64,000 nt of DNA from the NCBI RefSeq assembly GCF_026339935.1, contig NZ_JAPEPX010000001.1, positions 2,028,501 through 2,092,500 on the forward strand, written 5' to 3'. The translations under genes and the position numbers were made by a program. Shown piece after piece: positions 1 through 64,000 of this stretch (the stretch's first letter is position 1; each line of letters starts with the position of its first letter). A model generated the notes under the pieces. The model was not told the origin of the DNA. It made no database searches and worked only from the letters and a program-made list of their open reading frames with translations. Source of the stretch: Streptomyces sp. NBC_01551 (GTDB taxonomy: Bacteria; Actinomycetota; Actinomycetes; Streptomycetales; Streptomycetaceae).

Positions 1-504
<504 letters not shown>

Positions 505-515
505 TCAGGAAGGAC

Positions 516-929
516 TCATCCGAGGGTGGGGAAGAACAGCTTCAGCTCACGCTCGGCGGACTCCTCGGAATCCGAGGCGTGGATCAGGTTCTCGCGGGTG
601 ATGGAGCCGAAGTCACCCCGGATGGAGCCGGGCGCCGCGGCGATCGGGTCGGTGGGTCCGGCCAGCTGGCGGACACCCTCGATCACGCGTTCCCCTTCGA
701 CGACCAGGACGACGACCGGGCCGCTCGCCATGAAGCCCATGAGGGGCTCGTAGAAGGGCTTGCCCTTGTGCTCGCCGTAGTGGGTCTCCAGGGTCTCCTG
801 GTCCAGCGTACGCAGCTCCATCGCGGGGACGGTCCAGCCGGCCTTCCGCTCGATGCGGCCGATGATCTCGCCGATCAGGCCGCGACGGACGGCGTCGGGC
901 TTGAGGATGACGAGGGTGCGCTGGGTCAT
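516..929 (-). CDS. ndk: Nucleoside diphosphate kinase
   Basis: Transfers the gamma phosphate of ATP to nucleoside diphosphates through a phospho-histidine and balances cytoplasmic NTP and dNTP pools. The 137-residue product has the usual family length, starts MTQRTLVILKPDAV and carries the active-site signature NLIHASDS. ATG 929 is chosen over an upstream in-frame start because it gives the canonical N-terminus. It lies about 105 nt downstream of the DUF4233 gene, in the folC-DUF4233-ndk-mreB order, and ends in its own hairpin. Confidence 0.97.
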   Translation of the reverse strand: MTQRTLVILKPDAVRRGLIGEIIGRIERKAGWTVPAMELRTLDQETLETHYGEHKGKPFYEPLMGFMASGPVVVLVVEGERVIEGVRQLAGPTDPIAAAPGSIRGDFGSITRENLIHASDSEESAERELKLFFPTLG

Positions 930-1034
930 GTTGCGGCTCCTTGCGGCAAACGGGTGCGGTCCCACGAATCTACAGGGGCTCGGCGGGGGCCCGGCCCGCA
1001 GCCCGGGCCCCGCGGCGCACCCGTACGAGGCGCC

Positions 1035-1400
1035 TCAGGCCTGCTGGGCCTCGGCCGGGGCCTGCGCCTCGGCCTGTGCCGCCCAGCGGGCCTTGATCGT
1101 GTCGATGCGGCGGCCGTAGTGCACCGAGCACCACCACAGGCCCGCGAAGACCGCGCCCAGGATGAACATCATCGGAACGACGAGCCCGCTCAGGATCAGC
1201 CCGATCTGGAGCGCCCAGCCGATCTGGACGGCCCCCGGCCGCGACAGCATCCCGCACAGCAGCACCGACAGCAGCATGGCGACCCCGCACACCGTCCAGA
1301 CGGTCGCCTGGGTCAGGTCCGGGTTCTTCATCGCGACCAGCCCCGCGAAGCCGATCACGAAGAACTCGCCGATCAGCGTCGAAGCACACAGCGTGCGCAT
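1035..1400 (-). CDS. DUF4233 small integral membrane protein
   Basis: A 121-residue protein with four hydrophobic segments (roughly residues 7-25, 33-50, 58-75 and 77-93) and a charged Ala/Gln-rich C-terminus. It belongs to the actinobacterial DUF4233 family, which regularly sits between folC and ndk. Function is unknown. The start lies 3 nt after the folC stop, so the two are almost certainly co-transcribed and probably translationally coupled. The tight pairing suggests a role near folate or nucleotide metabolism, but this is inference only. Confidence 0.85.
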   Translation of the reverse strand: MRTLCASTLIGEFFVIGFAGLVAMKNPDLTQATVWTVCGVAMLLSVLLCGMLSRPGAVQIGWALQIGLILSGLVVPMMFILGAVFAGLWWCSVHYGRRIDTIKARWAAQAEAQAPAEAQQA

Positions 1401-1403
1401 CCC

Positions 1404-2933
1404 TCAGCCCCTCTTCAGCAGCAGGCGGGCCTCGCCCACCGTGATCACGGACCCGGTCACCAGGACCCCGGCCCCTCCGTACTCGGCCTCTTCCTCCGCC
1501 AGGGTGATCGCCGCCTCCAGTGCGTCGTCCAGCCGCGGCTCCACCTGCACCCGGTCCGGGCCGAAGACCTCGACCGCGATCGCGGCCAGGTCGTCCGCGC
1601 TCATCGCCCGGTGGCTGGTGTTCTCCGTGACCACGACCTCCGCGAAGATCGGCTCGAACGCCTCGAAGACGCCCTTGACGTCCTTGCCGTCGCTCGCGCC
1701 CACGACGCCGATCAGCCGGCTGAACCCGAACGCCTCGGTCACCGCCTCCGCCGTGACCCGCGCCCCGGCCGGGTTGTGCGCGGCGTCCAGGACCACGGTG
1801 GGGCTGCGCCGGACGACCTCCATGCGGCCCGGCGAGGTCACCGAGGCGAAGGCCCGCCGTACCGTCTCCGCGTCCAGGACCCGGGCCTGCTGCCCGCCGA
1901 TGCCGAAGAACGCCTCGACGGCCGCCAGGGCCACCGCCGCGTTGTGCGCCATGTGGGCGCCGTACAGCGGCAGGAAGATGCCGTCGTACTCGCCGCCCAC
2001 CCCGCGCAGGGTCAGCATCTGGCCGCCGACCGCCACCTCGCGGGAGACGACGCCGAACTCCATGCCCTCGCGGGCGACGGTCGCGTCGACCTCGACGGCC
2101 TTCTTCAACAGCACCTGCGCCGCGTCCACCGGCTGCTGCGCCAGGATCACGGTGGCGTCCTGCTTGATGACGCCGCCCTTCTCCTGGGCGATCTCGCCGG
2201 GCGTGGAGCCGAGCCGGTCCGTGTGGTCCAGGCTGATCGGGGTGATCACCGCGACCGTCCCGTCGATCACGTTGGTCGCGTCCCAGGACCCGCCCATGCC
2301 GACCTCGACGACGGCCACGTCGACCGGGGCGTCCGCGAAGGCCGCGTAGGCCATCCCGGTGAGGACCTCGAAGAAGGACAGCCGGTACTCCTCGGCGGCG
2401 TCGACCATCTCCACGTACGGCTTGACGTCGTGGTACGTCTCGACGAACCGCTCGGCGCTGATCGGCGCGCCGTCCAGGCTGATGCGCTCGGTGATCGACT
2501 GCACGTGCGGGCTGGTGTAGCGGCCGGTGCGCAGCTCGAAGGCGTTCAGCAGGGCCTCGATCATGCGGGCGGTGCTGGTCTTGCCGTTGGTGCCGGTCAC
2601 GTGGATGGAGGGGTACGCGCGCTGCGGCTCCCCCAGTACGTCCATCAGGGCGGCGATCCGCGAGACGGACGGCTCCAGCTTGGTCTCGCCCCAGCGGGAG
2701 GAGAGCTCCTCCTCCACCTCGCGCAGGGCCTTGTCCACCTCCGGGTCGGCGGGGCGGGAGGGCGCCTGGTCGGTCTGCGGGGCTCCGCCGTGTGCGCGCA
2801 GGGTGCGGCTGCCGGCCTCGATCACCGCCAGGTCGGGGTCTCGGTCGGACTCTTCCGCCACGATCCGGTCGAACGCGTCGGGGCCCTCGCCGAGGTCGTC
2901 GGGGCCGTGGCTCTCGGGCTGCTGCTCACTCAC
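1404..2933 (-). CDS. folC: Folylpolyglutamate synthase / dihydrofolate synthase
   Basis: Mur-ligase-family enzyme that joins glutamate to dihydropteroate and folates using ATP. The ATP loop HVTGTNGKTS is at residues 111-120, followed by the central Mur-ligase domain and a C-terminal ligase domain. The first roughly 70 residues are an acidic, poorly structured extension beyond the usual catalytic core. The start is GTG 2933. No Shine-Dalgarno is visible, but TAGACT lies 6 nt before GTG on the coding strand, so the transcript is probably leaderless. It is divergent from the actin-like gene at 3051. Confidence 0.95.
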   Translation of the reverse strand: MSEQQPESHGPDDLGEGPDAFDRIVAEESDRDPDLAVIEAGSRTLRAHGGAPQTDQAPSRPADPEVDKALREVEEELSSRWGETKLEPSVSRIAALMDVLGEPQRAYPSIHVTGTNGKTSTARMIEALLNAFELRTGRYTSPHVQSITERISLDGAPISAERFVETYHDVKPYVEMVDAAEEYRLSFFEVLTGMAYAAFADAPVDVAVVEVGMGGSWDATNVIDGTVAVITPISLDHTDRLGSTPGEIAQEKGGVIKQDATVILAQQPVDAAQVLLKKAVEVDATVAREGMEFGVVSREVAVGGQMLTLRGVGGEYDGIFLPLYGAHMAHNAAVALAAVEAFFGIGGQQARVLDAETVRRAFASVTSPGRMEVVRRSPTVVLDAAHNPAGARVTAEAVTEAFGFSRLIGVVGASDGKDVKGVFEAFEPIFAEVVVTENTSHRAMSADDLAAIAVEVFGPDRVQVEPRLDDALEAAITLAEEEAEYGGAGVLVTGSVITVGEARLLLKRG

Positions 2934-3050
2934 AGGGCCAGTCTACGGACGAGGGGCGGGAGGACTTTCGGCCCGGCTGTTTCAGGACCTTCGACGGGAA
3001 GGTCGACCAGATCGTTATGCAAGCCTTGCGGGCAGGAGATTGGGGAACAA

Positions 3051-4133
3051 ATGCCGCAGGCGCGCAGCGAGAAGACAGGTTCGGACAAGCCGGCCAGGAC
3101 GGCTTCCGGCCGCGACATCCGCGACATAGGCATCGACCTGGGGACCGCGAACACGCTCGTCTACGCGCGGGGGCACGGGATCGTCCTCAACGAGCCGTCC
3201 GTGGTGGCGGTCAGGGCGGGGACGACCACGGCGCTGGCCGTCGGTGCCGAGGCGAAGGAGACCATCGGCCGCACCCCCGGCTCCATCACCGCCATCCGCC
3301 CGCTCAAGGACGGGGTGATCTGCGACTACGAGGCCGCCGAGGAGATGATCCGGCACTTCGTGCGCAAGGCCGTCCCGGGGCGCCGGCCGCGCACCCGGAT
3401 GGTGATCTGCGTGCCGTCCGGGGTGACCCCGGTGGAGCGGCGGGCCATCGTCCACGCGTCCACCCGGGCGGGGGCCAGGAGCGTGCACCTGATCGAGGAG
3501 CCGATGGCGGCGGCGATCGGGGCCGGGCTGCCGGTGGCCGAGCCGCGCGGCTCCATGGTGGTGGACATCGGCGGCGGTACCTGCGAGGTCGCCGTGATCT
3601 CGCTGGGCGGCATCGTCACCGCGCGGTCGCTGCGGGTCGGCGGGGACCGGCTGGACGCCGCGATCATGGACTACGTGCGCAAGGAGCACGGGCTGCTCAT
3701 CGGCGAGCGCACCGCCGAGGACGTCAAGGTCGGCATCGGCTCGGCCTGGCCGGTCCCGGACCGGCCGGAGCTGGAGACGCGGACGTTCACCGTGCGCGGC
3801 CGCGAGCGGGTCGGCGGCATGCCGAAGACGCTCTCGCTGGGCGCCGCGGACGTACGGGCCGCGCTGGACGAGCCGGTCGAGGCGATCATCGCCGCGGTGC
3901 GCACCACCCTGGAGGAGTGCCCGCCCGAGCTGTCCGGCGACGTGATGGAGCACGGCATCGCCTTGACCGGCGGCGGTGCGCTGTTGCCCGGCCTGGACCT
4001 GCGGATGGCCTCGGCGACCGGGATCCCGGTCTTCGTCGCCGACGCCCCGCTCGACTGCGTGGCTCTGGGCTCCGGCAGGTGCGTGGAGGACCTGGACACC
4101 CTGAACAGCCTGCTGGTCCCGGCGAAGGCCTGA
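3051..4133 (+). CDS. Second MreB/Mbl-family actin-like protein
   Basis: A 360-residue actin-fold ATPase. The phosphate-1 motif IDLGTANT is at residues 28-35, phosphate-2 VVDIGGGT at 170-177, and an adenosine-type ALTGGGALLPG motif is near the C-terminus. A 25-residue polar N-terminal tail replaces the short MreB start. It is clearly related to the mreB gene at the window start but diverged (for example RDIRDIGIDLG against GRDMAIDLG). A GGCAGGAGA ribosome site precedes ATG 3051. It probably forms filaments at the membrane. Streptomyces have extra MreB paralogs such as Mbl, but I cannot say which one this is. Confidence 0.88.
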   Translation: MPQARSEKTGSDKPARTASGRDIRDIGIDLGTANTLVYARGHGIVLNEPSVVAVRAGTTTALAVGAEAKETIGRTPGSITAIRPLKDGVICDYEAAEEMIRHFVRKAVPGRRPRTRMVICVPSGVTPVERRAIVHASTRAGARSVHLIEEPMAAAIGAGLPVAEPRGSMVVDIGGGTCEVAVISLGGIVTARSLRVGGDRLDAAIMDYVRKEHGLLIGERTAEDVKVGIGSAWPVPDRPELETRTFTVRGRERVGGMPKTLSLGAADVRAALDEPVEAIIAAVRTTLEECPPELSGDVMEHGIALTGGGALLPGLDLRMASATGIPVFVADAPLDCVALGSGRCVEDLDTLNSLLVPAKA

Positions 4134-4178
4134 CCGCGACTGACCGCGACTGCCGCGACGGCCCCGGCCGTCTGCGGC

Positions 4179-4180
4179 TA
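4179..4180 (+). repeat. Target-site duplication TA, left copy
   Basis: TA directly abuts the left end of the insertion sequence and recurs at 5514-5515. Removing the element and one copy restores the near-palindrome GCGGCTAGCCGC. Confidence 0.75.
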
Positions 4181-4195
4181 GGCCGTGTTTTAGAA
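4181..4195 (+). repeat. Left terminal inverted repeat of the IS
   Basis: GGCCGTGTTTTAGAA matches the reverse complement of 5499-5513 (GGTCGTGTTTAGACG) with one substitution and a one-base gap over the first 14 bases. Confidence 0.8.
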
Positions 4196-4223
4196 GTGAT
4201 CCCATGCCTTGCCGCGTGCCGTG

Positions 4224-5105
4224 ATGATCTCTGGTGTGGGGCGAGGGGACCTTTCTGACGAGCAGTGGGTAGTGCTGGAACCGATGCTGCCGGAGGCAGT
4301 TTCGGGCAGGCCGGCGGCATGTCGACGGAAGCTGATCAACGGGATCCGCTGGCGGGTGCGGACTGGCGTCCCATGGCGGGATCTGCCGCCGGAATACGGG
4401 CCATGGCAGACGGTCTACGGCCTCTTTCGCCGGTGGCAGCGAGACGGCACCTGGGCCGCCGTGCTCACTGGCTTGCAGGCGCGGGCGGACGCGGCCGGGT
4501 TGATCACGTGGGAAGTGAGTATCGACTCCACGATCTGCCGGGCCCACCAACATGCCGCAGGCGCCCGCCGTGCTGGAGCGTCCCAGAAGGAGTCACCGGG
4601 CGGGGTCCGGGTTGAGCCCGACGATCACGGCCTGGGCCGGTCCCGGGGAGGATTCACCACCAAGATTCATTTGGCCTGTGAGCAGGGGCAGCGTCCGCTG
4701 TCGCTGCTGGTGACCGCCGGGCAGCGTGGTGACAGTCCCCAGTTCACCGCGGTCCTGGAGGCCATCCGGGTGCCGCGCATCGGGCCGGGGCGTCCCCGGG
4801 TCCGTCCGGTGCGGGTGAGAGGCGACAAGGCGTATTCGTCCCGTGCCAACCGGGCCTACCTGCGGCGGCGGGGGATCCAGTGCACGATTCCCGAGCCGGC
4901 GGACCAGGTTGGGAGCCGAAAGCGACGTGGGCAGGCTGGAGGTCGACCTCCCGTCTTCGACCCTGAGGACTACAAGGCCCGGCATGCAGTGGAGTGCGGA
5001 ATCAATCGCCTCAAGCGCAACCGCGCGGTGGCCACGCGGTTCGACAAACTGGCCGTCCGTTTCGAGGCCACCGTCGTGGTCGCAGCGATCAACGAATGGA
5101 TGTGA
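4224..5105 (+). CDS. IS5-family DDE transposase
   Basis: A 293-residue transposase that cuts and joins the IS ends. The catalytic acids are Asp101 (in SIDSTICRA), Asp201 (in RGDKAYSS) and Glu257. The latter sits in a perfect Y-x2-R-x3-E-x6-K signature ([15 protein letters not shown]), which is diagnostic of the IS5/IS4 group. An N-terminal DUF4096-type region ([15 protein letters not shown]) precedes it. ATG 4224 is used, but GTG 4236 and TTG 4209 are also in frame and no ribosome site settles it. It is a single uninterrupted frame, unlike the frameshifted two-ORF transposases of some relatives. Confidence 0.92.
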
Positions 5106-5177
5106 CCGGACATTACTGTCACACGCGCGTGCCATCCTGACCCCTATCAGAGCGTGCAGACGAGGGGAGAGCAGCCA

Positions 5178-5483
5178 GTGGGCCGCCTGTACTACCGGGC
5201 AGACAGCGAGGACGGCGACCGAATCGACGACCCCTCCGAGGACGCGCTGTTCATGATGATCAGTGATCTCAACGGCTCGGACAACACCTTCGTCGTAGTC
5301 CAGCCCGACGAGGACGACCCCGTCTGGTTCGCCTCCGTCACCGTCGCGGGCGAACGCGGCTACGAGGTCGTCCGCCGCGATACCTCTCGGAACGAGCACG
5401 AGGTCACCATGGCAACCAGCATCAACGACATCGCCCGAGACCTCACCGTCTGGATGGCCGCCCGGCACTTCCCTGGCCGGTAG
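5178..5483 (+). CDS. Passenger ORF inside the IS: small acidic protein of unknown function
   Basis: A 101-residue acidic protein beginning GRLYYRADSEDG, with predicted alternating strands, a GYEVVRRDTSRNEH segment and a C-terminal helix (DIARDLTVWMA). GTG 5178 is chosen because AGGGGAGA lies 7 nt upstream; a longer start at 5154 has none. The stop is 30 bp from the right terminal repeat, so the gene lies fully inside the element. I do not recognise the family. The layout is loosely like small immunity-type proteins, but that is a weak impression and not an assignment. Confidence 0.7.
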   Translation: MGRLYYRADSEDGDRIDDPSEDALFMMISDLNGSDNTFVVVQPDEDDPVWFASVTVAGERGYEVVRRDTSRNEHEVTMATSINDIARDLTVWMAARHFPGR

Positions 5484-5498
5484 CCAGAACAATCACCA

Positions 5499-5513
5499 CG
5501 TCTAAACACGACC
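5499..5513 (-). repeat. Right terminal inverted repeat of the IS
   Basis: CGTCTAAACACGACC is the inverted partner of 4181-4195 and is followed by the second TA duplication copy at 5514-5515. Its last base also supplies the third base of the neighbouring kinase stop codon. Confidence 0.8.
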
Positions 5514-6673
5514 TAGCCGCGCGGGAGGGTGGCCACCACCGTGTACGAGTCCGGCGTGCGCGTCGCCGTCAGGGTGCCGCCCAGGCTGCGCACGCGCTCG
5601 GACATGCTCGCGGTGCCCGAGCCCGCCGAGACGGGGGCGCGGGCCGGGACGCGGGCCGGGAGGCCGTTGCTGACGGCGATCCGCAGCTGGGGGCCGTCGG
5701 CGGCGATGGAGACCTCGATGGTCTCGCCGTGGGCGTGCTTGGCGGCGTTGGTCAGGCATTCCTGGACGACCCGGTAGACCGCCGCCTGCCGCAGCGGCGA
5801 CAGCCCGTGCACCTCGGGGTCCATGACCAGCCTGACGGGCGAGCCCGCCCGCCCGCTCTCCTCCGCGAGCGCCGCCAGCCCGTCCGCTCCCGGGGTCGAG
5901 GCCCGCTCCCCGCGCTGCACGATGATCTCGTTGAGCACCAGGTGCGCCCGCCGCGCGGTGTCGGCGAGTTCCTCGAAGTCCTTCGCGTACGCCGTCTCGC
6001 GCGACCGCATCGAGAGCACCTCGGAGCGCACCGTCAGCAGCGTCAGCTCCCGCCCGACGAAGTCGTGGACGTCCCGCGCGACCGAGGTGCGCTCCTGCTG
6101 GACGGCCTGGAGCACGGCCGACTCGGCCCGGCGGACGTCGAGCTCGCGCACCAGGTCGTGCCGGTAGGCGGCGATGCCGACGGCCGTGGCGAGCGCGCCG
6201 ATGGGCACGACCAGGCTGAGGAAGGAGCTCAGGTCCTGGCCGGCGGGCTCGGGCCAGCCCGGCACGCAGAACATGGCCAGCGCGAAGGCGACGTAGCCGA
6301 CGGTGGCGAGGATGCCGGCCCGGCGCCCCCGGTAGCGGCCGACGGAGTACAGGGCGAACTGGATCAGCGTCAGCTCGTGCAGCCACCCGATGAAGACCAG
6401 GGCCACGGCGTACGCGATCCACGGCATCCGGCGCCGCGCGAGCAGGCTCGTACAGCCGACGGCCAGCACGGCGGCGGCGCTCGGGCCGCTCAGGGAGTTG
6501 TCGGCGGCGGCGAGGCCGGGCAGGTCGAGGGCCATCAGGGCGAGGCAGCTCAGGGCCGTGAGGACGTCCAGTGCCCGCGGGGACCCGGCCCAGCTCTCGC
6601 TCAGGCGGCGGCCGGCGGCCACGACCCGGTGGAGCGCCGAGGCGGCGGGCTTGACGTGCATGCCCTCCATCAT
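5513..6673 (-). CDS. NarL-type (HisKA_3) sensor histidine kinase, orphan
   Basis: A membrane sensor kinase of about 386 residues with five or six N-terminal transmembrane helices (residues about 20-155). A HisKA_3 dimerisation box follows with the phospho-acceptor His203 in ARDVHDFVGREL. The HATPase domain has the N-box TNAAKHAHG and the G-box segment SMSERVRSLGG. It autophosphorylates and normally passes phosphate to a LuxR-type response regulator, but none is adjacent on either side. The start is uncertain: ATG 6673, 6670 and 6661 are clustered. The TAG stop overlaps the IS target duplication, and its last base comes from the IS end. Confidence 0.85.
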   Translation of the reverse strand: MMEGMHVKPAASALHRVVAAGRRLSESWAGSPRALDVLTALSCLALMALDLPGLAAADNSLSGPSAAAVLAVGCTSLLARRRMPWIAYAVALVFIGWLHELTLIQFALYSVGRYRGRRAGILATVGYVAFALAMFCVPGWPEPAGQDLSSFLSLVVPIGALATAVGIAAYRHDLVRELDVRRAESAVLQAVQQERTSVARDVHDFVGRELTLLTVRSEVLSMRSRETAYAKDFEELADTARRAHLVLNEIIVQRGERASTPGADGLAALAEESGRAGSPVRLVMDPEVHGLSPLRQAAVYRVVQECLTNAAKHAHGETIEVSIAADGPQLRIAVSNGLPARVPARAPVSAGSGTASMSERVRSLGGTLTATRTPDSYTVVATLPRG

Positions 6674-6754
6674 CCGTGGTCGGCTCCGCGAACGCCTCGG
6701 CCGACTGGTGGATAGAACGTGATATGCCGCACTCCGGACATCACGGCATCGCCG

Positions 6755-6786
6755 CATCGCGACGTCACGGCATCGCGACGTCACGG
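6755..6786. repeat. Tandem 16-bp direct repeat in the kinase promoter region
   Basis: CATCGCGACGTCACGG occurs twice head to tail (6755-6770 and 6771-6786). A degenerate partial copy lies just before (around 6738-6750). Each unit contains the palindrome GACGTC. It lies in the 148-bp gap between the pyrophosphorylase stop and the kinase start, where a regulator site would be expected. Confidence 0.7.
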
Positions 6787-6821
6787 CATACGGCCCCGGG
6801 CAGGCCGCCCCGGCCCCGGCC

Positions 6822-7919
6822 TCAGGAGGCCAGGACCGCCGGGGCGGCGGAGACGCGGACCGCGTGCGCCGGCAGCCGGACCCCGCAGTCGATGCGCAGA
6901 CCCGCCGTCAGCTCGTTGTCCGGGCCGATCACCGCGCCGTCCCCGACCACCGTCGAGAGCAGGACGCTGCCCTCGCCGATGGCGGCGTGCGCGCCCACCA
7001 CGGAGCTGCGCACCAGGCCGCGCGCCGCGATCCGGGCGCCGGGCAGCACGACGCTGGCGTGCACGACCGCCCCCGCCTCGATGACGGCGTCCTCGCAGAC
7101 GACGGTCCCGCCGCTGAGCCGGGCGCCGGGATCCACCCGGGCCCCGGGCAGGACCAGCGCCTCACCGACCGGGCCGGGCAGCGCGGGCGAGGAGACGAGA
7201 CCGCGTACGAGATCGGCGGAGCCGCGTACGAACGCCTGGGGCGTGCCGAGGTCGAGCCAGTAGCCGTCCTCGACGACTCCGTTGACCAGGGCTCCGTCGG
7301 CGAGCAGCGCCGGGAACGTCTCGCGCTCGACGGACACCTCCCGGCCGGCCGGGATGGTGTCGATGACGGAGCGGGTGAAGACGTAGCACCCGGCGTTGAT
7401 CTGGTCGGTGATGATCTCGGCCTCGGTCTGGGGCTTCTCCAGGAAGGCCCGTACCCGGCCGTCCGCGTCGGTCGGGACGAGCCCGAAGGCGCGGGGGTCC
7501 TCGACGCGGGTGAGGTGCAGGGTGACGGCCGCCCCGGATGCCGTGTGGGCTTCCCGCAGTCCGGCGAGGTCCACGCCGGAGAGGATGTCGCCGTTGAAGA
7601 CGAACACCGGCTCGCCGGGGCCGCAGGTGAGCAGCTCCGCGGCGTTGCGGATGGCCCCGCCGGTGCCGAGCGGGACGTCCTCCTGGGCGTAGACCAGTTC
7701 CAGGCCGAGCGAGGAGCCGTCCCCGTACTCCGCCTCGAAGAGCTCGGCGAGGTAGGAGGTGGCCAGCACCAGCCGGGTCACCCCGGCCGCGGCGGCGCGC
7801 GCGAGCTGGTGGGTGAGGAAGGGGACCCCGCCCACCCGCAGCAGCGGCTTCGGGGTGTGGGTGGTCAGCGGCCGGAGTCGGGTCCCCTTGCCGCCGACCA
7901 GCAGGATTGCCTCGCTCAT
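6822..7919 (-). CDS. NDP-sugar pyrophosphorylase (mannose-1-phosphate guanylyltransferase-like)
   Basis: A 365-residue nucleotidyltransferase. The N-terminal domain begins MSEAILLVGGKGTRLRPLT with the G-G-x-G-T-R-L-R-P loop that binds the nucleotide, then PKPLLRVGG and FNGDIL. The C-terminal third is a left-handed beta-helix of hexapeptide-like repeats (GARVDPGARLSG...). Family members make GDP-mannose, dTDP-glucose or similar from the sugar 1-phosphate. With an Egghead-like mannosyltransferase in the same operon I infer GDP-mannose as the likely product. It starts 34 nt after the GH113-like gene, in a three-gene operon. Confidence 0.85.
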   Translation of the reverse strand: MSEAILLVGGKGTRLRPLTTHTPKPLLRVGGVPFLTHQLARAAAAGVTRLVLATSYLAELFEAEYGDGSSLGLELVYAQEDVPLGTGGAIRNAAELLTCGPGEPVFVFNGDILSGVDLAGLREAHTASGAAVTLHLTRVEDPRAFGLVPTDADGRVRAFLEKPQTEAEIITDQINAGCYVFTRSVIDTIPAGREVSVERETFPALLADGALVNGVVEDGYWLDLGTPQAFVRGSADLVRGLVSSPALPGPVGEALVLPGARVDPGARLSGGTVVCEDAVIEAGAVVHASVVLPGARIAARGLVRSSVVGAHAAIGEGSVLLSTVVGDGAVIGPDNELTAGLRIDCGVRLPAHAVRVSAAPAVLAS

Positions 7920-7953
7920 GCCGGGCGCGTCGCTTTCTCGTGGTGGGTGTCGG

Positions 7954-9219
7954 TCACGGCGCGGTGGTGCCCGGACCCGCGTAGTCGGAGCCGAAGCAGG
8001 TCCGGATGGCCTCTTCGGTCGCCGGACGTCCCGCGAAGTTGAAGCGGGACTCCGATTCCTTGGGCGCCTTGCGGGGGTTGGAGTCGAAGTAGATCGACCA
8101 CCAGTACACGCCCGCCAGCTTGCGCTGCTGCACGACCTGGCAGACCGCCTCGTACCAGTTGGCCTGCACCTGCGGGTTGACCTTGCGCTTGGTGTAGAAG
8201 TCGCCGGGCGAGTGGTAGGCCCCGTCCATGGCGCTGATGCCCGCCTCGGCGAGAAGGATCTTGGGCAGCGGGCCCTTGCCCTTCTTGTCGAGCCACGTGT
8301 TCCAGCCGTCCACGAGCCGGCCGACGGGTGCGTCGTCGTCCACCTTCACGGGGAAGTAGGCGTCCACACCGAGCCGCTTGACGGGGACGTCGATCTTGCC
8401 GGTCGAGAAGTTGTCCCAGTTGGCGTCGTAGGAGATCTCGCCCGTGAAGTGCTTGCCGGCCGCGGAGATCAGGGGCTTCCAGCCGGCCTGCCCCTCCATG
8501 GAGTTCAGCTCGGTGCCGAGCACGAAGGTCGACACCTGCTCGCGCTGCGCCACCTGGAGGTAGGGGGCCAGGAAGGCCTCGTACGAGGCGAACCAGGCGG
8601 CCTTGTCGGACGGCTTGATGTTGCCCCGCCAGCCCTCCGGCGGGATGAGCGAGGCCTCGTCCAGGATCGGGCGGACGGTGGTGCGCAGGCCCGCCTCGTG
8701 GAAGACGCGCAGGACCGTGTCGAGGTGCTCGGGGGTGGGGGTGTTCTTCCCGGCCGCGAGCTTCGTCGAGGTGCGGCCCTCCGTGTAGAAGGGGAAGGAG
8801 AGCGCGACCGAGTTGGCCTTCAGCCCGACGATGTAGTCGGCCTGTTCGCGGGCCTTCTTGGCGAGGTACTCCTCGCTGTGCTCCTTCTTGTCCTCCCAGA
8901 AGATCTGCACGCCCCACTCCGGCATGCCGGCCTTCCAGGGACTGGCCACCGTCTTGGCGGGCTTGGCGGGCTTGGCGGACTTCCCGTCGCCGGAGCCTTC
9001 GCCGCCGTCGGCGAGCAGAGCGTCACCGTCGCCGCCGCCCTTGGCATCGGAGTCGTTGAGGACCACGATCGGCTTGAAGGAACCCGCCTTCCAGCGCAGC
9101 GGGTGGTCGCCGATCACGAACGGCAGGCCGAGGACCAGGGAGGTCACGGTCACCGGCAGGATCGCGAGCAGGGGGACCTTGGAACGCTTCTTCTTCATGA
9201 CGGGCTTCCGGTTGCTCAC
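7954..9219 (-). CDS. GH113-like glycoside hydrolase, membrane-anchored or secreted
   Basis: A 421-residue protein with a positively charged N-terminus (KKKR), a single hydrophobic segment (residues about 15-35), an Asp/Gly/Lys/Pro-rich linker and a TIM-barrel-like domain. Candidate catalytic acids are Glu237 in LGTELNSME and Glu325 in LLAEAGIS, the spacing expected of a clan A retaining hydrolase. It resembles GH113, a family of beta-mannanases, so it may trim the polymer made by the adjacent transferase outside the membrane. GTG 9219 overlaps the upstream TGA stop (GTGA), implying translational coupling; ATG 9198 is an alternative start. Confidence 0.78.
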   Translation of the reverse strand: MSNRKPVMKKKRSKVPLLAILPVTVTSLVLGLPFVIGDHPLRWKAGSFKPIVVLNDSDAKGGGDGDALLADGGEGSGDGKSAKPAKPAKTVASPWKAGMPEWGVQIFWEDKKEHSEEYLAKKAREQADYIVGLKANSVALSFPFYTEGRTSTKLAAGKNTPTPEHLDTVLRVFHEAGLRTTVRPILDEASLIPPEGWRGNIKPSDKAAWFASYEAFLAPYLQVAQREQVSTFVLGTELNSMEGQAGWKPLISAAGKHFTGEISYDANWDNFSTGKIDVPVKRLGVDAYFPVKVDDDAPVGRLVDGWNTWLDKKGKGPLPKILLAEAGISAMDGAYHSPGDFYTKRKVNPQVQANWYEAVCQVVQQRKLAGVYWWSIYFDSNPRKAPKESESRFNFAGRPATEEAIRTCFGSDYAGPGTTAP

Positions 9220-10667
9220 GCGGGCTTGGCGATGACGACGAACTTGTTCTCTTCGCGCTTGATGAACTTGATCAGCCCACGCAGGCCGCCCAGTCCCTCC
9301 ATCACGGAGAACAGCGGAATGAGGCCGAGCACCGCGATCGGCTCCCACCAGCGGCGCTTGCCGTCCGCGGAGACCAGGGAGTTGAGCCGCAGCCCCTCCC
9401 AGTACGTCCAGATGACGTACGCGAAGCTCAGCGACCACATGATCACGACGGACTGGGTCACGGGCGAGGTGTTGAAGTCACCGATGAACCAGGCCACGAG
9501 CAGGACCGTCGCGACGTGCTGGAGCGGGCCGAGGACCCAGCTGACCATGCAGAGCATCAGGAACCAGCGGTAGCGGAAAGGCACCGTCCGGTTGAAGCAG
9601 AGCGCGACCAGGCCCCAGGCCCAGCGCTCGCGCTGCTTGATGAAGTCCCTGGTGTTGGCCGGCGAGGCGCCGTAGCAGCGGCCGTTGAACCAGTCGCTGC
9701 GGCCGGGGTACTTGCGGCAGAACGTCAGCGCCAGCTGCGCGTCCTCGACGATGGCCTTGGGCCCGAAGTCCCAGCCGATGGTGGCCTCGATGGAGGCGCG
9801 GAGCAGCAGCAGCTCGCCGTGCACGCCGGCGACGGGGGTGCCCAGACCCGTGAAGGCCCGGAAGCGGGCTATGTCGTCGGCGGGCCGCACCGCGTCGGCC
9901 AGCCAGGTGAAGCGGTTGACCGCGTTCTCGCGCGGGTAGGCCAGGATGCCCTGCGCCATGTGCTTGGCCTCGTCGCCTGCGCGCCGCTGCCGGTTGATGA
10001 ACTGGGCCATGGAGGCAGCGGTGTCGGGGCCGACGCCGGTGTCGTCGTCCATGTGGAGCACCCAGACGTCGTCGAGGGCCTCGCCCTCCTCGATCCGCAG
10101 CTCGTGGGCGTAGTTGTTGGCCCGGGCCTTGAACCGCGTCCCGTTCGCCGTCTCGTACACCTTGGGTACGGCGACCACCCGGATCAGCGGGTTCATCGCG
10201 GCGAGCCCGTCGATCCGCTCGGTCGCCTCGCAGCCCTCCTCCGTGAGCACGTCGACCCGCATCCGCGGGAAGTACGGCGGGAGGTGCTCCACGTAACTGA
10301 GGACCGAGCGCTCCAGCGCCGGGTAGGTGTCGTGGCGGCCGATGGTCGGCACGAGCACGACGAGGAAGTCCTCCTCGACCGGGGCCGCCGGGACCATCTC
10401 GTGCGACTTGCGGACCCGGCGGCGGATCAGCAGGACGCCCTGGAAGCCGACCAGCACACCGATCGCGGGCAGCGACCAGATCACCGACAGCGTCCAGCCC
10501 AGCGGAGTCGGGTTCGGCTCGAACACCCAGAGGCCGAAGCTGACGAGGACCAGGAAGGGCAGCAGGAACGCCAGCACGCTGGGCTTCCAGTCTGCATGCC
10601 GCTGAACGATCTTCGCGTCGCGCCGGGACGTGGGGGGCGCGACTTCTTGAACGGGGACGGGGGACAT
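9216..10667 (-). CDS. Egghead-like GT2 glycosyltransferase (putative beta-1,4-mannosyltransferase)
   Basis: A 483-residue membrane GT2 enzyme. Two N-terminal helices (residues about 32-50 and 60-82) are followed by a cytoplasmic catalytic domain with the metal-binding MDDD (206-209), the catalytic-type VED (308-310) and QRERW (345-349). Several C-terminal helices end the protein. From memory its segments parallel animal Egghead (MAQGILAYPRENAVN, DFIKQRERW and a terminal NKFVVI), which adds beta-1,4-mannose from GDP-mannose. Product length and acceptor are unknown. It is first in the operon, after a terminator, with AAGGA 9 nt before ATG 10667. Confidence 0.82.
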   Translation of the reverse strand: MSPVPVQEVAPPTSRRDAKIVQRHADWKPSVLAFLLPFLVLVSFGLWVFEPNPTPLGWTLSVIWSLPAIGVLVGFQGVLLIRRRVRKSHEMVPAAPVEEDFLVVLVPTIGRHDTYPALERSVLSYVEHLPPYFPRMRVDVLTEEGCEATERIDGLAAMNPLIRVVAVPKVYETANGTRFKARANNYAHELRIEEGEALDDVWVLHMDDDTGVGPDTAASMAQFINRQRRAGDEAKHMAQGILAYPRENAVNRFTWLADAVRPADDIARFRAFTGLGTPVAGVHGELLLLRASIEATIGWDFGPKAIVEDAQLALTFCRKYPGRSDWFNGRCYGASPANTRDFIKQRERWAWGLVALCFNRTVPFRYRWFLMLCMVSWVLGPLQHVATVLLVAWFIGDFNTSPVTQSVVIMWSLSFAYVIWTYWEGLRLNSLVSADGKRRWWEPIAVLGLIPLFSVMEGLGGLRGLIKFIKREENKFVVIAKPA

Positions 10668-10731
10668 AAGGAGTGGTCCTTCTGGATTCGCCGGGTCAGC
10701 TCGCGCTGGGGCGGTGTCTGCTGGGCGTGGC

Positions 10732-10778
10732 GGCGGCGGCCCCCGGGAACGGGTGGGGCGTTCCCGGGGGCCGCCGCC
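10732..10778 (-). terminator. Very stable hairpin terminator after the P/Q-tailed membrane protein
   Basis: A perfect 19-bp inverted repeat (10732-10750 with 10760-10778) with a 9-nt loop. It separates the membrane-protein gene from the glycosyltransferase operon, so the latter needs its own promoter in the roughly 65 bp that follow. Confidence 0.85.
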
Positions 10779-10784
10779 CGCCGC

Positions 10785-11570
10785 CTACTGCTGGGGCGGC
10801 TGCTGGGGCTGGTCCTGCGGCTGCGCGGGCTGCTGCGGCTGCTGCCAGGGACCGCCGTACGGGCCGGCGGTGCCGTAGCCGGGCTGCGGCTGGCCGTAGC
10901 CCGTCTGGGGCTGCTGCGACGGGGGCTGCGGGGGCTGACCCTGCTGCTGCGGCAGGGGCTGCGGCTGGGCGTAGCCGGTCTGCGGCTGCTGCGGGTACTG
11001 CTGCGGGGCCCCGTACGGCGGCTGCGGCTGCTGCTGGGCCGCCGCGCGCTGCGCCGCCTCGTGGGCCTGGCGCGCCTCGTGCGCCTGCGCGCTCCAGGGG
11101 TTCACCGGGGGCTGCCACGGCTCGTAGGCCGCGAAGTCTCGGAGCAGCAGCACGATGAGAGCGATCGTCACGAGGAACCCGACGGCGAAGGTCGTCAGCT
11201 TCAGCCCGCCCTGGAGGGTGTTGGTGAAGTAGTCGGTCTGCTTCGCGTCGAACAGCGCGCCGGTCAGGCTGCGCGTGCGGTTGTAACCCTCGATGGCCGC
11301 ACCGCCGATGATGACGCCCCGGCCGAGGGTGTTGCCGCGCAGCACCAGCAGGCCGCCCGCGACGTAGACGATGCCCCAGTTGAGGTTGAAGGTCTCGGCG
11401 GCACCGGAGCCGTCGCCGATGCCGTAGTAGACGATTCCCTGCAGGAAATCGACGATGCCCACCTGCCAGAAGCAGTTGTACAAAGCCCAGATGAGCAGGA
11501 CGCCTGCCCAGCCCATGGCCACGAAAGCGGCTACACGGTGGGCGCGCGGCGTTGAGGCGGTCAACTTCAC
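10785..11570 (-). CDS. Integral membrane protein with long Pro/Gln/Gly/Tyr-rich C-terminal tail
   Basis: About 261 residues. The first 145 hold four or so hydrophobic helices (residues about 13-30, 58-75, 78-95 and 125-145). The remainder is a low-complexity tail of QPQ, PQQ and GYGQP repeats, very likely disordered. No enzymatic motif is seen. It lies between the GH26 gene and the glycosyltransferase operon, so it could be an assembly or scaffold protein of the same locus; this is inference. GTG 11570 directly abuts AGGAG, whereas TTG 11564 sits 5 nt after it and may be the true start. Confidence 0.75.
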   Translation of the reverse strand: MKLTASTPRAHRVAAFVAMGWAGVLLIWALYNCFWQVGIVDFLQGIVYYGIGDGSGAAETFNLNWGIVYVAGGLLVLRGNTLGRGVIIGGAAIEGYNRTRSLTGALFDAKQTDYFTNTLQGGLKLTTFAVGFLVTIALIVLLLRDFAAYEPWQPPVNPWSAQAHEARQAHEAAQRAAAQQQPQPPYGAPQQYPQQPQTGYAQPQPLPQQQGQPPQPPSQQPQTGYGQPQPGYGTAGPYGGPWQQPQQPAQPQDQPQQPPQQ

Positions 11571-11656
11571 TCCTATTCAACTTCCCCGACAGGGTCTGGC
11601 CGGCCAGTGGTGCCTGGTCCGGACCCTCCGAAGCATCCCATCTGAAAATAACGAAA

Positions 11657-13018
11657 CTACGACGTTCCCTCGTGCAATGAGGGCCAACTCACACCCGTGG
11701 GGCCGGTTTCCTTGCCACCGATGACCGTCTTCGGGTCGTTGTACGTCCGCTCAACGTCCTTTGCGGAATTCTTCGCTGTCAGTCCGTCACCCCAGACGGT
11801 CCATAGGACCCAAGGGGCGTCGTCGAGCGTCGTGCGCTGCTTGGCGTTGAGCGGAACGTGGAAGGACTCCGCCAGGATCCGCGGTTTTCCGTAGTCCTTG
11901 AGCTCCCGGTGCCACTTCGACGTCCAGCCGCCCTTGCCGAACGGTTGCTCAGGTGAACCGCTGTAATCGTCGACCCCGACCACGTCCACGTAGTCGGCGC
12001 CCGGGTAGAAGTCCCAGGGTTCGACGCCGTGGAGGCCGTCCCAGGCCGTGGGCGCCCACACGAAGATGAGGTTGTGCAGCCCGCGCGAGCCCACCAGGTA
12101 GTGGTACAGCAGCTCCCAGAGCTTCACGAACTGCTCGGGCTCCAGGCCCGCCCACCAGAAGCGGCGCTCGTCGTCGATCGCGTTCATCTCGTGGTACGGC
12201 CGCAACAGCACCGGCACGTCGTGGGCGGCCAGGTATCCGAGGTGGTCCGCGAGGAACGACAGGTCGAGCAGCAGCGCCGCGTGCTCCGTCGTGCCGGGCG
12301 TCAGGACCCGGTCGATCCACCGGGGGTCCTTCGCCGCCGGGGACTTGCCGCGCATCGTGTGCTCGAAGCTCTTGACCGGGCTGCCCGGCCACGGCTGGTG
12401 GAACGACATGCCGACCAGGCCGGCCGGCGCTCCCCCGTTGGTGGGCAGCACTGTCTTCGAGCCGGTCCAGATCTTCTCGGTGCCGGTCGGGTTGTACGAG
12501 CCGTCGGCCGGGCGCGGCAGTCCGTGCCAGACGCCCATCGCGAGGTCCACGACGTCGTTCGTGTAGGCCCAGAACTCCTGCCGGGCGGGCCAGGCGGCGC
12601 GCGAGTAGTCCCGCGGTTCGCCCACGCCCCAGCTGCCTTGCTGGTAGCCGGGGCCCAGGTCCAGTTCGAGGAAGCCGGGCAGCTTCCCGGTGATGTCCTG
12701 GGGCTTGCGGTAGTAGTACCCGGGCACCTTGGGGCCGTTGTGGTCGCCGTACTCCGGGTTGTACCGCTCGTTGTGGACCTCGGCGTGCTGGCCGATGATC
12801 GTGCCGCGGCGGTGGCCGGCGCGGGCGTCGGCCTCCAGCGCGGCCAGCAGCTTGTAGACGGCCCGCGCCGTGTCGCAGGCCCTGGGGTCCCGTGACACCA
12901 GGTCCTTCTGCAGGCCCTTGTCGGCCGGGCGCGACGTGCTGAAGGCCGCGACCCCGGCGAGCGTGCCTCCCATGGCGGCGGTCGCAGCCGCCCCGATGAG
13001 GACATTGCGACGCTTCAT
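11657..13018 (-). CDS. GH26 beta-mannanase-type glycoside hydrolase, exported
   Basis: A 453-residue secreted hydrolase. The N-terminus MKRRNVLIGAAATAAMGG has a twin-arginine-like pair and a hydrophobic core, suggesting Tat or Sec export. The GH26 core shows FHQPWPGSP, the acid/base Glu277 in LLRPYHEMN, FVWAPTAWDG, a VDVVGVDDYSG strand and the nucleophile Glu384 in ILAESFHVP. Most characterised GH26 enzymes are endo-beta-1,4-mannanases. ATG 13018 is preferred because it gives a clean signal peptide. The gene is 86 bp upstream of the P/Q-tailed membrane protein gene. Confidence 0.88.
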   Translation of the reverse strand: MKRRNVLIGAAATAAMGGTLAGVAAFSTSRPADKGLQKDLVSRDPRACDTARAVYKLLAALEADARAGHRRGTIIGQHAEVHNERYNPEYGDHNGPKVPGYYYRKPQDITGKLPGFLELDLGPGYQQGSWGVGEPRDYSRAAWPARQEFWAYTNDVVDLAMGVWHGLPRPADGSYNPTGTEKIWTGSKTVLPTNGGAPAGLVGMSFHQPWPGSPVKSFEHTMRGKSPAAKDPRWIDRVLTPGTTEHAALLLDLSFLADHLGYLAAHDVPVLLRPYHEMNAIDDERRFWWAGLEPEQFVKLWELLYHYLVGSRGLHNLIFVWAPTAWDGLHGVEPWDFYPGADYVDVVGVDDYSGSPEQPFGKGGWTSKWHRELKDYGKPRILAESFHVPLNAKQRTTLDDAPWVLWTVWGDGLTAKNSAKDVERTYNDPKTVIGGKETGPTGVSWPSLHEGTS

Positions 13019-13153
13019 GTACTCGCGTACCACTGCCAGACACACCCCCTCGTTCCCCAGCCGCACCGCCACACACTTCATGTGACGGGCATACAGACTG
13101 CTCAAGCCGGGAAACGGTTGCGAGAAACCCCTGGGGTGTACGTCACAATACGC

Positions 13154-13186
13154 GTCGGCCCCCGGGCGGTTCGCCCGGGGGCCGAC
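13154..13186 (-). terminator. Hairpin terminator of valS
   Basis: A 15-bp perfect stem (13154-13168 with 13172-13186) and a 3-nt loop immediately after the valS stop. Confidence 0.85.
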
Positions 13187-13200
13187 GGCGCTACGAGGTG

Positions 13201-15822
13201 CTACGCGGGCGGCAGCGCGTCCAACTGGGCCTGGATCCGCGCGATGTCGGCCCCGGCCTTGGCCAGCCGGTCCTTGATCTTGTCGACCACGTTGTCCGGG
13301 GCCTTGGCGAGGAACGCCTCGTTCCCGAGCTTCGCCTCGGCCTGCTGCTTCTCCTTCTCGGCGGCGCCGAGGTCCTTGGAGAGCCGCTTGCGCTCGGCGG
13401 CCACGTCGATCGTGCCCGACAGGTCCAGCGCGACCGTGGCACCGGCGACCGGGAGCGTCGCGGTGGCGCTGAAGGAGTCACCCTCCGGCTGGAGCCGCAG
13501 CAACTGCCGGATGGCGCCCTCGTGCGCGGCCAGCGGCGTGCCGGCCAGGTCCAGGCGGGCCGGAACCTTCTGGCCCGGCTGCAGACCCTGGTCGGCGCGG
13601 AACCGGCGGACCTCGGTGACGACGGCCTGGAGGTTCTCGATCTCGGCCTCGGCGGCCTCGTCACGGAACCCGCTGTCCGAGGGCCACTCGGCGATCACGA
13701 CGGACTCGCGGCCGGTGAGGGTGGTCCACAGGGTCTCGGTGACGAACGGGACCACCGGGTGCAGCAGGCGCAGGGTGACGTCCAGGACCTCACCGAGGAC
13801 CCGCGCGGAGACCTTGGCCTGCTCGCCGCCGGCGAAGAACGTGGTCTTCGACAGCTCGACGTACCAGTCGAAGACCTCGTCCCACGCGAAGTGGTAGAGG
13901 GAGTCCGACAGCTTCGAGAACTGGTAGTCCTCGTAGAAGGCGTCGACCTCGGCCACCGTCTTGTTCAGACGGGACAGGATCCAGCGGTCGGTGGCGGACA
14001 TCCGCTCGGCCGGCGGCAGCTCGCCCTCGACCGTGGCGCCGTTCATCATCGCGAAGCGCGTGGCGTTCCAGATCTTGTTGGCGAAGTTGCGGGACGCCTG
14101 GACCCAGTCCTCGCCGATCGGGACGTCGACGCCCGGGTTGGCGCCGCGCGCCAGGGTGAAGCGGACGGCGTCGGAGCCGTACTTGTCCATCCAGTCGAGC
14201 GGGTTGACGGCGTTGCCGAAGGACTTCGACATCTTCTTGCCGCGCTCGTCGCGGACCATGCCGTGCAGGGCGATGGTGTGGAACGGCGGGGTGCCGTCCA
14301 TCGCGTAGAGGCCGAACATCATCATCCGGGCGACCCAGAAGAAGAGGATGTCGTAGCCCGTGACCAGGACGGAGTTCGGGTAGAACTTCGCGAGGCTCTC
14401 GGTCTGGCGCGGCCAGCCCATGGTGGAGAAGGGCCACAGGCCGGAGGAGAACCAGGTGTCCAGGACGTCCGTGTCCTGGGTCCAGCCCTCGCCGGCCGGC
14501 GGCTGCTCGTCGGGTCCGACGCAGACGACCTCGCCGTTCGGGCCGTACCAGACGGGGATGCGGTGGCCCCACCACAGCTGGCGCGAGATGCACCAGTCGT
14601 GGAGGTTGTCGACCCAGTCGAAGTAGCGCTTCTCCATCTCCTGCGGGTGGATCTTGACCCGGCCGTCGCGGACCGCGTCACCGGCGGCCTTGGCGAGCGG
14701 GCCGACCTTGACCCACCACTGCATGGACAGCCGCGGCTCGATGGTGGTCTTGCAGCGCGAGCAGTGGCCGACGGAGTGGGTGTACGGGCGCTTCTCGGCG
14801 ACGATCCGGCCGTCGGCGCGCAGCGCGGCGACGATGGCGGAGCGGGCCTCCAGCCGGTCCAGGCCCTGGAAGGGGCCGTGGGCGGTGATGATCGCGTGCT
14901 CGTCCATGACCGCGAGGTTCGGCAGGTTGTGGCGCTGGCCGATCTCGAAGTCGTTCGGGTCGTGCGCCGGGGTCACCTTGACGGCGCCGGTGCCGAACTC
15001 GGGGTCGACGTGCTCGTCCGCGACGACCGGGATGCGGCGGCCGGTGAGCGGCAGCTCGATCTCGGTGCCGACGAGGTGCTTGTAGCGCTCGTCCTCGGGG
15101 TGGACGGCGACGGCCGTGTCACCCAGCATCGTCTCGGCGCGGGTCGTCGCGACGACGATGGACGCTTCCCCGTCGCCGTACCGGATGGAGACGAGCTCGC
15201 CGTCGTCGTCCTGGTACTCGACCTCGATGTCGGAGATCGCGGTCAGGCAGCGCGGGCACCAGTTGATGATGCGCTCGGCGCGGTAGATCAGCTCGTCGTC
15301 GTAGAGCTTCTTGAAGATGGTCTGGACGGCCTCGGACAGGCCCTCGTCCATGGTGAAGCGCTCGCGGGACCAGTCGACACCGTCACCCAGACGGCGCATC
15401 TGCCCGGAGATCTGCCCGCCGGACTCGCCCTTCCACTGCCAGACGCGCTCGACGAACGCCTCGCGGCCCAGGTCGTGGCGGGACTTGCCCTCCTTGGCGA
15501 GCTCGCGCTCGACGACGTTCTGGGTGGCGATGCCGGCGTGGTCCATGCCCGGCTGCCACAGGGTCTCGAAGCCCTGCATGCGCTTGCGGCGGGTGAGGGC
15601 GTCGATCAGGGTGTGCTCGAAGGCGTGCCCCAGGTGGAGGCTTCCCGTGACGTTCGGCGGCGGGATGACGACGGTGTACGGAGCCTTGTCGCTCTTCTCG
15701 TCCGCCTCGAAGTAGCCACGCTCTACCCAACGCTCGTAGAGCTTCCCCTCTACCTCGGCCGGCGCGTACTGGGTCGGCAGTTCGGAGTTGGGGCTGCTGG
15801 GTGTCTGCGTGTTCTCGGTCAC
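13201..15822 (-). CDS. valS: Valyl-tRNA synthetase
   Basis: Class I aminoacyl-tRNA synthetase that charges tRNA-Val and edits mis-activated threonine. The 873 residues carry the HIGH-type motif in [12 protein letters not shown] near residue 55 and KKMSKSFGN for ATP binding. A large CP1 editing domain lies between them, with an anticodon-binding domain and a C-terminal coiled coil ([13 protein letters not shown]) for tRNA contact. The start is GTG 15822. It is divergent from the membrane protein at 15951 and ends in a strong hairpin. Confidence 0.97.
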
Positions 15823-15950
15823 GAGTCACAGTTTAGGGCCGTAACAGTCCAGTCATGAAACCGGTAATCGGGGGGCCCGGAGACCCTTGCCGCTCCGCCT
15901 TCCGTCAGGATGTCTGAAACGCATAAGGATTCCTGAAGGGGGACGCGGGC

Positions 15951-16883
15951 ATGAGTTTCAACCAGCCGGGACCGTACGGGGGCCAGCAGCCTCAGCAGCC
16001 GGGGCCGTACGGCGGCCAGCCGGGACCGTACGGGCAGCCGCCGCAGGCTCCCCAGCCCGGGTACGGCTACCCGCAGCAGCCCCCGCAGGGTTACCCCCAG
16101 CAGCCGGGCTACCCCCAGCAGCCCCCGCAGCCTGGCTACGGCTTCCCCCAGCAACAGCAGCAGCCCCCGTACGGCATGCCGGGCCAGCAGCCCCCGAAGA
16201 AGTCGAAGGCGGGCGTCGTCATCGCGGTCGTCGTCGCGGTCGCGGTGGTCGCGGGCGCCGGCTGGTACTTCACCCAGGGCGGCGGCGCGGGCAGCATCGC
16301 GGCCGACACCAAGGGCTACAAGCTGGTCGCCCCGGAGACGGTGGACGACTTCAAGAAGAGCACGAAGTACCAGGAGCCGCCGTTCACCGACAAGGACAAG
16401 AAGGAAGCCGAGCAGGCGGGCGTGAAGAACCCCGCCCAGGTCAGCATGGACTACCAGTCCGGTGACCCGGGCAACCCGCTGTCGACCAAGGGTCTCAACT
16501 TCAAGGGCGTGTACGGAGAGCTCTCCGACCCGGAGAAGGCGGTGGACGCCTACTTCGCCATGGCCAAGCTGAACGCGAGCAAGGGCGGCCAGGGCATGAC
16601 GGCTGAACTCATCGGAAGCCCCAAGGAGATGAGCCCGGCCGGTTTCAAGGGCGCCGTGATGAAGTGCCAGGAGGTCAAGTTGATCTCGACGAAGAACGAC
16701 CCCTCCTACAAGGGCCCCAAGGAGATGACGCTCCCCATCTGCATCTGGGGTGACTACAGCACCCTGAGCATGGTCACGGCGTCGGACGTCGCCTCCCTGC
16801 TCGCCGGCAAGCAGGGCTACACCCTGGAGCAGACCGCGGACCTCACCGCGAAGGTCTACAACACCGCCCGCGTCAAGAAGTAG
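15951..16883 (+). CDS. Single-pass membrane protein with Pro/Gln/Gly/Tyr-rich N-terminus
   Basis: A 310-residue protein. Residues 1-85 are GPYGG, PQQPGYP and QQQQ repeats, probably disordered and cytoplasmic. One transmembrane helix follows at about 89-110. The extracytoplasmic domain of about 200 residues begins GGGAGSIAADTKGYKLVAPE. I do not recognise a catalytic motif; the gene is conserved next to valS and clpX in Streptomyces. GAAGGGGGA lies about 8 nt before ATG 15951. The tail composition resembles that of the membrane protein at 10785. Confidence 0.88.
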   Translation: MSFNQPGPYGGQQPQQPGPYGGQPGPYGQPPQAPQPGYGYPQQPPQGYPQQPGYPQQPPQPGYGFPQQQQQPPYGMPGQQPPKKSKAGVVIAVVVAVAVVAGAGWYFTQGGGAGSIAADTKGYKLVAPETVDDFKKSTKYQEPPFTDKDKKEAEQAGVKNPAQVSMDYQSGDPGNPLSTKGLNFKGVYGELSDPEKAVDAYFAMAKLNASKGGQGMTAELIGSPKEMSPAGFKGAVMKCQEVKLISTKNDPSYKGPKEMTLPICIWGDYSTLSMVTASDVASLLAGKQGYTLEQTADLTAKVYNTARVKK

Positions 16884-16898
16884 TTCGCACCACACGAA

Positions 16899-16930
16899 GA
16901 AGGGGCGCCCCCGGCCGGGGGCGCCCCTTC
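16899..16930. terminator. Bidirectional hairpin terminator between 15951 gene and clpX
   Basis: A 32-bp perfect palindrome made of two 16-base arms with no fixed loop, A-rich before and T-containing after. It serves the two converging genes. Confidence 0.85.
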
Positions 16931-16948
16931 TGGATGTCCGACTGCCGG

Positions 16949-18235
16949 CTACGCCGACTTCTCGTGCGGGCCCTGGTCCTTCGGGACGATGCGGGGGACC
17001 AGCGTCGGGTTGACGTTGGAGCGGACCACGTCCGGGGTGATGACCACGCGGGCCACGTCCTTGCGGGACGGGACCTCGTACATCACCGACATCAGGACCT
17101 CTTCCATGATGGCCCGCAGACCGCGCGCGCCCGTCTGGCGGAGGATCGCCTGGTCCGCGATGGCCTCAAGCGCCTCGCGCTCGAAGTCCAGCTCCACGCC
17201 GTCGAGTTCGAAGAGGCGCTGGTACTGCTTCACCAGCGCGTTGCGCGGCTCGATCAGGATCTGGAGCAGGGCCTCGCGGTCCAGGTTGTGCACCGAGGTG
17301 ATGACGGGGAGACGGCCGATGAACTCGGGGATCATCCCGAACTTCACCAGGTCCTCCGGCATGACCTCCTGGAACTGGTTGCTCGCCTCGATCTCGCGCT
17401 TCGAGCGGATCGTCGCGGCGAAGCCGATGCCCTTGGCGCCCGCGCGCGACTCGATGATCTTCTCCAGGCCGGCGAAGGCGCCGCCCACGATGAAGAGCAC
17501 GTTCGTCGTGTCGATCTGGATGAACTCCTGGTGCGGGTGCTTGCGGCCGCCCTGCGGCGGGACCGAAGCCGTCGTGCCTTCCAGGATCTTCAACAGGGCC
17601 TGCTGCACGCCCTCGCCGCTCACGTCGCGCGTGATCGACGGGTTCTCGCTCTTGCGGGCGACCTTGTCGATCTCATCGATGTAGATGATCCCGGTCTCGG
17701 CCTTCTTGACGTCGTAGTCGGCCGCCTGGATCAGCTTCAGCAGGATGTTCTCGACGTCCTCGCCGACATACCCGGCCTCCGTCAGCGCCGTCGCGTCGGC
17801 GATGGCGAACGGGACGTTGAGCATGCGGGCCAGGGTCTGAGCCAGCAGGGTCTTGCCCGAACCCGTCGGACCCAGCAGCAGGATGTTGGACTTCGCGAGT
17901 TCGATCGCGTCGTCCCGGCCCTGCGCGCCGCCGTTCTCGCCGGCCTGGACCCGCTTGTAGTGGTTGTACACCGCAACCGAGAGCGCCTTCTTCGCCGGCT
18001 CCTGGCCGACGACGTAGCTCTCCAGGAACTCGTAGATCTCACGGGGCTTGGGGAGTTCCTCCCACCGGACCTCGGAGGTCTCGGCGAGCTCCTCCTCGAT
18101 GATCTCGTTGCAGAGATCGATGCACTCGTCGCAGATGTACACACCGGGTCCTGCGATGAGCTTCTTCACCTGCTTCTGGCTCTTTCCGCAGAACGAGCAC
18201 TTGAGCAGGTCGCCGCCGTCACCGATGCGTGCCAC
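16949..18235 (-). CDS. clpX: ClpX ATPase, unfoldase subunit of the Clp protease
   Basis: AAA+ hexameric unfoldase that feeds substrates into ClpP. The 428 residues have an N-terminal zinc domain (Cys13, Cys16, Cys35, Cys38), Walker A GPTGSGKT at 122-129, Walker [10 protein letters not shown], and a ClpP-contact IGF loop (KGIGFAA). GTG 18235 is chosen because AAGGGGAAG lies just upstream and it gives the standard start [13 protein letters not shown] longer in-frame extension to 18376 has no such support. A terminator separates it from clpP2, so it is probably its own transcript. Confidence 0.97.
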
Positions 18236-18309
18236 GAGGTGCTTCCCCTTCGCCTGGGAGCCGCCTGGTTCAGCGACTCCTGGTGCCTCATATCCGACGG
18301 TACCTTGCC

Positions 18310-18331
18310 GGGGGCCCCGTGCGGGGCCCCC
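18310..18331 (-). terminator. Hairpin terminator of the clpP1-clpP2 operon
   Basis: A 9-bp GC-only stem (GGGGGCCCC / GGGGCCCCC) with a GTGC loop lies about 60 nt after the clpP2 stop and before clpX. Confidence 0.75.
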
Positions 18332-18341
18332 TTGACGTGGT

Positions 18342-18359
18342 TCACATCGCCGAATGTGA
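18342..18359. promoter_or_regulatory. Inverted repeat TCACAT-N6-ATGTGA between clpP2 and clpX
   Basis: A perfect 6-bp inverted repeat with a 6-nt spacer, CRP-like in form. It lies before the clpP2 terminator, so it may be part of the transcript end or a protein site. Role not established. Confidence 0.35.
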
Positions 18360-18389
18360 CGACGTGCCCACGCCAACTGGCGGCAAGGA

Positions 18390-19064
18390 TCAGGCCGCGT
18401 TCATCTTTCGGGTGGAGACGACCTGGTCGACCAGGCCGTACGCGAGCGCGTCCTCGGCAGTGAGGATCTTGTCGCGCTCGATGTCGTCGCGGATCTTCTC
18501 GATCGGCGTCGTCGAGTGCTTGGCCAGCATGTTCTCCAGCTGGTCACGCATGCGCAGGATCTCGTTGGCCGCGATCTCCAGGTCGGAGAGCTGCTCGCGG
18601 CCGGTGCCGCCCGACGGCTGGTGGATCAGCACGCGGGCGTTCGGCAGCGCCAGACGCTTGCCGGGGGTGCCGGCGGCGAGCAGGACGGCGGCGGCCGAGG
18701 CCGCCTGGCCCATGCAGACCGTCGAGATGTCCGGCTTCACGAACTGCATCGTGTCGTAGATCGCCGTCAGCGCGGTGAAGGAGCCGCCGGGGCTGTTGAT
18801 GTAGATCGAGATGTCGCGGTCCGGGTCCATCGACTCCAGGCACAGCAGCTGCGCCATGACGTCGTTGGCGGAGGCGTCGTCGATCTGCACGCCGAGGAAG
18901 ATGATGCGCTCCTCGAAGAGCTTCGCGTACGGGTCGTACTCGCGCACGCCCTGCGAAGTGCGCTCGACGAAGCGCGGGATCACGTAGCGGTTGTCCACCT
19001 GCGGGCCGGTGTAGAGGCCGCTCGCGGGAGAGAGATTGTTCATGTGCATCTGGGTGTTCACCAT
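18390..19064 (-). CDS. clpP2: ClpP serine peptidase subunit (second of pair)
   Basis: Peptidase subunit of the Clp protease. About 224 residues with the catalytic Ser123 in GQAASAAAV and His148 in LIHQPSGG, plus SPGGS of the oxyanion region. The N-terminus [16 protein letters not shown] offers ATGs at 19064, 19049 and 19043, and none has a strong ribosome site. It follows clpP1 by about 55 nt and is expected to be co-transcribed. Family knowledge: actinobacterial ClpP1 and ClpP2 form a mixed two-ring peptidase. Confidence 0.95.
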
Positions 19065-19119
19065 CCTGGTGGCGTTCTGCGGGCTGTCGGCTGCGGGGTA
19101 CTGACGGTGGGTACCGGGA

Positions 19120-19737
19120 TCAGGCCCCGGTGCCGCCGCCGCCCGGAACGTTGGACGCGGCCGAGATGATCTCGTCGATGAGGCCGTAGTCCTTGGCCTC
19201 CTCGGAGGTGAACCAACGGTCGCGGTCACCGTCGCGGATGATCGCCTCGACCGTCTGGCCCGAGTGGAACGCGGTGATCTCGGCCATGCGCTGCTTGGTG
19301 CGCAGCAGGTACTGGGCCTGGATCTTGATGTCGGAGGCGGTACCGCCGATACCCGCGGAACCCTGGTGCATCAGGATGTCGGTGTTCGGCAGGGCGAAGC
19401 GCTTGCCCTTGGCGCCGCCGGTGAGCAGGAACTGGCCCATCGAGGCGGCCATGCCCATGCCGATGGTGACGACGTCGTTCGGGATGTACTGCATGGTGTC
19501 GTAGACCGCCATGCCGGCCGTCACGGAACCACCGGGGCTGTTGATGTACAGGTAGATGTCCTTCTCCGGCTCGGCGGCCAGGAGCAGGAGCTGCGCGGTG
19601 ATCTTGTTCGCGATGTCGTCGTCGACCTGCTGGCCGAGGAAGATGATCCGCTCGCCGAGCAGCCGGTTGTAGACATGGTCGCCGAGGCCGCCACCGATGG
19701 ACGGCTCACCCGCGGCGTAAGGCTTCAGATTCGTCAC
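19120..19737 (-). CDS. clpP1: ClpP serine peptidase subunit (first of pair)
   Basis: A 205-residue ClpP with Ser99 in GMAASMGQ, His124 in LMHQGSAG and the SPGGS strand. GTG 19737 is chosen since AGGTGG lies 5 nt upstream and it gives the usual short propeptide; a longer frame to 19944 runs through the promoter region. It is the promoter-proximal gene of clpP1-clpP2. A ClgR-type box at 19903-19916 lies about 170 nt upstream, consistent with the known ClgR control of clpP1 in Streptomyces. Confidence 0.96.
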
Positions 19738-19902
19738 GTATCCACCTGCTCGTCTCCGACGGCCACATGCCGTCTCAGCGTCTCGTTCTGGGGCGCGGAC
19801 CGGCCGGTGCGGACGACGTCCGCCGGCTTCGGGTACTCCCGTGCCCTCGTATTCATGGACCCTAACGCGCAGGTCGGACAACGCCATCCCGCTTCCCGAA
19901 CT

Positions 19903-19916
19903 GTTCGCTCGGAGCG
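19903..19916 (+). promoter_or_regulatory. Candidate ClgR binding box upstream of clpP1
   Basis: GTTCGCTCGGAGCG matches exactly the published Streptomyces ClgR consensus GTTCGC-N5-GCG as I recall it. It is in the clpP1-tig intergenic gap. Confidence 0.75.
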
Positions 19917-19945
19917 CAAGCTCCGCGGCCCTTCCCGCGGGCATG

Positions 19946-19983
19946 CCGAAGGGCCCGGACGCGGCTGCGTACGGGCCCTTCGG
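19946..19983 (-). terminator. Hairpin terminator of tig
   Basis: A 12-bp perfect stem (19946-19957 with 19972-19983) and a 14-nt loop about 30 nt after the tig stop. Confidence 0.8.
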
Positions 19984-20013
19984 GGCACTGCTCAGTGGGC
20001 TTCGCCCGGGGTG

Positions 20014-21417
20014 TTACTTCGCCTCGTCGGCCTTGGCCTCGTCCTCGGCGGCGTCACCCTCGACAGCGGCCTCGACGGTCTCGGCGGCCGTCTCGACCTC
20101 GTCCTCGTCGTCGGAGAGGTCGACGACCTCACCGTTGGTGTCGACGACCTTGGCGGCCTCGACGACGACCGCGAGGGCCTTGCCGCGCGCGACCTCGCCG
20201 ACCAGCATCGGGACCTGGCCACCCTCGACGACCGCCTGGGCGAACTGGTCGGGGGACATGCCGGAGGACTGGGCACGGCGCATGAGGTGCTCGGTGAGCT
20301 CCTCCTGGTTGACGCCCAGCTTCTCCTTGTTGACCAGCGCGTCGAGGACGAACTGGGTCTTGATGCCCTTGATCGCCTGCTCGGAGGTCTCGGCGTCGAA
20401 CTCCTCGACCGTCTTGCCCTGGAACTCGAGGTACTTCTCGAGGGTCAGGCCCATCTGGCCGAGCTGGTGGTGCTCCAGGTTGTGCTTGCGGGTCTGGACC
20501 TCGTCCGCGAGCAGCTTCTCGGGGATCGGGACCTCGACCAGCTCCAGCAGCTTCTCCAGGACGCGCTCCTGGGCCTGCGTGGCCTGGTCGTACTGCTTCA
20601 TGTTCTCCAGGCGGGTACGGCTGTCCGCCTTGAGCTCGTCGAGGGTGTCGAACTCGCTCGCCATCTGGGCGAACTCGTCGTCCAGCTCCGGCAGCTCGCG
20701 GGCGGAGACCTTGGTGACCTTGACGGTGACCTCGGCGTCCTTGCCCTCGGCGGAGCCGCCCTTCAGCTGGGAGGTGAAGGTGGTCTCGCCACCGGCCTCC
20801 AGGCCCTTGACGGCCTCGTCGATGCCGTCGAGGAGCTCGCCCGAGCCGATGGTGTACGAGACGTCGGAGGCGACTCCGTCGGGCAGCACCTCGCCGTCGA
20901 CCTTGGCCTCCAGGTCGATGGTGACGACGTCACCCTCGACGGCGGCGCGCTCGACGTCCTTGGTGGACGCGAAGCGGCCGCGCAGCTGCTCGACCGACTT
21001 CTCGATGTCCTCGTCGGAGACCTCGATGGCGTCGACCTCGACCTCGATGCCGGAGTAGTCCGGGATCTCGATCTCGGGGCGGACGTCGACCTCGGCGGTG
21101 AAGGCCAGCAGCTCGCCGTCCTTCAGCTCCGTGATGTCCACGTCGGGCTGGCCCAGCGGGTTCAGGTCGGCCTCGTTGACCGCCTCGGTGTAGAACTTCG
21201 GGAGGGCGTCGTTGACGGCCTCCTCCAGCACCGCACCGCGGCCGAAGCGCTGGTCGATGACGCGGGCAGGGATCTTGCCCTTGCGGAAGCCCTTCACCGT
21301 GACCTGCTGGTTGATCTTCTTGTACGCCGCGTCGAGGCTGTCCTTGAGCTCCTCGAAGGGCACCTCAACAGTGAGCCGAACCCGAGTCGGGTTCAGGGTC
21401 TCCACGGCGCTCTTCAC
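20014..21417 (-). CDS. tig: Trigger factor, ribosome-associated chaperone and prolyl isomerase
   Basis: Binds the ribosome exit tunnel and shields nascent chains. The 467 residues show the ribosome-docking signature [18 protein letters not shown] near residue 45, a central FKBP-type isomerase domain and a helical C-terminal domain. The C-terminus ends in an acidic, Ala-rich tail ([18 protein letters not shown]) typical of actinobacterial members. The start is GTG 21417, with AAGGAG 8 nt upstream. It is next to clpP1 in the usual order and has its own terminator. Confidence 0.97.
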
Positions 21418-21582
21418 GGTTCGGTCTCCTTGTGGCTGACTGCTGGGGGTTCTGCCGTCACGCTGCGATTCAGCGGTTCAGCGGACTTCGGCCCGGTACA
21501 TCAGACACACGGGCACGCAGCTTGCATAGTAACCGCAAGCGGCAATCAGCCCACAACGCGATCTTCGTGAGGAGAGTGCTGG

Positions 21583-21659
21583 TGGTCGGGGTGGCCGGAT
21601 TCGAACCGACGACCTTCCGCTCCCAAAGCGGACGCGCTACCAAGCTGCGCCACACCCCG
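21583..21659 (-). tRNA. tRNA-Pro (anticodon TGG), 3' CCA encoded
   Basis: The minus strand starts CGGGGTG and ends CACCCCG-A-CCA, closing a 7-bp acceptor stem. The anticodon loop CTTTGGGA gives TGG. The T-loop GGTTCGAATCC and a D-loop with GGTAGCG are present. The CCA end is encoded in the DNA. It lies upstream of tig on the same strand. Confidence 0.95.
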
Positions 21660-21872
21660 TCGGTGCGACACGTAGGGTACATGCCCGAACGCCCTCCGAC
21701 ACGCCGCGGCCGCGCGCGGTCTCCCGGGATCGCACGCGAACGCCCGCACGGGCGCCCGCGCGGGCGCGCACGCCGGTCCGCGCTCCGGCTCCCGGATGTG
21801 GTGTGCACTCCCCCTGCTCGACCCGCTAGGATGCTGCCTGTGCCGCGGTCCTCGACCTGCGGCGCACGTGTT

Positions 21873-21943
21873 GCGGGTGTAGCTCAATGGTAGAGCACTA
21901 GTCTTCCAAACTAGCTACGCGGGTTCGATTCCCGTCACCCGCT
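21873..21943 (+). tRNA. tRNA-Gly (anticodon TCC)
   Basis: Begins GCGGGTG and closes with CACCCGC-T. The anticodon loop CTTCCAA reads TCC, and the T-loop GGTTCGATTCC is intact. 71 nt without an encoded CCA. No integrase or duplicated 3' end is seen beside it. Confidence 0.95.
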
Positions 21944-21953
21944 CTGAACGAGA

Positions 21954-21992
21954 AAGGGCCAGGTCAGAGGATGTTTCCTCCGCCTGGCCCTT
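21954..21992. terminator. Hairpin terminator after tRNA-Gly
   Basis: AAGGGCCAGG pairs with CCTGGCCCTT (10 bp), with an inner GAGGA/TCCTC stem. It ends the tRNA-Gly transcript and may also serve the small membrane gene converging from 22026. Confidence 0.75.
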
Positions 21993-22025
21993 CGTCGTGT
22001 CCGGGGGCGCTCCCGGGGTCCGCCG

Positions 22026-22220
22026 CTAGAGCTTGATGCCCGCGATGGTGTCCGCGAGGGAGTTCAGGAAGCGGTTCACGTCCGGGGCGATGGAGCTGGA
22101 CGCGAGGAAGAAGCCGAAGAGGACCGCGACGATCGCGGGGCCGGCCTTGATGTGGTTGCCGCGGATCAGCACCACCAGGATGACCGCCAACAGAACCACC
22201 ACTGACAGCGAAATGGCCAC
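22026..22220 (-). CDS. Small two-helix membrane protein of unknown function
   Basis: A 64-residue protein from GTG 22220 with a hydrophobic helix at residues 3-20, a short basic turn (RGNHIKAGP) and a second helix at about 28-46, then SIAPDVNRFLNSLADTIAGIKL. AAGGTG lies about 9 nt before the start. The layout resembles small membrane proteins found beside Streptomyces conjugation genes, but no transfer gene is near. It converges on tRNA-Gly. Confidence 0.7.
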   Translation of the reverse strand: MAISLSVVVLLAVILVVLIRGNHIKAGPAIVAVLFGFFLASSSIAPDVNRFLNSLADTIAGIKL

Positions 22221-22397
22221 TACTGATCACACCTTCGGTCGTCCCCTGGTCGGCCCGGGGCGTACGGCCACGCGCGCCCCCACATGGACCATCCTCCCAC
22301 CAACGAGCCCTGGGTATCCGCCCCGTGACGAATCGACATCGTCACGTTTGCGCCAACCGCATGCGCCTGGGGCATGTTTCGGGTGCGGCGCCGCCGG

Positions 22398-22853
22398 TCA
22401 CGGCGCGGCGAGGCCGAGGAGCGAACGGACATACGCGTACTTCGCGGACAGCCGCTCCCGGGTCGGGCCGTCGAGTACGGAGAGCCGTGCGGGGTCGGCG
22501 TTGTGCGCGAGGTCGGCCTCCTTGACGAGAAGGGCGCCCGGGGTGGCGAGGATGCGGGCCGTGTACTCCTCGACCGGCTCGCCCGGGCGCTTGGTCAGCG
22601 CCAGGACCATGTCCTTGACCGGCCGCGGGAGGGCCGCGCCTTCCAGCCACGCCGGGGTGAGCGCGTCGTCCTCGATGGCGTCGTGGAGCCAGGCCGCCGC
22701 CTGCTGCTCGGCGCTGCCGCCGCGGACGCGGACGCCCTCGGCGACGGCCGCGAGGTGCTCGGCGTAGGGCCGGCCGGCCTTGTCGGTCTGCCCCTCGTGC
22801 GCCGAGCGGGCGAGGGCTTCGACCTCCATGAGGGTCAGGGGGCTGCTCGTCAT
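22398..22853 (-). CDS. HD-domain phosphohydrolase (ppGpp-hydrolase-like)
   Basis: A 151-residue protein with the metal-binding HD pair in AAWLHDAIEDD, an earlier histidine in YAEHLAAVAEG, and later HNADPARL. The layout resembles the hydrolase domain of RelA/SpoT and small alarmone hydrolases, without a synthetase or TGS domain. Its ATG overlaps the stop of the upstream decarboxylase gene (ATGA), so the two are translationally coupled. Substrate is not proven; other HD hydrolases have different substrates. Confidence 0.8.
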   Translation of the reverse strand: MTSSPLTLMEVEALARSAHEGQTDKAGRPYAEHLAAVAEGVRVRGGSAEQQAAAWLHDAIEDDALTPAWLEGAALPRPVKDMVLALTKRPGEPVEEYTARILATPGALLVKEADLAHNADPARLSVLDGPTRERLSAKYAYVRSLLGLAAP

Positions 22854-24235
22854 GCGATCTCCCTTGCTGCCGTACGGAGGGCCTCGGCGGCCCGGCGCAC
22901 ATCCGCCTGCGTCGTACGCCAGTTGGAGAACGCCGCACGCAGGGCCGGGGTTCCCGCGAGGACGGTGGGGGTGACGAACACCTCCGCGCCGGCGGCTTCC
23001 CGCAGGGCGGTGAGGCGGGCCGGGGTGGGGTCTTCGGCGAGGGTGAAGCAGACGACGTTCAGGCGGACCGGTGCGAGGAGGCGGAAGGCCGGGTCGGCGT
23101 CCAGTTCCGCGCCCAGCGCCCGGGCGCAGGCGATGTCGCGCTCGACGATCTCCCGGTGGCCCTGGCGGCCGTAGGCGCGGAGCGTGAACCAGGCGGCGAG
23201 GGCGCGCAGCCGGTGGGAGTTCTCCGGGGTGAGGTGGACCAGGTCGGGGTGGCTGCCGAGGGGGCCGAGGTAGGCGGCGGCGTTCTGGAAGACGCGGGCC
23301 TGCAGGTCCTGGCGGCGGGTGAACTGGACGGCGCTGTCGTAGGGGACGTTGAGCCACTTGTGCAGGTCGACGCAGAGGGAGTCGGAGGCGTCGAGCCCGG
23401 CGGCGAGGTGGGCGTGCTCCGGGGAGAGGGCGGCGAAGGCGCCGAAGGCGGCGTCGGTGTGCAGCCAGAAGTCGTGGCGCCGCTTGAGCGCGGCGACGGC
23501 GCGGAGGTCGTCGAAGTCGACGGTGTTGACGGTGCCCGCGTTGGCGACGACGACGGCCGGGCCGGGGGTGTCGGCGAGGGCCCGGTCGAGGGCGGCCGGG
23601 TCGACGGCCTCGCGGCCGGGGAGGGTGGGCACGGGGACGAGGCCGGCGCGGCCGAGGCCGAGGACGGCGAGGGCCTTGGCGATGGAGGAGTGGGGCGCGC
23701 CGGAGAGGACCCGGACGCGGCCGAGCGCGGCCGCGCCGTCCTCGGCGACGCGGACCCCGAGCCGTTCGCCGAGCCATTCGCGGGCGATGGCGAGGCCGGT
23801 GGTGTTGGACATGGTGGCGCCGCTGACGAAGGTGCCGGAGTGGGCGTCGGAGATCCCGAAGAGCTCCCGGAGCCAGCCGACGGTCTCGCGTTCGAGGTCC
23901 TGCCCGGCGCCGTCCAGGGCGGAGTTGGAGTTCTGGTCGTGGGCGGCGGTGAGCCAGTCCCCGGCGAGGGCGGCGGGGGTGGCCCCGCCGGTGACGAAGC
24001 CGAGGTAGCGGGGTCCGGCGGTGGCCGACAGGCGGGGCTCCCAGCGGTCGCGGAAGGCGGCGAGGGCGGCGTCCGCGCCGACGCCGTGGTCGGGGAGCGG
24101 CTCGGGCGGCGGGGTGGCGCCGGGTACGACGACGGGACGTGTGTCCAGCGTCGCGAGGGCGTCGGCGGCGGCGCGGCGGGTGGCGTCGAGGAGTTCGGGG
24201 AGCCGGGCGAGATCGGCGGCGAGCGTGCGGTCCAT
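22850..24235 (-). CDS. PLP-dependent group II amino-acid decarboxylase-like enzyme
   Basis: A 461-residue fold-type I PLP enzyme. The internal-aldimine lysine lies in LCVDLHKWLNVPYD, with HTDAAFGA binding the cofactor nitrogen and SGATMSNTT holding phosphate. Relatives decarboxylate aromatic amino acids, glutamate or diaminobutyrate; the substrate cannot be told here. On its coding strand TACCGT lies 6-7 nt before ATG 24235 and no ribosome site is seen, which suggests a leaderless transcript. It is divergent from the lipoprotein gene at 24327. Confidence 0.88.
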   Translation of the reverse strand: MDRTLAADLARLPELLDATRRAAADALATLDTRPVVVPGATPPPEPLPDHGVGADAALAAFRDRWEPRLSATAGPRYLGFVTGGATPAALAGDWLTAAHDQNSNSALDGAGQDLERETVGWLRELFGISDAHSGTFVSGATMSNTTGLAIAREWLGERLGVRVAEDGAAALGRVRVLSGAPHSSIAKALAVLGLGRAGLVPVPTLPGREAVDPAALDRALADTPGPAVVVANAGTVNTVDFDDLRAVAALKRRHDFWLHTDAAFGAFAALSPEHAHLAAGLDASDSLCVDLHKWLNVPYDSAVQFTRRQDLQARVFQNAAAYLGPLGSHPDLVHLTPENSHRLRALAAWFTLRAYGRQGHREIVERDIACARALGAELDADPAFRLLAPVRLNVVCFTLAEDPTPARLTALREAAGAEVFVTPTVLAGTPALRAAFSNWRTTQADVRRAAEALRTAAREIA

Positions 24236-24326
24236 GGGGGCACGGTAGGGCGCGGGCCGGGGCGGCGGGCGGGCCAATCCGGGGTGAGTGGCCCGCGCCG
24301 GCGGGGCCGCGTCGTAGGGTCTACGG

Positions 24327-24956
24327 ATGATCGCGAAGCGGTGGGTGCGGGGGCTGGTCGGGGGCGTGATCGCCGTGGGCGCGGTGGCGGGGTGCGACGT
24401 GGCGCCCCCGCCGCCGTCCGCCCCGGGTCCGACGGCGGCGTCGTGGCCGCCGCGCGTGCAGCAGCCCTCGGGGCCGCAGCAGCCGTCGGGGCCGCCGCGC
24501 CCCTCGCAGGAGCCGTGCCCCGAGGGCGGCGTGCGGCTCCGCGAGGACGGCGGGGACGCCGCGATGGGGCTGCGGCTGTCCTCGGTCGCCCTGGTCAACT
24601 GCGGCGCGCAGCCCTACGTACTGGAGGGCTACCCGGAGATCCGGATCCTGGACAAGCAGGGCGCGCCGGTCGAGGTGTCGGTCGGCACCGGGACGAACGG
24701 GGTCACCACCTCCGTGACGGGCGTGGAGGCCTCCCCGCAGAAGGTGACGCTCCGCCCGGGCGCCGAGGCGACGTTCTCGATGGTCTGGCGCAACACGGTC
24801 ACCGACACGACGGTCCCGGCGGCCGAGGGCTGGGAACTGGAGATCACCCCCCGCCCGGGCGCGCCCCGCGCACGGCTGCGCCTGACCCAGCCGATCGACC
24901 TCGGCAACACCGGCAAGCTCGGCTACGGTCCCTGGATCGCCCGGGCCACCCGCTGA
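24327..24956 (+). CDS. DUF4232 lipoprotein
   Basis: A 209-residue exported lipoprotein. The signal peptide has an Arg/Lys start and ends at the lipobox AVAGC (Cys23), followed by a Pro/Gln-rich linker and a DUF4232 beta domain beginning CPEGGVRL. DUF4232 is common in actinobacteria and of unknown function. TAGGGT lies 6 nt before ATG 24327 and there is no ribosome site, so it is likely leaderless. It converges on the ABC ATPase gene. Confidence 0.88.
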   Translation: MIAKRWVRGLVGGVIAVGAVAGCDVAPPPPSAPGPTAASWPPRVQQPSGPQQPSGPPRPSQEPCPEGGVRLREDGGDAAMGLRLSSVALVNCGAQPYVLEGYPEIRILDKQGAPVEVSVGTGTNGVTTSVTGVEASPQKVTLRPGAEATFSMVWRNTVTDTTVPAAEGWELEITPRPGAPRARLRLTQPIDLGNTGKLGYGPWIARATR

Positions 24957-25121
24957 CCGCCTGACTCGGCGCGGCCCGGACCGGCGCCACGCCGACCGGT
25001 GTGCGCCCGGACGAGCGGCCGACGACCGACCCGAGCTCCGGACGGCCCTCTTCTCCCAGGTCACGCTCGTACACGAGCCGACCACTGGCCGGAACGCGGA
25101 AGTCCGACGCCCAGCGCCCCC

Positions 25122-25952
25122 CTAGGCCGCGGTCGGCACCGGGCCCGGGCCCGGGCCCGGGCCCGGGACCGGGCCCGTGAGCGCGGCCATCCGGGCGGCG
25201 ATCGTCGCCGCCGAGGAACGCGGGAGGCGGTCCGCGAGGGCGCCGTCGGCGAGGAAGAGGACCTGGTCGGCGTGGGCCGCGGCCGACGGGTCGTGGGTGA
25301 CCATGACCACGGTGGCCCCGAGGCTGTCGACGGCCGTCCTGAGCAGCGCGAGCACCTCGGCGGCGGTGGTGGTGTCGAGGGCGCCGGTCGGCTCGTCCGC
25401 GAAGACGACGTCGGGCCGGGTGACCAGCGCCCGGGCGATGGCGACGCGCTGCTGCTGCCCGCCGGAGAGCTCGGCGGGGCGGCGCCGGCCCTTGCCCTCC
25501 AGGCCGACGCGGGCGAGCAGGTCGGCGGCGCGGGCCCGGTCCTGGCGGCCGCCCGCCAGCCGCATCGGGAGCAGCACGTTCTGCTCCACGGTGAGGGAGG
25601 GCAGCAGGTTGAACGCCTGGAAGACGAAGCCGAGGCGGCTGCGGCGCAGTTCGGTGAGCTCGTTCTCGTCCATGCCGGTGATCTCGGTGCCGCCGAGGCG
25701 GACGGATCCGGCGGTGGGCAGGTCGAGCCCGGCCGCGCACTGCAGGAACGTGGACTTGCCGGAGCCGGACGGGCCCATCACGGCGGTGAAGCTGCCGCGC
25801 GGCAGGCTGAGGTCGATCCCGCGCAGCGCGTGCACGGCGCCGGGCCCGCGCCCGTACTCGCGCCGCACGCCCCGCAGCTCGACGGCGGGGGCCAGGGTGT
25901 CCCCGTACCCGTACGCGTCCTCGCGCTGCCGCCTGCTCCGCCGGAGCCCCAT
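25122..25952 (-). CDS. ABC transporter ATP-binding protein (MacB/LolD type), no permease nearby
   Basis: A 276-residue ATPase with Walker A GPSGSGKST, the signature LSGGQQQRVAIARAL, Walker B VVFADEPTG and the H-loop VTHD. It resembles MacB/LolD-type ATPases that partner FtsX-like permeases, yet no permease gene is adjacent on either side. The C-terminus ends in a (Gly-Pro)n tract encoded by a GGGCCC repeat at about 25138-25176. Start ATG 25952. Confidence 0.9.
   Translation of the reverse strand: MGLRRSRRQREDAYGYGDTLAPAVELRGVRREYGRGPGAVHALRGIDLSLPRGSFTAVMGPSGSGKSTFLQCAAGLDLPTAGSVRLGGTEITGMDENELTELRRSRLGFVFQAFNLLPSLTVEQNVLLPMRLAGGRQDRARAADLLARVGLEGKGRRRPAELSGGQQQRVAIARALVTRPDVVFADEPTGALDTTTAAEVLALLRTAVDSLGATVVMVTHDPSAAAHADQVLFLADGALADRLPRSSAATIAARMAALTGPVPGPGPGPGPVPTAA
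25138..25176. repeat. GGGCCC simple repeat within the ABC ATPase 3' end
   Basis: Tandem GGGCCC units with one interruption, encoding the C-terminal Gly-Pro tract. Such tracts can change length by slippage. Confidence 0.75.
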
Positions 25953-26092
25953 GGTGTGCCGCCTTCCGCGTTGGCCGTGCGCCGCCCGTCCGGGCCGACG
26001 GAGCCGACGCTACGGAGCCGGGCGGGGCCCCGGCCATGGCGGAGCCCGGGGGATCAACGGTCGGGAAAACCCCACCCCGCCCCTGAAGAGGC

Positions 26093-27235
26093 TCAGGCGG
26101 ACCGGCGGATCAGCAGCAGCGCCCGGTCGTCGTTGACGTCCTTGGCCACCTTCTCGATCAGGTGCCAGGCCGCGCCCTCCCAGCCGGCGGCGACGTAGCG
26201 GTCGGCCTCGCCCGTGAGCCGGTCGATGCCCTCACTGATGTCGCGGTCGGCGGTCTCGACGAGGCCGTCCGTGAACAGCATCAGGACGTCGCCGGGGCGG
26301 AGGTTGCCCCGCTCGGGCTCGAACTCGGCGCCGTCGTAGACGCCGAGCAGCGGGCCCTCACCGGACTTCTCCTGCCAGCGGCCGGTGCCTGCCGAGAGCT
26401 GGAGGGCGGGGAGGTGTCCGGCGGAGAGGAGCTCGTAGTCGCCGGTCTCCAGGTCCAGAACGAGGTGGATGGAGGTGGCGAAGCCCTCGTCCCAGTCCTG
26501 GCGGAGCAGGTAGCCGTTGGCGGCGGGCAGGAAGCCGTGTGGGGGCAGCGCCCCGAGCAGCCCGCCGAAGGCCCCGGAGAGCAGCAGGGCTCGGGAGCCG
26601 GCCTCCATGCCCTTGCCGGAGACGTCGGTGAGGACGACCTCCAGGGTCCGGCCGCCGTTGGTGCGGGCGGCGACCACGAAGTCGCCGGAGAAGGACTGGC
26701 CGCCGGCCGGGCGCAGCGCCATCTCGCGGTGCCAGCCGCGCGGCAGTCCGGGCAGCTTGCTCTGGACCCGGATCCGTTCACGGAGGTCGAAGAGCATGGT
26801 GCCGCCGCGCCGCCAGGGCACGCCGACGCGGCTGCGGAACTGGGCGATGACCAGGCCGAAGAACCCGCAGGCGGCCACGACCAGGACGGTGCCGGGCGTG
26901 ACCCGGGCCGGGCCCTGCGTGTACGGCCCGAGGACGAGAGCCTCGACGATCAGGGCGGCCGCGGAGGCCGCGTACAGCCCGAGCAGGCTGGCGGGGCGCA
27001 GCAGCAGACCGCCCGCGACGATCGGCAGGACGAGGGCGGAGGGCGAGAACCAGACCGGCAGCATCAGGGTGCCGCAGGCGATGGCGGGGACGGTCAGGAG
27101 CAGTCCGCCGAAGGCGAGCCAGTCGGAGGCGTCGCCGCGGAAGTAGTCGACGGCGGATTTGCGCAGGGCGGTGCGGGCCCGGTGCCACAGCATGCGCGTC
27201 CGGGCCAAGAGCGTCTCCACGCGTGCTCCGGCCAT
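26093..27235 (-). CDS. Membrane-anchored SpoIIE/PP2C-type serine phosphatase
   Basis: A 380-residue protein. Four or five N-terminal helices span about residues 38-135, followed by a PP2C-like SpoIIE domain with the metal-binding acids in SFSGDFVV, LTDVSGKGMEA and MLFTDGLVE. Such phosphatases usually act on anti-sigma-factor antagonists. No anti-sigma, antagonist or sigma gene is adjacent. Start ATG 27235. It is divergent from the Eis-like acetyltransferase gene at 27353. Confidence 0.9.
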   Translation of the reverse strand: MAGARVETLLARTRMLWHRARTALRKSAVDYFRGDASDWLAFGGLLLTVPAIACGTLMLPVWFSPSALVLPIVAGGLLLRPASLLGLYAASAAALIVEALVLGPYTQGPARVTPGTVLVVAACGFFGLVIAQFRSRVGVPWRRGGTMLFDLRERIRVQSKLPGLPRGWHREMALRPAGGQSFSGDFVVAARTNGGRTLEVVLTDVSGKGMEAGSRALLLSGAFGGLLGALPPHGFLPAANGYLLRQDWDEGFATSIHLVLDLETGDYELLSAGHLPALQLSAGTGRWQEKSGEGPLLGVYDGAEFEPERGNLRPGDVLMLFTDGLVETADRDISEGIDRLTGEADRYVAAGWEGAAWHLIEKVAKDVNDDRALLLIRRSA

Positions 27236-27352
27236 TGCTTCGGGACCTTATCCATCCTGGCTGTGCGTGTGCAGGGGTACCCCCGGACCGGGGGCCCGCG
27301 GCCGCTCGAAATCCCTTCGACTGGGACGGAATGCCCTGATAGGGATGGCCGT

Positions 27353-28588
27353 ATGGCCCTTGAGATGCGCGTATTGCAGGCTGATGAGTGGGATGTCTGG
27401 TACGACCACCTGGAACTGGCGTTCGGTGGTGTGCCCGAGTCCCCCGAGGAGCGCGACCTCTACCGGTCGCTGACCGAACGAGAACGTTCGCTGGCGGTCT
27501 GGGACGGCGAGAGCTGTGTCGCTTCGGCCGGCGCCTTCTCCTTCCGCCTCTCGGTCCCGGGCGGCGCGCTGGTGCCCGCGGCCGGCGTCACCATGGTCGG
27601 CGTCGCGCCGACGCACCGCCGCCGCGGGGTGCTCACCTCGATGATGCGGCGCCAATTGGACGACATCCGGGCGGGTGGTGAGCCGCTCGCCGTGCTGACG
27701 GCCTCGGAGCCCGAGATCTACGGGCGGTTCGGCTACGGCACCGGCGCCTACTCCCTGTCGGTGGACATCGACACCACCCGCGTACGGCTCTGCGTGCCGC
27801 CGGGGACGGACGAGGTCCGGCTCCGTCTCGTCGACCCGGAGAAGGCCCTGCCCGACTGCGAGCGGGTCTACGCGCAGCTGCTGTCCCGGCGGCCCGGCAT
27901 GACCGCCCGGCAGCCGGGCTGGGAGCGGCTGGGGCTGCTGGACCCGCCCTCGATGCGCGGCGGCGGGTCGCCGGTGAAGTGCGTGGTCGCCGAGCGGGAG
28001 GACGGCGAGGTGGTGGGGTACGCCCGCTACCGGGTCAAGCCTGACTGGGACCTGACCGGTTCGCAGGGCGCGGTCGTGGTCAACGACCTCGACGCCCTGG
28101 ACCCGGCGGTGACGGCGGCGCTCTGGCGCTACCTGTTCGAGATCGACCTGACCTGGTCGGTACGGGCGACCAAGCGGCCGGTGGACGACCCGGTCCTGCA
28201 CCTGGTCAGCGACGTCCGGCGGACCCGGCCGACCCAGCGTGACTCGCTGCACGTACGGCTCGTGGACCTCCCGGCCGCGCTGGAGGCGCGGACGTACGGG
28301 GCGCCGCTGGACGTGGTCGTGGAGGTCGAGGACGCGTTCTGCCCGTGGAACGAGGGCCGGTGGCGGCTGACGGCCGACGCGAAGGGCGCGGCCGCCTGCG
28401 TACGGACCGCGGACCCGGCCGATCTGGAGCTGTCCGTACGGGAGCTCGGCTCCGCCTACCTGGGCGGGACCTCCCTCACCTCGCTCGGTGCCGCCGGGCG
28501 GGTGCGCGAGCTGCGCGCGGGCGCCCTGCCGGAGGCCTCCCGGGCGTTCGCCGGGGACGTGGCCCCCTGGCTGCCGCACGGGTTCTAG
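27353..28588 (+). CDS. Eis-like GNAT N-acetyltransferase
   Basis: A 411-residue protein with the Eis layout: an N-terminal GNAT domain (acetyl-CoA loop VAPTHRRRGVL near residue 85), a second GNAT-like domain, and a C-terminal sterol-carrier-like region ending in a free carboxylate (WLPHGF), which in Eis helps catalysis. Eis proteins acetylate amines including aminoglycosides and peptides; the substrate here is unknown. TAGGGA lies 7 nt before ATG 27353 and no ribosome site is seen, so it is probably leaderless. Confidence 0.88.
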   Translation: MALEMRVLQADEWDVWYDHLELAFGGVPESPEERDLYRSLTERERSLAVWDGESCVASAGAFSFRLSVPGGALVPAAGVTMVGVAPTHRRRGVLTSMMRRQLDDIRAGGEPLAVLTASEPEIYGRFGYGTGAYSLSVDIDTTRVRLCVPPGTDEVRLRLVDPEKALPDCERVYAQLLSRRPGMTARQPGWERLGLLDPPSMRGGGSPVKCVVAEREDGEVVGYARYRVKPDWDLTGSQGAVVVNDLDALDPAVTAALWRYLFEIDLTWSVRATKRPVDDPVLHLVSDVRRTRPTQRDSLHVRLVDLPAALEARTYGAPLDVVVEVEDAFCPWNEGRWRLTADAKGAAACVRTADPADLELSVRELGSAYLGGTSLTSLGAAGRVRELRAGALPEASRAFAGDVAPWLPHGF

Positions 28589-28628
28589 GGCCAGGCTCCA
28601 CTTTGACGACAGGCCCTGGACGGTGTCC

Positions 28629-29435
28629 CTAGCGCTGCTGGCAGCCGGGGCACCAGAAGAGGTTGCGGGCGGCGAGATCGGCGGTGCGGATCTCGTCCCC
28701 GCAGATGTGGCAGGCCATGTTCGCCCGCCGGTAGACGTACACCTCGCCCCCGTGGTCGTCGACGCGGGGCGGGCGGCCCATCGCCTCGGGCAGGTGCTCG
28801 TCACGGACGGTGTCGATCCGGTTGTTCCGCACGCCCTCGCGCATCAGGGCTGCCAGGTCGAGCCACATCGCGTCCCACTCGCCGCGCGTGAGGTCCTTGC
28901 CCAGGCGGTACGGGTCGATGCCGTGCCGGAAGAGGACCTCGGCGCGGTACACGTTGCCGACGCCCGCGACCACCTTCTGGTCCATCAGCAGCGCGGCGAC
29001 GGTGGTGCGGGAGCGGGAGATCCGCTTCCAGGCCCGGTCGGGGTCGTCGGCGGGGCGCAGCGGGTCCGGGCCGAGCCGGTCGTGTATCGCCTTCTTCTCG
29101 CCCTCGCCGATCAGCGCGCAGGCGGTGGGGCCGCGCAGGTCGGCGTAGTGGTCCTCGTTGAGCAGGCGCAGCCGGACCGTGTCGGTGGCCGGGGGCGCCG
29201 GGGCGGGGCCGAAGCCGAGCTTGCCGAACAGGCCGAGGTGGATGTGGATCCAGGCGTCGCCGAGTTGCAGGAACAGGTGCTTGCCGTGCGCCTCGGCGCT
29301 CTCCAGCTCACGGCCGTCGAGCAGGGCCGCGCTCTGCGCGAACCGGCCCTGCGGGCTGCTGACCCGGACCGGGCGCGCGGCGAACCGCTCGGTGTGGTCC
29401 TGGGCGAGGCGGTGGATCGTATGCCCCTCGGGCAC
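28629..29435 (-). CDS. Fpg/Nei-family DNA glycosylase/AP lyase
   Basis: A 268-residue base-excision-repair enzyme. After Met removal the N-terminal Pro-Glu of MPEGHTIHRLA supplies the catalytic proline, and the EGHT form favours the endonuclease VIII (Nei) branch over Fpg. An H2TH region (VAGVGNVYRAEVLF) binds DNA, and a C-terminal zinc finger has Cys pairs in CHICG and CPGC. GTG 29435 has GAGGAG about 7 nt upstream. It is separated from rpiB by a hairpin. Confidence 0.93.
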   Translation of the reverse strand: MPEGHTIHRLAQDHTERFAARPVRVSSPQGRFAQSAALLDGRELESAEAHGKHLFLQLGDAWIHIHLGLFGKLGFGPAPAPPATDTVRLRLLNEDHYADLRGPTACALIGEGEKKAIHDRLGPDPLRPADDPDRAWKRISRSRTTVAALLMDQKVVAGVGNVYRAEVLFRHGIDPYRLGKDLTRGEWDAMWLDLAALMREGVRNNRIDTVRDEHLPEAMGRPPRVDDHGGEVYVYRRANMACHICGDEIRTADLAARNLFWCPGCQQR

Positions 29436-29480
29436 GGCTGCGCTCCTCGATCTTCCTCGATGGGTCCCGGAAACGAAACG

Positions 29481-29511
29481 GCCGTGCCGCCGGGGGCCCC
29501 GGCGGCACGGC
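29481..29511 (-). terminator. Hairpin terminator of rpiB
   Basis: A 15-bp perfect inverted repeat (29481-29495 with 29497-29511) with a single-base centre, 10 nt after the rpiB stop. Confidence 0.85.
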
Positions 29512-29521
29512 GAGGCGGAAA

Positions 29522-30007
29522 TCAGCCCTGCGGGTGGTGGGCCGGGATCGGGGGCAGCTCGCCGGTCCGCTCGTAGGCGGAGAGCATCTCGATGCGGCGG
29601 GTGTGGCGCTCCTCGTCGGAGTACGGGGTCGCCAGGAAGGCCTCGATGAAGGAGACGGCCTCGTCCTGCGTGTGCATCCGGCCGCCGACCGAGATGACGT
29701 TGGCGTTGTTGTGCTCGCGGCCGAGCTTCGCGGTCTCCACGCTCCAGGCGAGGATGGCGCGGACGCCCTTGACCTTGTTCGCGGCGATCTGCTCGCCGTT
29801 GCCGGAGCCGCCGATCACGATGCCGAGGCTGTCGGCGTCCGCGGCGGTCTTCTCCGCGGCGCGCAGGCAGAACGGCGGGTAGTCGTCCACCGCGTCGTAG
29901 ATGTGGGGCCCGCAGTCGACGGGCTCGTGGCCGTTGTTCTTGAGCCAGTCCACCAAGTGGTTCTTGAGCTCAAAGCCGGCATGGTCGGATCCGAGGTACA
30001 CGCGCAT
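29522..30007 (-). CDS. rpiB: Ribose-5-phosphate isomerase B
   Basis: Interconverts ribose 5-phosphate and ribulose 5-phosphate in the pentose phosphate pathway. The 161 residues carry SDHAGFELK at the N-terminus, GGSGNGE (phosphate and anion hole) and GREHNNANV, all RpiB/LacAB signatures. ATG 30007 (MRVYLGSDHAG) is chosen over a longer frame because it gives the family start. It is monocistronic with its own terminator. Confidence 0.95.
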   Translation of the reverse strand: MRVYLGSDHAGFELKNHLVDWLKNNGHEPVDCGPHIYDAVDDYPPFCLRAAEKTAADADSLGIVIGGSGNGEQIAANKVKGVRAILAWSVETAKLGREHNNANVISVGGRMHTQDEAVSFIEAFLATPYSDEERHTRRIEMLSAYERTGELPPIPAHHPQG

Positions 30008-30226
30008 GGGTCGAGTGTGGCACGAGGGGGTTGTCCGGGCCGCAACGGGTGTCGCGTAAGTCACTTCTAAAGCTCAAGTAAACCCAAAGAACGCAGATGG
30101 GACACGGCGGGACCTCCGTCTTGGACGTTCGTCCCATCGCAACGATCCGGACTGAGGTCTTCCGTCTTGCGTTCATCTCAGGTTTGAATGCCGGGGCTCG
30201 CAACCCGAGAACCTAAGGATCCGTCC

Positions 30227-31678
30227 ATGAGCTCCACGACGACCCTGCAGAAGGCAGGCGACCCCACCGGCAACCCCGGTGACGGCCAGTCCTCCGATGG
30301 TCTGAAGGCCGGTCTCAAGAACCGCCACCTGTCCATGATCGCCATCGGCGGCGTCATCGGCGCCGGCCTCTTCGTCGGCTCCGGCGGCGGCATCGCCAAG
30401 GCCGGCCCCGCCATCCTCGTCTCGTACGCACTCGTCGGCGCCATGGTCGTCTTCGTGATGCGGATGCTCGGCGAGATGGCCGCCGCCAGCCCGAACTCGG
30501 GCTCCTTCTCCGCGTACGCCGACCGTGCGCTCGGCCGCTGGGCCGGTTTCTCCATCGGCTGGCTGTACTGGTTCTTCTGGGTCGTCGTGCTGGCCGTCGA
30601 GGCCACCGCCGGCGCCGTCATCCTCGAAGGCTGGGTCCCGGCCGTCCCGCAGTGGGCCTGGGCGCTGATCGTGATGGCGGTCCTGACCGTCACCAACCTC
30701 GGCTCGGTCGCCTCATACGGCGAGTTCGAGTTCTGGTTCGCGGGCATCAAGGTCGTCGCCATCGGCGCGTTCGTGGTCATCGGCATGCTGGCCGTCTTCG
30801 GCGTGCTGCCGGGCTCGGACAACCCGGGCGCGGGCTTCGCGCACCTGACCGACGCGGGCGGGTTCATGCCCAACGGCTGGGGCTCGATCCTCACCGGTGT
30901 GCTGATGGTCGTCTTCTCCTTCATGGGCAGCGAGATCGTCACGCTGGCCGCCGGCGAGTCCGAGAACCCGCGGCGCGCGGTCACCAAGGCCACCAACTCG
31001 GTGATCTGGCGCATCGGCGTCTTCTACCTGGGTTCGATCTTCATCGTCCTGACGCTGCTGCCGTGGAACGACGAGTCGATCGTCAAGAAGGGCTCGTACG
31101 TCGCCGCCCTGGACTCGATCGGCATCGCGCACGCCGGTCAGATCATGAACGTGATCGTCCTGACGGCCGTGCTGTCCTGCCTGAACTCGGGCCTGTACAC
31201 CGCTTCCCGCATGGCGTTCTCGCTGGGCGAGCGCGGTGACGCCCCGAAGGCCTTCGCCAAGGTCAACAAGAAGGGCGTCCCGACGGCCGCCATCCTGGGC
31301 TCCGTGGTCTTCGGCTTCGTCGCCGTGTACTTCAACTACGCGTTCAAGGACACCGTCTTCAACTTCCTGCTGAACTCCTCGGGTGCGATCGCGCTCTTCG
31401 TGTGGCTGGTCATCTGCCTGACCCAGCTGCGGATGCGCAAGATCCTGGTCCGCGAGGCGCCGGAGAAGCTGACGGTCAAGATGTGGCTGTTCCCGTACCT
31501 GACGTGGGCCACCGCCGCGATGATCAGCTTCGTCCTGGCCTACATGGTCTACGACAAGGACAACCGCGAGACGGTGATGCTGTCGCTGCTCGTCGCGGCC
31601 GTGGTGCTGGTCATCGGCGTGGTGCGCGACAGGCGCCGCAAGGCCGTCGCCGCCTCCGCCGCCTCCGTCGAGGCGTAA
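30227..31678 (+). CDS. AAT-family amino-acid permease (first of three)
   Basis: A 483-residue, 12-helix APC-superfamily importer. The hallmark of helix 1 is IGGVIGAGLFVGSG, and the conserved loops ESENPRRAV and SRMAFSLGERG are present. AAT members import amino acids or GABA with protons; substrate unknown. ATG 30227 has AAGGA 7 nt upstream. Two close paralogs follow at 32662 and 34159, separated by bioY. A strong hairpin follows the stop. Confidence 0.93.
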   Translation: MSSTTTLQKAGDPTGNPGDGQSSDGLKAGLKNRHLSMIAIGGVIGAGLFVGSGGGIAKAGPAILVSYALVGAMVVFVMRMLGEMAAASPNSGSFSAYADRALGRWAGFSIGWLYWFFWVVVLAVEATAGAVILEGWVPAVPQWAWALIVMAVLTVTNLGSVASYGEFEFWFAGIKVVAIGAFVVIGMLAVFGVLPGSDNPGAGFAHLTDAGGFMPNGWGSILTGVLMVVFSFMGSEIVTLAAGESENPRRAVTKATNSVIWRIGVFYLGSIFIVLTLLPWNDESIVKKGSYVAALDSIGIAHAGQIMNVIVLTAVLSCLNSGLYTASRMAFSLGERGDAPKAFAKVNKKGVPTAAILGSVVFGFVAVYFNYAFKDTVFNFLLNSSGAIALFVWLVICLTQLRMRKILVREAPEKLTVKMWLFPYLTWATAAMISFVLAYMVYDKDNRETVMLSLLVAAVVLVIGVVRDRRRKAVAASAASVEA

Positions 31679-31706
31679 CCTCCGCGGCACCCCGCCCGCA
31701 CAGCAC

Positions 31707-31741
31707 GCAGCCCCGGACCGCCGATCGCGGTCCGGGGCTGC
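31707..31741. terminator. Bidirectional hairpin terminator between permease 1 and bioY
   Basis: A 14-bp perfect stem (31707-31720 with 31728-31741) and a 7-nt loop between converging genes. Confidence 0.85.
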
Positions 31742-31756
31742 TGTGTACACGGGGTG

Positions 31757-32338
31757 CTACGCGCGCCCGATCAGCTTCCACGTGGCCGGCAGCAGGCCCA
31801 TGGCCAGCGCCGCCTTGAGGGCGTCGCCGATCAGGAACGGGGTCAGGCCCGCCGCGACGGCCGCGCCGAAGGACATGCCGGTGGACAGCGCCAGGTACGG
31901 CACGCCCACCGCGTAGATCAGCGCGGAGCCCAGCACCATCGTGCCCGCCGTACGGAGCGCCGAGCGGTCGGCGCCGCGCCGGGCGAGGGCGCCGACGACG
32001 GTGGCGGCGAGCAGCATGCCGAGGACGTAGCCGAAGGAGGCGCCGCCCGCGCCCGAGGTGCCGCCCGCGAACCACGGCACGCCGGCCATGCCGACGAGCG
32101 CGTACAGGGCGAGCGAGAGGAAGCCGCGGCGGGCGCCGAAGGCGGTACCGACCAGCAGGGCCGCGAAGGTCTGGCCGGTGACGGGGACCGGGGAGCCGGG
32201 GACGGGCACGGCGATCTGCGCGGCCAGGCCGGTGAGCGCGGCTCCGCCCACGACGAGCGCGATGTCGCGGACGCGGCTCGCGGGCAGCAGGTCGGCGAGG
32301 ACGGCGCCGGGGCGGAAGGAGACGGAAGCAGTGCTCAT
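31757..32338 (-). CDS. bioY: BioY biotin transporter substrate-binding subunit
   Basis: A 193-residue, six-helix S-component of an ECF biotin importer. The VPVPGSPVPVTGQTFA loop and GALRRGFLSLALY-type region (here GARRGFLSLALYAL) are BioY hallmarks. No ATPase or EcfT gene is next to it, so it works alone or with shared modules encoded elsewhere. Start ATG 32338. It is divergent from permease 2. Confidence 0.93.
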   Translation of the reverse strand: MSTASVSFRPGAVLADLLPASRVRDIALVVGGAALTGLAAQIAVPVPGSPVPVTGQTFAALLVGTAFGARRGFLSLALYALVGMAGVPWFAGGTSGAGGASFGYVLGMLLAATVVGALARRGADRSALRTAGTMVLGSALIYAVGVPYLALSTGMSFGAAVAAGLTPFLIGDALKAALAMGLLPATWKLIGRA

Positions 32339-32661
32339 CAGGGGGCTCCGCGGGGTGAGGGGTGGGGTGACGGGACGATCACCGACGCTAGCCCCGGGCC
32401 GGGCGCCGCCCCACAGTCGTCCGGGACAAAGCCCTGCTCACCGCTTTGGTGGGGAGTGCACAAAGAAGCCGGTTCACACCCGAGTCACAGTGATCCGCGT
32501 CACGAGTCAGATCAGACCGCAAAACCGTTTTGCGCGGATGGGGCGCATCCGGTGAGACTGTAGGGTCCCGCCAATCCCTCACAGCCGACCACCGGCACGT
32601 CCCCCCAGCCGGCCCCAGCCGGGCCCCGCCGCCGCCGAGCACGAGAGTACGAGCACCCCTC

Positions 32662-34059
32662 ATGCGCGACCCCCTGCCCGAAGCACCTCCCCTCACGGCC
32701 GAACTGCCCGCGGAACCCCTCAGTCACAGCCTCAAGCAGCGTCACCTGACGATGCTGGGCCTCGGTGGCGTGATCGGCGCCGGGCTCTTCGTCGGCTCCG
32801 GCGCCGGCATCGGCATCGCCGGTCCGGCGATCATCTGCTCGTACCTGCTCGCGGGCGCCCTCGCCATGCTGGTGATGCGGGCGCTCGGCGAGATGTCGGC
32901 TGCGATGCCCGCCTCCGGCTCGTTCTCCGTGTACGCGCACAAGGCGCTGGGCCGCTGGGCCGGCTTCTCCGCGGGCTGGCTCTACTGGTTCCTGCTCGTC
33001 GTGGTGCTGGCCGTGGAGGCCACCGGCGCCGCGAAGATCGCGAACGGCTGGCTGCCCTCGGTCGACCAGTGGGTCTGGGTGCTGATCTTCATGGTGGTCT
33101 TCACCGTGAGCAACCTGGCCGCCGTGAAGAACTTCGGCGAGTTCGAGTTCTGGTTCGCGGCCCTCAAGGTCGGCGCGATCGTGCTGTTCCTGATCCTCGG
33201 CACCCTGGCGATCTTCGGCCTGCTCCCGGACACCGACCCGGTCGGGATGGCCAACCTCACCGGACAGGGCGGCTTCTTCCCCGAGGGCTTCGGCGGCGTG
33301 GTCGCCGGCATGCTCGCCGTCATCTTCGCCTTCGGCGGCCTGGAGGTCGTCACCATCGCGGCTGCCGAGTCCGACAACCCGGCCAAGTCCGTGGCCCGCG
33401 CGGTGCGCAGCGCCGTGTGGCGCATCCTCTTCTTCTACGTCGGCTCGATGCTGGTCATCGTGACCCTGCTGCCGTGGGACTCGCTGGAGCCGGGGCAGAG
33501 CCCGTACGTCGCCGTCCTGGACTCCATCGGCATCCCGGCGGCCGGCCAGATCATGAACATCGTGGTGTTCGTGGCGCTGCTGTCGGCGCTCAACGCCAAC
33601 CTGTACGGGTCCTCGCGCATGGTGTTCTCGCTGGCCGAGCGGGGCGAGGCGCCCAAGGCGCTGCTGAAGGTGTCGGGCGGCGGGGTGCCGCGCCGGGCCG
33701 TGTTCGCCTCGGTGGCCTTCGGCTTCGTGTCGGTGGTGCTGAACCTGCTGTGGCCGGACACGGTGTTCCTCTACATGCTCAACGCGGTCGGCGCGGTGCT
33801 GCTGTTCGTGTGGGCGCTGATCGCCGTCTCGGAGCTGCGGCTGCGGCGCGTCCTGGAGCGGGACATGCCGGAGCGCCTGACGCTGCGGATGTGGTGCTTC
33901 CCGTACCTGACGTGGGTGGCGCTGATCGGCATGGCGGCGGTGCTGGTGCTGATGCTGTTCGACGACTCGGCGCGGCCGCAGCTGCTGTGGTCCTCGGGCG
34001 CGGCCGGCGCCGTCCTGCTGGTGGCGTGGATCAGGGAGCTCCGGGCCCGGCGGGCCTGA
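32662..34059 (+). CDS. AAT-family amino-acid permease (second of three)
   Basis: A 465-residue permease with LGGVIGAGLFVGSGAG in helix 1, ESDNPAKSV and SRMVFSLAERG. It is about as long as permease 1 and plainly paralogous. ATG 32662 (MRDPLPEAP) gives a short polar N-terminus before helix 1; a longer in-frame extension to 32530 would cross the promoter region. Followed by a tandem 12-bp repeat rather than a clear hairpin. Confidence 0.92.
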   Translation: MRDPLPEAPPLTAELPAEPLSHSLKQRHLTMLGLGGVIGAGLFVGSGAGIGIAGPAIICSYLLAGALAMLVMRALGEMSAAMPASGSFSVYAHKALGRWAGFSAGWLYWFLLVVVLAVEATGAAKIANGWLPSVDQWVWVLIFMVVFTVSNLAAVKNFGEFEFWFAALKVGAIVLFLILGTLAIFGLLPDTDPVGMANLTGQGGFFPEGFGGVVAGMLAVIFAFGGLEVVTIAAAESDNPAKSVARAVRSAVWRILFFYVGSMLVIVTLLPWDSLEPGQSPYVAVLDSIGIPAAGQIMNIVVFVALLSALNANLYGSSRMVFSLAERGEAPKALLKVSGGGVPRRAVFASVAFGFVSVVLNLLWPDTVFLYMLNAVGAVLLFVWALIAVSELRLRRVLERDMPERLTLRMWCFPYLTWVALIGMAAVLVLMLFDDSARPQLLWSSGAAGAVLLVAWIRELRARRA

Positions 34060-34061
34060 GG

Positions 34062-34108
34062 TTCCCGGCCCGGGTTCGCGGCCCGGTTCGCGGCCCGGTT
34101 CGCGGCCC
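34062..34108. repeat. Tandem 12-bp repeats between permease 2 and permease 3
   Basis: TTCGCGGCCCGG occurs twice exactly (34075-34086 and 34087-34098), followed by a 10-base partial copy and preceded by a TTCCCGGCCCGG variant. It may end the permease 2 transcript or bind a regulator of permease 3. Confidence 0.75.
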
Positions 34109-34154
34109 ACCGTCCGCATATTGGACAGCGAGTGTTCGATAAACGGACGGTGGG
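34106..34154 (+). promoter_or_regulatory. Inverted repeat overlapping the permease 3 ribosome site, with nested operator-like repeat
   Basis: CCCACCGTCCG (34106-34116) pairs perfectly with CGGACGGTGGG (34144-34154). Inside is an imperfect dyad TATTGGACA-N5-TGTTCGATA (34119-34141, 7 of 9 matched). The right outer arm lies 4 nt before ATG 34159 and holds the only purine-rich ribosome-site candidate. An RNA hairpin could therefore hide it, or the inner dyad could be a repressor site. Confidence 0.55.
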
Positions 34155-34158
34155 CAGT

Positions 34159-35571
34159 ATGGCCCTCATGAGTCAGAGCACCATCACACCCCCCGAGCAG
34201 CAGCAGGCGGCACCCGGATCCGGGTCTCCCCTCGGCAACGGCCTCAAGCAGCGCCACCTTTCGATGATCGCCCTCGGCGGGGTCATCGGCGCCGGACTCT
34301 TCGTCGGCTCCGGCGCCGGCATCGCCGCCGCGGGCCCGTCGATCGTGATCGCGTACGCCGCGTCCGGTCTGCTCGTGATGTTCGTGATGCGGATGCTCGG
34401 CGAGATGTCCGCGGCGAACCCCGCCTCCGGCTCCTTCTCGGTCCACGCCGACCGGGCCATCGGCCCGTGGGCCGGGTTCACGGCCGGCTGGATGTTCTGG
34501 ACGCTGCTGTGCGTCGGCGTGGCGATCGAGGCGATCGGCGCGGCGCACATCATGACGGGCTGGTTCCCGGGCACCCCGTCCTGGGTGTGGGTGCTCGCCT
34601 TCATGGCGCTGTTCTGCGGTTCCAACCTGGCCGCCGTCTCCAATTTCGGCGAGTTCGAGTTCTGGTTCGCCGCCCTGAAGATCGGCGCGATCGCGCTGTT
34701 CCTGGGCCTGGGCGTGCTGGCCGTCCTGGGCCTGCTGCCCGGCACCTCCTCCCCCGGTACCGCGAACCTGCTGCACGACGGCGGCTTCCTGCCCAACGGG
34801 GTGGACGGCCTGCTGGTCGGCCTGCTCGCCTCGGTCGTCGCGTACGGCGGGCTGGAGACGGTGACCATCGCGGCCGCCGAGTCGGAGAACCCGGTCAAGG
34901 GCGTGGCCAAGGCCGTGAAGACCACCATGTGGCGGATCGCGATCGTCTACGTCGGCTCGATGCTGATCATCGTCACGCTGCTGCCGTGGAACGACCCGGC
35001 GGTGGTCGGGAACGGCCCGTACGCCGCCACCCTGGACCACCTGGGCATCCCGGGCGCCGGCCAGATCATGAACGTGGTCATCCTGGTGGCCCTGCTGTCC
35101 GCGATGAACGCCAACATCTACGGCTCCTCGCGCATGGCCTACTCCCTCGTCTCCCGGGGCCAGGGTCCGAAGGCGCTGGGCAAGGTCACCGGCCGGGTGC
35201 CGCGGCGCGCGGTGCTGGCCTCGTCGGGCTTCGGCTTCGTCACCGTGCTGCTGTCGTACTGGTACCCGGACACCCTGTTCGCCTGGCTGCTGAACATGGT
35301 CGGCGGGGTCATCCTCGTCGTCTGGGGCTTCATCGCGGTCTCCCAGTTCGTGCTGCGCCGGCGGCTGGAGCGGGAGGCGCCCGAGAAGCTGGTCGTGAAG
35401 ATGTGGGGCTTCCCGTACCTGACGTGGGTGGCACTGGCCGGGGTGGCCGGCGTGCTCGCGCTGATGGCGATGGACGGGGACACCCGGGTCCAGGTGATCT
35501 TCACCGGCGGCCTGACGGTCGCCCTCGCGGTCACCGGCTACGTCATGCAGCGCCGGGCGGCCAAGGCCTGA
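34159..35571 (+). CDS. AAT-family amino-acid permease (third of three)
   Basis: A permease of about 470 residues with LGGVIGAGLFVGSGAG, ESENPVKGV and SRMAYSLVSRG. ATG 34159 (MALMSQSTIT) is used with GGACGG about 8 nt upstream; ATG 34168 is equally possible. It differs from the other two in its second and third helices (WMFWTLLCVGVAIEAIG), suggesting a different substrate. A hairpin with a following T-run ends it. Confidence 0.92.
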   Translation: MALMSQSTITPPEQQQAAPGSGSPLGNGLKQRHLSMIALGGVIGAGLFVGSGAGIAAAGPSIVIAYAASGLLVMFVMRMLGEMSAANPASGSFSVHADRAIGPWAGFTAGWMFWTLLCVGVAIEAIGAAHIMTGWFPGTPSWVWVLAFMALFCGSNLAAVSNFGEFEFWFAALKIGAIALFLGLGVLAVLGLLPGTSSPGTANLLHDGGFLPNGVDGLLVGLLASVVAYGGLETVTIAAAESENPVKGVAKAVKTTMWRIAIVYVGSMLIIVTLLPWNDPAVVGNGPYAATLDHLGIPGAGQIMNVVILVALLSAMNANIYGSSRMAYSLVSRGQGPKALGKVTGRVPRRAVLASSGFGFVTVLLSYWYPDTLFAWLLNMVGGVILVVWGFIAVSQFVLRRRLEREAPEKLVVKMWGFPYLTWVALAGVAGVLALMAMDGDTRVQVIFTGGLTVALAVTGYVMQRRAAKA

Positions 35572-35588
35572 CGCTCCCCCAGATCCCC

Positions 35589-35622
35589 GGTGGGCCCCTG
35601 TGCGAAGGCACGGGGGCCCACC
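35589..35622 (+). terminator. Hairpin terminator of permease 3
   Basis: GGTGGGCCCC pairs with GGGGCCCACC (10 bp), extended by an inner GTGC/GCAC, and is followed by TGCATTTT. Confidence 0.8.
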
Positions 35623-35681
35623 TGCATTTTAGGCAGGTAACCCTTACATGTGAGCCGGAATAGATACTGCTAGCGTGCAGT

Positions 35682-35696
35682 TGCGCATGTGTTGCA
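35682..35696 (+). promoter_or_regulatory. Candidate Nur (nickel-responsive) box in the sodF promoter
   Basis: TGCGC-ATGTG-TTGCA fits the Nur consensus TGCAA-N5-TTGCA as I recall it, with two mismatches in the left half. It lies about 40 nt before ATG, just after a TAGCGT possible -10. In S. coelicolor, Nur with nickel represses sodF. Confidence 0.5.
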
Positions 35697-35732
35697 ATAA
35701 GAACTTGGCACGCCGAGGGGACCGGATTACGC

Positions 35733-36389
35733 ATGGCCATCTACACGCTTCCTGAGCTTCCTTACGACTACGCGGCGCTGGAGCCGGTGATCAACCCGCA
35801 GATCATCGAGCTCCACCACGACAAGCACCACGCGGCCTACGTCACGGGCGCCAACAACACGCTGGAGCAGCTGGCGGAGGCCCGTGACAAGGAGAACTGG
35901 GGCGCACTGAACGGGCTGGAGAAGAACCTCGCGTTCCACCTCTCCGGCCACATCCTGCACAGCATCTACTGGCACAACATGGCCAGCCCGAAGACCGGCG
36001 AGGGCGGCGGCGAGCCCACCGCCGCCGACGGCCTGGGCGAGCTCGCGGACGCCATCACCGAGTCCTTCGGCTCCTTCGCCAAGTTCAAGAAGCAGCTGAC
36101 CTTCGCGTCCTCCGCCACCCAGGGCTCCGGCTGGGGCGTGCTCGCGTACGAGCCCGTCAGCGGCCGCCTGGTCGTCGAGCAGGTCTACGACCACCAGGGC
36201 AACGTCGGTGTGGCCAGCACCCCGATCCTGGTCTTCGACGCCTGGGAGCACGCCTTCTACCTTCAGTACAAGAACCAGAAGGTGGACTTCATCGAGGCCA
36301 TGTGGAACGTCGTCAACTGGCAGGACGTGGCCAAGCGCTACGCCGACGCCAAGGCGAACACCCCGCTGCTGATCCCCGTCAAGGGCTGA
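35733..36389 (+). CDS. sodF: Iron superoxide dismutase
   Basis: Converts superoxide to peroxide and oxygen in the cytoplasm. The 218 residues carry the Fe/Mn ligand regions [25 protein letters not shown] and [11 protein letters not shown], with standard family length. By synteny and sequence it is the Streptomyces FeSOD, the counterpart of the nickel enzyme SodN. GAGGGGA lies about 11 nt before ATG 35733. A Nur-like box upstream suggests nickel control. Its terminator is shared with the converging gene. Confidence 0.95.
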
Positions 36390-36456
36390 CCTGCCCCACC
36401 GGACCCGCCCGCCTCGTGATCGTCTTCTCAGCCTTCGCGTGCGGGCGTGCAGAGCG

Positions 36457-36493
36457 GAAGACCCCCGTGAGGACGTGACTCACGGGGGTCTTC
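36457..36493. terminator. Bidirectional hairpin terminator downstream of sodF
   Basis: A 15-bp perfect stem (36457-36471 with 36479-36493) and a 7-nt loop between sodF and the converging DsbA-like gene. Confidence 0.88.
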
Positions 36494-36512
36494 TGTGTGC
36501 ACTGCCGGTCGG

Positions 36513-37160
36513 CTACTCGAAGCTGGGGCCCTTGGTGCGGGTCCGCTTGATCTCGTAGAAGCCGGGGGTGGAGGCGACCATCAGGGTGCCGTCCCACAGC
36601 CGGGCGGCGGCCTCGCCGCGCGGGGCCGGGGTGACGACCGGGCCGAAGAAGGCCACGTCCTCGCCGTCGGCGCCGGGAACGGAGATCACCGGGGTGCCGA
36701 CCTCCTGGCCGACCCGGTCGATGCCGTCGTTGTGCGAGGCGCGCAGCACCTCGTCGTACTCGTCGGAGTCGGCGTACGCGAGCAGTTCGGCCGGCAGGTC
36801 GAGCGCGGCCAGCGCCTCGGCGATCACCTCGCGGGTCGCGCCCTTGTCCTCGTTGTGGATGCGGGTGCCGAGCTCGGTGTACAGCTTGCCCGTTATCTCG
36901 TCGCCGAACTTCTGCTGGGCCGCGACGACCACGCGCACCGGCGCCCAGCCCTTGGGGCCGAGCAGCTCGCGGTAGCGCTCGGGCAGCTCGTCGAGCCGGT
37001 TCTCGTTCAGGACGGCGAGGCTCATCACGTGCCAGCGCACCTCGACGTCGCGGACCTTCTCGACCTCCAGCATCCAGCGGGACGTCATCCAGGCCCAGGG
37101 GCACAGCGGGTCGAACCAGAAATCGACCGGGGTCTTCTCGCGCACCTGGGTGTCGGACAT
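36513..37160 (-). CDS. DsbA-fold protein with single-cysteine CPWA site (mycothiol nitroreductase-like)
   Basis: A 215-residue thioredoxin-superfamily protein. The site near the N-terminus reads DPLCPWAW, so Cys20 stands alone where relatives such as mycobacterial Rv2466c have CPWC. The helical insert and the cis-proline region GTPVISVPG are present. Rv2466c is a mycothiol-dependent nitroreductase; here a monothiol mechanism with mycothiol is possible but inferred. Start ATG 37160 (MSDTQVREK). It is divergent from pepN at 37287 and has no signal peptide, so it is cytoplasmic. Confidence 0.87.
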   Translation of the reverse strand: MSDTQVREKTPVDFWFDPLCPWAWMTSRWMLEVEKVRDVEVRWHVMSLAVLNENRLDELPERYRELLGPKGWAPVRVVVAAQQKFGDEITGKLYTELGTRIHNEDKGATREVIAEALAALDLPAELLAYADSDEYDEVLRASHNDGIDRVGQEVGTPVISVPGADGEDVAFFGPVVTPAPRGEAAARLWDGTLMVASTPGFYEIKRTRTKGPSFE

Positions 37161-37286
37161 GTCTCTCCTCACGTCGCTCAGGGCTTCCGTCGCCCCGTTT
37201 CCCCCAGGCCAACCAGCACGGGGGCGCACGCATTCCCCATGGGAGTATTCGGTCGAAGGAACGCGACCACGCACGAAGGAGTGCAC

Positions 37287-39842
37287 GTGCCCGGAGAGAA
37301 TCTGTCCCGTGACGAGGCCCGCGAGCGGGCCGAGCTGCTGTCCGTCGACGGGTACGAGGTGGTGCTCGACCTGAGGTCCGCCGTGGAGGAGGCCGAACCG
37401 GCCGAGGGTCCCCGGACCTTCCGCTCGGTGACGACCGTCCGATTCCGGGCCGCGGCCCCCGGTACCGCCACCTTCGCGGACCTGATCGCCCCCTCCGTGA
37501 ACACGGTGACCCTCAACGGGCGCGCGCTGGACCCGGCCGCCGTCTTCGACGGGGCGCGGATCGCCCTCGACGGGCTGGAGTCCGAGAACGTCCTGGTGGT
37601 GGACGCGAACTGCGCGTACAGCCGGACCGGCGAGGGCATGCACCGCTTCGTCGACCCGGAGGACGGCGAGGTCTACCTCTACACCCAGTACGAGCCGGCC
37701 GACGCCCGGCGGGTGTACGCGAACTTCGAGCAGCCCGACCTGAAGGCGCCGTACCGCTTCGAGGTGAGCGCGCCCGAGGGCTGGCAGGTCTGGAGCAACG
37801 GCGCGGAGGAGTCCCGCGAGGGCGGCACCTGGCGGTTCGCGCAGACCGCGCCGATCTCCACGTACATCACCTGTGTGGTGGCGGGCCCGTACCACTACGT
37901 GACGGACACCTACACCCGCGGGGACCTGACTGTCCCGCTGGGCGCGATGTGCCGCAAGGGTCTGGCGAAGCACTTCGACGCGGACGAGATCTTCCTGGTC
38001 ACCAAGCAGGGCTTCGACTTCTTCCACGAGCACTTCGACTACCCGTACCCCTTCGGGAAGTACGACCAGGCGTTCGTGCCGGAGTACAACCTGGGCGCGA
38101 TGGAGAACCCGGGGATGGTGACCTTCCGCGAGGAGTACATCTTCCGCGGCCAGGTGACGCGGGCCCAGTACGAGCGCCGGTGCAACACGATCCTGCACGA
38201 GATGGCGCACATGTGGTTCGGCGACCTGGTCACCATGAAGTGGTGGGACGACCTCTGGCTGAAGGAGTCCTTCGCGGACTTCATGGGCACCTTCTCGCAG
38301 GTGGAGGCGACCCGCTTCGACCAGGCGTGGGTCACCTTCGCCAACAACCGCAAGGCATGGGCGTACCGGGCCGACCAGCTGCCGTCCACGCACCCGGTCA
38401 CGGCCGACATCCGTGACCTGGAGGACGCGAAGCTGAACTTCGACGGGATCACCTACGCCAAGGGCGCGGCGGTGCTCAAGCAGCTCGTCGCGTACGTCGG
38501 GCGGGAGGCGTTCCTGGAGGGCGCACGGCGCTACTTCAAGGCCAACGCGTACGGGAACACCACCCTGGACGACCTGCTGTCGGTGCTCGGCGAGGTGTCC
38601 GGGCGGGACATGGCCGAGTGGTCGCGGGCGTGGCTCCAGACGGCGGGCGTGAACACGCTGACGCCGGTGGTGACCTACGACGCGGGCGGCCGGGTCACGG
38701 AACTTGCCGTGGCTCAGGAGGGTGACGAGCTCCGTCCGCACCGGGTGGCCGTGGGCCTGTACCGGGTGGACGCCGACGGGAGCCTGGTGCGCTACGCCCG
38801 GGCGGAGGCCGATGTCGCGGGGGCCCGCAGCGTGGTCGCCGAGCTGGCCGGCCAGGAGCGGCCCGACCTGGTGCTGGTCAACGACGACGACCTGACGTAC
38901 TGCAAGGTGCGCTTCGACGAGGGCTCGCTGGCGACGCTGCGCTCGCACCTGGGCAGTGTCACGGACCCGCTGGCGCGGGCGCTGTGCTGGTCGGCCCTGT
39001 GGAACATGACGCGTGACGCGCTGATGCCCGCACGGGACTTCGTCTCGCTGGTGCTCGCCCACGCGGGTCGCGAGAGCGACGTCGGCGTGCTCCAGATGCT
39101 GCACGCGCAGGCGCTCGGCGCGGTCACGCACTACGCGGCGCCCGAGTGGCGCGAGCAGGGCGGGCGGGTGCTGGCGGCGTGCGCGCTGCAGGAGCTGCGC
39201 TTCGCCGAGCCGGGTTCGGAGCACCAGCTGACCTGGGCCCGCTTCTTCGCGGCGAGCGCGACGTCGGAGGGCGACTTCCAGCTGCTGCTGGGGCTGCTGG
39301 AGGGTTCGGCTCGGATCGACGGGCTGGAGGTGGACCAGGAGCTGCGCTGGGACTTCCTGCTGCCCCTGGCGGCGCACGGCGCGGTGGACGAGGGCGTCCT
39401 GCGGGCCGAACTCGGGCGCGACGACACGGCGTCGGGCAAGCGGCACCAGGTGCGCTGCCTGGCGGCGCGGCCGTCGGCGGCCGTGAAGGACCAGGCCTGG
39501 GCGGCGGTGGTCGAGTCGGACGCGCTGTCGAACGCGCTGGTGGAGGCCACCATCTCGGGCATGCAGCAGCCCTCGCAGCGGGCGCTGCTGGCCGGGTACG
39601 CGCAGCGGTACTTCGAGGCCATCGAGCGGGTCTGGGACGAGCGGTCGATCCAGATCGGCATGGACGTGGTGAAGGGGCTGTATCCCGCGCTGCAGGACGA
39701 CGCGGCGACGCTGGACGCGACGGACGCGTGGCTCACGGCCCACGCGGACGCGGCCCCCGCGCTGCGGCGGCTGGTCCTGGAGTCCCGCGACGACCTGGCC
39801 CGGGCGCTGCGCGGCCAGGCCTGCGACGCGGCCGCGGGCTGA
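37287..39842 (+). CDS. pepN: Aminopeptidase N (M1 family), first paralog
   Basis: Zinc metallo-aminopeptidase that removes N-terminal residues from peptides. The 851 residues show the exopeptidase motif GAMEN, zinc site HEMAH (304-308) with the third ligand Glu in LKESFAD, and the C-terminal ERAP1-like helical domain. GTG 37287 is chosen because AAGGAG ends 5 nt before it. A second pepN lies 12 kb away at 49783 with the same layout. No signal peptide is present, so it is cytoplasmic. Confidence 0.95.
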   Translation: MPGENLSRDEARERAELLSVDGYEVVLDLRSAVEEAEPAEGPRTFRSVTTVRFRAAAPGTATFADLIAPSVNTVTLNGRALDPAAVFDGARIALDGLESENVLVVDANCAYSRTGEGMHRFVDPEDGEVYLYTQYEPADARRVYANFEQPDLKAPYRFEVSAPEGWQVWSNGAEESREGGTWRFAQTAPISTYITCVVAGPYHYVTDTYTRGDLTVPLGAMCRKGLAKHFDADEIFLVTKQGFDFFHEHFDYPYPFGKYDQAFVPEYNLGAMENPGMVTFREEYIFRGQVTRAQYERRCNTILHEMAHMWFGDLVTMKWWDDLWLKESFADFMGTFSQVEATRFDQAWVTFANNRKAWAYRADQLPSTHPVTADIRDLEDAKLNFDGITYAKGAAVLKQLVAYVGREAFLEGARRYFKANAYGNTTLDDLLSVLGEVSGRDMAEWSRAWLQTAGVNTLTPVVTYDAGGRVTELAVAQEGDELRPHRVAVGLYRVDADGSLVRYARAEADVAGARSVVAELAGQERPDLVLVNDDDLTYCKVRFDEGSLATLRSHLGSVTDPLARALCWSALWNMTRDALMPARDFVSLVLAHAGRESDVGVLQMLHAQALGAVTHYAAPEWREQGGRVLAACALQELRFAEPGSEHQLTWARFFAASATSEGDFQLLLGLLEGSARIDGLEVDQELRWDFLLPLAAHGAVDEGVLRAELGRDDTASGKRHQVRCLAARPSAAVKDQAWAAVVESDALSNALVEATISGMQQPSQRALLAGYAQRYFEAIERVWDERSIQIGMDVVKGLYPALQDDAATLDATDAWLTAHADAAPALRRLVLESRDDLARALRGQACDAAAG

Positions 39843-40048
39843 CGCCGGCGGACGGTGCGTGACGGGGCGTGACGGGGCGGGGCCGGTTCGGTCCCGCCCC
39901 GGTTGCGTGGGGGCCGCGTGGGGCAGCCATGGACCGCTGCGCAGTGTCGGCAGTCGAACGCCCGTACTTTAGTGCGGGCTTGTCCCGATTTGTCGACGGG
40001 AACGTAACAGGGGTTAGCAAGCCCTCGGACAGCGGGAATCTCCGCGTC

Positions 40049-41011
40049 ATGAACCACAACGCACCCCTCCCCCTCGCCCACCTCACCGGCACCCGCCCCC
40101 GCGTCCTGAGCCTCGCCCAGCTCCGCGAGCACGGCGTCACCGCCTCCGACGCCGCCGGCCGACCCTGGCAGCAGATCCTGCCCGGGGTGTTCCTGCTCCA
40201 CTCCGGCCCCGCGACCAGCGAGGAGCGGCTGCACGCGGCCCTGCTGTACGCCGGCCGGCGCGGCAACGACGAGGCCATGATCACCGGCCTGGCGGCCCTC
40301 GCCCTGTACCGGTTCGCCTCCGCCCCCGCGCTCCTCGCGCTCTCCCACATCGACGTGCTCGTCCCGAACACCCGCCGCCTGCGCTCCACCGGGGACGTCC
40401 GGATCGTCCGCGCGCACACCCCGCCCCAGCCCGTCGAGGTGACCGGCCTGCCCGTCGCGCCGGTGGCCCGCGCGGTCGCGGACGCCGTCGCCGGACTCTC
40501 CGACGCCGGCACCGTACGGCGGCTGCTCAGCGAGGCCGTGCGCGCCGGGCACTGCGAACCGGCAGCCGTCGTACGGGAGCTGACGGTGGCCCGGCTGCTG
40601 AACCGGCCCCACGTCGTGGACGCCGTCGAGTCGCTCCTGGCCGAGGGCCGGGCCATCGCCGAGGACCGGCTCTACCAGGTCGTACGCGGCTACGACCTTC
40701 CCGAGCCGGTGTGGAACGTGGACCTTCGCCTGCCGGGCGGCCCGCACCTCGGCGGGGTCGACGCGTACTGGCCCGAGCAGGCCGTCGCCGTCGAGATCGA
40801 CACCCGGGCCCCGCGCCAGGGCGAGGACGAGCAGTTCTCCGAGTGCGTCCGCAAGCGGGAGACCCTGGAGCGGCTCGGGGTGACCGTCATCCACCTCACC
40901 CCGCGCAAGCTCCGCGACTGGCCCGAGCAGCAGGCCTCGGTGATCCGGACCGCCCTGACGGCCTCCGGCGACCGCGAACCGGCGGCCTACCTCGTCGTAC
41001 TGCCCAGGTGA
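40049..41011 (+). CDS. AbiEi-antitoxin-like protein with C-terminal nuclease-like (DUF559-type) region
   Basis: A 320-residue cytoplasmic protein. The N-terminal segment LSLAQLREHGVTASDAAGRPW resembles the winged-helix start of AbiEi antitoxins (type IV toxin-antitoxin). The C-terminus has VDAYWPEQAVAVEIDT and VTVIHLTPRKLRD, the D-x-E-x-D-type strand pattern of restriction-like folds. No AbiEii toxin gene is adjacent. The last 25 nt overlap the converging flavin-binding gene. The true role is unknown. Confidence 0.65.
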   Translation: MNHNAPLPLAHLTGTRPRVLSLAQLREHGVTASDAAGRPWQQILPGVFLLHSGPATSEERLHAALLYAGRRGNDEAMITGLAALALYRFASAPALLALSHIDVLVPNTRRLRSTGDVRIVRAHTPPQPVEVTGLPVAPVARAVADAVAGLSDAGTVRRLLSEAVRAGHCEPAAVVRELTVARLLNRPHVVDAVESLLAEGRAIAEDRLYQVVRGYDLPEPVWNVDLRLPGGPHLGGVDAYWPEQAVAVEIDTRAPRQGEDEQFSECVRKRETLERLGVTVIHLTPRKLRDWPEQQASVIRTALTASGDREPAAYLVVLPR

Positions 41012-41901
41012 GGCGGCGACGACGGCACGACCGGCGGGTTGGCCGGCGAGTACTCCGGGGCGCTCCACAGCAGCCGCCCCGGGTGCAGGCCCTCCACCAC
41101 CGCGTCGACGAAGAAGCGGACCCGGCGCTCCCCGCCCGCCCCGAACTCCGGCCGGGCCCGCCCGCTGAGCTGGAGCACCGCCCCGCTCTCCCAGTCGGGG
41201 AACAGCAGCCCCGCCCGCGGATCGGCGGTCAGGTTCCCCAGGGTCAGGAACATCGCGTTGCCCGCGTAGTCCGGCCAGGACAGCTCGCCCGGCGCGTGCA
41301 CCTCGACGAACCCCGGCAGGCCGCCCCGGTGACTGGCCTCGACGCCGTCCTCGGCGGCCGTGGCGACGAAGAAGGTGTCGGCGGCGCGGACGGCCCGCTC
41401 CTGGTCGGGGACGAGCGCGTCCCCGCGCCGCACGACACCGGCTCCTTGGGCGGCGAGCGCCAGCGGCTGCCGCTTCTGCAGGTACTTCGGGCAGTTTCCG
41501 AAGACGCGCCCCGCCGCGACGGCGAACCCGCCCGGCGCCGCCTCGTCGAGGGTCCCGTTCAGCCGCAGCCGGCGGCGGGTGCGCGGGTCGAGGGAGATCG
41601 TCCCGACCCGGGTCCCGGCCGTGGCCAGTGCCCCGGCGAGCGGGTCGCCGTCCGGCAGGCCGCCCGCGACCGCGATCCGGTCCGGGGCGGTGGCTCGTAC
41701 GAAGCCGGGGGCGGCAGTGAGCAGCGAGGCCCACAGGCGCCCCGCGCCGTCGGCGGCGCCGACGACGAGGTGCGGCTGGCGGGCGAGGAACGCCGCCGCG
41801 GCGAGCGGGATGTCCGGGCCGATCGAGCGGCCGACGTGGTCGGCGAGCTCTCGTACGCCGAGCCGGTCCTGCACGGCCAGCGAGCCCCAGTGGTACGCCA
41901 T
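40987..41901 (-). CDS. Pyridoxamine-5'-phosphate-oxidase-like flavin-binding protein
   Basis: A 304-residue protein with a split-barrel flavin-binding region in its C-terminal half. The signature FGNCPKYLQKRQ and the segment GLPGFVEVHAPGELSWPDYAGN mark the PNPOx-like FMN/F420 group. Actinobacterial relatives often use F420 or heme, so the cofactor is open. It starts at ATG 41901, divergent from the CGNR gene across a 121-bp gap with inverted GGTTAG motifs. Its 3' end overlaps the AbiEi-like gene. Confidence 0.83.
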   Translation of the reverse strand: MAYHWGSLAVQDRLGVRELADHVGRSIGPDIPLAAAAFLARQPHLVVGAADGAGRLWASLLTAAPGFVRATAPDRIAVAGGLPDGDPLAGALATAGTRVGTISLDPRTRRRLRLNGTLDEAAPGGFAVAAGRVFGNCPKYLQKRQPLALAAQGAGVVRRGDALVPDQERAVRAADTFFVATAAEDGVEASHRGGLPGFVEVHAPGELSWPDYAGNAMFLTLGNLTADPRAGLLFPDWESGAVLQLSGRARPEFGAGGERRVRFFVDAVVEGLHPGRLLWSAPEYSPANPPVVPSSPPHLGSTTR

Positions 41902-41929
41902 GGCTCCGCTCCTTCCACCCCCTGAAACC

Positions 41930-41961
41930 TAACCCTCTAAATCAAAAATAACGGTTAGGGC
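41930..41961. promoter_or_regulatory. Inverted repeat CCTAACC...GGTTAGG in the divergent CGNR promoter region
   Basis: CCTAACC (41930-41936) and GGTTAGG (41955-41961) form a perfect 7-bp dyad around an AT-rich core. A third GGTTAG lies at 41995-42000. This suits an operator of the adjacent CGNR regulator controlling both divergent genes. Confidence 0.5.
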
Positions 41962-42022
41962 GGCGAGCGTCAACCGTTCACGTACTCTTGAGGGGTTAGT
42001 CGGCGCCACGGGAGGCAGGACC

Positions 42023-42589
42023 ATGACGGCACGCACGGCGGATCCGCGCCCGCTGACCGGGGAGCCGCTCGCCCTGGACCTGCTGAACACCCGCTGGGCC
42101 GCCGACGGCGAGCCGCTGGACCTGTTCGCCGGGGCCGCCGGGCTGAGCCGGGTCGAAGGCCTCGCCGTCTGGCTGGAGAGCGTGGGGCTGGCCGGCCGTT
42201 TCCGCGCCGACGCCGCAACCCTCGTCCACCTGCTGACCGCCCGCGAGGCGCTGGCGCGCGCAGTCGCCGACCCCGCCGACGAAAGCGCCCGCCGGCTGAT
42301 CGACGCCGTTCTCGAACACGGCCGGATCCGCGCCACCCTCACCGCCGAAGGCCCGGGCGAGCGCGCCGAGTTCAACGACCCGGCCTGGGGCCCGGCCTGG
42401 CTCGCCGCCCGCGACTACCTCGGCCTGCTCGCCTCCGCGCCCGACCGGATCCGCGAATGCGCCTCCCCGGCCTGCGTGCTGCACTTCCACGACACCTCGC
42501 GCAACGGCACCCGGCGCTGGTGCTCCATGGCGGCGTGCGGAAACCGGGCCAAGGCCTCCCGCCACTACGCGCGCACGCGCGAGCGCTGA
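42023..42589 (+). CDS. CGNR zinc-finger / ABATE-domain regulator
   Basis: A 188-residue protein. The N-terminal ABATE domain (LALDLLNTRWA, DLLFA-type helices) is followed by a C-terminal CGNR zinc finger with Cys in RECASPACVLHFHDTS and RRWCSMAACGNRAKASRHY, where the CGNR motif is literal. Family members are predicted stress-related transcription regulators. Start ATG 42023, with GGGAGGC about 9 nt upstream. It is divergent from the flavin-binding gene and probably regulates it. Confidence 0.9.
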   Translation: MTARTADPRPLTGEPLALDLLNTRWAADGEPLDLFAGAAGLSRVEGLAVWLESVGLAGRFRADAATLVHLLTAREALARAVADPADESARRLIDAVLEHGRIRATLTAEGPGERAEFNDPAWGPAWLAARDYLGLLASAPDRIRECASPACVLHFHDTSRNGTRRWCSMAACGNRAKASRHYARTRER

Positions 42590-42611
42590 AGGCGCGAAAG
42601 TTGTCACACCG

Positions 42612-42639
42612 GACCCCCGACGAAACCCCGCCGGGGGTC
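42612..42639 (+). terminator. Hairpin terminator after the CGNR gene
   Basis: GACCCCCG pairs with CGGGGGTC (8 bp) with a 12-nt loop, 22 nt after the stop. The remaining stretch to 42863 has no gene. It holds a GTCGATAAATCGAC palindrome (about 42656-42669) and presumably the S8 protease promoter. Confidence 0.65.
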
Positions 42640-42863
42640 TGCCGTGTGGCCGTTAAGTCGATAAATCGACTACCCAGACCCTGGGTTTGATACCACTCTG
42701 CCCCGGTACGGGGCCGCTGGCGCATTCTCCGCACTGGCGAGTCTCCGCCATGACAGGTATCGGTCAATGACAACCCTCCCCAAAGAGCTGTCACTTGCGC
42801 AAAGCTGACCGGTCATCCGGCACCGAAATCCGGACCGTATCTTTCACTTAGCCAGGGATGCTG

Positions 42864-45800
42864 ATGACCCTCGAATCCCCCAGCTCCATATCCGGGGCCA
42901 GACGTGTGGCCCGTGTCGCGGCAGCCGCGGGCCTCGTGGCCGCGCTGTGCACGGCCGGAGCCATGCCGGCCTTCGCCGCCGGCACCACCGACGGCCCGGG
43001 GAGCCCCACGCCGGTCAAGTCGGCGGACCAGAAGCTCGGTTCGGCCGACGCCGAGCTCCTGCAGGAGGCCAAGGCCAAGGGCGACAAGACCGTCACCGTG
43101 ATGGTGGCGACCGCCCCCGGCGAGACCAAGCAGGTCGCCCAGCAGCTCGACGCCGTCCAGGGCGCCTCGGTGGGCCAGACGTACGACAAGCTCGGCTACG
43201 TACGCGCCACCCTGCCCACGGACAAGGCCGAGACCGCGCTGAAGGCGGCCGCCAAGCTGTCCTCCGTGCACGGCATCGACCTGCGGCACGAGATCCAGCT
43301 GCCGGACCCGCGCCCGTCCTCGGACCGCGAGACCGGCACGGCCAAGAAGACCTCCGAGTCCTACGCGGCCCCGGACAAGAACACCCCGGCGAAGAACCCG
43401 TACAACCCGTCCTTCGAGACCGGCGCGGTGGACTTCGTCAAGCAGAACCCGCAGGCCGACGGCCGCGGCGTGACCATCGGCATCCTGGACTCGGGCGTCG
43501 ACCTCGGCCACCCGGCGCTCCAGAAGACCACCACCGGCGAGCGCAAGATCGTCGACTGGGTCACCGCGACCGACCCGATCGCGGACAACGACGCGACCTG
43601 GCGCCCGCAGATCACCCCGGTCACCGCCACCGGCGGTTCCTTCACCGCCGGCGGCCAGAGCTGGAAGGCCCCCGAGGGCAGCTTCCAGTGGAGCCGCTTC
43701 AGCGAGTCGATCACCGCCACCGGTGACATGAAGGGCGACGTCAACCGCGACGGGGACACCACCGACCGGTTCGGCATGCTCTACGACGCCGCCGCCGGCA
43801 CCGTCCGCGTCGACACCGACCAGGACGGCGACTTCACGAACAACGAGCCGATGAAGCCGTACAAGGACGGCTACCAGGTCGGCTACTTCGGCAAGGACAA
43901 CCCTGCGACCGACGTCGCCGAGCGCATCCCGTTCGTGATCGAGATCCGCAAGGACGTCCCGATGGACCCCTTCGGGGGCGACTGGGTCGGCAAGAAGGCC
44001 GACTTCGTCAACATCGGCATCATCGAGTCGGAGCACGGCACGCACGTCGCCGGCATCACCGCCGCCAACAGCCTCTTCGGCGGCAAGATGAACGGCGAGG
44101 CGCCCGGCGCGAAGATCGTCTCCTCGCGCGCCTGCACCTGGTCCGGCGGCTGCACCAACATCGCGCTGACCGAGGGCATGATCGACCTCGTCGTCAACCG
44201 CGGCGTGGACATCGTCAACATGTCCATCGGTGGCCTGCCGGCGCTGAACGACGGCAACAACGCCCGCTCCGAGCTCTACAAGAACCTCATCGACACCTAC
44301 GGTGTCCAGCTCGTCATCTCGGCGGGCAACGAGGGCCCGGGCGTGAACACCATCGGTGACCCCGGCCTCGCCGACAAGGTCATCTCGGTGGGCGCCGCGG
44401 TCTCCAAGGAGACCTGGGCCGCCAACTACGGCTCCGGCGTGGCCAAGAAGTACAACATGTTCCCCTTCTCCTCGCGCGGTCCGCGTGAGGACGGTGGCTT
44501 CACGCCCACCATCACCGCCCCCGGCGCGGCCATCAACACCATCCAGACCTGGCTGCCCGGCGCACCCGTGAAGGAGGCCGGCTACGACCTGCCGGCCGGT
44601 TACGGCATGCTCCAGGGCACCTCGATGTCCTCCCCGCAGGCGGCGGGCGCCAGCGCCCTGCTGATCTCGGCCGCGAAGCAGCACAACATCGCGCTCAAGC
44701 CGGCCGGCCTGCGCGTGGCGCTGACCAGCACCGCGAAGAAGATCGCCGACGTCCCGGCGCACGCCCAGGGCTCCGGTCTGATCGACATCGTCGAGGCGTG
44801 GGAGTCCATCCAGCGCGACGCGAAGGCCAACGAGTTCACCGTCAAGGCCCCGGTCGACACCGCGATCGACCAGTTCCTGAAGACCCCGGGCTTCGGCACC
44901 GGCCTCTACGACCGCGAGGGCGGCCTCAAGGTCGGCCAGAAGAAGGTCTACGACGTCGTCGTCACCCGCACCACCGGCGTCAAGTACGGTACCCGGCACA
45001 ACCTGAGCTGGCGCAACAACGACGGCACGTTCAAGGTCATCGGCGGCTACGACTACGTCACGCTGCCCCTGAACAAGCCCGTCACCATCAAGGTCGAGGC
45101 CAAGGCCACGTCGGCCGGCGTCCACAGCGGCATCCTGCAGCTGGACGACGAGACCACCGAGGGCATCGACAAGCAGATCCTGACCACGGTCGTCGCCGCC
45201 ACCCCGCTGGCGAAGCCGTCGTTCACGATGTCGGACACCTCCTCGGTGCAGCGCAACAGCCACAAGTCCTACTTCGTGACCGTCCCGCAGGGCGCCAAGA
45301 CCCTTGAGGTCGCCCTCGGCGGTCTGAAGCCGGGCAGCCAGACGCGCTTCATCTCGATCCACCCGTACGGCGTGGGCGTCGAGGACAGCGCGACGACCCA
45401 GTGCTACCCGAACTACGACAACCCGGCCAACACCTGCCGCCCCGACCTGCGCTCGTACGCCGAGCCGACGCCGGGCGTCTGGGAGATCGAGGTCGAGTCG
45501 CGCCGTACGTCGCCGCTGCTCGACAACCCGTACCGGCTGGACGTCAGCGTCCTCGGTGCGGCCTTCGACCCGGCGGTCAAGGTGCTGCCCGAGGTCAAGC
45601 AGGGCACCGCGGCCCCGGTCCAGTGGACCGTCAAGAACGACGCCGCGGCCATCTCCGGCGGCAAGCTCCAGGGCGGCTCGCTCGGTTCCGCGAAGGTCGC
45701 CAAGCCGACCATCGCCAACGGTGAGACCCAGACCAGCACCGTCACCATCGGCGAGGGCGTCTCCCGCCTCGACGTGGCCATCGGTGGCGTCTCCGACACC

Positions 45801-46184
45801 GGTGCCGACCTCGACCTCACCGTCCTCAAGGACGGCGTGAAGGTCGGCTCGTCCGCCGACGGCGACTCCGAGGAGTCCGTCAGCCTGGTCAACCCGGCCG
45901 CAGGCACCTACACCATCGAGGTGGCGGGTTACGCGGTTCCGGCCGGCACCACCACGTACAACTACCGCGACGTGTACTTCTCGTCCGCCCTGGGCTCCGT
46001 CCAGGTCGACGAGGCCGCCGCGGTGAACCTCGCCAACGGCGCCACCGCGTCCGTCTCGGCGAAGGTCCTGGCCACTGCCCCGGCCCCCGAGGGCCGTCAG
46101 TTCTTCGGCGAGGTCAAGCTGCTCAACGGCCGCGGCACCGCCGCCGGCACCGGCAGCGTCCAGATCGAGAAGGTCCTCCCGTAA
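42864..46184 (+). CDS. Secreted S8 subtilisin-family serine protease
   Basis: A 1106-residue exported protease. The signal peptide ends near AMPAFAA, followed by an inhibitor-like propeptide. The catalytic domain has Asp209 (ILDSGVDLGHP), His391 (SEHGTHVAG) and Ser587 (GTSMSSPQAAG), with a large insert between Asp and His. The long C-terminal part has beta-sandwich and pre-peptidase-like domains ending GSVQIEKVLP. ATG 42864 is chosen because AGGG lies 6 nt upstream; ATG 42858 directly abuts it. A hairpin terminates the gene. Confidence 0.94.
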   Translation: MTLESPSSISGARRVARVAAAAGLVAALCTAGAMPAFAAGTTDGPGSPTPVKSADQKLGSADAELLQEAKAKGDKTVTVMVATAPGETKQVAQQLDAVQGASVGQTYDKLGYVRATLPTDKAETALKAAAKLSSVHGIDLRHEIQLPDPRPSSDRETGTAKKTSESYAAPDKNTPAKNPYNPSFETGAVDFVKQNPQADGRGVTIGILDSGVDLGHPALQKTTTGERKIVDWVTATDPIADNDATWRPQITPVTATGGSFTAGGQSWKAPEGSFQWSRFSESITATGDMKGDVNRDGDTTDRFGMLYDAAAGTVRVDTDQDGDFTNNEPMKPYKDGYQVGYFGKDNPATDVAERIPFVIEIRKDVPMDPFGGDWVGKKADFVNIGIIESEHGTHVAGITAANSLFGGKMNGEAPGAKIVSSRACTWSGGCTNIALTEGMIDLVVNRGVDIVNMSIGGLPALNDGNNARSELYKNLIDTYGVQLVISAGNEGPGVNTIGDPGLADKVISVGAAVSKETWAANYGSGVAKKYNMFPFSSRGPREDGGFTPTITAPGAAINTIQTWLPGAPVKEAGYDLPAGYGMLQGTSMSSPQAAGASALLISAAKQHNIALKPAGLRVALTSTAKKIADVPAHAQGSGLIDIVEAWESIQRDAKANEFTVKAPVDTAIDQFLKTPGFGTGLYDREGGLKVGQKKVYDVVVTRTTGVKYGTRHNLSWRNNDGTFKVIGGYDYVTLPLNKPVTIKVEAKATSAGVHSGILQLDDETTEGIDKQILTTVVAATPLAKPSFTMSDTSSVQRNSHKSYFVTVPQGAKTLEVALGGLKPGSQTRFISIHPYGVGVEDSATTQCYPNYDNPANTCRPDLRSYAEPTPGVWEIEVESRRTSPLLDNPYRLDVSVLGAAFDPAVKVLPEVKQGTAAPVQWTVKNDAAAISGGKLQGGSLGSAKVAKPTIANGETQTSTVTIGEGVSRLDVAIGGVSDTGADLDLTVLKDGVKVGSSADGDSEESVSLVNPAAGTYTIEVAGYAVPAGTTTYNYRDVYFSSALGSVQVDEAAAVNLANGATASVSAKVLATAPAPEGRQFFGEVKLLNGRGTAAGTGSVQIEKVLP

Positions 46185-46210
46185 CGGGTGACCGGCTGAT
46201 CGCATGACGG

Positions 46211-46243
46211 AGGGGCGGGCGCCCGGATCGGACGCCCGCCCCT
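46211..46243. terminator. Hairpin terminator between S8 protease and M28 peptidase
   Basis: AGGGGCGGGCG pairs with CGCCCGCCCCT (11 bp) with an 11-nt loop between converging genes. Confidence 0.8.
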
Positions 46244-46273
46244 TCGCCGTTCCCCCCTCGGGAGCGCTGCCTG

Positions 46274-47764
46274 TTACTTGCCCAGCGAGCGCAGGTCCTG
46301 GGCGTAGGTGCCGACCGCGTGGGCGATCACGTCCAGGTTGGTGTCGAAGGCCTTGAGGTCGAGGTTCTTCAGGTTGTCGCCCGCCCCGTGGTAGTTCGGG
46401 TCGTACGCGGCGCCGGCCGTGCCCCCGTACCGCTTGGCCTGCTCGGCGGTCTTGATGCCCTCGGCGCCGGTGAAGGTGCCGCCGGCCGGGATGCCGTTCG
46501 CGATGAACGGGCCGTAGTCGGAGCGGCCGTCGAAGTCGCTGCCCTCGTGCGGCTTGCCCTTCCTGTCGAGGAAGCCGTTGATCAGCGCCTCGATCTGCGC
46601 GGAGCCGGCCGGGCCCGCGCCCGAGCCGGTCTTGTCCGAGTCGTCGCCGTCGTAGACGAACTGCACCGGGTTCGGCGAGGCGATCATGTCGAAGTTCAGG
46701 TACAGCGCGATGTCCTTCTTCTGCTTCTCGGACAGCTGCGCGACGTAGTGCTCGGAGCCCAGCAGGCCCAGCTCCTCCGCCGACCACCAGGCGAACCGCA
46801 CCTTGTTGGCGGTCCCCTTGCCCTTCTTGTTGGCGCCCTCGTCGGCGAGCCGCAGGGCCACCTCCAGCAGGCCGGCCGAGCCGGAGCCGTTGTCGTTGAT
46901 GCCCGGGCCCTCGGGGACCGAGTCCAGGTGCGCGCCGACGGTGACGACGCGGTCGGAGCGGCCGCCCTTCGTCTCGGCGATCACGTTGCGGGTGGTCTTC
47001 TTCACGTGCTCCTGGTCGAGGTCCAGGCGTACCTTCACCTCGCCCTGGGCGGCGGCCGCGGCCAGCGCCTCGCCGTCCGCCAGGGTGATCCCGGCGCTGG
47101 GGATCAGGCCCTCGGCCGGCGAGGAGAACCCGCCGCGGACCGGGGTGGTGCCGCTGTGGTTGTAGACGATGACGCCGATCGCGCCGGCCGCCGCGGCGGC
47201 GTTCTGCTTCTCCACGAAGGTGCAGGTCCCGCGCTTGACCAGGGCGATCTTGCCGGTGAAGGCGCCCGCCGGGTAGTCGTCGGCGGTGCAGCCGGGGGTC
47301 TCGTCGACCCGGGCGAGCGCGAGCGGCGCGGTCAGCCCGGCCGCCGGGGTGGACTTGGTGAAGGTGAACGCGGCGGTGGCCAGCTCGCGCGGCTGCGCGC
47401 CGAGGACGGTGGTCTTCTCCGTCTTCGTGTGCGCCTCGTAGATGTCGAAGTCCTGGTACGAGACCTGGTACCCGGCCTTCTTCAGCGTGTCGTGGACGTA
47501 CGCGGCGGAGGCCAGGTGGCCGGGCGTGCCGGCGGCCCGGTTGCCGCCGTTGGCGTCGGCGATCTGCTGGAACTTCGCCAGGTGGCGGTAGGCCCCGCGC
47601 GCGGTGACCTCCTCCACCAGCTCCTTGGCCAGCTTGCCCGGGCGCCGGTCGGGCCCGTGGGCGGCGGCCGGGGTGGCGGTCAGCAGGACGGGTGCGGCGA
47701 CGGCGGCGGCCGCGAGGGCGGCGAGCGCCGGTATGGACCGGCGGCGGTGGCGGATGGCGCGCAC
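46274..47764 (-). CDS. Secreted M28 zinc aminopeptidase with PA domain
   Basis: A 496-residue exported peptidase. The signal peptide (RHRRRS, Ala-rich core, TPAAAHG) is followed by a PA domain insert (GKIALVKRGTCTF). The M28 core has zinc ligands in GAHLDSVPEG, INDNGSGSAG, SAEELGLLGSEHY, NFDMIAS and YHGAGDN. It resembles Streptomyces griseus-type aminopeptidases that release hydrophobic N-terminal residues. GTG 47764 has GGGGAG 7 nt upstream. Confidence 0.94.
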   Translation of the reverse strand: MRAIRHRRRSIPALAALAAAAVAAPVLLTATPAAAHGPDRRPGKLAKELVEEVTARGAYRHLAKFQQIADANGGNRAAGTPGHLASAAYVHDTLKKAGYQVSYQDFDIYEAHTKTEKTTVLGAQPRELATAAFTFTKSTPAAGLTAPLALARVDETPGCTADDYPAGAFTGKIALVKRGTCTFVEKQNAAAAAGAIGVIVYNHSGTTPVRGGFSSPAEGLIPSAGITLADGEALAAAAAQGEVKVRLDLDQEHVKKTTRNVIAETKGGRSDRVVTVGAHLDSVPEGPGINDNGSGSAGLLEVALRLADEGANKKGKGTANKVRFAWWSAEELGLLGSEHYVAQLSEKQKKDIALYLNFDMIASPNPVQFVYDGDDSDKTGSGAGPAGSAQIEALINGFLDRKGKPHEGSDFDGRSDYGPFIANGIPAGGTFTGAEGIKTAEQAKRYGGTAGAAYDPNYHGAGDNLKNLDLKAFDTNLDVIAHAVGTYAQDLRSLGK

Positions 47765-47916
47765 GGTGGTTCTCCCCGAGGTAGGCGGTTCGTTCTGCGG
47801 TCGGCCGTGTCCGGACAACGGACACGACAGACCGGACGCTAACCGGCCGCGACCAGGCAAAACGGGTGTTCGGGGGCCGTGCAACACGCCCGCCACGGAC
47901 TCGTCACACGGGTTAA

Positions 47917-49053
<1,137 letters not shown>

Positions 49054-49068
49054 TTCCGCGGCCGTGGT

Positions 49069-49100
49069 GAAGGGGCGGCACCGGTCGGTGCCGCCCCTTC
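49069..49100. terminator. Hairpin terminator of asd
   Basis: A 14-bp perfect stem (49069-49082 with 49087-49100) and a GGTC loop 16 nt after the stop. It also serves the converging DUF1203 gene. Confidence 0.88.
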
Positions 49101-49117
49101 CGCGTGCGCGAACCTGG

Positions 49118-49630
49118 TCAGGTCCGCCTGCGGGCCTCGAAGAGGAAGCAGCCGAACTCGACCGCGCGGACGTGCACGAGGGCGACGGCCGGGTCGGCGA
49201 ACGCCTCGGTGAGGGCCGCCTCGATCTGCGCGTCGGGGTCGGCGGCCAGGGTGAGCACGCGGCCGCCGAGGATGTGCCCCGCGGCGTCGTAGCGGCGGGC
49301 GGCGCGCAGGGCGCCGGGATGGGCGAAGGGGTACCCGGACTCCGCCGCCGGACCGCCGCAGTCGGCGGCGTGGACGAAGACCGGGCCCTGCTCGTCGTAC
49401 GCGCCCGGGTCCACCCCGCGCTCCGCGGCCCAGCGGCGCAGCGGCGCGTACGAGACGAGGGCGATCCGCTCGCCGGGCCGGCTGCGGCGCAGGCAGCAGC
49501 GCAGCGGGGCGCCGCCCTCGGGGTCCTCGTACGGGAGGGCGGGGCGCCCGGCGTCGTCGCGGACGCGCAGGGCGACGAGCACGGCGGGGGCGATCGGGAG
49601 CACGGTGTGCGGCGTCGTGGTGGTGGTCAT
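49118..49630 (-). CDS. DUF1203 protein of unknown function
   Basis: A 170-residue cytoplasmic protein. It matches the DUF1203 pattern: CCLRRSRPGERIALVSYAP near residue 50, a GPVFVHAADC segment and a C-terminal VEFGCFLFEARR. Several cysteines (CC near residue 45, HAADC, FGC) could bind metal. Function unknown. ATG 49630 gives the usual start; GTG 49636 is also in frame. It is divergent from pepN 2. Confidence 0.82.
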   Translation of the reverse strand: MTTTTTPHTVLPIAPAVLVALRVRDDAGRPALPYEDPEGGAPLRCCLRRSRPGERIALVSYAPLRRWAAERGVDPGAYDEQGPVFVHAADCGGPAAESGYPFAHPGALRAARRYDAAGHILGGRVLTLAADPDAQIEAALTEAFADPAVALVHVRAVEFGCFLFEARRRT

Positions 49631-49782
49631 ACGCACCAGGGTGCGCGGCCGGAGCGGGTGAAGCTGGCGGAAATCGGACGTCGCGTTCGGGGCCCGCGTT
49701 CGCTCGTGGATTACCCCGGGGCGGTGAGGGGGTCCGCGTGGAAGGATGGCCGGGCAACGTCACCATCAAAGGAGATGACCGC

Positions 49783-52374
49783 GTGCCTGGCACGAATCTC
49801 ACCCGTGAAGAGGCTCAGCAGCGGGCGAAGCTGCTCACCGTCGACTCGTACGAGGTCGAACTCGATCTCAGCGCGGCGCAGGGGGGCGGCACCTTCCCCT
49901 CCGTGACCACCGTGCGCTTCCAGTCGGCCGAGGCAGGTGCCGAGACCTTCATCGACCTGGTCGCGCCGGCCGTGCACGAGGTCGTCCTGAACGGCAAGTC
50001 CCTCGACGTGGCCGCCGTCTTCCGGGACTCCCGGATCGCGCTGGACGACCTCGCGGCCGGGGCGAACGAGCTCCGCGTCGTCGCGGACTGCGCGTACACC
50101 AACAGCGGTGAGGGCCTGCACCGCTTCGTCGACCCGGTCGACGAGCAGGCGTACCTGTACACCCAGTTCGAGGTGCCGGACGCGCGGCGGGTCTTCGCCA
50201 GCTTCGAGCAGCCCGACCTGAAGGCGACGTTCCAGTTCACCGTGACCGCCCCCGAGGGCTGGAAGGTGATCTCGAACTCCCCGACGCCGAAGCCCGAGGA
50301 CGTCAAGGACAACGTCTGGCGCTTCGAGCCGACCCCGCGCATCTCCACGTACATCACCGCGCTGATCGTCGGCCCGTACCACGAGGTGCACAGCTCGTAC
50401 GAGGGTCCCGACGGGCAGTCCGTGCCGCTCGGCATCTACTGCCGGCCCTCGCTCGCCGAGTTCCTCGACGCGGACGCGATCTTCGACGTCACGCGGCAGG
50501 GCTTCGACTGGTTCCAGGAGAAGTTCGCCTACGCCTACCCGTTCGCCAAGTACGACCAGCTCTTCGTCCCCGAGTTCAACGCGGGCGCGATGGAGAACGC
50601 GGGCGCGGTCACCTTCCGCGACCAGTACGTCTTCCGCTCGAAGGTGACGGACGCGGCGTACGAGACGCGCGCCGAGACGATCCTCCACGAGCTCGCCCAC
50701 ATGTGGTTCGGCGACCTCGTCACCATGGAGTGGTGGAACGACCTGTGGCTGAACGAGTCGTTCGCCACCTACACCTCGATCGCGTGCATGGCGTACGCCG
50801 ACGGCTCGAAGTGGCCGCACGCGTGGACCACGTTCGCCAACTCCCTCAAGACCTGGGCGTACCGGCAGGACCAGCTGCCGTCCACGCACCCGATCATGGC
50901 GGACATCCGTGACCTCGAAGACGTCATGGTCAACTTCGACGGGATCACGTACGCCAAGGGCGCCTCGGTGCTCAAGCAGCTCGTCGCCTACGTCGGCACG
51001 GACGCCTTCTTCAAGGGCGTGCAGGCGTACTTCAAGGCGCACGCCTTCGGGAACACGCGCCTGTCCGACCTGCTGGGCGCCCTGGAGGAGACCTCCGGCC
51101 GCGACCTGACCACCTGGTCGAAGGCGTGGCTGGAGACCGCCGGCATCAACGTGCTGCGCCCGCAGATCACGACCGACGCGGACGGGGTCATCACCTCCTT
51201 CGCGGTCCGCCAGGAGGCCCCGGCCCTGCCGGCCGGCGCCAAGGGCGAGGCCGTCCTGCGCCCGCACCGCATCGCGGTGGGCTTCTACTCGCTGGACGGG
51301 GCGACCGGCAAGCTCGTGCGCGTGCAGCGGGTCGAGCTCGACGTCGCGGCCGCCGAGCTGACGGAGGTGCCGGAGCTGGCCGGCCTGCGCCGCCCGGACG
51401 TCGTGCTGCTGAACGACGACGACCTCTCGTACGCGAAGGTCCGCCTCGACGAGGAGTCCCTGGCGTTCGTCACCGGGCACCTCGGCGACTTCGAGGCCTC
51501 GCTGCCGCGCGCGCTGTGCTGGGCCTCCGCCTGGGACATGACCCGCGACGGCGAGCTCGCGACCCGCGACTACCTCGCCCTGGTGCTCTCCGGCATCGGC
51601 AAGGAGTCCGACATCGGCGTCGTCCAGTCGCTGCACCGCCAGGTGAAGCTGGCCGTCGAGCTTTACGGGGACCCGGCCTGGCGCGAGCAGGGTCTGGCGG
51701 CCTGGACCGAGGCCACCCTGGAGCACCTGCGCGCGGCGGAGCCGGGCAGCGACCACCAGCTGGCGTGGGCCCGCGCCTTCGCGGCCACGGCCCGCACCGA
51801 GGAGCAGCTGACGTACCTGTCGGCGCTGCTGGACGGCACGGCCGAGGTCGAGGGCCTGGTCGTCGACACCGAGCTGCGCTGGGCGTTCCTGGAGCGCCTG
51901 GCGGCGACCGGGGTCGCGGACGAGCCGGTCATCGCGGCCGAGCTGGAGCGGGACCCGACGGCGGCGGGCGAGCGCCACGCGGCCACCGCCCGGGCGGCGT
52001 TCCCGACGGCCGAGGCCAAGGCCGCGGCGTGGGCCTCGATGGTGGAGGTCGGCGGGCTGCCCAACGCGGTGCAGGAGGCGGTGATCGGCGGCTTCGTGCA
52101 GACCGACCAGCGCGAGCTGCTGGCCCCTTACACCGCGAAGTACTTCGCGGTGGTCAAGGAGGTCTGGGACACCCGCAGCCACGAGATCGCCCAGCAGATC
52201 GCGGTGGGCCTGTACCCGTCGCTGCAGATCTCGGCGCAGACCCTGGCCGCGACGGACGCCTGGCTGGCCTCGGCCGAGCCGAACCCGGCCCTGCGCCGGC
52301 TCGTCTCGGAGTGCCGCGCGGGCATCGAGCGCGCTCTGAAGGCCCAGGCGGCGGACGCGGCCGCCGCGTCCTGA
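49783..52374 (+). CDS. pepN: Aminopeptidase N (M1 family), second paralog
   Basis: An 863-residue zinc aminopeptidase with GAMEN, zinc site HELAH (302-306), third ligand in LNESFAT and an ERAP1-like C-terminal domain. GTG 49783 has AAAGGAG 8 nt upstream, matching the start style of the first copy at 37287. The two share long identical stretches (for example AHMWFGDLVTM and QLPSTHP) yet differ around the active site (KWWDDLWLKE against EWWNDLWLNE), which suggests different specificity. Confidence 0.95.
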   Translation: MPGTNLTREEAQQRAKLLTVDSYEVELDLSAAQGGGTFPSVTTVRFQSAEAGAETFIDLVAPAVHEVVLNGKSLDVAAVFRDSRIALDDLAAGANELRVVADCAYTNSGEGLHRFVDPVDEQAYLYTQFEVPDARRVFASFEQPDLKATFQFTVTAPEGWKVISNSPTPKPEDVKDNVWRFEPTPRISTYITALIVGPYHEVHSSYEGPDGQSVPLGIYCRPSLAEFLDADAIFDVTRQGFDWFQEKFAYAYPFAKYDQLFVPEFNAGAMENAGAVTFRDQYVFRSKVTDAAYETRAETILHELAHMWFGDLVTMEWWNDLWLNESFATYTSIACMAYADGSKWPHAWTTFANSLKTWAYRQDQLPSTHPIMADIRDLEDVMVNFDGITYAKGASVLKQLVAYVGTDAFFKGVQAYFKAHAFGNTRLSDLLGALEETSGRDLTTWSKAWLETAGINVLRPQITTDADGVITSFAVRQEAPALPAGAKGEAVLRPHRIAVGFYSLDGATGKLVRVQRVELDVAAAELTEVPELAGLRRPDVVLLNDDDLSYAKVRLDEESLAFVTGHLGDFEASLPRALCWASAWDMTRDGELATRDYLALVLSGIGKESDIGVVQSLHRQVKLAVELYGDPAWREQGLAAWTEATLEHLRAAEPGSDHQLAWARAFAATARTEEQLTYLSALLDGTAEVEGLVVDTELRWAFLERLAATGVADEPVIAAELERDPTAAGERHAATARAAFPTAEAKAAAWASMVEVGGLPNAVQEAVIGGFVQTDQRELLAPYTAKYFAVVKEVWDTRSHEIAQQIAVGLYPSLQISAQTLAATDAWLASAEPNPALRRLVSECRAGIERALKAQAADAAAAS

Positions 52375-52396
52375 CCCGGCCGTACGGCTGACACCA

Positions 52397-52434
52397 CCGG
52401 TGCCCCGGTCCGCTTCGGCGGGCCGGGGCACCGG
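52397..52434. terminator. Bidirectional TTCG-tetraloop terminator
   Basis: Two 17-base arms (52397-52413 with 52418-52434), paired but for one position that can wobble, around a TTCG loop. It lies between pepN 2 and the converging LysR gene. Confidence 0.85.
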
Positions 52435-52466
52435 CGTTCCCCGCGCGTACGGGGCGCCCGTGCGGC

Positions 52467-53390
52467 TCAGTCGGACGGGGCGCCGCCGCCCGCGCGCAGC
52501 CGGGCCGCGTCCCGCAGGGCGTCCAGCACCCGCGCCACCGCCGGGGCGGCCTCCGCCCCGCGCCGGGTCGCGGCGATGACGTGGCGGGTGGGGCGGTCCC
52601 GGCCGAGGTCCCGGACGGTGACGCCGGTGGCCCGGCCCGCGGCCATCCGGGGGATCAGGGCCACGCCCATGCCGGCCTCGACCAGCGCCAGGATCGCCGA
52701 CCAGCCGGCGGCGGAGTGCGCCTGCTCCGGGACGAAGCCGGCCGCCTCGCAGGCGCTGCGGGTGATCTGCGACCAGGGGCCGGAGCCGCCGTAGATCCAG
52801 GGTTCGCCGGACAGGTCCGCCAGGCGCAGCCGGGGCGCCCGGGCGAGCGGGTGCTCGGGCGGCAGGGCCACGTCCAGGGGGTCCGCCAGCAGCGGGACGC
52901 GGGTGAAGCGGGGATCGCGGGCGGTCGGGGCGTGCGCCGCGAGGGAGAGGGCGAGGTCCACGGCCCCGGCGGAGAGCAGTTCGTACGACTCGGCGGCCTC
53001 GGTCTCCCGTACCCGGACCTCCACGCGGGGGTGGGTCAGCCGCAGGGCGGCCGCCGCCGGGACCACCAGGGCCGGGACGGCGGTGGAGAAGGCGCCGACC
53101 CGGACCTCGCCGGCCTCGCCCGCCAGATATCCGGCGATCTCGGCGTCGGCGCGCTCCAGCTGCGCGAACACCGCTTCCGCGTGCCGCAGGACGAGGTGCG
53201 CGGCGTCGGTGAGGCGGACCCGGCGGCCCTGCGCCTCCAGCAGCGGGACGCCCAGCTGCCGGGCCAGGTTGGTCAGTTGCTGCGAAACGGCCGAGGGCGT
53301 CATGTGCAGCGCCTCGGCCGTCGCGGTCACGGTGCCCCGGTCGGCCAGGGCCCGCAGGATCCGCAGCTTCTTGATGTCCCACTCGGTCAT
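52467..53390 (-). CDS. LysR-family transcriptional regulator
   Basis: A 307-residue regulator. The N-terminal winged helix-turn-helix (KLRILRALADRGTVTATAEALHMTPSAVS, in short stretches) is followed by a periplasmic-binding-like effector domain. Start ATG 53390. Unusually for LysR, it is the last gene of a run in the same direction as the EamA gene, 10 nt after its stop, so it is probably co-transcribed with it. The effector is unknown. Confidence 0.92.
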   Translation of the reverse strand: MTEWDIKKLRILRALADRGTVTATAEALHMTPSAVSQQLTNLARQLGVPLLEAQGRRVRLTDAAHLVLRHAEAVFAQLERADAEIAGYLAGEAGEVRVGAFSTAVPALVVPAAAALRLTHPRVEVRVRETEAAESYELLSAGAVDLALSLAAHAPTARDPRFTRVPLLADPLDVALPPEHPLARAPRLRLADLSGEPWIYGGSGPWSQITRSACEAAGFVPEQAHSAAGWSAILALVEAGMGVALIPRMAAGRATGVTVRDLGRDRPTRHVIAATRRGAEAAPAVARVLDALRDAARLRAGGGAPSD

Positions 53391-53400
53391 GGGACCGAAC

Positions 53401-54315
53401 CTACCGGCGGGCACCGAGGGCGACGCCGCCGAGGATGAGCGCCATGCACAGGAGCTCGGCCGGGCCGGTGCGCTCGCCGAGGAGCAGGAGGCCGAGGCCG
53501 GCGACGCAGACCGGCTGGAGGTAGTAGACGACGCCGGCGCGGGCGGCGCCGATCACCGAGACGGCCTTGTTCCAGGCGAAGAAGGCGACGGCGGAGGACA
53601 TGACGCCGACGTAGAGCAGCATGCCGCCGGTGGCGGGGGTGAGGGCGAAGCCGCCCTGGACGGTGACGGAGACGGCGTAGGCGGGGGCCAGCATCAGCGC
53701 GCCGAAGACGAAGGTGGTGAGCAGGAAGGCCAGGCCGCCGAGTTCGGCGGGCTTTCGCCTGAGGAGCGCGCTGTAGGTGGCGAAGGACAGGGCGGCGCCG
53801 AACATCCACAGGTCGCCGGCGGTGAAGTCGAAGGCGAGCGAGCCGTCCCCGACGAGCAGCAGCACCCCGAGGGCGGCGAGCAGCAACCCGGACACGCGGC
53901 GGGCGCCGAGGCGTTCGCCGCCGACGCGGGCGTAGAGCGCCATGACGACCGGGGAGGCGGCCATGATCATGCCCATGTTGGAGGCGGAGGTGGTCAGTCC
54001 GGCCTGGTGCACCAGCGTGTTGTAGAGGGCGACGCCGAACAGGGTGGCGAGGGCGACGTAGCCGAAGTGCCGGCGGATCAGGGCCCGCTGCCGCCAGGCC
54101 TGGCGGGCGGCGAAGGGGGTGACGGCGACGGCCGCGATGACCCAGCGCCAGAACACGGCCTGGACGGGCGGGACGGACTCGGCCATGCCGCGGGTGGCGA
54201 CGAAGCTGCCGGACCAGACCACCGTCGCGACCAGGGCGAGCAGGACGCCGAGCCCGGCGGCGCCCTTCTTCGGCTGGACTGGCTGAGCGGTACGGACGCG
54301 GTCCATGACGGCCAC
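53401..54315 (-). CDS. EamA-family (DMT) exporter
   Basis: A 304-residue protein of ten helices in two EamA repeats (start TVVWSGSFVATRG; second half SFATYSALLRR). It probably exports amino acids or other small metabolites. GTG 54315 has GGGGGAA about 6 nt upstream. It is 41 nt downstream of a second EamA gene and just upstream of the LysR gene. Confidence 0.9.
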   Translation of the reverse strand: MAVMDRVRTAQPVQPKKGAAGLGVLLALVATVVWSGSFVATRGMAESVPPVQAVFWRWVIAAVAVTPFAARQAWRQRALIRRHFGYVALATLFGVALYNTLVHQAGLTTSASNMGMIMAASPVVMALYARVGGERLGARRVSGLLLAALGVLLLVGDGSLAFDFTAGDLWMFGAALSFATYSALLRRKPAELGGLAFLLTTFVFGALMLAPAYAVSVTVQGGFALTPATGGMLLYVGVMSSAVAFFAWNKAVSVIGAARAGVVYYLQPVCVAGLGLLLLGERTGPAELLCMALILGGVALGARR

Positions 54316-54356
54316 GGTGTGTTCCCCCTCGGGTGCGGTGTCGTCGGTTCGTGGGT

Positions 54357-55316
54357 CTACCGTCGCACCGGCTCACCCGTCAGGTCCATCGAAACATTAT
54401 GAGCATTCCCTTCAGCAGAACTGAACGATCGAACGACTTCCCGGGACGGCTTCCCCTGCTGCGCCCGGCCGGCGAAGAGCTGGCCCGCGACGGTGGCCCC
54501 GAAGGCGATCGCCATCCCCACCAGCTGTACGGGCGACAGCGCCTGCCCGAGCGCCGACCAGCCGATGACGGCCGCGGTCAGCGGGGACAGCGGGCCGAGC
54601 AGGGTGACGGAGGTGGCGGTGAGCTGCCCGATGCCGCGGAACCAGAGCCAGTACGCGATGCCGGTGTTGATCAGCATCATGTAGCCGTAACCGAGGAAGG
54701 CCTTGCCGTCGAGCGCGGGCGGCGCTCCCTCGACGAGCGCGGCGATCGGGATGATGACCAGCCCGCCCGCGGTGAGCTGCCAGCCGGTCATGGCCAGCGG
54801 ACCGACGCCCTCGGGGCGGCCCCAGCGCTTGGTCATCACGGTGCCCGCGGCCATGGAGGCGGAGGAGACCACACCGGCGGCAATGCCGACCAGGTCGAGC
54901 CGGGCGTCGGCGGTGAGCACCACCATGCTGACTCCGAACGCCCCGGTGACGGCGGCGAGGACCGTCTTCAGCTGCGCCCGCTCCCCCAGCAGCAGCGCGG
55001 CCAGTCCTACGACGAACAGCGGTCCGGCGCTGCCCAGTACGGCGGCGACACCGCCCGGCAGCCGGTACGCGGAGAGGAACAGCAGCGGGAAGAAGGCGCC
55101 GATGTTCAGCGCGCCCAGCACGGCGGACTTCCACCACCAGGCGCCCTTGGGCAGCGTGCGGGAGAGCGCGATCAGCAGCAGCCCGGCGGGCAGCGCCCGC
55201 ATGACCCCGGTGAACAGCGGCCGGTCGGGCGGGAGCAGCTCGCTGGCGACGGTGTAGGTCGAACCCCAGGAGATCGGGGCGAGGGCGGTCAGGGCGACGG
55301 TGGCGGAGCGGTTCAC
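54357..55316 (-). CDS. EamA-family (DMT) exporter
   Basis: A 319-residue ten-helix protein (APISWGSTYTVASELLPPDRP start, second EamA repeat near residue 160). It resembles RhtA/YdcZ-type exporters of amino acids. It begins at GTG 55316, 28 nt after the MFS stop. The C-terminal 35 residues past the last helix are polar (SREVVRSFSSAEGN). Confidence 0.9.
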   Translation of the reverse strand: MNRSATVALTALAPISWGSTYTVASELLPPDRPLFTGVMRALPAGLLLIALSRTLPKGAWWWKSAVLGALNIGAFFPLLFLSAYRLPGGVAAVLGSAGPLFVVGLAALLLGERAQLKTVLAAVTGAFGVSMVVLTADARLDLVGIAAGVVSSASMAAGTVMTKRWGRPEGVGPLAMTGWQLTAGGLVIIPIAALVEGAPPALDGKAFLGYGYMMLINTGIAYWLWFRGIGQLTATSVTLLGPLSPLTAAVIGWSALGQALSPVQLVGMAIAFGATVAGQLFAGRAQQGKPSREVVRSFSSAEGNAHNVSMDLTGEPVRR

Positions 55317-55344
55317 GGTAACTCCTCGGTCAGGTGAGGGAGGT

Positions 55345-56697
55345 TCAAGCGGTCGCGGAGACGGAACCGGTGGCCGGCGCGGCGGCGGGCGCGGTGGCGG
55401 GCGCGGTGGCCGCGGCGGCGGGTCCGGTGGCCGCGGCGGCGGGTGCGGTGGCCGGCTCCGCGTACACGGCCTCGGCCGGCAGGTGCCGCTCCAGCCGGAC
55501 CAGCGCCGCGGCGGCGCCGAGGGCGGCGACGGCGAGGACGGCCCAGGGCAGCCGCCCGTCCACCGCGAGCAGTCCGGTGAAGAGGGACGGGGCCAGCGCG
55601 GTGGCCAGCGAGTAGGACAGCTGGTAGGTGGCGAGGTAGCGCCCCCGCACCGCCTCCGGGGCGGCGGAGACCGACAGGGCCCCGCCGGAGGGGCTGTGCA
55701 CCAGCTCGCCGAGGGTGTAGACGACCACGATGGCCAGCAGGGCGACCAGTGTCGCGCTCTGCCCGGGGCGCAGCGTCCCGAGCAGGATCTGGGCGACGAA
55801 GGCGGCGGCGAAGAGCAGCGAGCCGAGGGCCGCCGAGCGGGTCCGGCGGGCTCCGGAGCGGCGCACCCGGCCCGCGATCAGGACGCCGATCCCGGCGCAC
55901 AGGGCGGTGTTGACGGTGAAGGCGGCTCCGGTGAGGGAGTCGGGGCCGTGCAGCCAGGTGGCGATGTAGAGCGGGAAGAGCACCGAAAGGGCCGCGTAGC
56001 CCAGCGCGGTCAGGAAGTTGGCGGCGGTCAGGCCGAGGAAGGGCCGGTCGCGCAGCACCATCCGGTATCCGGCCTGTGCGCGCTTCGCCGGGGGCGCCCC
56101 GGCGTCGCGGACTGGCCGGACCCGGCTGACGAGCAGTCCGGCGAGGGCGAAGGCGAGGGCGTTCCCCCAGGCGGTGTAGGTGAATCCGCCGGTCCCCCAC
56201 AGGGCGAGCACCCCGGAGACCAGCAGGGCCCCGGCGCCCATCCCGGCGTTCTGGAGGGCGCGGAGCGAGGCCTGGAGCCGGTCCCGGGCGCCGCCGCGCG
56301 CCACCTCCCCGATCAGGGACTGCTGGACCACCGGGAAGGACCGGTCGGCGAGCGCGGTGACCAGGGCGACGGCCGCGAAGGCGGGCAGGGAGCCGGCGAG
56401 GGGGTAGAGGGCGAAGCCGGCCGCCCGGATCGCGTACAGCGCCAGGTTGACCCGCTTGGCGCCGTACCGGTCGACGGCCGCGCCGGCCAGCGGCATGAAC
56501 GCCAGTCCGGTCAGCCCGGTCACGGTCATGACCACGCCGACGAGGGCGAAGGAGAGGCCGGTGACGTGGTGGAAGAAGACGAGCGAGAAGGGGACGTACA
56601 TGCCGATCCCGATCGCGCTGATCCCGGCTCCCAGGAGCAGGGACCGCTCCCCCGTCACCCTCGTTTCCCGCGCCGTGGCCGCTCTGTTCGCCCGCAT
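55345..56697 (-). CDS. MFS drug-efflux-type transporter with Pro/Ala-rich tail
   Basis: A 450-residue protein with 12 helices, and a polar Arg-rich loop in place of motif A (VDRYGAKRVN). The C-terminus is a low-complexity Ala/Pro/Thr tail of about 40 residues. It is the first gene of the run MFS-EamA-EamA-LysR. It is divergent from marR across 106 bp holding a 9-bp palindrome, so it is very likely MarR-repressed. Confidence 0.9.
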   Translation of the reverse strand: MRANRAATARETRVTGERSLLLGAGISAIGIGMYVPFSLVFFHHVTGLSFALVGVVMTVTGLTGLAFMPLAGAAVDRYGAKRVNLALYAIRAAGFALYPLAGSLPAFAAVALVTALADRSFPVVQQSLIGEVARGGARDRLQASLRALQNAGMGAGALLVSGVLALWGTGGFTYTAWGNALAFALAGLLVSRVRPVRDAGAPPAKRAQAGYRMVLRDRPFLGLTAANFLTALGYAALSVLFPLYIATWLHGPDSLTGAAFTVNTALCAGIGVLIAGRVRRSGARRTRSAALGSLLFAAAFVAQILLGTLRPGQSATLVALLAIVVVYTLGELVHSPSGGALSVSAAPEAVRGRYLATYQLSYSLATALAPSLFTGLLAVDGRLPWAVLAVAALGAAAALVRLERHLPAEAVYAEPATAPAAAATGPAAAATAPATAPAAAPATGSVSATA

Positions 56698-56728
56698 CCG
56701 CTTTCTCCCCCCGAGTAGGTCGCTTGGC

Positions 56729-56750
56729 AGTAGCTTACCGCTAAGCTACT
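56729..56750. promoter_or_regulatory. Palindromic MarR-type operator between MFS pump and marR
   Basis: AGTAGCTTA-CCGC-TAAGCTACT is a perfect 9-bp dyad, 32 bp upstream of the MFS start. A second weaker dyad, GCAACTTTCTTGC (56760-56772), follows and overlaps the marR -35. Confidence 0.7.
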
Positions 56751-56768
56751 TTTCGTCAAGCAACTTTC

Positions 56769-56797
56769 TTGCGAACGACCAATCAGAACCCGATACT
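56769..56797 (+). promoter_or_regulatory. marR promoter TTGCGA-17-GATACT, leaderless
   Basis: -35 TTGCGA (56769-56774) and -10 GATACT (56792-56797) are spaced by 17 bp. The A of ATG 56804 is 7 nt after the -10, so transcription would begin at the start codon. Confidence 0.65.
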
Positions 56798-56803
56798 TTG
56801 CCC

Positions 56804-57301
56804 ATGACCGAGGCCAACAAGGACGCCGTGGACGCGATCACCGCGCAGTGGCACGTGGTACGACCGGACCTCAACACCGACGCGATGGCCCTGTTCGGCC
56901 GGATCTACCGGATCGCCAAGGCCATCGGCGACGCGATGGAGCAGACGTACGGGCGCTACGGGATCTCCCGCGGCGAGTTCGACGTCGTCGCCACCCTGCG
57001 CCGCTCCGGCGAGCCCTACACCCTCTCGCCGCGCCAGCTGTCGGCCACGCTCATGCTCACCACGGGCGGCATGACCGGGCGCCTGGACAAGCTGGAGAAG
57101 GCCGGACTGCTCGTCCGCAAGCCGGATCCGCACGACCGGCGCGGGCTCCAGGTGACGATCACCGAGCGCGGCCTGAACCTCATCGACCAGGCCGTCACGG
57201 CCGGGCTGGAGACGCAGCGGGCGGCGCTCGTCGGCCTGACCGACGACGAGGCGGAGGTGCTCAGCGGCCTGCTGCGCAAGCTGCTGGCCGGAATGCCGTA
57301 G
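56804..57301 (+). CDS. MarR-family transcriptional regulator
   Basis: A 165-residue winged helix-turn-helix repressor. The recognition region is LSPRQLSATLMLTTGGMTGRLDKLEKAGLL, then the wing DPHDRRGLQVTITERG. It starts at ATG 56804 and lacks a ribosome site; a well-spaced promoter places the transcript start at the ATG. The palindrome in the shared promoter region fits autoregulation and control of the divergent MFS gene. Ligand unknown. Confidence 0.92.
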   Translation: MTEANKDAVDAITAQWHVVRPDLNTDAMALFGRIYRIAKAIGDAMEQTYGRYGISRGEFDVVATLRRSGEPYTLSPRQLSATLMLTTGGMTGRLDKLEKAGLLVRKPDPHDRRGLQVTITERGLNLIDQAVTAGLETQRAALVGLTDDEAEVLSGLLRKLLAGMP

Positions 57302-57326
57302 GGGCCGACCGGCCCCGGAACACGAC

Positions 57327-57386
57327 GGGGCGCCGGAGGTCCGCCACAGAGCCGATACGCGTCGGCCCGCGGACCCCCGGCGCCCC
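57327..57386. terminator. Imperfect bidirectional hairpin after marR
   Basis: GGGGCGCCGG (57327-57336) pairs with CCGGCGCCCC (57377-57386), and GTCCGC pairs with GCGGAC further in. It lies between converging genes. Confidence 0.7.
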
Positions 57387-57435
57387 GGAAGTCTGAAGAG
57401 ATGACCGGCACTGCCGGGCAAGTCGGATCAGCTGA

Positions 57436-57675
57436 TCAGCTGTGCGCCTGCTGCTTGTCCGACTTGTCGAGGACCATCACCAGGCCCGCGATCACCAGGA
57501 ACAGCACGATCGGCAGGAACACGTACAGACCGAGCGTCTGCGCGACGCTCAGGCCCGGGCCCGGGTCGTCGCCGTCGTCCCGGGTCACCGCGAGGGCGGG
57601 AGACGTCATCAGCAGCATCATCAGCGTCGATCCGGCCGTGACGGCGCCGGCGCGCAGAGCGTTCTTCTTGTCCAC
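57436..57675 (-). CDS. Small exported or membrane protein, signal peptide plus one helix
   Basis: A 79-residue protein from GTG 57675. The N-terminal signal-like helix ends TSPALAV, a short acidic stretch DDGDDPGPG follows, then a hydrophobic helix (YVFLPIVLFLVIAGLVMVL) and a polar end DKSDKQQAHS. No known family. It lies 20 nt downstream of malQ on the same strand and may share its transcript. Confidence 0.7.
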   Translation of the reverse strand: MDKKNALRAGAVTAGSTLMMLLMTSPALAVTRDDGDDPGPGLSVAQTLGLYVFLPIVLFLVIAGLVMVLDKSDKQQAHS

Positions 57676-57695
57676 GGTGCAAACGTAGCGAACAC

Positions 57696-59696
57696 CTAAA
57701 CGGGGCGCGCGCCCGGGGGTGCCGTACGGGTGCGCACGCCCTCCCGTACGGCGCTCAGCAGGGCGTTCGCGCGGGGCGAGGCCGTCAGCGCCTCCAGCGT
57801 CACCGGCCGGCCCCCGCCATCGGCGACGGGCAGCCGCCAGTTGGGGTACTGGTCCCAGGTCCCCGGCAGGTTCTGCGGCCGCCGGTCCCCCACCGCGTCC
57901 GGCAGCCACACCCCGACCAGCCGCGCCGGAGTGCGCAGCAGGAACCCGTACAGGGCCTGCACGGCGGCCTCCTCGCCCTTCGCGTCCAGGCCGAGGCCGT
58001 CCAGCACCGCCAGCCACTCGGCGGTGTCGGCGGCGTCCTCGGCCCGCTCCGCCCCGGCCGGGCGGGTCAGCAGGCCCAGCCGGTCGCGCAGTTCCACATG
58101 GCCCCCGGCCAGCTTGGCGGCCGTGGGCGGCAGATCGTGGGTGGTGACGGTGGCCAGGCAGTCCGCCCGCCAGGCCTCGGGGGCCAGCGGCCTGCCGTCG
58201 CCCGCCCAGTCCCGCTCGAACCACAGCACCGAGGTGCCGAGCACCCCGCGCCGGGCCAGCGCCTCGCGGACCCGCGGCTCCACCGTCCCGAGGTCCTCGC
58301 CGATGACCAGTGCCCCGGCCCGGTGCGCCTCCAGCACCAGGACCGCGAGCATCGCCTCCCCGTCGTAGGAGACGTACGTGCCCTCGGCGGGCAGCGCGTC
58401 CCGCGGGATCCACCAGAGCCGGAACAGGCCCATGACGTGGTCGATGCGCAGCGCGCCCGCGTACCGGAACACCCCGCGCAACAGGGCCCGCAAGGGCTCG
58501 TACGCCGCTTCCTCCAGCCGGTCGGGCCGCCAGGGCGGCAGGCCCCAGTCCTGGCCGCGCGCGTTGAAGGCGTCGGGCGGGGCGCCGACCGAGGCGTGCC
58601 GGGAGTAGTGGGGGAGCCCGAGGACGTCGGAGCCCTGGGGGTGCACCCCGACGGCCAGGTCGTGCACGATGCCGACGGACATGCCGGCCTCCCGCGCGGC
58701 CCGCTGGGCGGCGGCGAGCTGGGACTCCGTCAGCCAGACCAGCCAGCGGTGGAAGTCGCCCCGTTCCTTCGGGTCCTCCCCGGCGCGCCCGGCGCACCAG
58801 GCGGCGTGCAGCTCCAGCGGAGCCCCCTGCTCCGTACGGAACGCCTCGTAGGCGGCCTCCCGTTCGGGGGTGCGCGGGACGGTGTACAGCAGTTCCAGGG
58901 CCTGCCGCTTGAGTTCCCAGACGGCGTCGCGGTCGATCAGCGCGCCCTTCTCCAGGACCTGCCGGCGCAAGTCCCCGCCCCGGGCGGCGAGGTCGTCGAG
59001 GGCGTCGCGGTCCGGGCAGTCGGCGTACTCGGGGACGTCCTCGATCCGCAGGTACACCGGGTCCGGGAAGCGCCGCGAGGACGGGCGGTACGGGGAGGGG
59101 TCGGTCGGGGTCCCGGGCACGGCCGCGTGCAACGGGTTGACCTGGATGAACCCGGCGCCGTGGGCGCGGCCGGCCCAGCGGGCGAGTCCGGCGAGGTCAC
59201 CGAGGTCGCCCATGCCCCAGGAGCGCTCGGACAGCAGCGAGTACAGCTGGACGAGGAGCCCGTGGGCCCGACCGGGCGCGGCCGGGGCCCGCGGCGGGGC
59301 CACGATCAGGGTGGCGCGGCCCGTCCGGCCGTCCGGGGCCTCGGCGGTGAGCCGGTGGACGCCGAGGGGCAGTCCGGGGCCCCAGGCGAGCTCCTCGCCC
59401 GACTCCTCCGCCACCACCCGCACCCGGGTGCCCGGCGGCAGCCCGGCCGGCTGCGGCGGCAGGGGTTCCCCCTGCCAGAGCACCACCGTCGGCGGCAACA
59501 GCCGCTCGGCCGCCTCCCGTACGGCGCCGTCGAGGGACGCCCGGACGCTCTCGGCGTCGTCGGTGACGACCCCCAGCAGGCCGAGGACCGCCTTGACGGT
59601 GGCCTCCGGCACCGGAACGGTGACGTCCGCGGCGGGCTGGTAGGCGGTGGCGACGCCGTGCAGGGCCGCGAGCCGGGCCAGGTCGTCCATCTGCAT
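57696..59696 (-). CDS. malQ: 4-alpha-glucanotransferase (amylomaltase, GH77)
   Basis: Transfers glucan segments between malto-oligosaccharides in the cytoplasm. The 666 residues include an N-terminal non-catalytic extension of about 150 residues typical of actinobacterial MalQ and the GH77 barrel. Catalytic segments are ALRIDHVMGLFR (nucleophile Asp), VIGEDLGTV (acid/base Glu) and TTHDLPP. ATG 59696 or 59690 may be used; AGGG precedes the second with better spacing. A CTGACGG dyad lies about 13 bp upstream. Confidence 0.95.
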   Translation of the reverse strand: MQMDDLARLAALHGVATAYQPAADVTVPVPEATVKAVLGLLGVVTDDAESVRASLDGAVREAAERLLPPTVVLWQGEPLPPQPAGLPPGTRVRVVAEESGEELAWGPGLPLGVHRLTAEAPDGRTGRATLIVAPPRAPAAPGRAHGLLVQLYSLLSERSWGMGDLGDLAGLARWAGRAHGAGFIQVNPLHAAVPGTPTDPSPYRPSSRRFPDPVYLRIEDVPEYADCPDRDALDDLAARGGDLRRQVLEKGALIDRDAVWELKRQALELLYTVPRTPEREAAYEAFRTEQGAPLELHAAWCAGRAGEDPKERGDFHRWLVWLTESQLAAAQRAAREAGMSVGIVHDLAVGVHPQGSDVLGLPHYSRHASVGAPPDAFNARGQDWGLPPWRPDRLEEAAYEPLRALLRGVFRYAGALRIDHVMGLFRLWWIPRDALPAEGTYVSYDGEAMLAVLVLEAHRAGALVIGEDLGTVEPRVREALARRGVLGTSVLWFERDWAGDGRPLAPEAWRADCLATVTTHDLPPTAAKLAGGHVELRDRLGLLTRPAGAERAEDAADTAEWLAVLDGLGLDAKGEEAAVQALYGFLLRTPARLVGVWLPDAVGDRRPQNLPGTWDQYPNWRLPVADGGGRPVTLEALTASPRANALLSAVREGVRTRTAPPGARPV

Positions 59697-59708
59697 CCCT
59701 ATCCATAT

Positions 59709-59727
59709 CTGACGGTCGGGCCGTCAG
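59709..59727. promoter_or_regulatory. Dyad CTGACGG-TCGGG-CCGTCAG upstream of malQ
   Basis: A perfect 7-bp inverted repeat with a 5-nt spacer just upstream of the start. Probable operator or transcript-end structure; no cognate regulator is identified. Confidence 0.5.
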
Positions 59728-59844
59728 GCTCAAGACCCGGACGGCGGTCGGACGTACCCCTGCGACACCCGGATGAATAACGCAGCCATACCCAGTCGGG
59801 GGCTTCGCATTCCTGGCGTATACCGGTCAGATCACCCTCTCGCA

Positions 59845-59874
59845 TTGACACTCCGGGCGCACGGGTGGTGGGCT
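59845..59874 (+). promoter_or_regulatory. Possible promoter of the GH84 gene
   Basis: TTGACA (59845-59850) and TGGGCT (59869-59874) are 18 bp apart. This leaves about 47 nt of leader with GAGGAGG before GTG 59922. Confidence 0.45.
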
Positions 59875-59921
59875 CGGGCTCATTCGTACGAGCGGGTGAC
59901 GACCCGCGACGAGGAGGCTCG

Positions 59922-62900
59922 GTGCAGCTCAGGGGCAGGAAGCGGACCACGGCCGCGGCCGTGGCCGTCGTCGGCACACTGCTCGGCGGCACGGTGATCG
60001 CGGGGCAACCGGGGGCGTTCGAGTGGCTGACGGCCCCGCAGACGCCCGCGCCGGAACCGGGCGTCGGCGCGGCGACGGGGAACGCGCCCGCGCCCGCGAC
60101 GGGGGCGTCGTCCGCGGAGGGCGTGGCCCTCGGCCAGGCGCCCCGGTCGGCCGACGGGAGCCCGACCGTGTGGCCGCGGCCGCAGTCGATGGCCACCGAT
60201 CCGAAGCGCGCTGTTCCGCTGGGCTCCGAGGCCGTACTGGTACTGCCCGCCGACGCCGACCCCGACGCCGCCAAGGCGGTACGGACGGCCCTGCGCGGGG
60301 CGGGCGTACGGACCCTGCGCGAGGCCCGACCGGGCGCGGCGCTGCCCGAACGGGGCACCGTCGTACGGCTCCAGGGCCCCGACGCGGACCAGGCGCTGCG
60401 GGAGCTGGGCGCGGCCGACGCCGGCGACCTGCCGGCCGGGGGCTACCGGATCGCGGTGGGCCGCGCGGGCGGCCGGGACACCGTCGCCCTGTCCGGCGTG
60501 GGCGAGGACGGGCTGTTCCACGCGGCGCAGACGCTGCGTCAGCTGCTGGCCGGAGGCGACGGGAAGGTCCCCGGAGCGACGGTGCGGGACTGGCCGATCG
60601 CGCCGGTGCGCGGCATCACCGAGGGCTTCTACGGGCAGCAGTGGACGCGGGAACAGCGCCTCGCGCAGCTGGAGTTCATGGGCCGCACCAAGCAGAACCG
60701 GCTGCTGCTCGCCCCGGGCGACGACACGTACCGCACGACGGGCTGGCGCGAGGAGTACCCGCAGGAGCGCAAGGACGAGTTCCGGGCGCTGGCGGAGCAG
60801 GCCCGCGCCAACAAGGTGGTGCTCGGCTGGGCGGTGTCCCCGGGGCAGTCGATGTGCCTGGCCTCGGCGGAGGACCGGGCGGCGCTCGCCCGCAAGGTCG
60901 ACGGGATGTGGGAGCTGGGCTTCCGGGCGTTCCAACTGCAGTTCCAGGACGTCAGCTACACGGAGTGGGGCTGCCGGGCGGACCGGGTGCGCTACGGGAC
61001 GGGCCCGGAGGCGGCGGCGAAGGCGCATGCGGAGGTCGCCGGCGAGCTGGCGGCCCACCTGGCGGCGCGGCATCCGGGGGCGGCCCCGCTGTCGCTGCTG
61101 CCCACCGAGTACTACCAGGACGGTGCCACCGCCTACCGGACGGCCCTGGCGGGCCGGCTGGACGGGCGCGTGGAGGTGGCCTGGACCGGCGTGGGCGTGG
61201 TGCCGCGCACCATCACCGGCAAGGAACTGGCCGGGGCCCGGGCCGCGTTCGGGCATCCGATGGTCACCATGGACAACTACCCGGTGAACGACTGGGAGCC
61301 CGGCCGGATCTACCTCGGCCCGTACGTCGGGCGGGAACCCGCGGTCGCGGGCGGTTCGGCGGGCATGATGGCCAACGCCATGCAGCAGGGCACGCTGTCG
61401 CGGATCCCGCTGTTCACGGCGGCGGACTACTCCTGGAACCCGCGCGGTTACCGGCCTGCGGAGTCCTGGGCGGCGGCGGTCGCGGAGCTGGCCGGGCCGG
61501 ACGCGCGGGCCCGGGAGGCGCTGGGCGCGCTGGCCGGGAACACGGCGTCGTCGGGTTTGAAGCAGGAGGAGTCGGCGTACCTGAAGCCGCTGGTGAAGGA
61601 GTTCTGGCGGACCCGGGGCTCCGGCGACGCCGCGAAGGCGGCCGGGGAGCGGCTGCGCGCGGCGTTCACCGTCATGCGGGAGGCGCCGCGGCGGCTGGCG
61701 TACCTGGCGGGCGAGGACGGCGAGGCGGGGCCGTGGCTGGAGCGGCTGGCCCACTACGGGACGGCCGGTGAACTGGCCGTCGACGTCCTCCAGGCGCAGG
61801 CGCGCGGGGACGGGGCGGCGGCCTGGAAGTCCTCGCAGGCGCTGGCCGCGGCCCGCAAGGGGCTGTCGGAGCCCGGGGACGCGCGGGTGGACACCGCGGT
61901 GCTGGATCCGTTCCTGAAGAAGGCGGTGGCCGAGGCCGACGCGTGGACGGGCGCGTCCGCGCAGCCCGGCACGGTCGTGAAGCTGCCCGGCACCTGGGCG
62001 GTCGAGCTGGACACGGCGCGGCCGCTGTCGGCGGTGACCGTGATGACGGACCCGCTGCCGGAGGGGACGCGGGGCGCGATCGTGGAGGTGCGGGTCCCGG
62101 GCGAGGGCTGGCGGAAGATCGCCGACGCCTCGCCGTCCGGGTGGACGCAGGCGGACGCGGCGGGCGTACGGGCGGACTCGGTCCGGCTGTCGTGGTCGGG
62201 TCCGTCGCCGGAGGTACGGGGCGTCGTGCCGTGGTTCGCCGACGGGCCGCAGGCGCGGTTCGAGCTGTCCGACGGGGGCAAGGCGGACGTGGAGATCGGC
62301 GGGGCGGTCAAGCGGGTGACGGCGGAGCTGTCGGGCCTGCGGGCCGACGAGGTCCGCGGGCCGCTGGCGGCGCAGGCGCCGAAGGGGGTCGAGGTACGGC
62401 TGCCCTCACAGGCGGCGGCGCCGCGCGGCACCCGGGTCTCGGTCCCGGTGGAGATCACGATCCCGGCGTCGACCCCGGCGGGCGTCTACTCCATCCCCGT
62501 CACGTTCGCCGGGGAGACGCGGACGCTCACGGTCCGGGCGGTGCCGAAGACGGGCGGGCCGGACCTGCTGCGGACGGCGCGGGCCACGTCCTCGGGGGAC
62601 GAGGCCCCGCAGTTCCCGGCGTCGGCGGTGGTGGACGGCTCGGAGAGCACCCGCTGGTCCTCGCCGGCGGTGGACGGCGCGTGGTGGCAGGCCGAGTTGG
62701 CGGCGCCGGCGCGGGTGGGCCTCCTGACGCTGCACTGGCAGGACGCGTACCCCTCCGCCTACCGCGTGGAGACGTCCCCGGACGGCATCACCTGGCACCC
62801 GGCGGTCGACGTCCCCGCGTCCCGAGGCGGCCGGGAAACCCTCCGCCTGGACGCCCCGGACACCCGCTTCCTCCGCGTCACCTGCACCACCCGCGCCACC

Positions 62901-62951
62901 CGCTTCGGCTGCAGCCTCTGGTCGGCAACGGCCTTCGCGGTCACCCCCTGA
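59922..62951 (+). CDS. Secreted GH84-type beta-N-acetylglucosaminidase-like protein with discoidin domain
   Basis: A 1009-residue exported protein. A signal peptide (RGRKRTTAAAVAVVG) is followed by a Pro/Ala linker, a GH20/84-like N-terminal domain near residues 95-215, and the GH84 barrel starting RGITEGFYGQQWT. The barrel continues with APGDDTYRTTGWREEYP and ends before a helical region. The C-terminal F5/8-type discoidin domain has ASAVVDGSESTRWSS. Where GH84 enzymes have a catalytic Asp-Asp pair this one has Gln342-Asp343 (LQFQDVSYTEW). GTG 59922 has GAGGAGG 4 nt upstream. Confidence 0.88.
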   Translation: MQLRGRKRTTAAAVAVVGTLLGGTVIAGQPGAFEWLTAPQTPAPEPGVGAATGNAPAPATGASSAEGVALGQAPRSADGSPTVWPRPQSMATDPKRAVPLGSEAVLVLPADADPDAAKAVRTALRGAGVRTLREARPGAALPERGTVVRLQGPDADQALRELGAADAGDLPAGGYRIAVGRAGGRDTVALSGVGEDGLFHAAQTLRQLLAGGDGKVPGATVRDWPIAPVRGITEGFYGQQWTREQRLAQLEFMGRTKQNRLLLAPGDDTYRTTGWREEYPQERKDEFRALAEQARANKVVLGWAVSPGQSMCLASAEDRAALARKVDGMWELGFRAFQLQFQDVSYTEWGCRADRVRYGTGPEAAAKAHAEVAGELAAHLAARHPGAAPLSLLPTEYYQDGATAYRTALAGRLDGRVEVAWTGVGVVPRTITGKELAGARAAFGHPMVTMDNYPVNDWEPGRIYLGPYVGREPAVAGGSAGMMANAMQQGTLSRIPLFTAADYSWNPRGYRPAESWAAAVAELAGPDARAREALGALAGNTASSGLKQEESAYLKPLVKEFWRTRGSGDAAKAAGERLRAAFTVMREAPRRLAYLAGEDGEAGPWLERLAHYGTAGELAVDVLQAQARGDGAAAWKSSQALAAARKGLSEPGDARVDTAVLDPFLKKAVAEADAWTGASAQPGTVVKLPGTWAVELDTARPLSAVTVMTDPLPEGTRGAIVEVRVPGEGWRKIADASPSGWTQADAAGVRADSVRLSWSGPSPEVRGVVPWFADGPQARFELSDGGKADVEIGGAVKRVTAELSGLRADEVRGPLAAQAPKGVEVRLPSQAAAPRGTRVSVPVEITIPASTPAGVYSIPVTFAGETRTLTVRAVPKTGGPDLLRTARATSSGDEAPQFPASAVVDGSESTRWSSPAVDGAWWQAELAAPARVGLLTLHWQDAYPSAYRVETSPDGITWHPAVDVPASRGGRETLRLDAPDTRFLRVTCTTRATRFGCSLWSATAFAVTP

Positions 62952-63285
62952 CCCGCGCCCGACGCCCGGCCCCCAGGGTCGGCGCACCCCCAACCCCACC
63001 GGGCGCCCTCCCGGGCCCCGTTGCCGCCGAGGCGCCTTCCAGCCTCGCCGGCCCACCCCGGCCTCGCCGGCGTTTGAGGCGCGGGGTCTGGGGAGGAGCC
63101 CCAGGAACCCGGCCGCGCCGGGCACCGGGCTCCGTCCGGACCCGCGCCTCAAACGCCGGCGAGGCTGGAAGGCGCGGCAGCGTTGCCCGGCGCACCGGAA
63201 GGCCCGGAAGGGGCCCAGGAACGGCCCCGGTGGGGCGAAAGGCCCGGCAGCGGGGCCGCCGGGCCGGGGGAAAAGACCTGCGGAG
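62952..63285. other. Intergenic region between GH84 and HNH genes
   Basis: 334 bp without a gene. Most of it is taken up by a long inverted repeat (63032-63175); the rest is GC-rich with no clear promoter. Confidence 0.6.
63032..63175. repeat. Long compound inverted repeat (Streptomyces-type intergenic repeat)
   Basis: A 25-base arm at 63061-63085 is an exact reverse complement of 63141-63165. An outer 20-base arm at 63032-63051 matches 63156-63175. The shared core is GCCTCAAACGCCGGCGAGGC. I recall similar GCCTCAAACGCCGGCG motifs scattered between genes in Streptomyces genomes. Confidence 0.75.
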
Positions 63286-63822
63286 CTATGAGGCGGCCAC
63301 GCCGATGCGTTCCAGGGCGTCGTCCGCCCCGTACGGCTGGAGGTACGGCATCCAGCGCGGGTCCCGGTGCCCCGTGCCGATGATCCGCCACGCCAGCCCC
63401 GACGGCGGAGCAGGATCGTGCCGCAGGCGCCAGCCGAGGTCGACCAGGTGCCGGTCGGCCTTGACGTGGTTGCACCGCCGGCACGCGGCGACGACGTTGT
63501 CCCACGCGTGCTGCCCGCCCCGGCTGCGCGGAATCACGTGGTCGACGCTGGTGGCGACCCCGCCGCAGTACATGCAGCGCCCGCCGTCCCGCGCGAACAG
63601 CGCACGCCGGGTGAGTGGAACGGGCCCCCGGTAGGGGACCCGCACGAAGCGCTTGAGCCGGACCACGCTGGGAGCGGGCACGGCCCTCGTCGCGCTGTGC
63701 AGAAAGGCGCCGGATTCCTCCAGGGAGACCGCTTTGTTCTCCAGGACGAGGACGAGCGCGCGGCGGAGCGGTACGACGCCGAGAGGCTCGTACGACGCAT
63801 TGAGGACCAGGACGTGCGGCAC
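63286..63822 (-). CDS. HNH endonuclease-domain protein
   Basis: A 178-residue protein. The HNH zinc site has CMYCGG, then VDHVIPRSRGGQHAWDNVVAACRRCNHVK (in pieces), with paired CxxC and a metal-coordinating His. The N-terminal 70 residues (PHVLVLNASYEPLGV) are conserved in actinobacterial HNH proteins of unknown role. GTG 63822 has AAGGAGG about 6 nt upstream. No methyltransferase or phage gene is adjacent. The 178 bp after it to the window end hold only its promoter region. Confidence 0.9.
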   Translation of the reverse strand: MPHVLVLNASYEPLGVVPLRRALVLVLENKAVSLEESGAFLHSATRAVPAPSVVRLKRFVRVPYRGPVPLTRRALFARDGGRCMYCGGVATSVDHVIPRSRGGQHAWDNVVAACRRCNHVKADRHLVDLGWRLRHDPAPPSGLAWRIIGTGHRDPRWMPYLQPYGADDALERIGVAAS

Positions 63823-64000
63823 GGACTGCCTCCTTGTACGCCGGCGGCGCGTGGCTCGCGCCGGGACGATCTGCTCTCCAGTCTCTCCTTACGGCTGGTC
63901 GAAGCGCCACCACGCGCCCGTAACGGGTCGGAGGTGTTTTCAACCACACCCCAGTTCATCCCCACGTGAATCCGGTCTCTCCCTCGAACACGGCGAACAG

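Follow-up and report, generated by a model that had tools for sequence, protein, structure and literature searches.

A putative synthase-dependent locus for a beta-1,4-linked mannose-containing polymer in Streptomyces and its actinobacterial relatives

What does a bacterium make with a membrane glycosyltransferase encoded between two mannanase-family hydrolases? The question is raised by Streptomyces sp. NBC_01551, where a 64,000-nucleotide stretch of the genome (the window) contains such a cluster at positions 6822..13018. A sequence-only reading of this DNA had claimed a gene set on one strand that makes and trims a beta-mannan-like polymer. Direct reading of the window sequence recovers all five open reading frames, all on the minus strand, and the features of the locus are as follows.

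6822..7919, minus strand: mannose-1-phosphate guanylyltransferase (GDP-mannose pyrophosphorylase), the genome's second copy (NF052502, 493.8 bits against a cut-off of 440)
7954..9219, minus strand: GH113 glycoside hydrolase with an N-terminal hydrophobic, anchor-like segment (PF22612, 108.3 bits against a cut-off of 27)
9216..9219, minus strand: GTGA overlap of the GT2 stop and the GH113 start (direct reading)
9216..10667, minus strand: membrane-integrated GT2, a probable GDP-Man-using polysaccharide synthase (PF13632, 80.1 bits against a cut-off of 27; context and predicted fold)
10732..10778, minus strand: 20-bp perfect hairpin in the interval between the membrane-protein and GT2 genes, a possible terminator or attenuator
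10785..11570, minus strand: accessory membrane protein with a Pro/Gln-rich tail (no Pfam family)
11657..13018, minus strand: GH26 glycoside hydrolase, probably exported (PF02156, 88 bits against a cut-off of 20.2; twin-Arg-like N terminus by eye)

The locus is likely a synthase-dependent exopolysaccharide system for a beta-1,4-linked mannose-containing polymer, either mannan or glucomannan. The sugar, the linkage and the identity of the polymer are what we infer.

The synthase candidate and its donor sugar

The GT2 protein (483 aa) has PF13632 as the sole Pfam domain found and joins a GT-A domain and membrane helices in one unit, as enzymes of the BcsA and hyaluronan synthase kind do. It carries the DxD, ED and Q(Q/R)xRW motifs of processive membrane GT2 synthases. 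Residues D207, E308, D309, Q345, R346, R348 and W349 are invariant in 57 alignment rows, while D208 and D209 are kept in at least 90% of them. A 57-row alignment yielded a good structure model; an earlier one, based on just 16 close sequences, reached pLDDT 59 and was discarded as poor. The predicted fold is cellulose/hyaluronan-synthase-like; Foldseek ranks two BcsA chains first, and the model aligns to BcsA from its residue 30 onward, N-terminal membrane helices included. This suggests an enzyme that both makes and exports a polymer. The predicted fold does not separate donor sugars; cellulose synthase, hyaluronan synthase and an archaeal mannosyltransferase fall within 1 Z of each other in the structure comparison. 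The names Egghead and plant CSLA are absent among the 50 matches listed in each of two structure searches, which excludes nothing, and the 50 matches listed from a viral structure library are general GT2 folds only. Searched against PDB sequences, the GT2 by itself gave no match and its profile gave only BcsA at E 0.03–0.035; the genome's two other PF13632 proteins were not recovered with this GT2 at E 1e-3. Among the 120 GT2 relatives listed of 753, the source labels read egghead for 13, beta-1,4-mannosyltransferase for 11 and cellulose/PNAG-synthase-like for 8, the remainder being unspecific or unlabelled.

The guanylyltransferase also bears on the sugar. The sequence-only reading called this protein an NDP-sugar pyrophosphorylase, and Pfam finds an NTP_transferase domain (159.6 bits) and hexapeptides; the NCBIfam model NF052502 refines the call to a mannose-1-phosphate guanylyltransferase of the Rv type. 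Another copy elsewhere in the genome is 68% identical and scores 542.9 bits with the same model, and the corresponding proteins of relatives score 449.9 (L067), 498.1 (L057) and 513.7 bits (L068). The gene is nonetheless not a constant part of the system: it occurs in 33 of 80 relative loci, two genes downstream of the GT2, and of the six nearest relatives five (L058–L062) lack it next to the GT2.

Hydrolases and gene context in relatives

Both hydrolases retain the residues expected of active enzymes, as the earlier reading had required. E237 and E325 of the GH113 protein align with E151 and E231 of 4cd6, the acid/base and nucleophile glutamates, and both are invariant in 17/17 sequences. In the GH26 protein, E277 and E384 align with the catalytic glutamates of GH26 structures and are invariant in 9/9. 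Mannanase or mannosidase names stand on 20 of its 31 matching PDB chains, the best being 6q75, a GH26A, at 3.5e-19. The GH26 family also holds lichenases and xylanases. Some GH113s are inactive on mannan, and the window GH113 is a candidate mannanase.

The GH113 protein has a hydrophobic segment at residues 18–36, and an N-terminal hydrophobic segment is present in 53 of the 60 GH113s called in relatives. A strict single lipobox pattern matches two of those 60; further lipoprotein-like ends, such as ATGC, SGGC and STGC, were noticed by eye only. Twin-Arg export was considered as a general trait of the GH26 proteins and rejected, a signal of this type being found in only 13 of 42 called genes by a crude test with uncertain start calls.

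The strongest evidence comes from comparison. Relatives of the locus were collected as the best 80 of 90 GT2 relatives confirmed by tblastn. Because they were fished with two conserved peptides the sample is biased to close relatives, and because of common descent (L070 and L098 even come from one genome) the 80 loci are not 80 independent cases. Neighbour distances consider the best match per query per locus only, at E 1e-5 and within 5 kb. On this footing 77 of the 80 loci have a mannanase-family gene no more than 5 kb from the GT2, as do 63 of the 65 that have 3 kb on both sides. GH113 occurs in 63 loci, GH26 in 45 and GH5 in 12, these unrelated families being used by different lineages. 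The three loci without such a gene are L109, L135 and L132, the last of which stops at a contig end. Just past 5 kb, L141 has a relative of GH5 mannanases. The GH5 protein of the Dactylosporangium locus L106 has beta-mannanase 1bqc as its best PDB match (2.6e-111), and that of the Frankia locus L122 matches the GH5 mannanase 8gf3 at 5.7e-122. The hydrolase family switches several times across the GT2 tree, even within one clade; the tree was built from the window, the 75 loci in which a GT2 was called and two outgroups on branches of untrustworthy length. An AT3-type acyltransferase lies within 5 kb in 42/80 loci, in many relatives as a fusion with an SGNH domain; the window locus showed none.

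The GT2–GH113 pair is the most regular element of this context. In all 60 pairs with both genes called, GH113 is the next same-strand gene after the GT2, with a gap of at most 59 bases in 54. The GTGA overlap, held in the earlier reading to couple the two genes, is real in the window, where the TGA that ends the GT2 gene shares bases with the GTG that starts GH113, but a 4-base overlap recurs in only 9 of the 60; these spacings rest on rough start calls. The Pro/Gln-rich membrane protein, with hydrophobic segments at 13–31 and 125–143, matches no Pfam family and has a homologue in only 12/80 loci; it does not belong to the core of the system. The 133 nt around the hairpin fold at −78.9 kcal/mol (z −6.49). 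L057 has an imperfect version, and no comparable hairpin was seen by eye in seven other folded loci. Strong in the window yet not conserved, the hairpin is kept out of the mechanism.

Within 121 sampled Streptomyces genomes, a GH113 of the locus type (74–109 bits) stands at 12/12 GT2 places and was found nowhere else at E 1e-3; the remaining GH113 matches score either 186–199 bits or below 30. Many genomes carry the gene set, at differing chromosomal places, which bears out the expected co-occurrence, and its distribution among Streptomyces and other soil actinobacteria is patchy. Neighbours this regular are not expected by chance, on an informal judgement.

A more distant sister GT2 group served as a control. 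None of its eight loci (L143–L150, of which L143 and L146 lie on short contigs) has a mannanase-family gene within 5 kb of the GT2. Beyond that distance, L146 has a weak GH5 match (24.8%). A ninth sister-type locus, L047, whose GT2 is about 40% identical to most of L143–L150, has a GH113 about 1.5 kb from the GT2, and the control becomes 1/9 if it is counted. The group is partly alginate-like in gene context: L145, L150 and L047 encode an NDP-sugar dehydrogenase, and L047 an AlgG-like epimerase beside its GH113. Because L047 pairs GH113 with alginate-like genes, GH113 alone is no proof of a neutral mannan. The distant loci L044–L046, compared with the window proteins only, gave no GH113 or GH26 match.

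Proposed mechanism and rival readings

These data present a model in which a cognate hydrolase most likely accompanies the synthase, often with an O-acyltransferase nearby. Guanylyltransferase would supply GDP-mannose, a step well supported by its family. As context and fold suggest, the membrane GT2 would then polymerise GDP-mannose from the inside, and the chain would exit through the enzyme's own transmembrane helices, as in BcsA and hyaluronan synthase. The anchored GH113 may cut the emerging chain for release, length setting or clearance of stalled chains, and the exported GH26 may act on the finished polymer to remodel it or turn it over. Where an SGNH-fused acyltransferase is present, as in many relatives, it would O-acylate the chain. 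The claim that a beta-mannan is made and trimmed thus keeps the GDP-mannose enzyme, the catalytic glutamates, the co-occurrence and the swapping of mannanases on its side, and loses the Pro/Gln-rich protein, the overlap and the guanylyltransferase as general features.

Other products would fit parts of this evidence. An improbable one is a modified mannose-type chain of ManNAc or mannuronic acid, on which GH113 and GH26 would act in that form. Excerpts of two reports lean this way: a C. difficile operon with GT2 and GH113 is predicted to yield a ManNAc-rich polymer (PMC7710045), and seven soluble clade 5 GH113s, of a clade noted for GT2 neighbours, showed no activity on the mannans used, nor did CCK30803.1, the sole Streptomyces GH113 assayed, which may not be of the locus-type subfamily (PMC9032380). 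The dehydrogenases of L145, L150 and L047 and the epimerase of L047 point the same way. Against it, none of the five window genes was found to encode a dehydrogenase, epimerase or deacetylase of this kind, GH5 and GH26 enzymes linked to the GT2 in other lineages match mannanases, and the guanylyltransferase of the locus yields GDP-Man, not UDP-ManNAc. Slightly less probable still is a GT2 that attaches individual beta-mannose residues to a lipid or a short glycan and makes no polymer. Egghead adds single units, and PcManGT may do so, but this GT2 has QRxRW and matches BcsA through the N-terminal membrane helices. Moreover, the mannanase families found beside it cleave mainly within polymer chains, and a single-sugar cap would leave such an enzyme without an evident task.

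Two further readings are very unlikely. If the hydrolases foraged on plant mannan and the GT2 polymer were unrelated, the secretion of mannanases by Streptomyces growing on plant material, reported in an excerpt of PMC3978015, would be accounted for. The one-to-one tie of locus-type GH113 to GT2 places, its position as next gene in every called pair and its anchor-like N termini argue otherwise, and no sugar importer was found among the window genes read or 40 scanned neighbour proteins of relatives; on GT2 linkage and GH113 anchoring, foraging was set aside as unlikely. The least likely product is a beta-glucan such as cellulose, cut by broad beta-1,4 enzymes. The BcsA chains at the head of the Foldseek matches favour it, GH26 and GH5 include glucanases, and among the eight L106 GH5 matches at 2.6e-64 or better two carry other labels, Cellulose-binding family II and Endoglucanase (4y7e). 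Yet the other six are named mannanases, and the next match, a CelA, follows at 2.5e-08. Pfam found no PilZ c-di-GMP domain in the 483 aa of the GT2, the CelA model scores 10.3 bits against a cut-off of 699.1, and BcsA is reached by profile only at E 0.03; the GT2 was rejected as a cellulose synthase on the missing PilZ and the CelA score.

The mannose-containing polymer can be carried further, at about even odds, to a whole synthase family. In Streptomyces, Kitasatospora, Dactylosporangium, Micromonospora, Pseudonocardia and the plant symbiont Frankia, it would make an O-acetylated beta-1,4-mannan or glucomannan resembling plant hemicellulose, with its release enzyme repeatedly swapped among four mannanase lineages (GH113, GH26 and two of GH5). 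Among plant-associated members, Frankia included, such a polymer could imitate the wall of the host.

Significance and comparison with known systems

If true, Actinobacteria would join plants and algae as dedicated beta-mannan makers, and a surface polymer of antibiotic producers and plant symbionts would have a name; confirmed, it would be a largely unstudied surface sugar of bacteria. The two-gene core of synthase and hydrolase would be compact and easy to express and test, and would offer, in bacteria, a model of (gluco)mannan synthases, enzymes whose study in plants is difficult. A set of mannanases that resemble biomass degraders yet probably serve synthesis would be explained as well. 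Hydrolase swapping beside one synthase offers a general route to infer a synthase's product from genomes alone.

As a membrane GT2 that would transfer beta-1,4-mannosyl units from GDP-Man, the window enzyme would share its chemistry with plant CSLA enzymes, which are (gluco)mannan synthases, and with animal Egghead, a beta-1,4-mannosyltransferase. In architecture the locus resembles BcsA–BcsZ, CslA–GlxA–CslZ of Streptomyces and CcsA–CcsZ of clostridia, where a membrane GT2 of the same fold has a cognate extracellular hydrolase. The clostridial locus also has acyltransferases, and a galactose-oxidase/GlxA-like protein, as in cellulose synthase systems, lies near the GT2 in 5/80 relatives. Unlike cellulose synthase systems, the window locus shows no PilZ and has mannanase-family hydrolases and a GDP-Man enzyme.

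No paper on this locus in Actinobacteria was recognised in the open-access literature of PubMed Central, the scope of the search, subscription literature lying outside it. The GT2–GH113 pairing itself is already known. As excerpts of the reports describe them, clade 5 loci of Bacteroidetes (PMC9032380) and the C. difficile 630 operon (PMC7710045) place a mannosyltransferase-like GT2 near GH113 and are suggested to serve the construction or remodelling of a polymer, in other phyla and with ManNAc or an unknown substrate. The actinobacterial loci differ in their GDP-Man enzyme, their GH26 and the exchange of GH113, GH26 and two GH5 lineages. A bacterial glucomannan-type exopolysaccharide with 4-linked beta-Man and beta-Glc is reported for Bacillus altitudinis SORB11, its synthesis proteins being genome predictions only in the excerpted text (PMC9523031). 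Finally, wps-1 of Actinoplanes missouriensis likewise has a GH26 within an exopolysaccharide cluster and gives a sporangium phenotype, but differs in its proposed Wzx/Wzy-type pathway, its GT2 domain and its possibly sulfated polymer (PMC13390465).

Genes and active sites of the locus

The locus consists of five minus-strand genes between two flanking genes, which were named from their translations:

5513-6673: histidine-kinase-like gene, one flank of the locus
6822-7919, minus strand: NDP-sugar pyrophosphorylase, a mannose-1-phosphate guanylyltransferase (NF052502, 493.8 bits, cut-off 440)
7954-9219, minus strand: GH113
9216-10667, minus strand: GT2
10785-11570, minus strand: membrane protein with a Pro/Gln-rich (P/Q) tail
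11657-13018, minus strand: GH26
13201-15822: valS-like gene, the other flank

In profile searches, four of the five locus genes exceed a curated family cut-off, while the P/Q membrane protein matches no family above one. The GT2 and GH113 genes overlap through GTGA. A 20-bp perfect G+C-rich hairpin (10732-10778, z −6.5) lies between the membrane-protein and GT2 genes and may separate the GT2 transcript from the upstream gene; it has an imperfect counterpart in the related locus L057 and was not seen in 7 other relatives examined. A likely insertion sequence occupies 4179-5518: its ends, read by eye, match near 4179 and 5518, and inside it lie a frame recognised by eye as an IS5-like transposase (4209-5105) and a frame of 109 aa (5154-5483).

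Searches of the 7.05 Mb genome assembly returned no further relatives of the GT2 (at E 1e-3) or of the GH26; two other PF13632 proteins are present. The locus guanylyltransferase is an extra copy, since a 68% identical copy elsewhere in the genome scores 542.9 bits with NF052502.

The hydrolase active sites, on whose conservation the sequence-only reading depended, appear from alignment to be kept. GH113 residues E237 and E325 fall opposite E151 and E231 of mannanase 4cd6 and are the same in all 17 sequences aligned; GH26 residues E277 (RPYHEMN) and E384 coincide with glutamates of GH26 structures and do not vary among the 9 sequences compared. We take E151/E231 of 4cd6 and their GH26 counterparts to be catalytic. 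The GT2 residues D207, E308, D309, Q345, R346, R348, and W349 are invariant across 57 rows with identity down to 26%.

Mannanase families beside the probable synthase

The GT2 was found in 11 of 121 sampled Streptomyces genomes, at 12 places, genome G046 carrying two copies and G014 a decayed remnant. When these genomes were searched with the Pfam GH113 model, 12 matches of 74-109 bits fell exactly at the 12 GT2 places, and a separate group of 11 matches of 186-199 bits, in 11 genomes, lay away from the GT2; all remaining matches scored below 30 bits. Each of the 15 full loci retrieved from genus and family has GH113 adjoining GT2, as does the decayed locus of G014. There (L025, 8668-9714) the GT2 has a large internal deletion and runs into GH113, a natural case of loss.

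Scanning named genomes yielded 80 loci, the best 80 of 90 relatives, which are related by kinship and are not independent cases. Counting genes no more than 5 kb from the GT2, GH113 occurs in 63 of these, GH26 in 45, GH5 in 12, a guanylyltransferase in 33, an AT3-type acyltransferase in 42, and a GlxA-like oxidase in 5. At least one mannanase family is present in 77, and in 63 of the 65 loci having 3 kb on both sides; none was found within 5 kb in L109, L135, or L132, where the contig ends. The expectation that the gene set would recur in other genomes is thus borne out by GH113 and the mannanase families. Five of the six closest relatives (L058-L062) lack the guanylyltransferase and have a kinase gene directly after GH113, which argues against a fixed gene set. 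Where the locus has no copy, GDP-Man can come from a copy elsewhere in the genome, as shown for the window genome and assumed for the relatives, so the odds of the mannan reading are unaffected. The P/Q membrane protein, proposed to complete the locus, occurs in 12 of the 80 loci and is an accessory. At the usual GH26 site, the Streptomyces locus L020 (6338-8365) has a right-handed beta-helix protein with a K1-lyase C-terminal domain.

The hydrolase itself is exchanged across lineages. Ten Dactylosporangium and Planosporangium loci have GH5 without GH113. The GH5 of one of them, L106, has beta-mannanase 1bqc as its best PDB match (2.6e-111). Eight PDB entries match it at 2.6e-64 or better, six bearing the name mannanase and the other two labelled Cellulose-binding family II and Endoglucanase; a CelA comes ninth, at 2.5e-08. 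A chance GH5 neighbour is possible but improbable, because three Dactylosporangium genomes of 8-12 Mb have 4-5 such genes each (at least 290 bits); in the two of them other than that of L106, the GH5 most similar to the L106 enzyme is again the linked one (92% and 66%). GH26 stands without GH113 in L111, L114, and L119 (Actinopolymorpha, Planosporangium) and in L105, with a full PF02156 domain in L111 (212 bits) and L114 (223 bits). The Frankia-type loci L122 and L127 combine GH113 with another GH5, that of L122 being closest to GH5 mannanase 8gf3 (5.7e-122). GH113 and GH5 also occur together in all three loci fetched as in-family (L140-L142), of which L140 and L141 are the places of L122 and L129 and only L142 is new. 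Hydrolase labels switch several times on the GT2 tree, even inside one clade. Unrelated enzymes of one specificity beside one synthase are the strongest evidence for the inferred beta-1,4-mannan-type product.

Frankia, Protofrankia, and a further genome (L122, L127, L129, L142) carry the GT2, GH113, and a GH5 mannanase relative, that of L129 just beyond 5 kb. Such loci would place a hemicellulose-like polymer in a plant-symbiont setting.

Distribution and the sister GT2 group

The GT2 is present in 6 of 61 genomes of the family sample, window genome counted, and in 9 of 346 of the phylum sample, where the eight besides the window are weak (27-37% identity). A broad profile matched 40 of 296 in the class sample: four scored above 700 bits (window counted), eight between 173 and 258, and none of the others above 35. 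The valS-like gene adjoins the locus in the window, L015, and L057-L062, and is absent from the fetched stretch of other Streptomyces loci; chromosomal surroundings vary between genomes. The locus is a patchy trait, mobile or often lost.

The GT2s of 173-258 bits form a sister group, of which eight loci were fetched (L143-L150). The 5 kb around their GT2s contain neither GH113 nor GH26 nor the tested GH5, and six (L144, L145, L147-L150) have an AT3-type acyltransferase near the GT2. An NDP-sugar dehydrogenase of the UDP-Glc/GDP-Man kind directly adjoins the GT2 in L145 and L150, the two loci inspected; that of L145 best matches UDP-Glc dehydrogenase in the PDB (2.9e-39), with GDP-Man dehydrogenase at 2.4e-37. 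L047 (genes at 8385-12959), whose GT2 is ~40% identical to most of the group, has such a dehydrogenase and an AlgG-like mannuronan epimerase (4ozz, 6.4e-17), and, counter to this control, also GH113. Because of these dehydrogenases and the epimerase, the sister group looks partly alginate-like, mannose chemistry again, and its loci are possible actinobacterial makers of alginate or mannuronan.

Proposed mechanism and known systems

In the proposed mechanism, the guanylyltransferase would provide GDP-Man, and the GT2 would polymerise and export the chain. GH113, anchor-like at its N end, would sit at the chain exit and cut the chain to release it, while GH26 would act in polymer remodelling or turnover. 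The hydrophobic N segment of GH113 spans residues 18-36 in the window and is found in 53 of 60 relatives. Relatives that have AT3-SGNH proteins are likely to O-acylate the chain; the window locus has no such gene. In Pseudonocardia (L130, 14491-17106; L131, 14450-18052), a Ser/Thr protein kinase carrying a beta-propeller comes directly after the synthase, GH113, and acyltransferase genes and possibly controls the synthase.

Published accounts, as far as the portions consulted extend, describe related arrangements. GT2 genes lie near clade 5 GH113s in Bacteroidetes, where construction or remodelling was suggested; seven soluble clade 5 enzymes and one Streptomyces GH113 all proved inactive on the mannans tested (PMC9032380). 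A C. difficile GT2-GH113 operon was predicted to make a ManNAc-rich polymer, and hydrolases of such operons were given a release role (PMC7710045). A bacterial glucomannan-type polymer is reported with genes only predicted (PMC9523031), a GH26 lies within an Actinoplanes exopolysaccharide cluster (PMC13390465), sporangium-matrix hydrolases were tested in Actinoplanes (PMC12691653), and mannan has been reviewed (PMC12736695). Streptomyces lividans CslA-GlxA makes cellulose in vitro (PMC11022532). The consulted portions of these seven papers contain no description of the locus itself.

Micromonosporaceae loci L121, L123, L124, L126 (about 5500-12600), and L125 have a GlxA-like protein (~691 aa), a 182-aa protein, and a PMT-like membrane transferase near GT2 and GH113; domains were scanned in L121 only, and in L125 the first two proteins are on the other strand. 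The locus is a variation on a known arrangement, a synthase with its cognate hydrolase, here with a mannan as the probable product, and the GlxA-like protein near GT2 in Micromonosporaceae parallels the CslA-GlxA pair.
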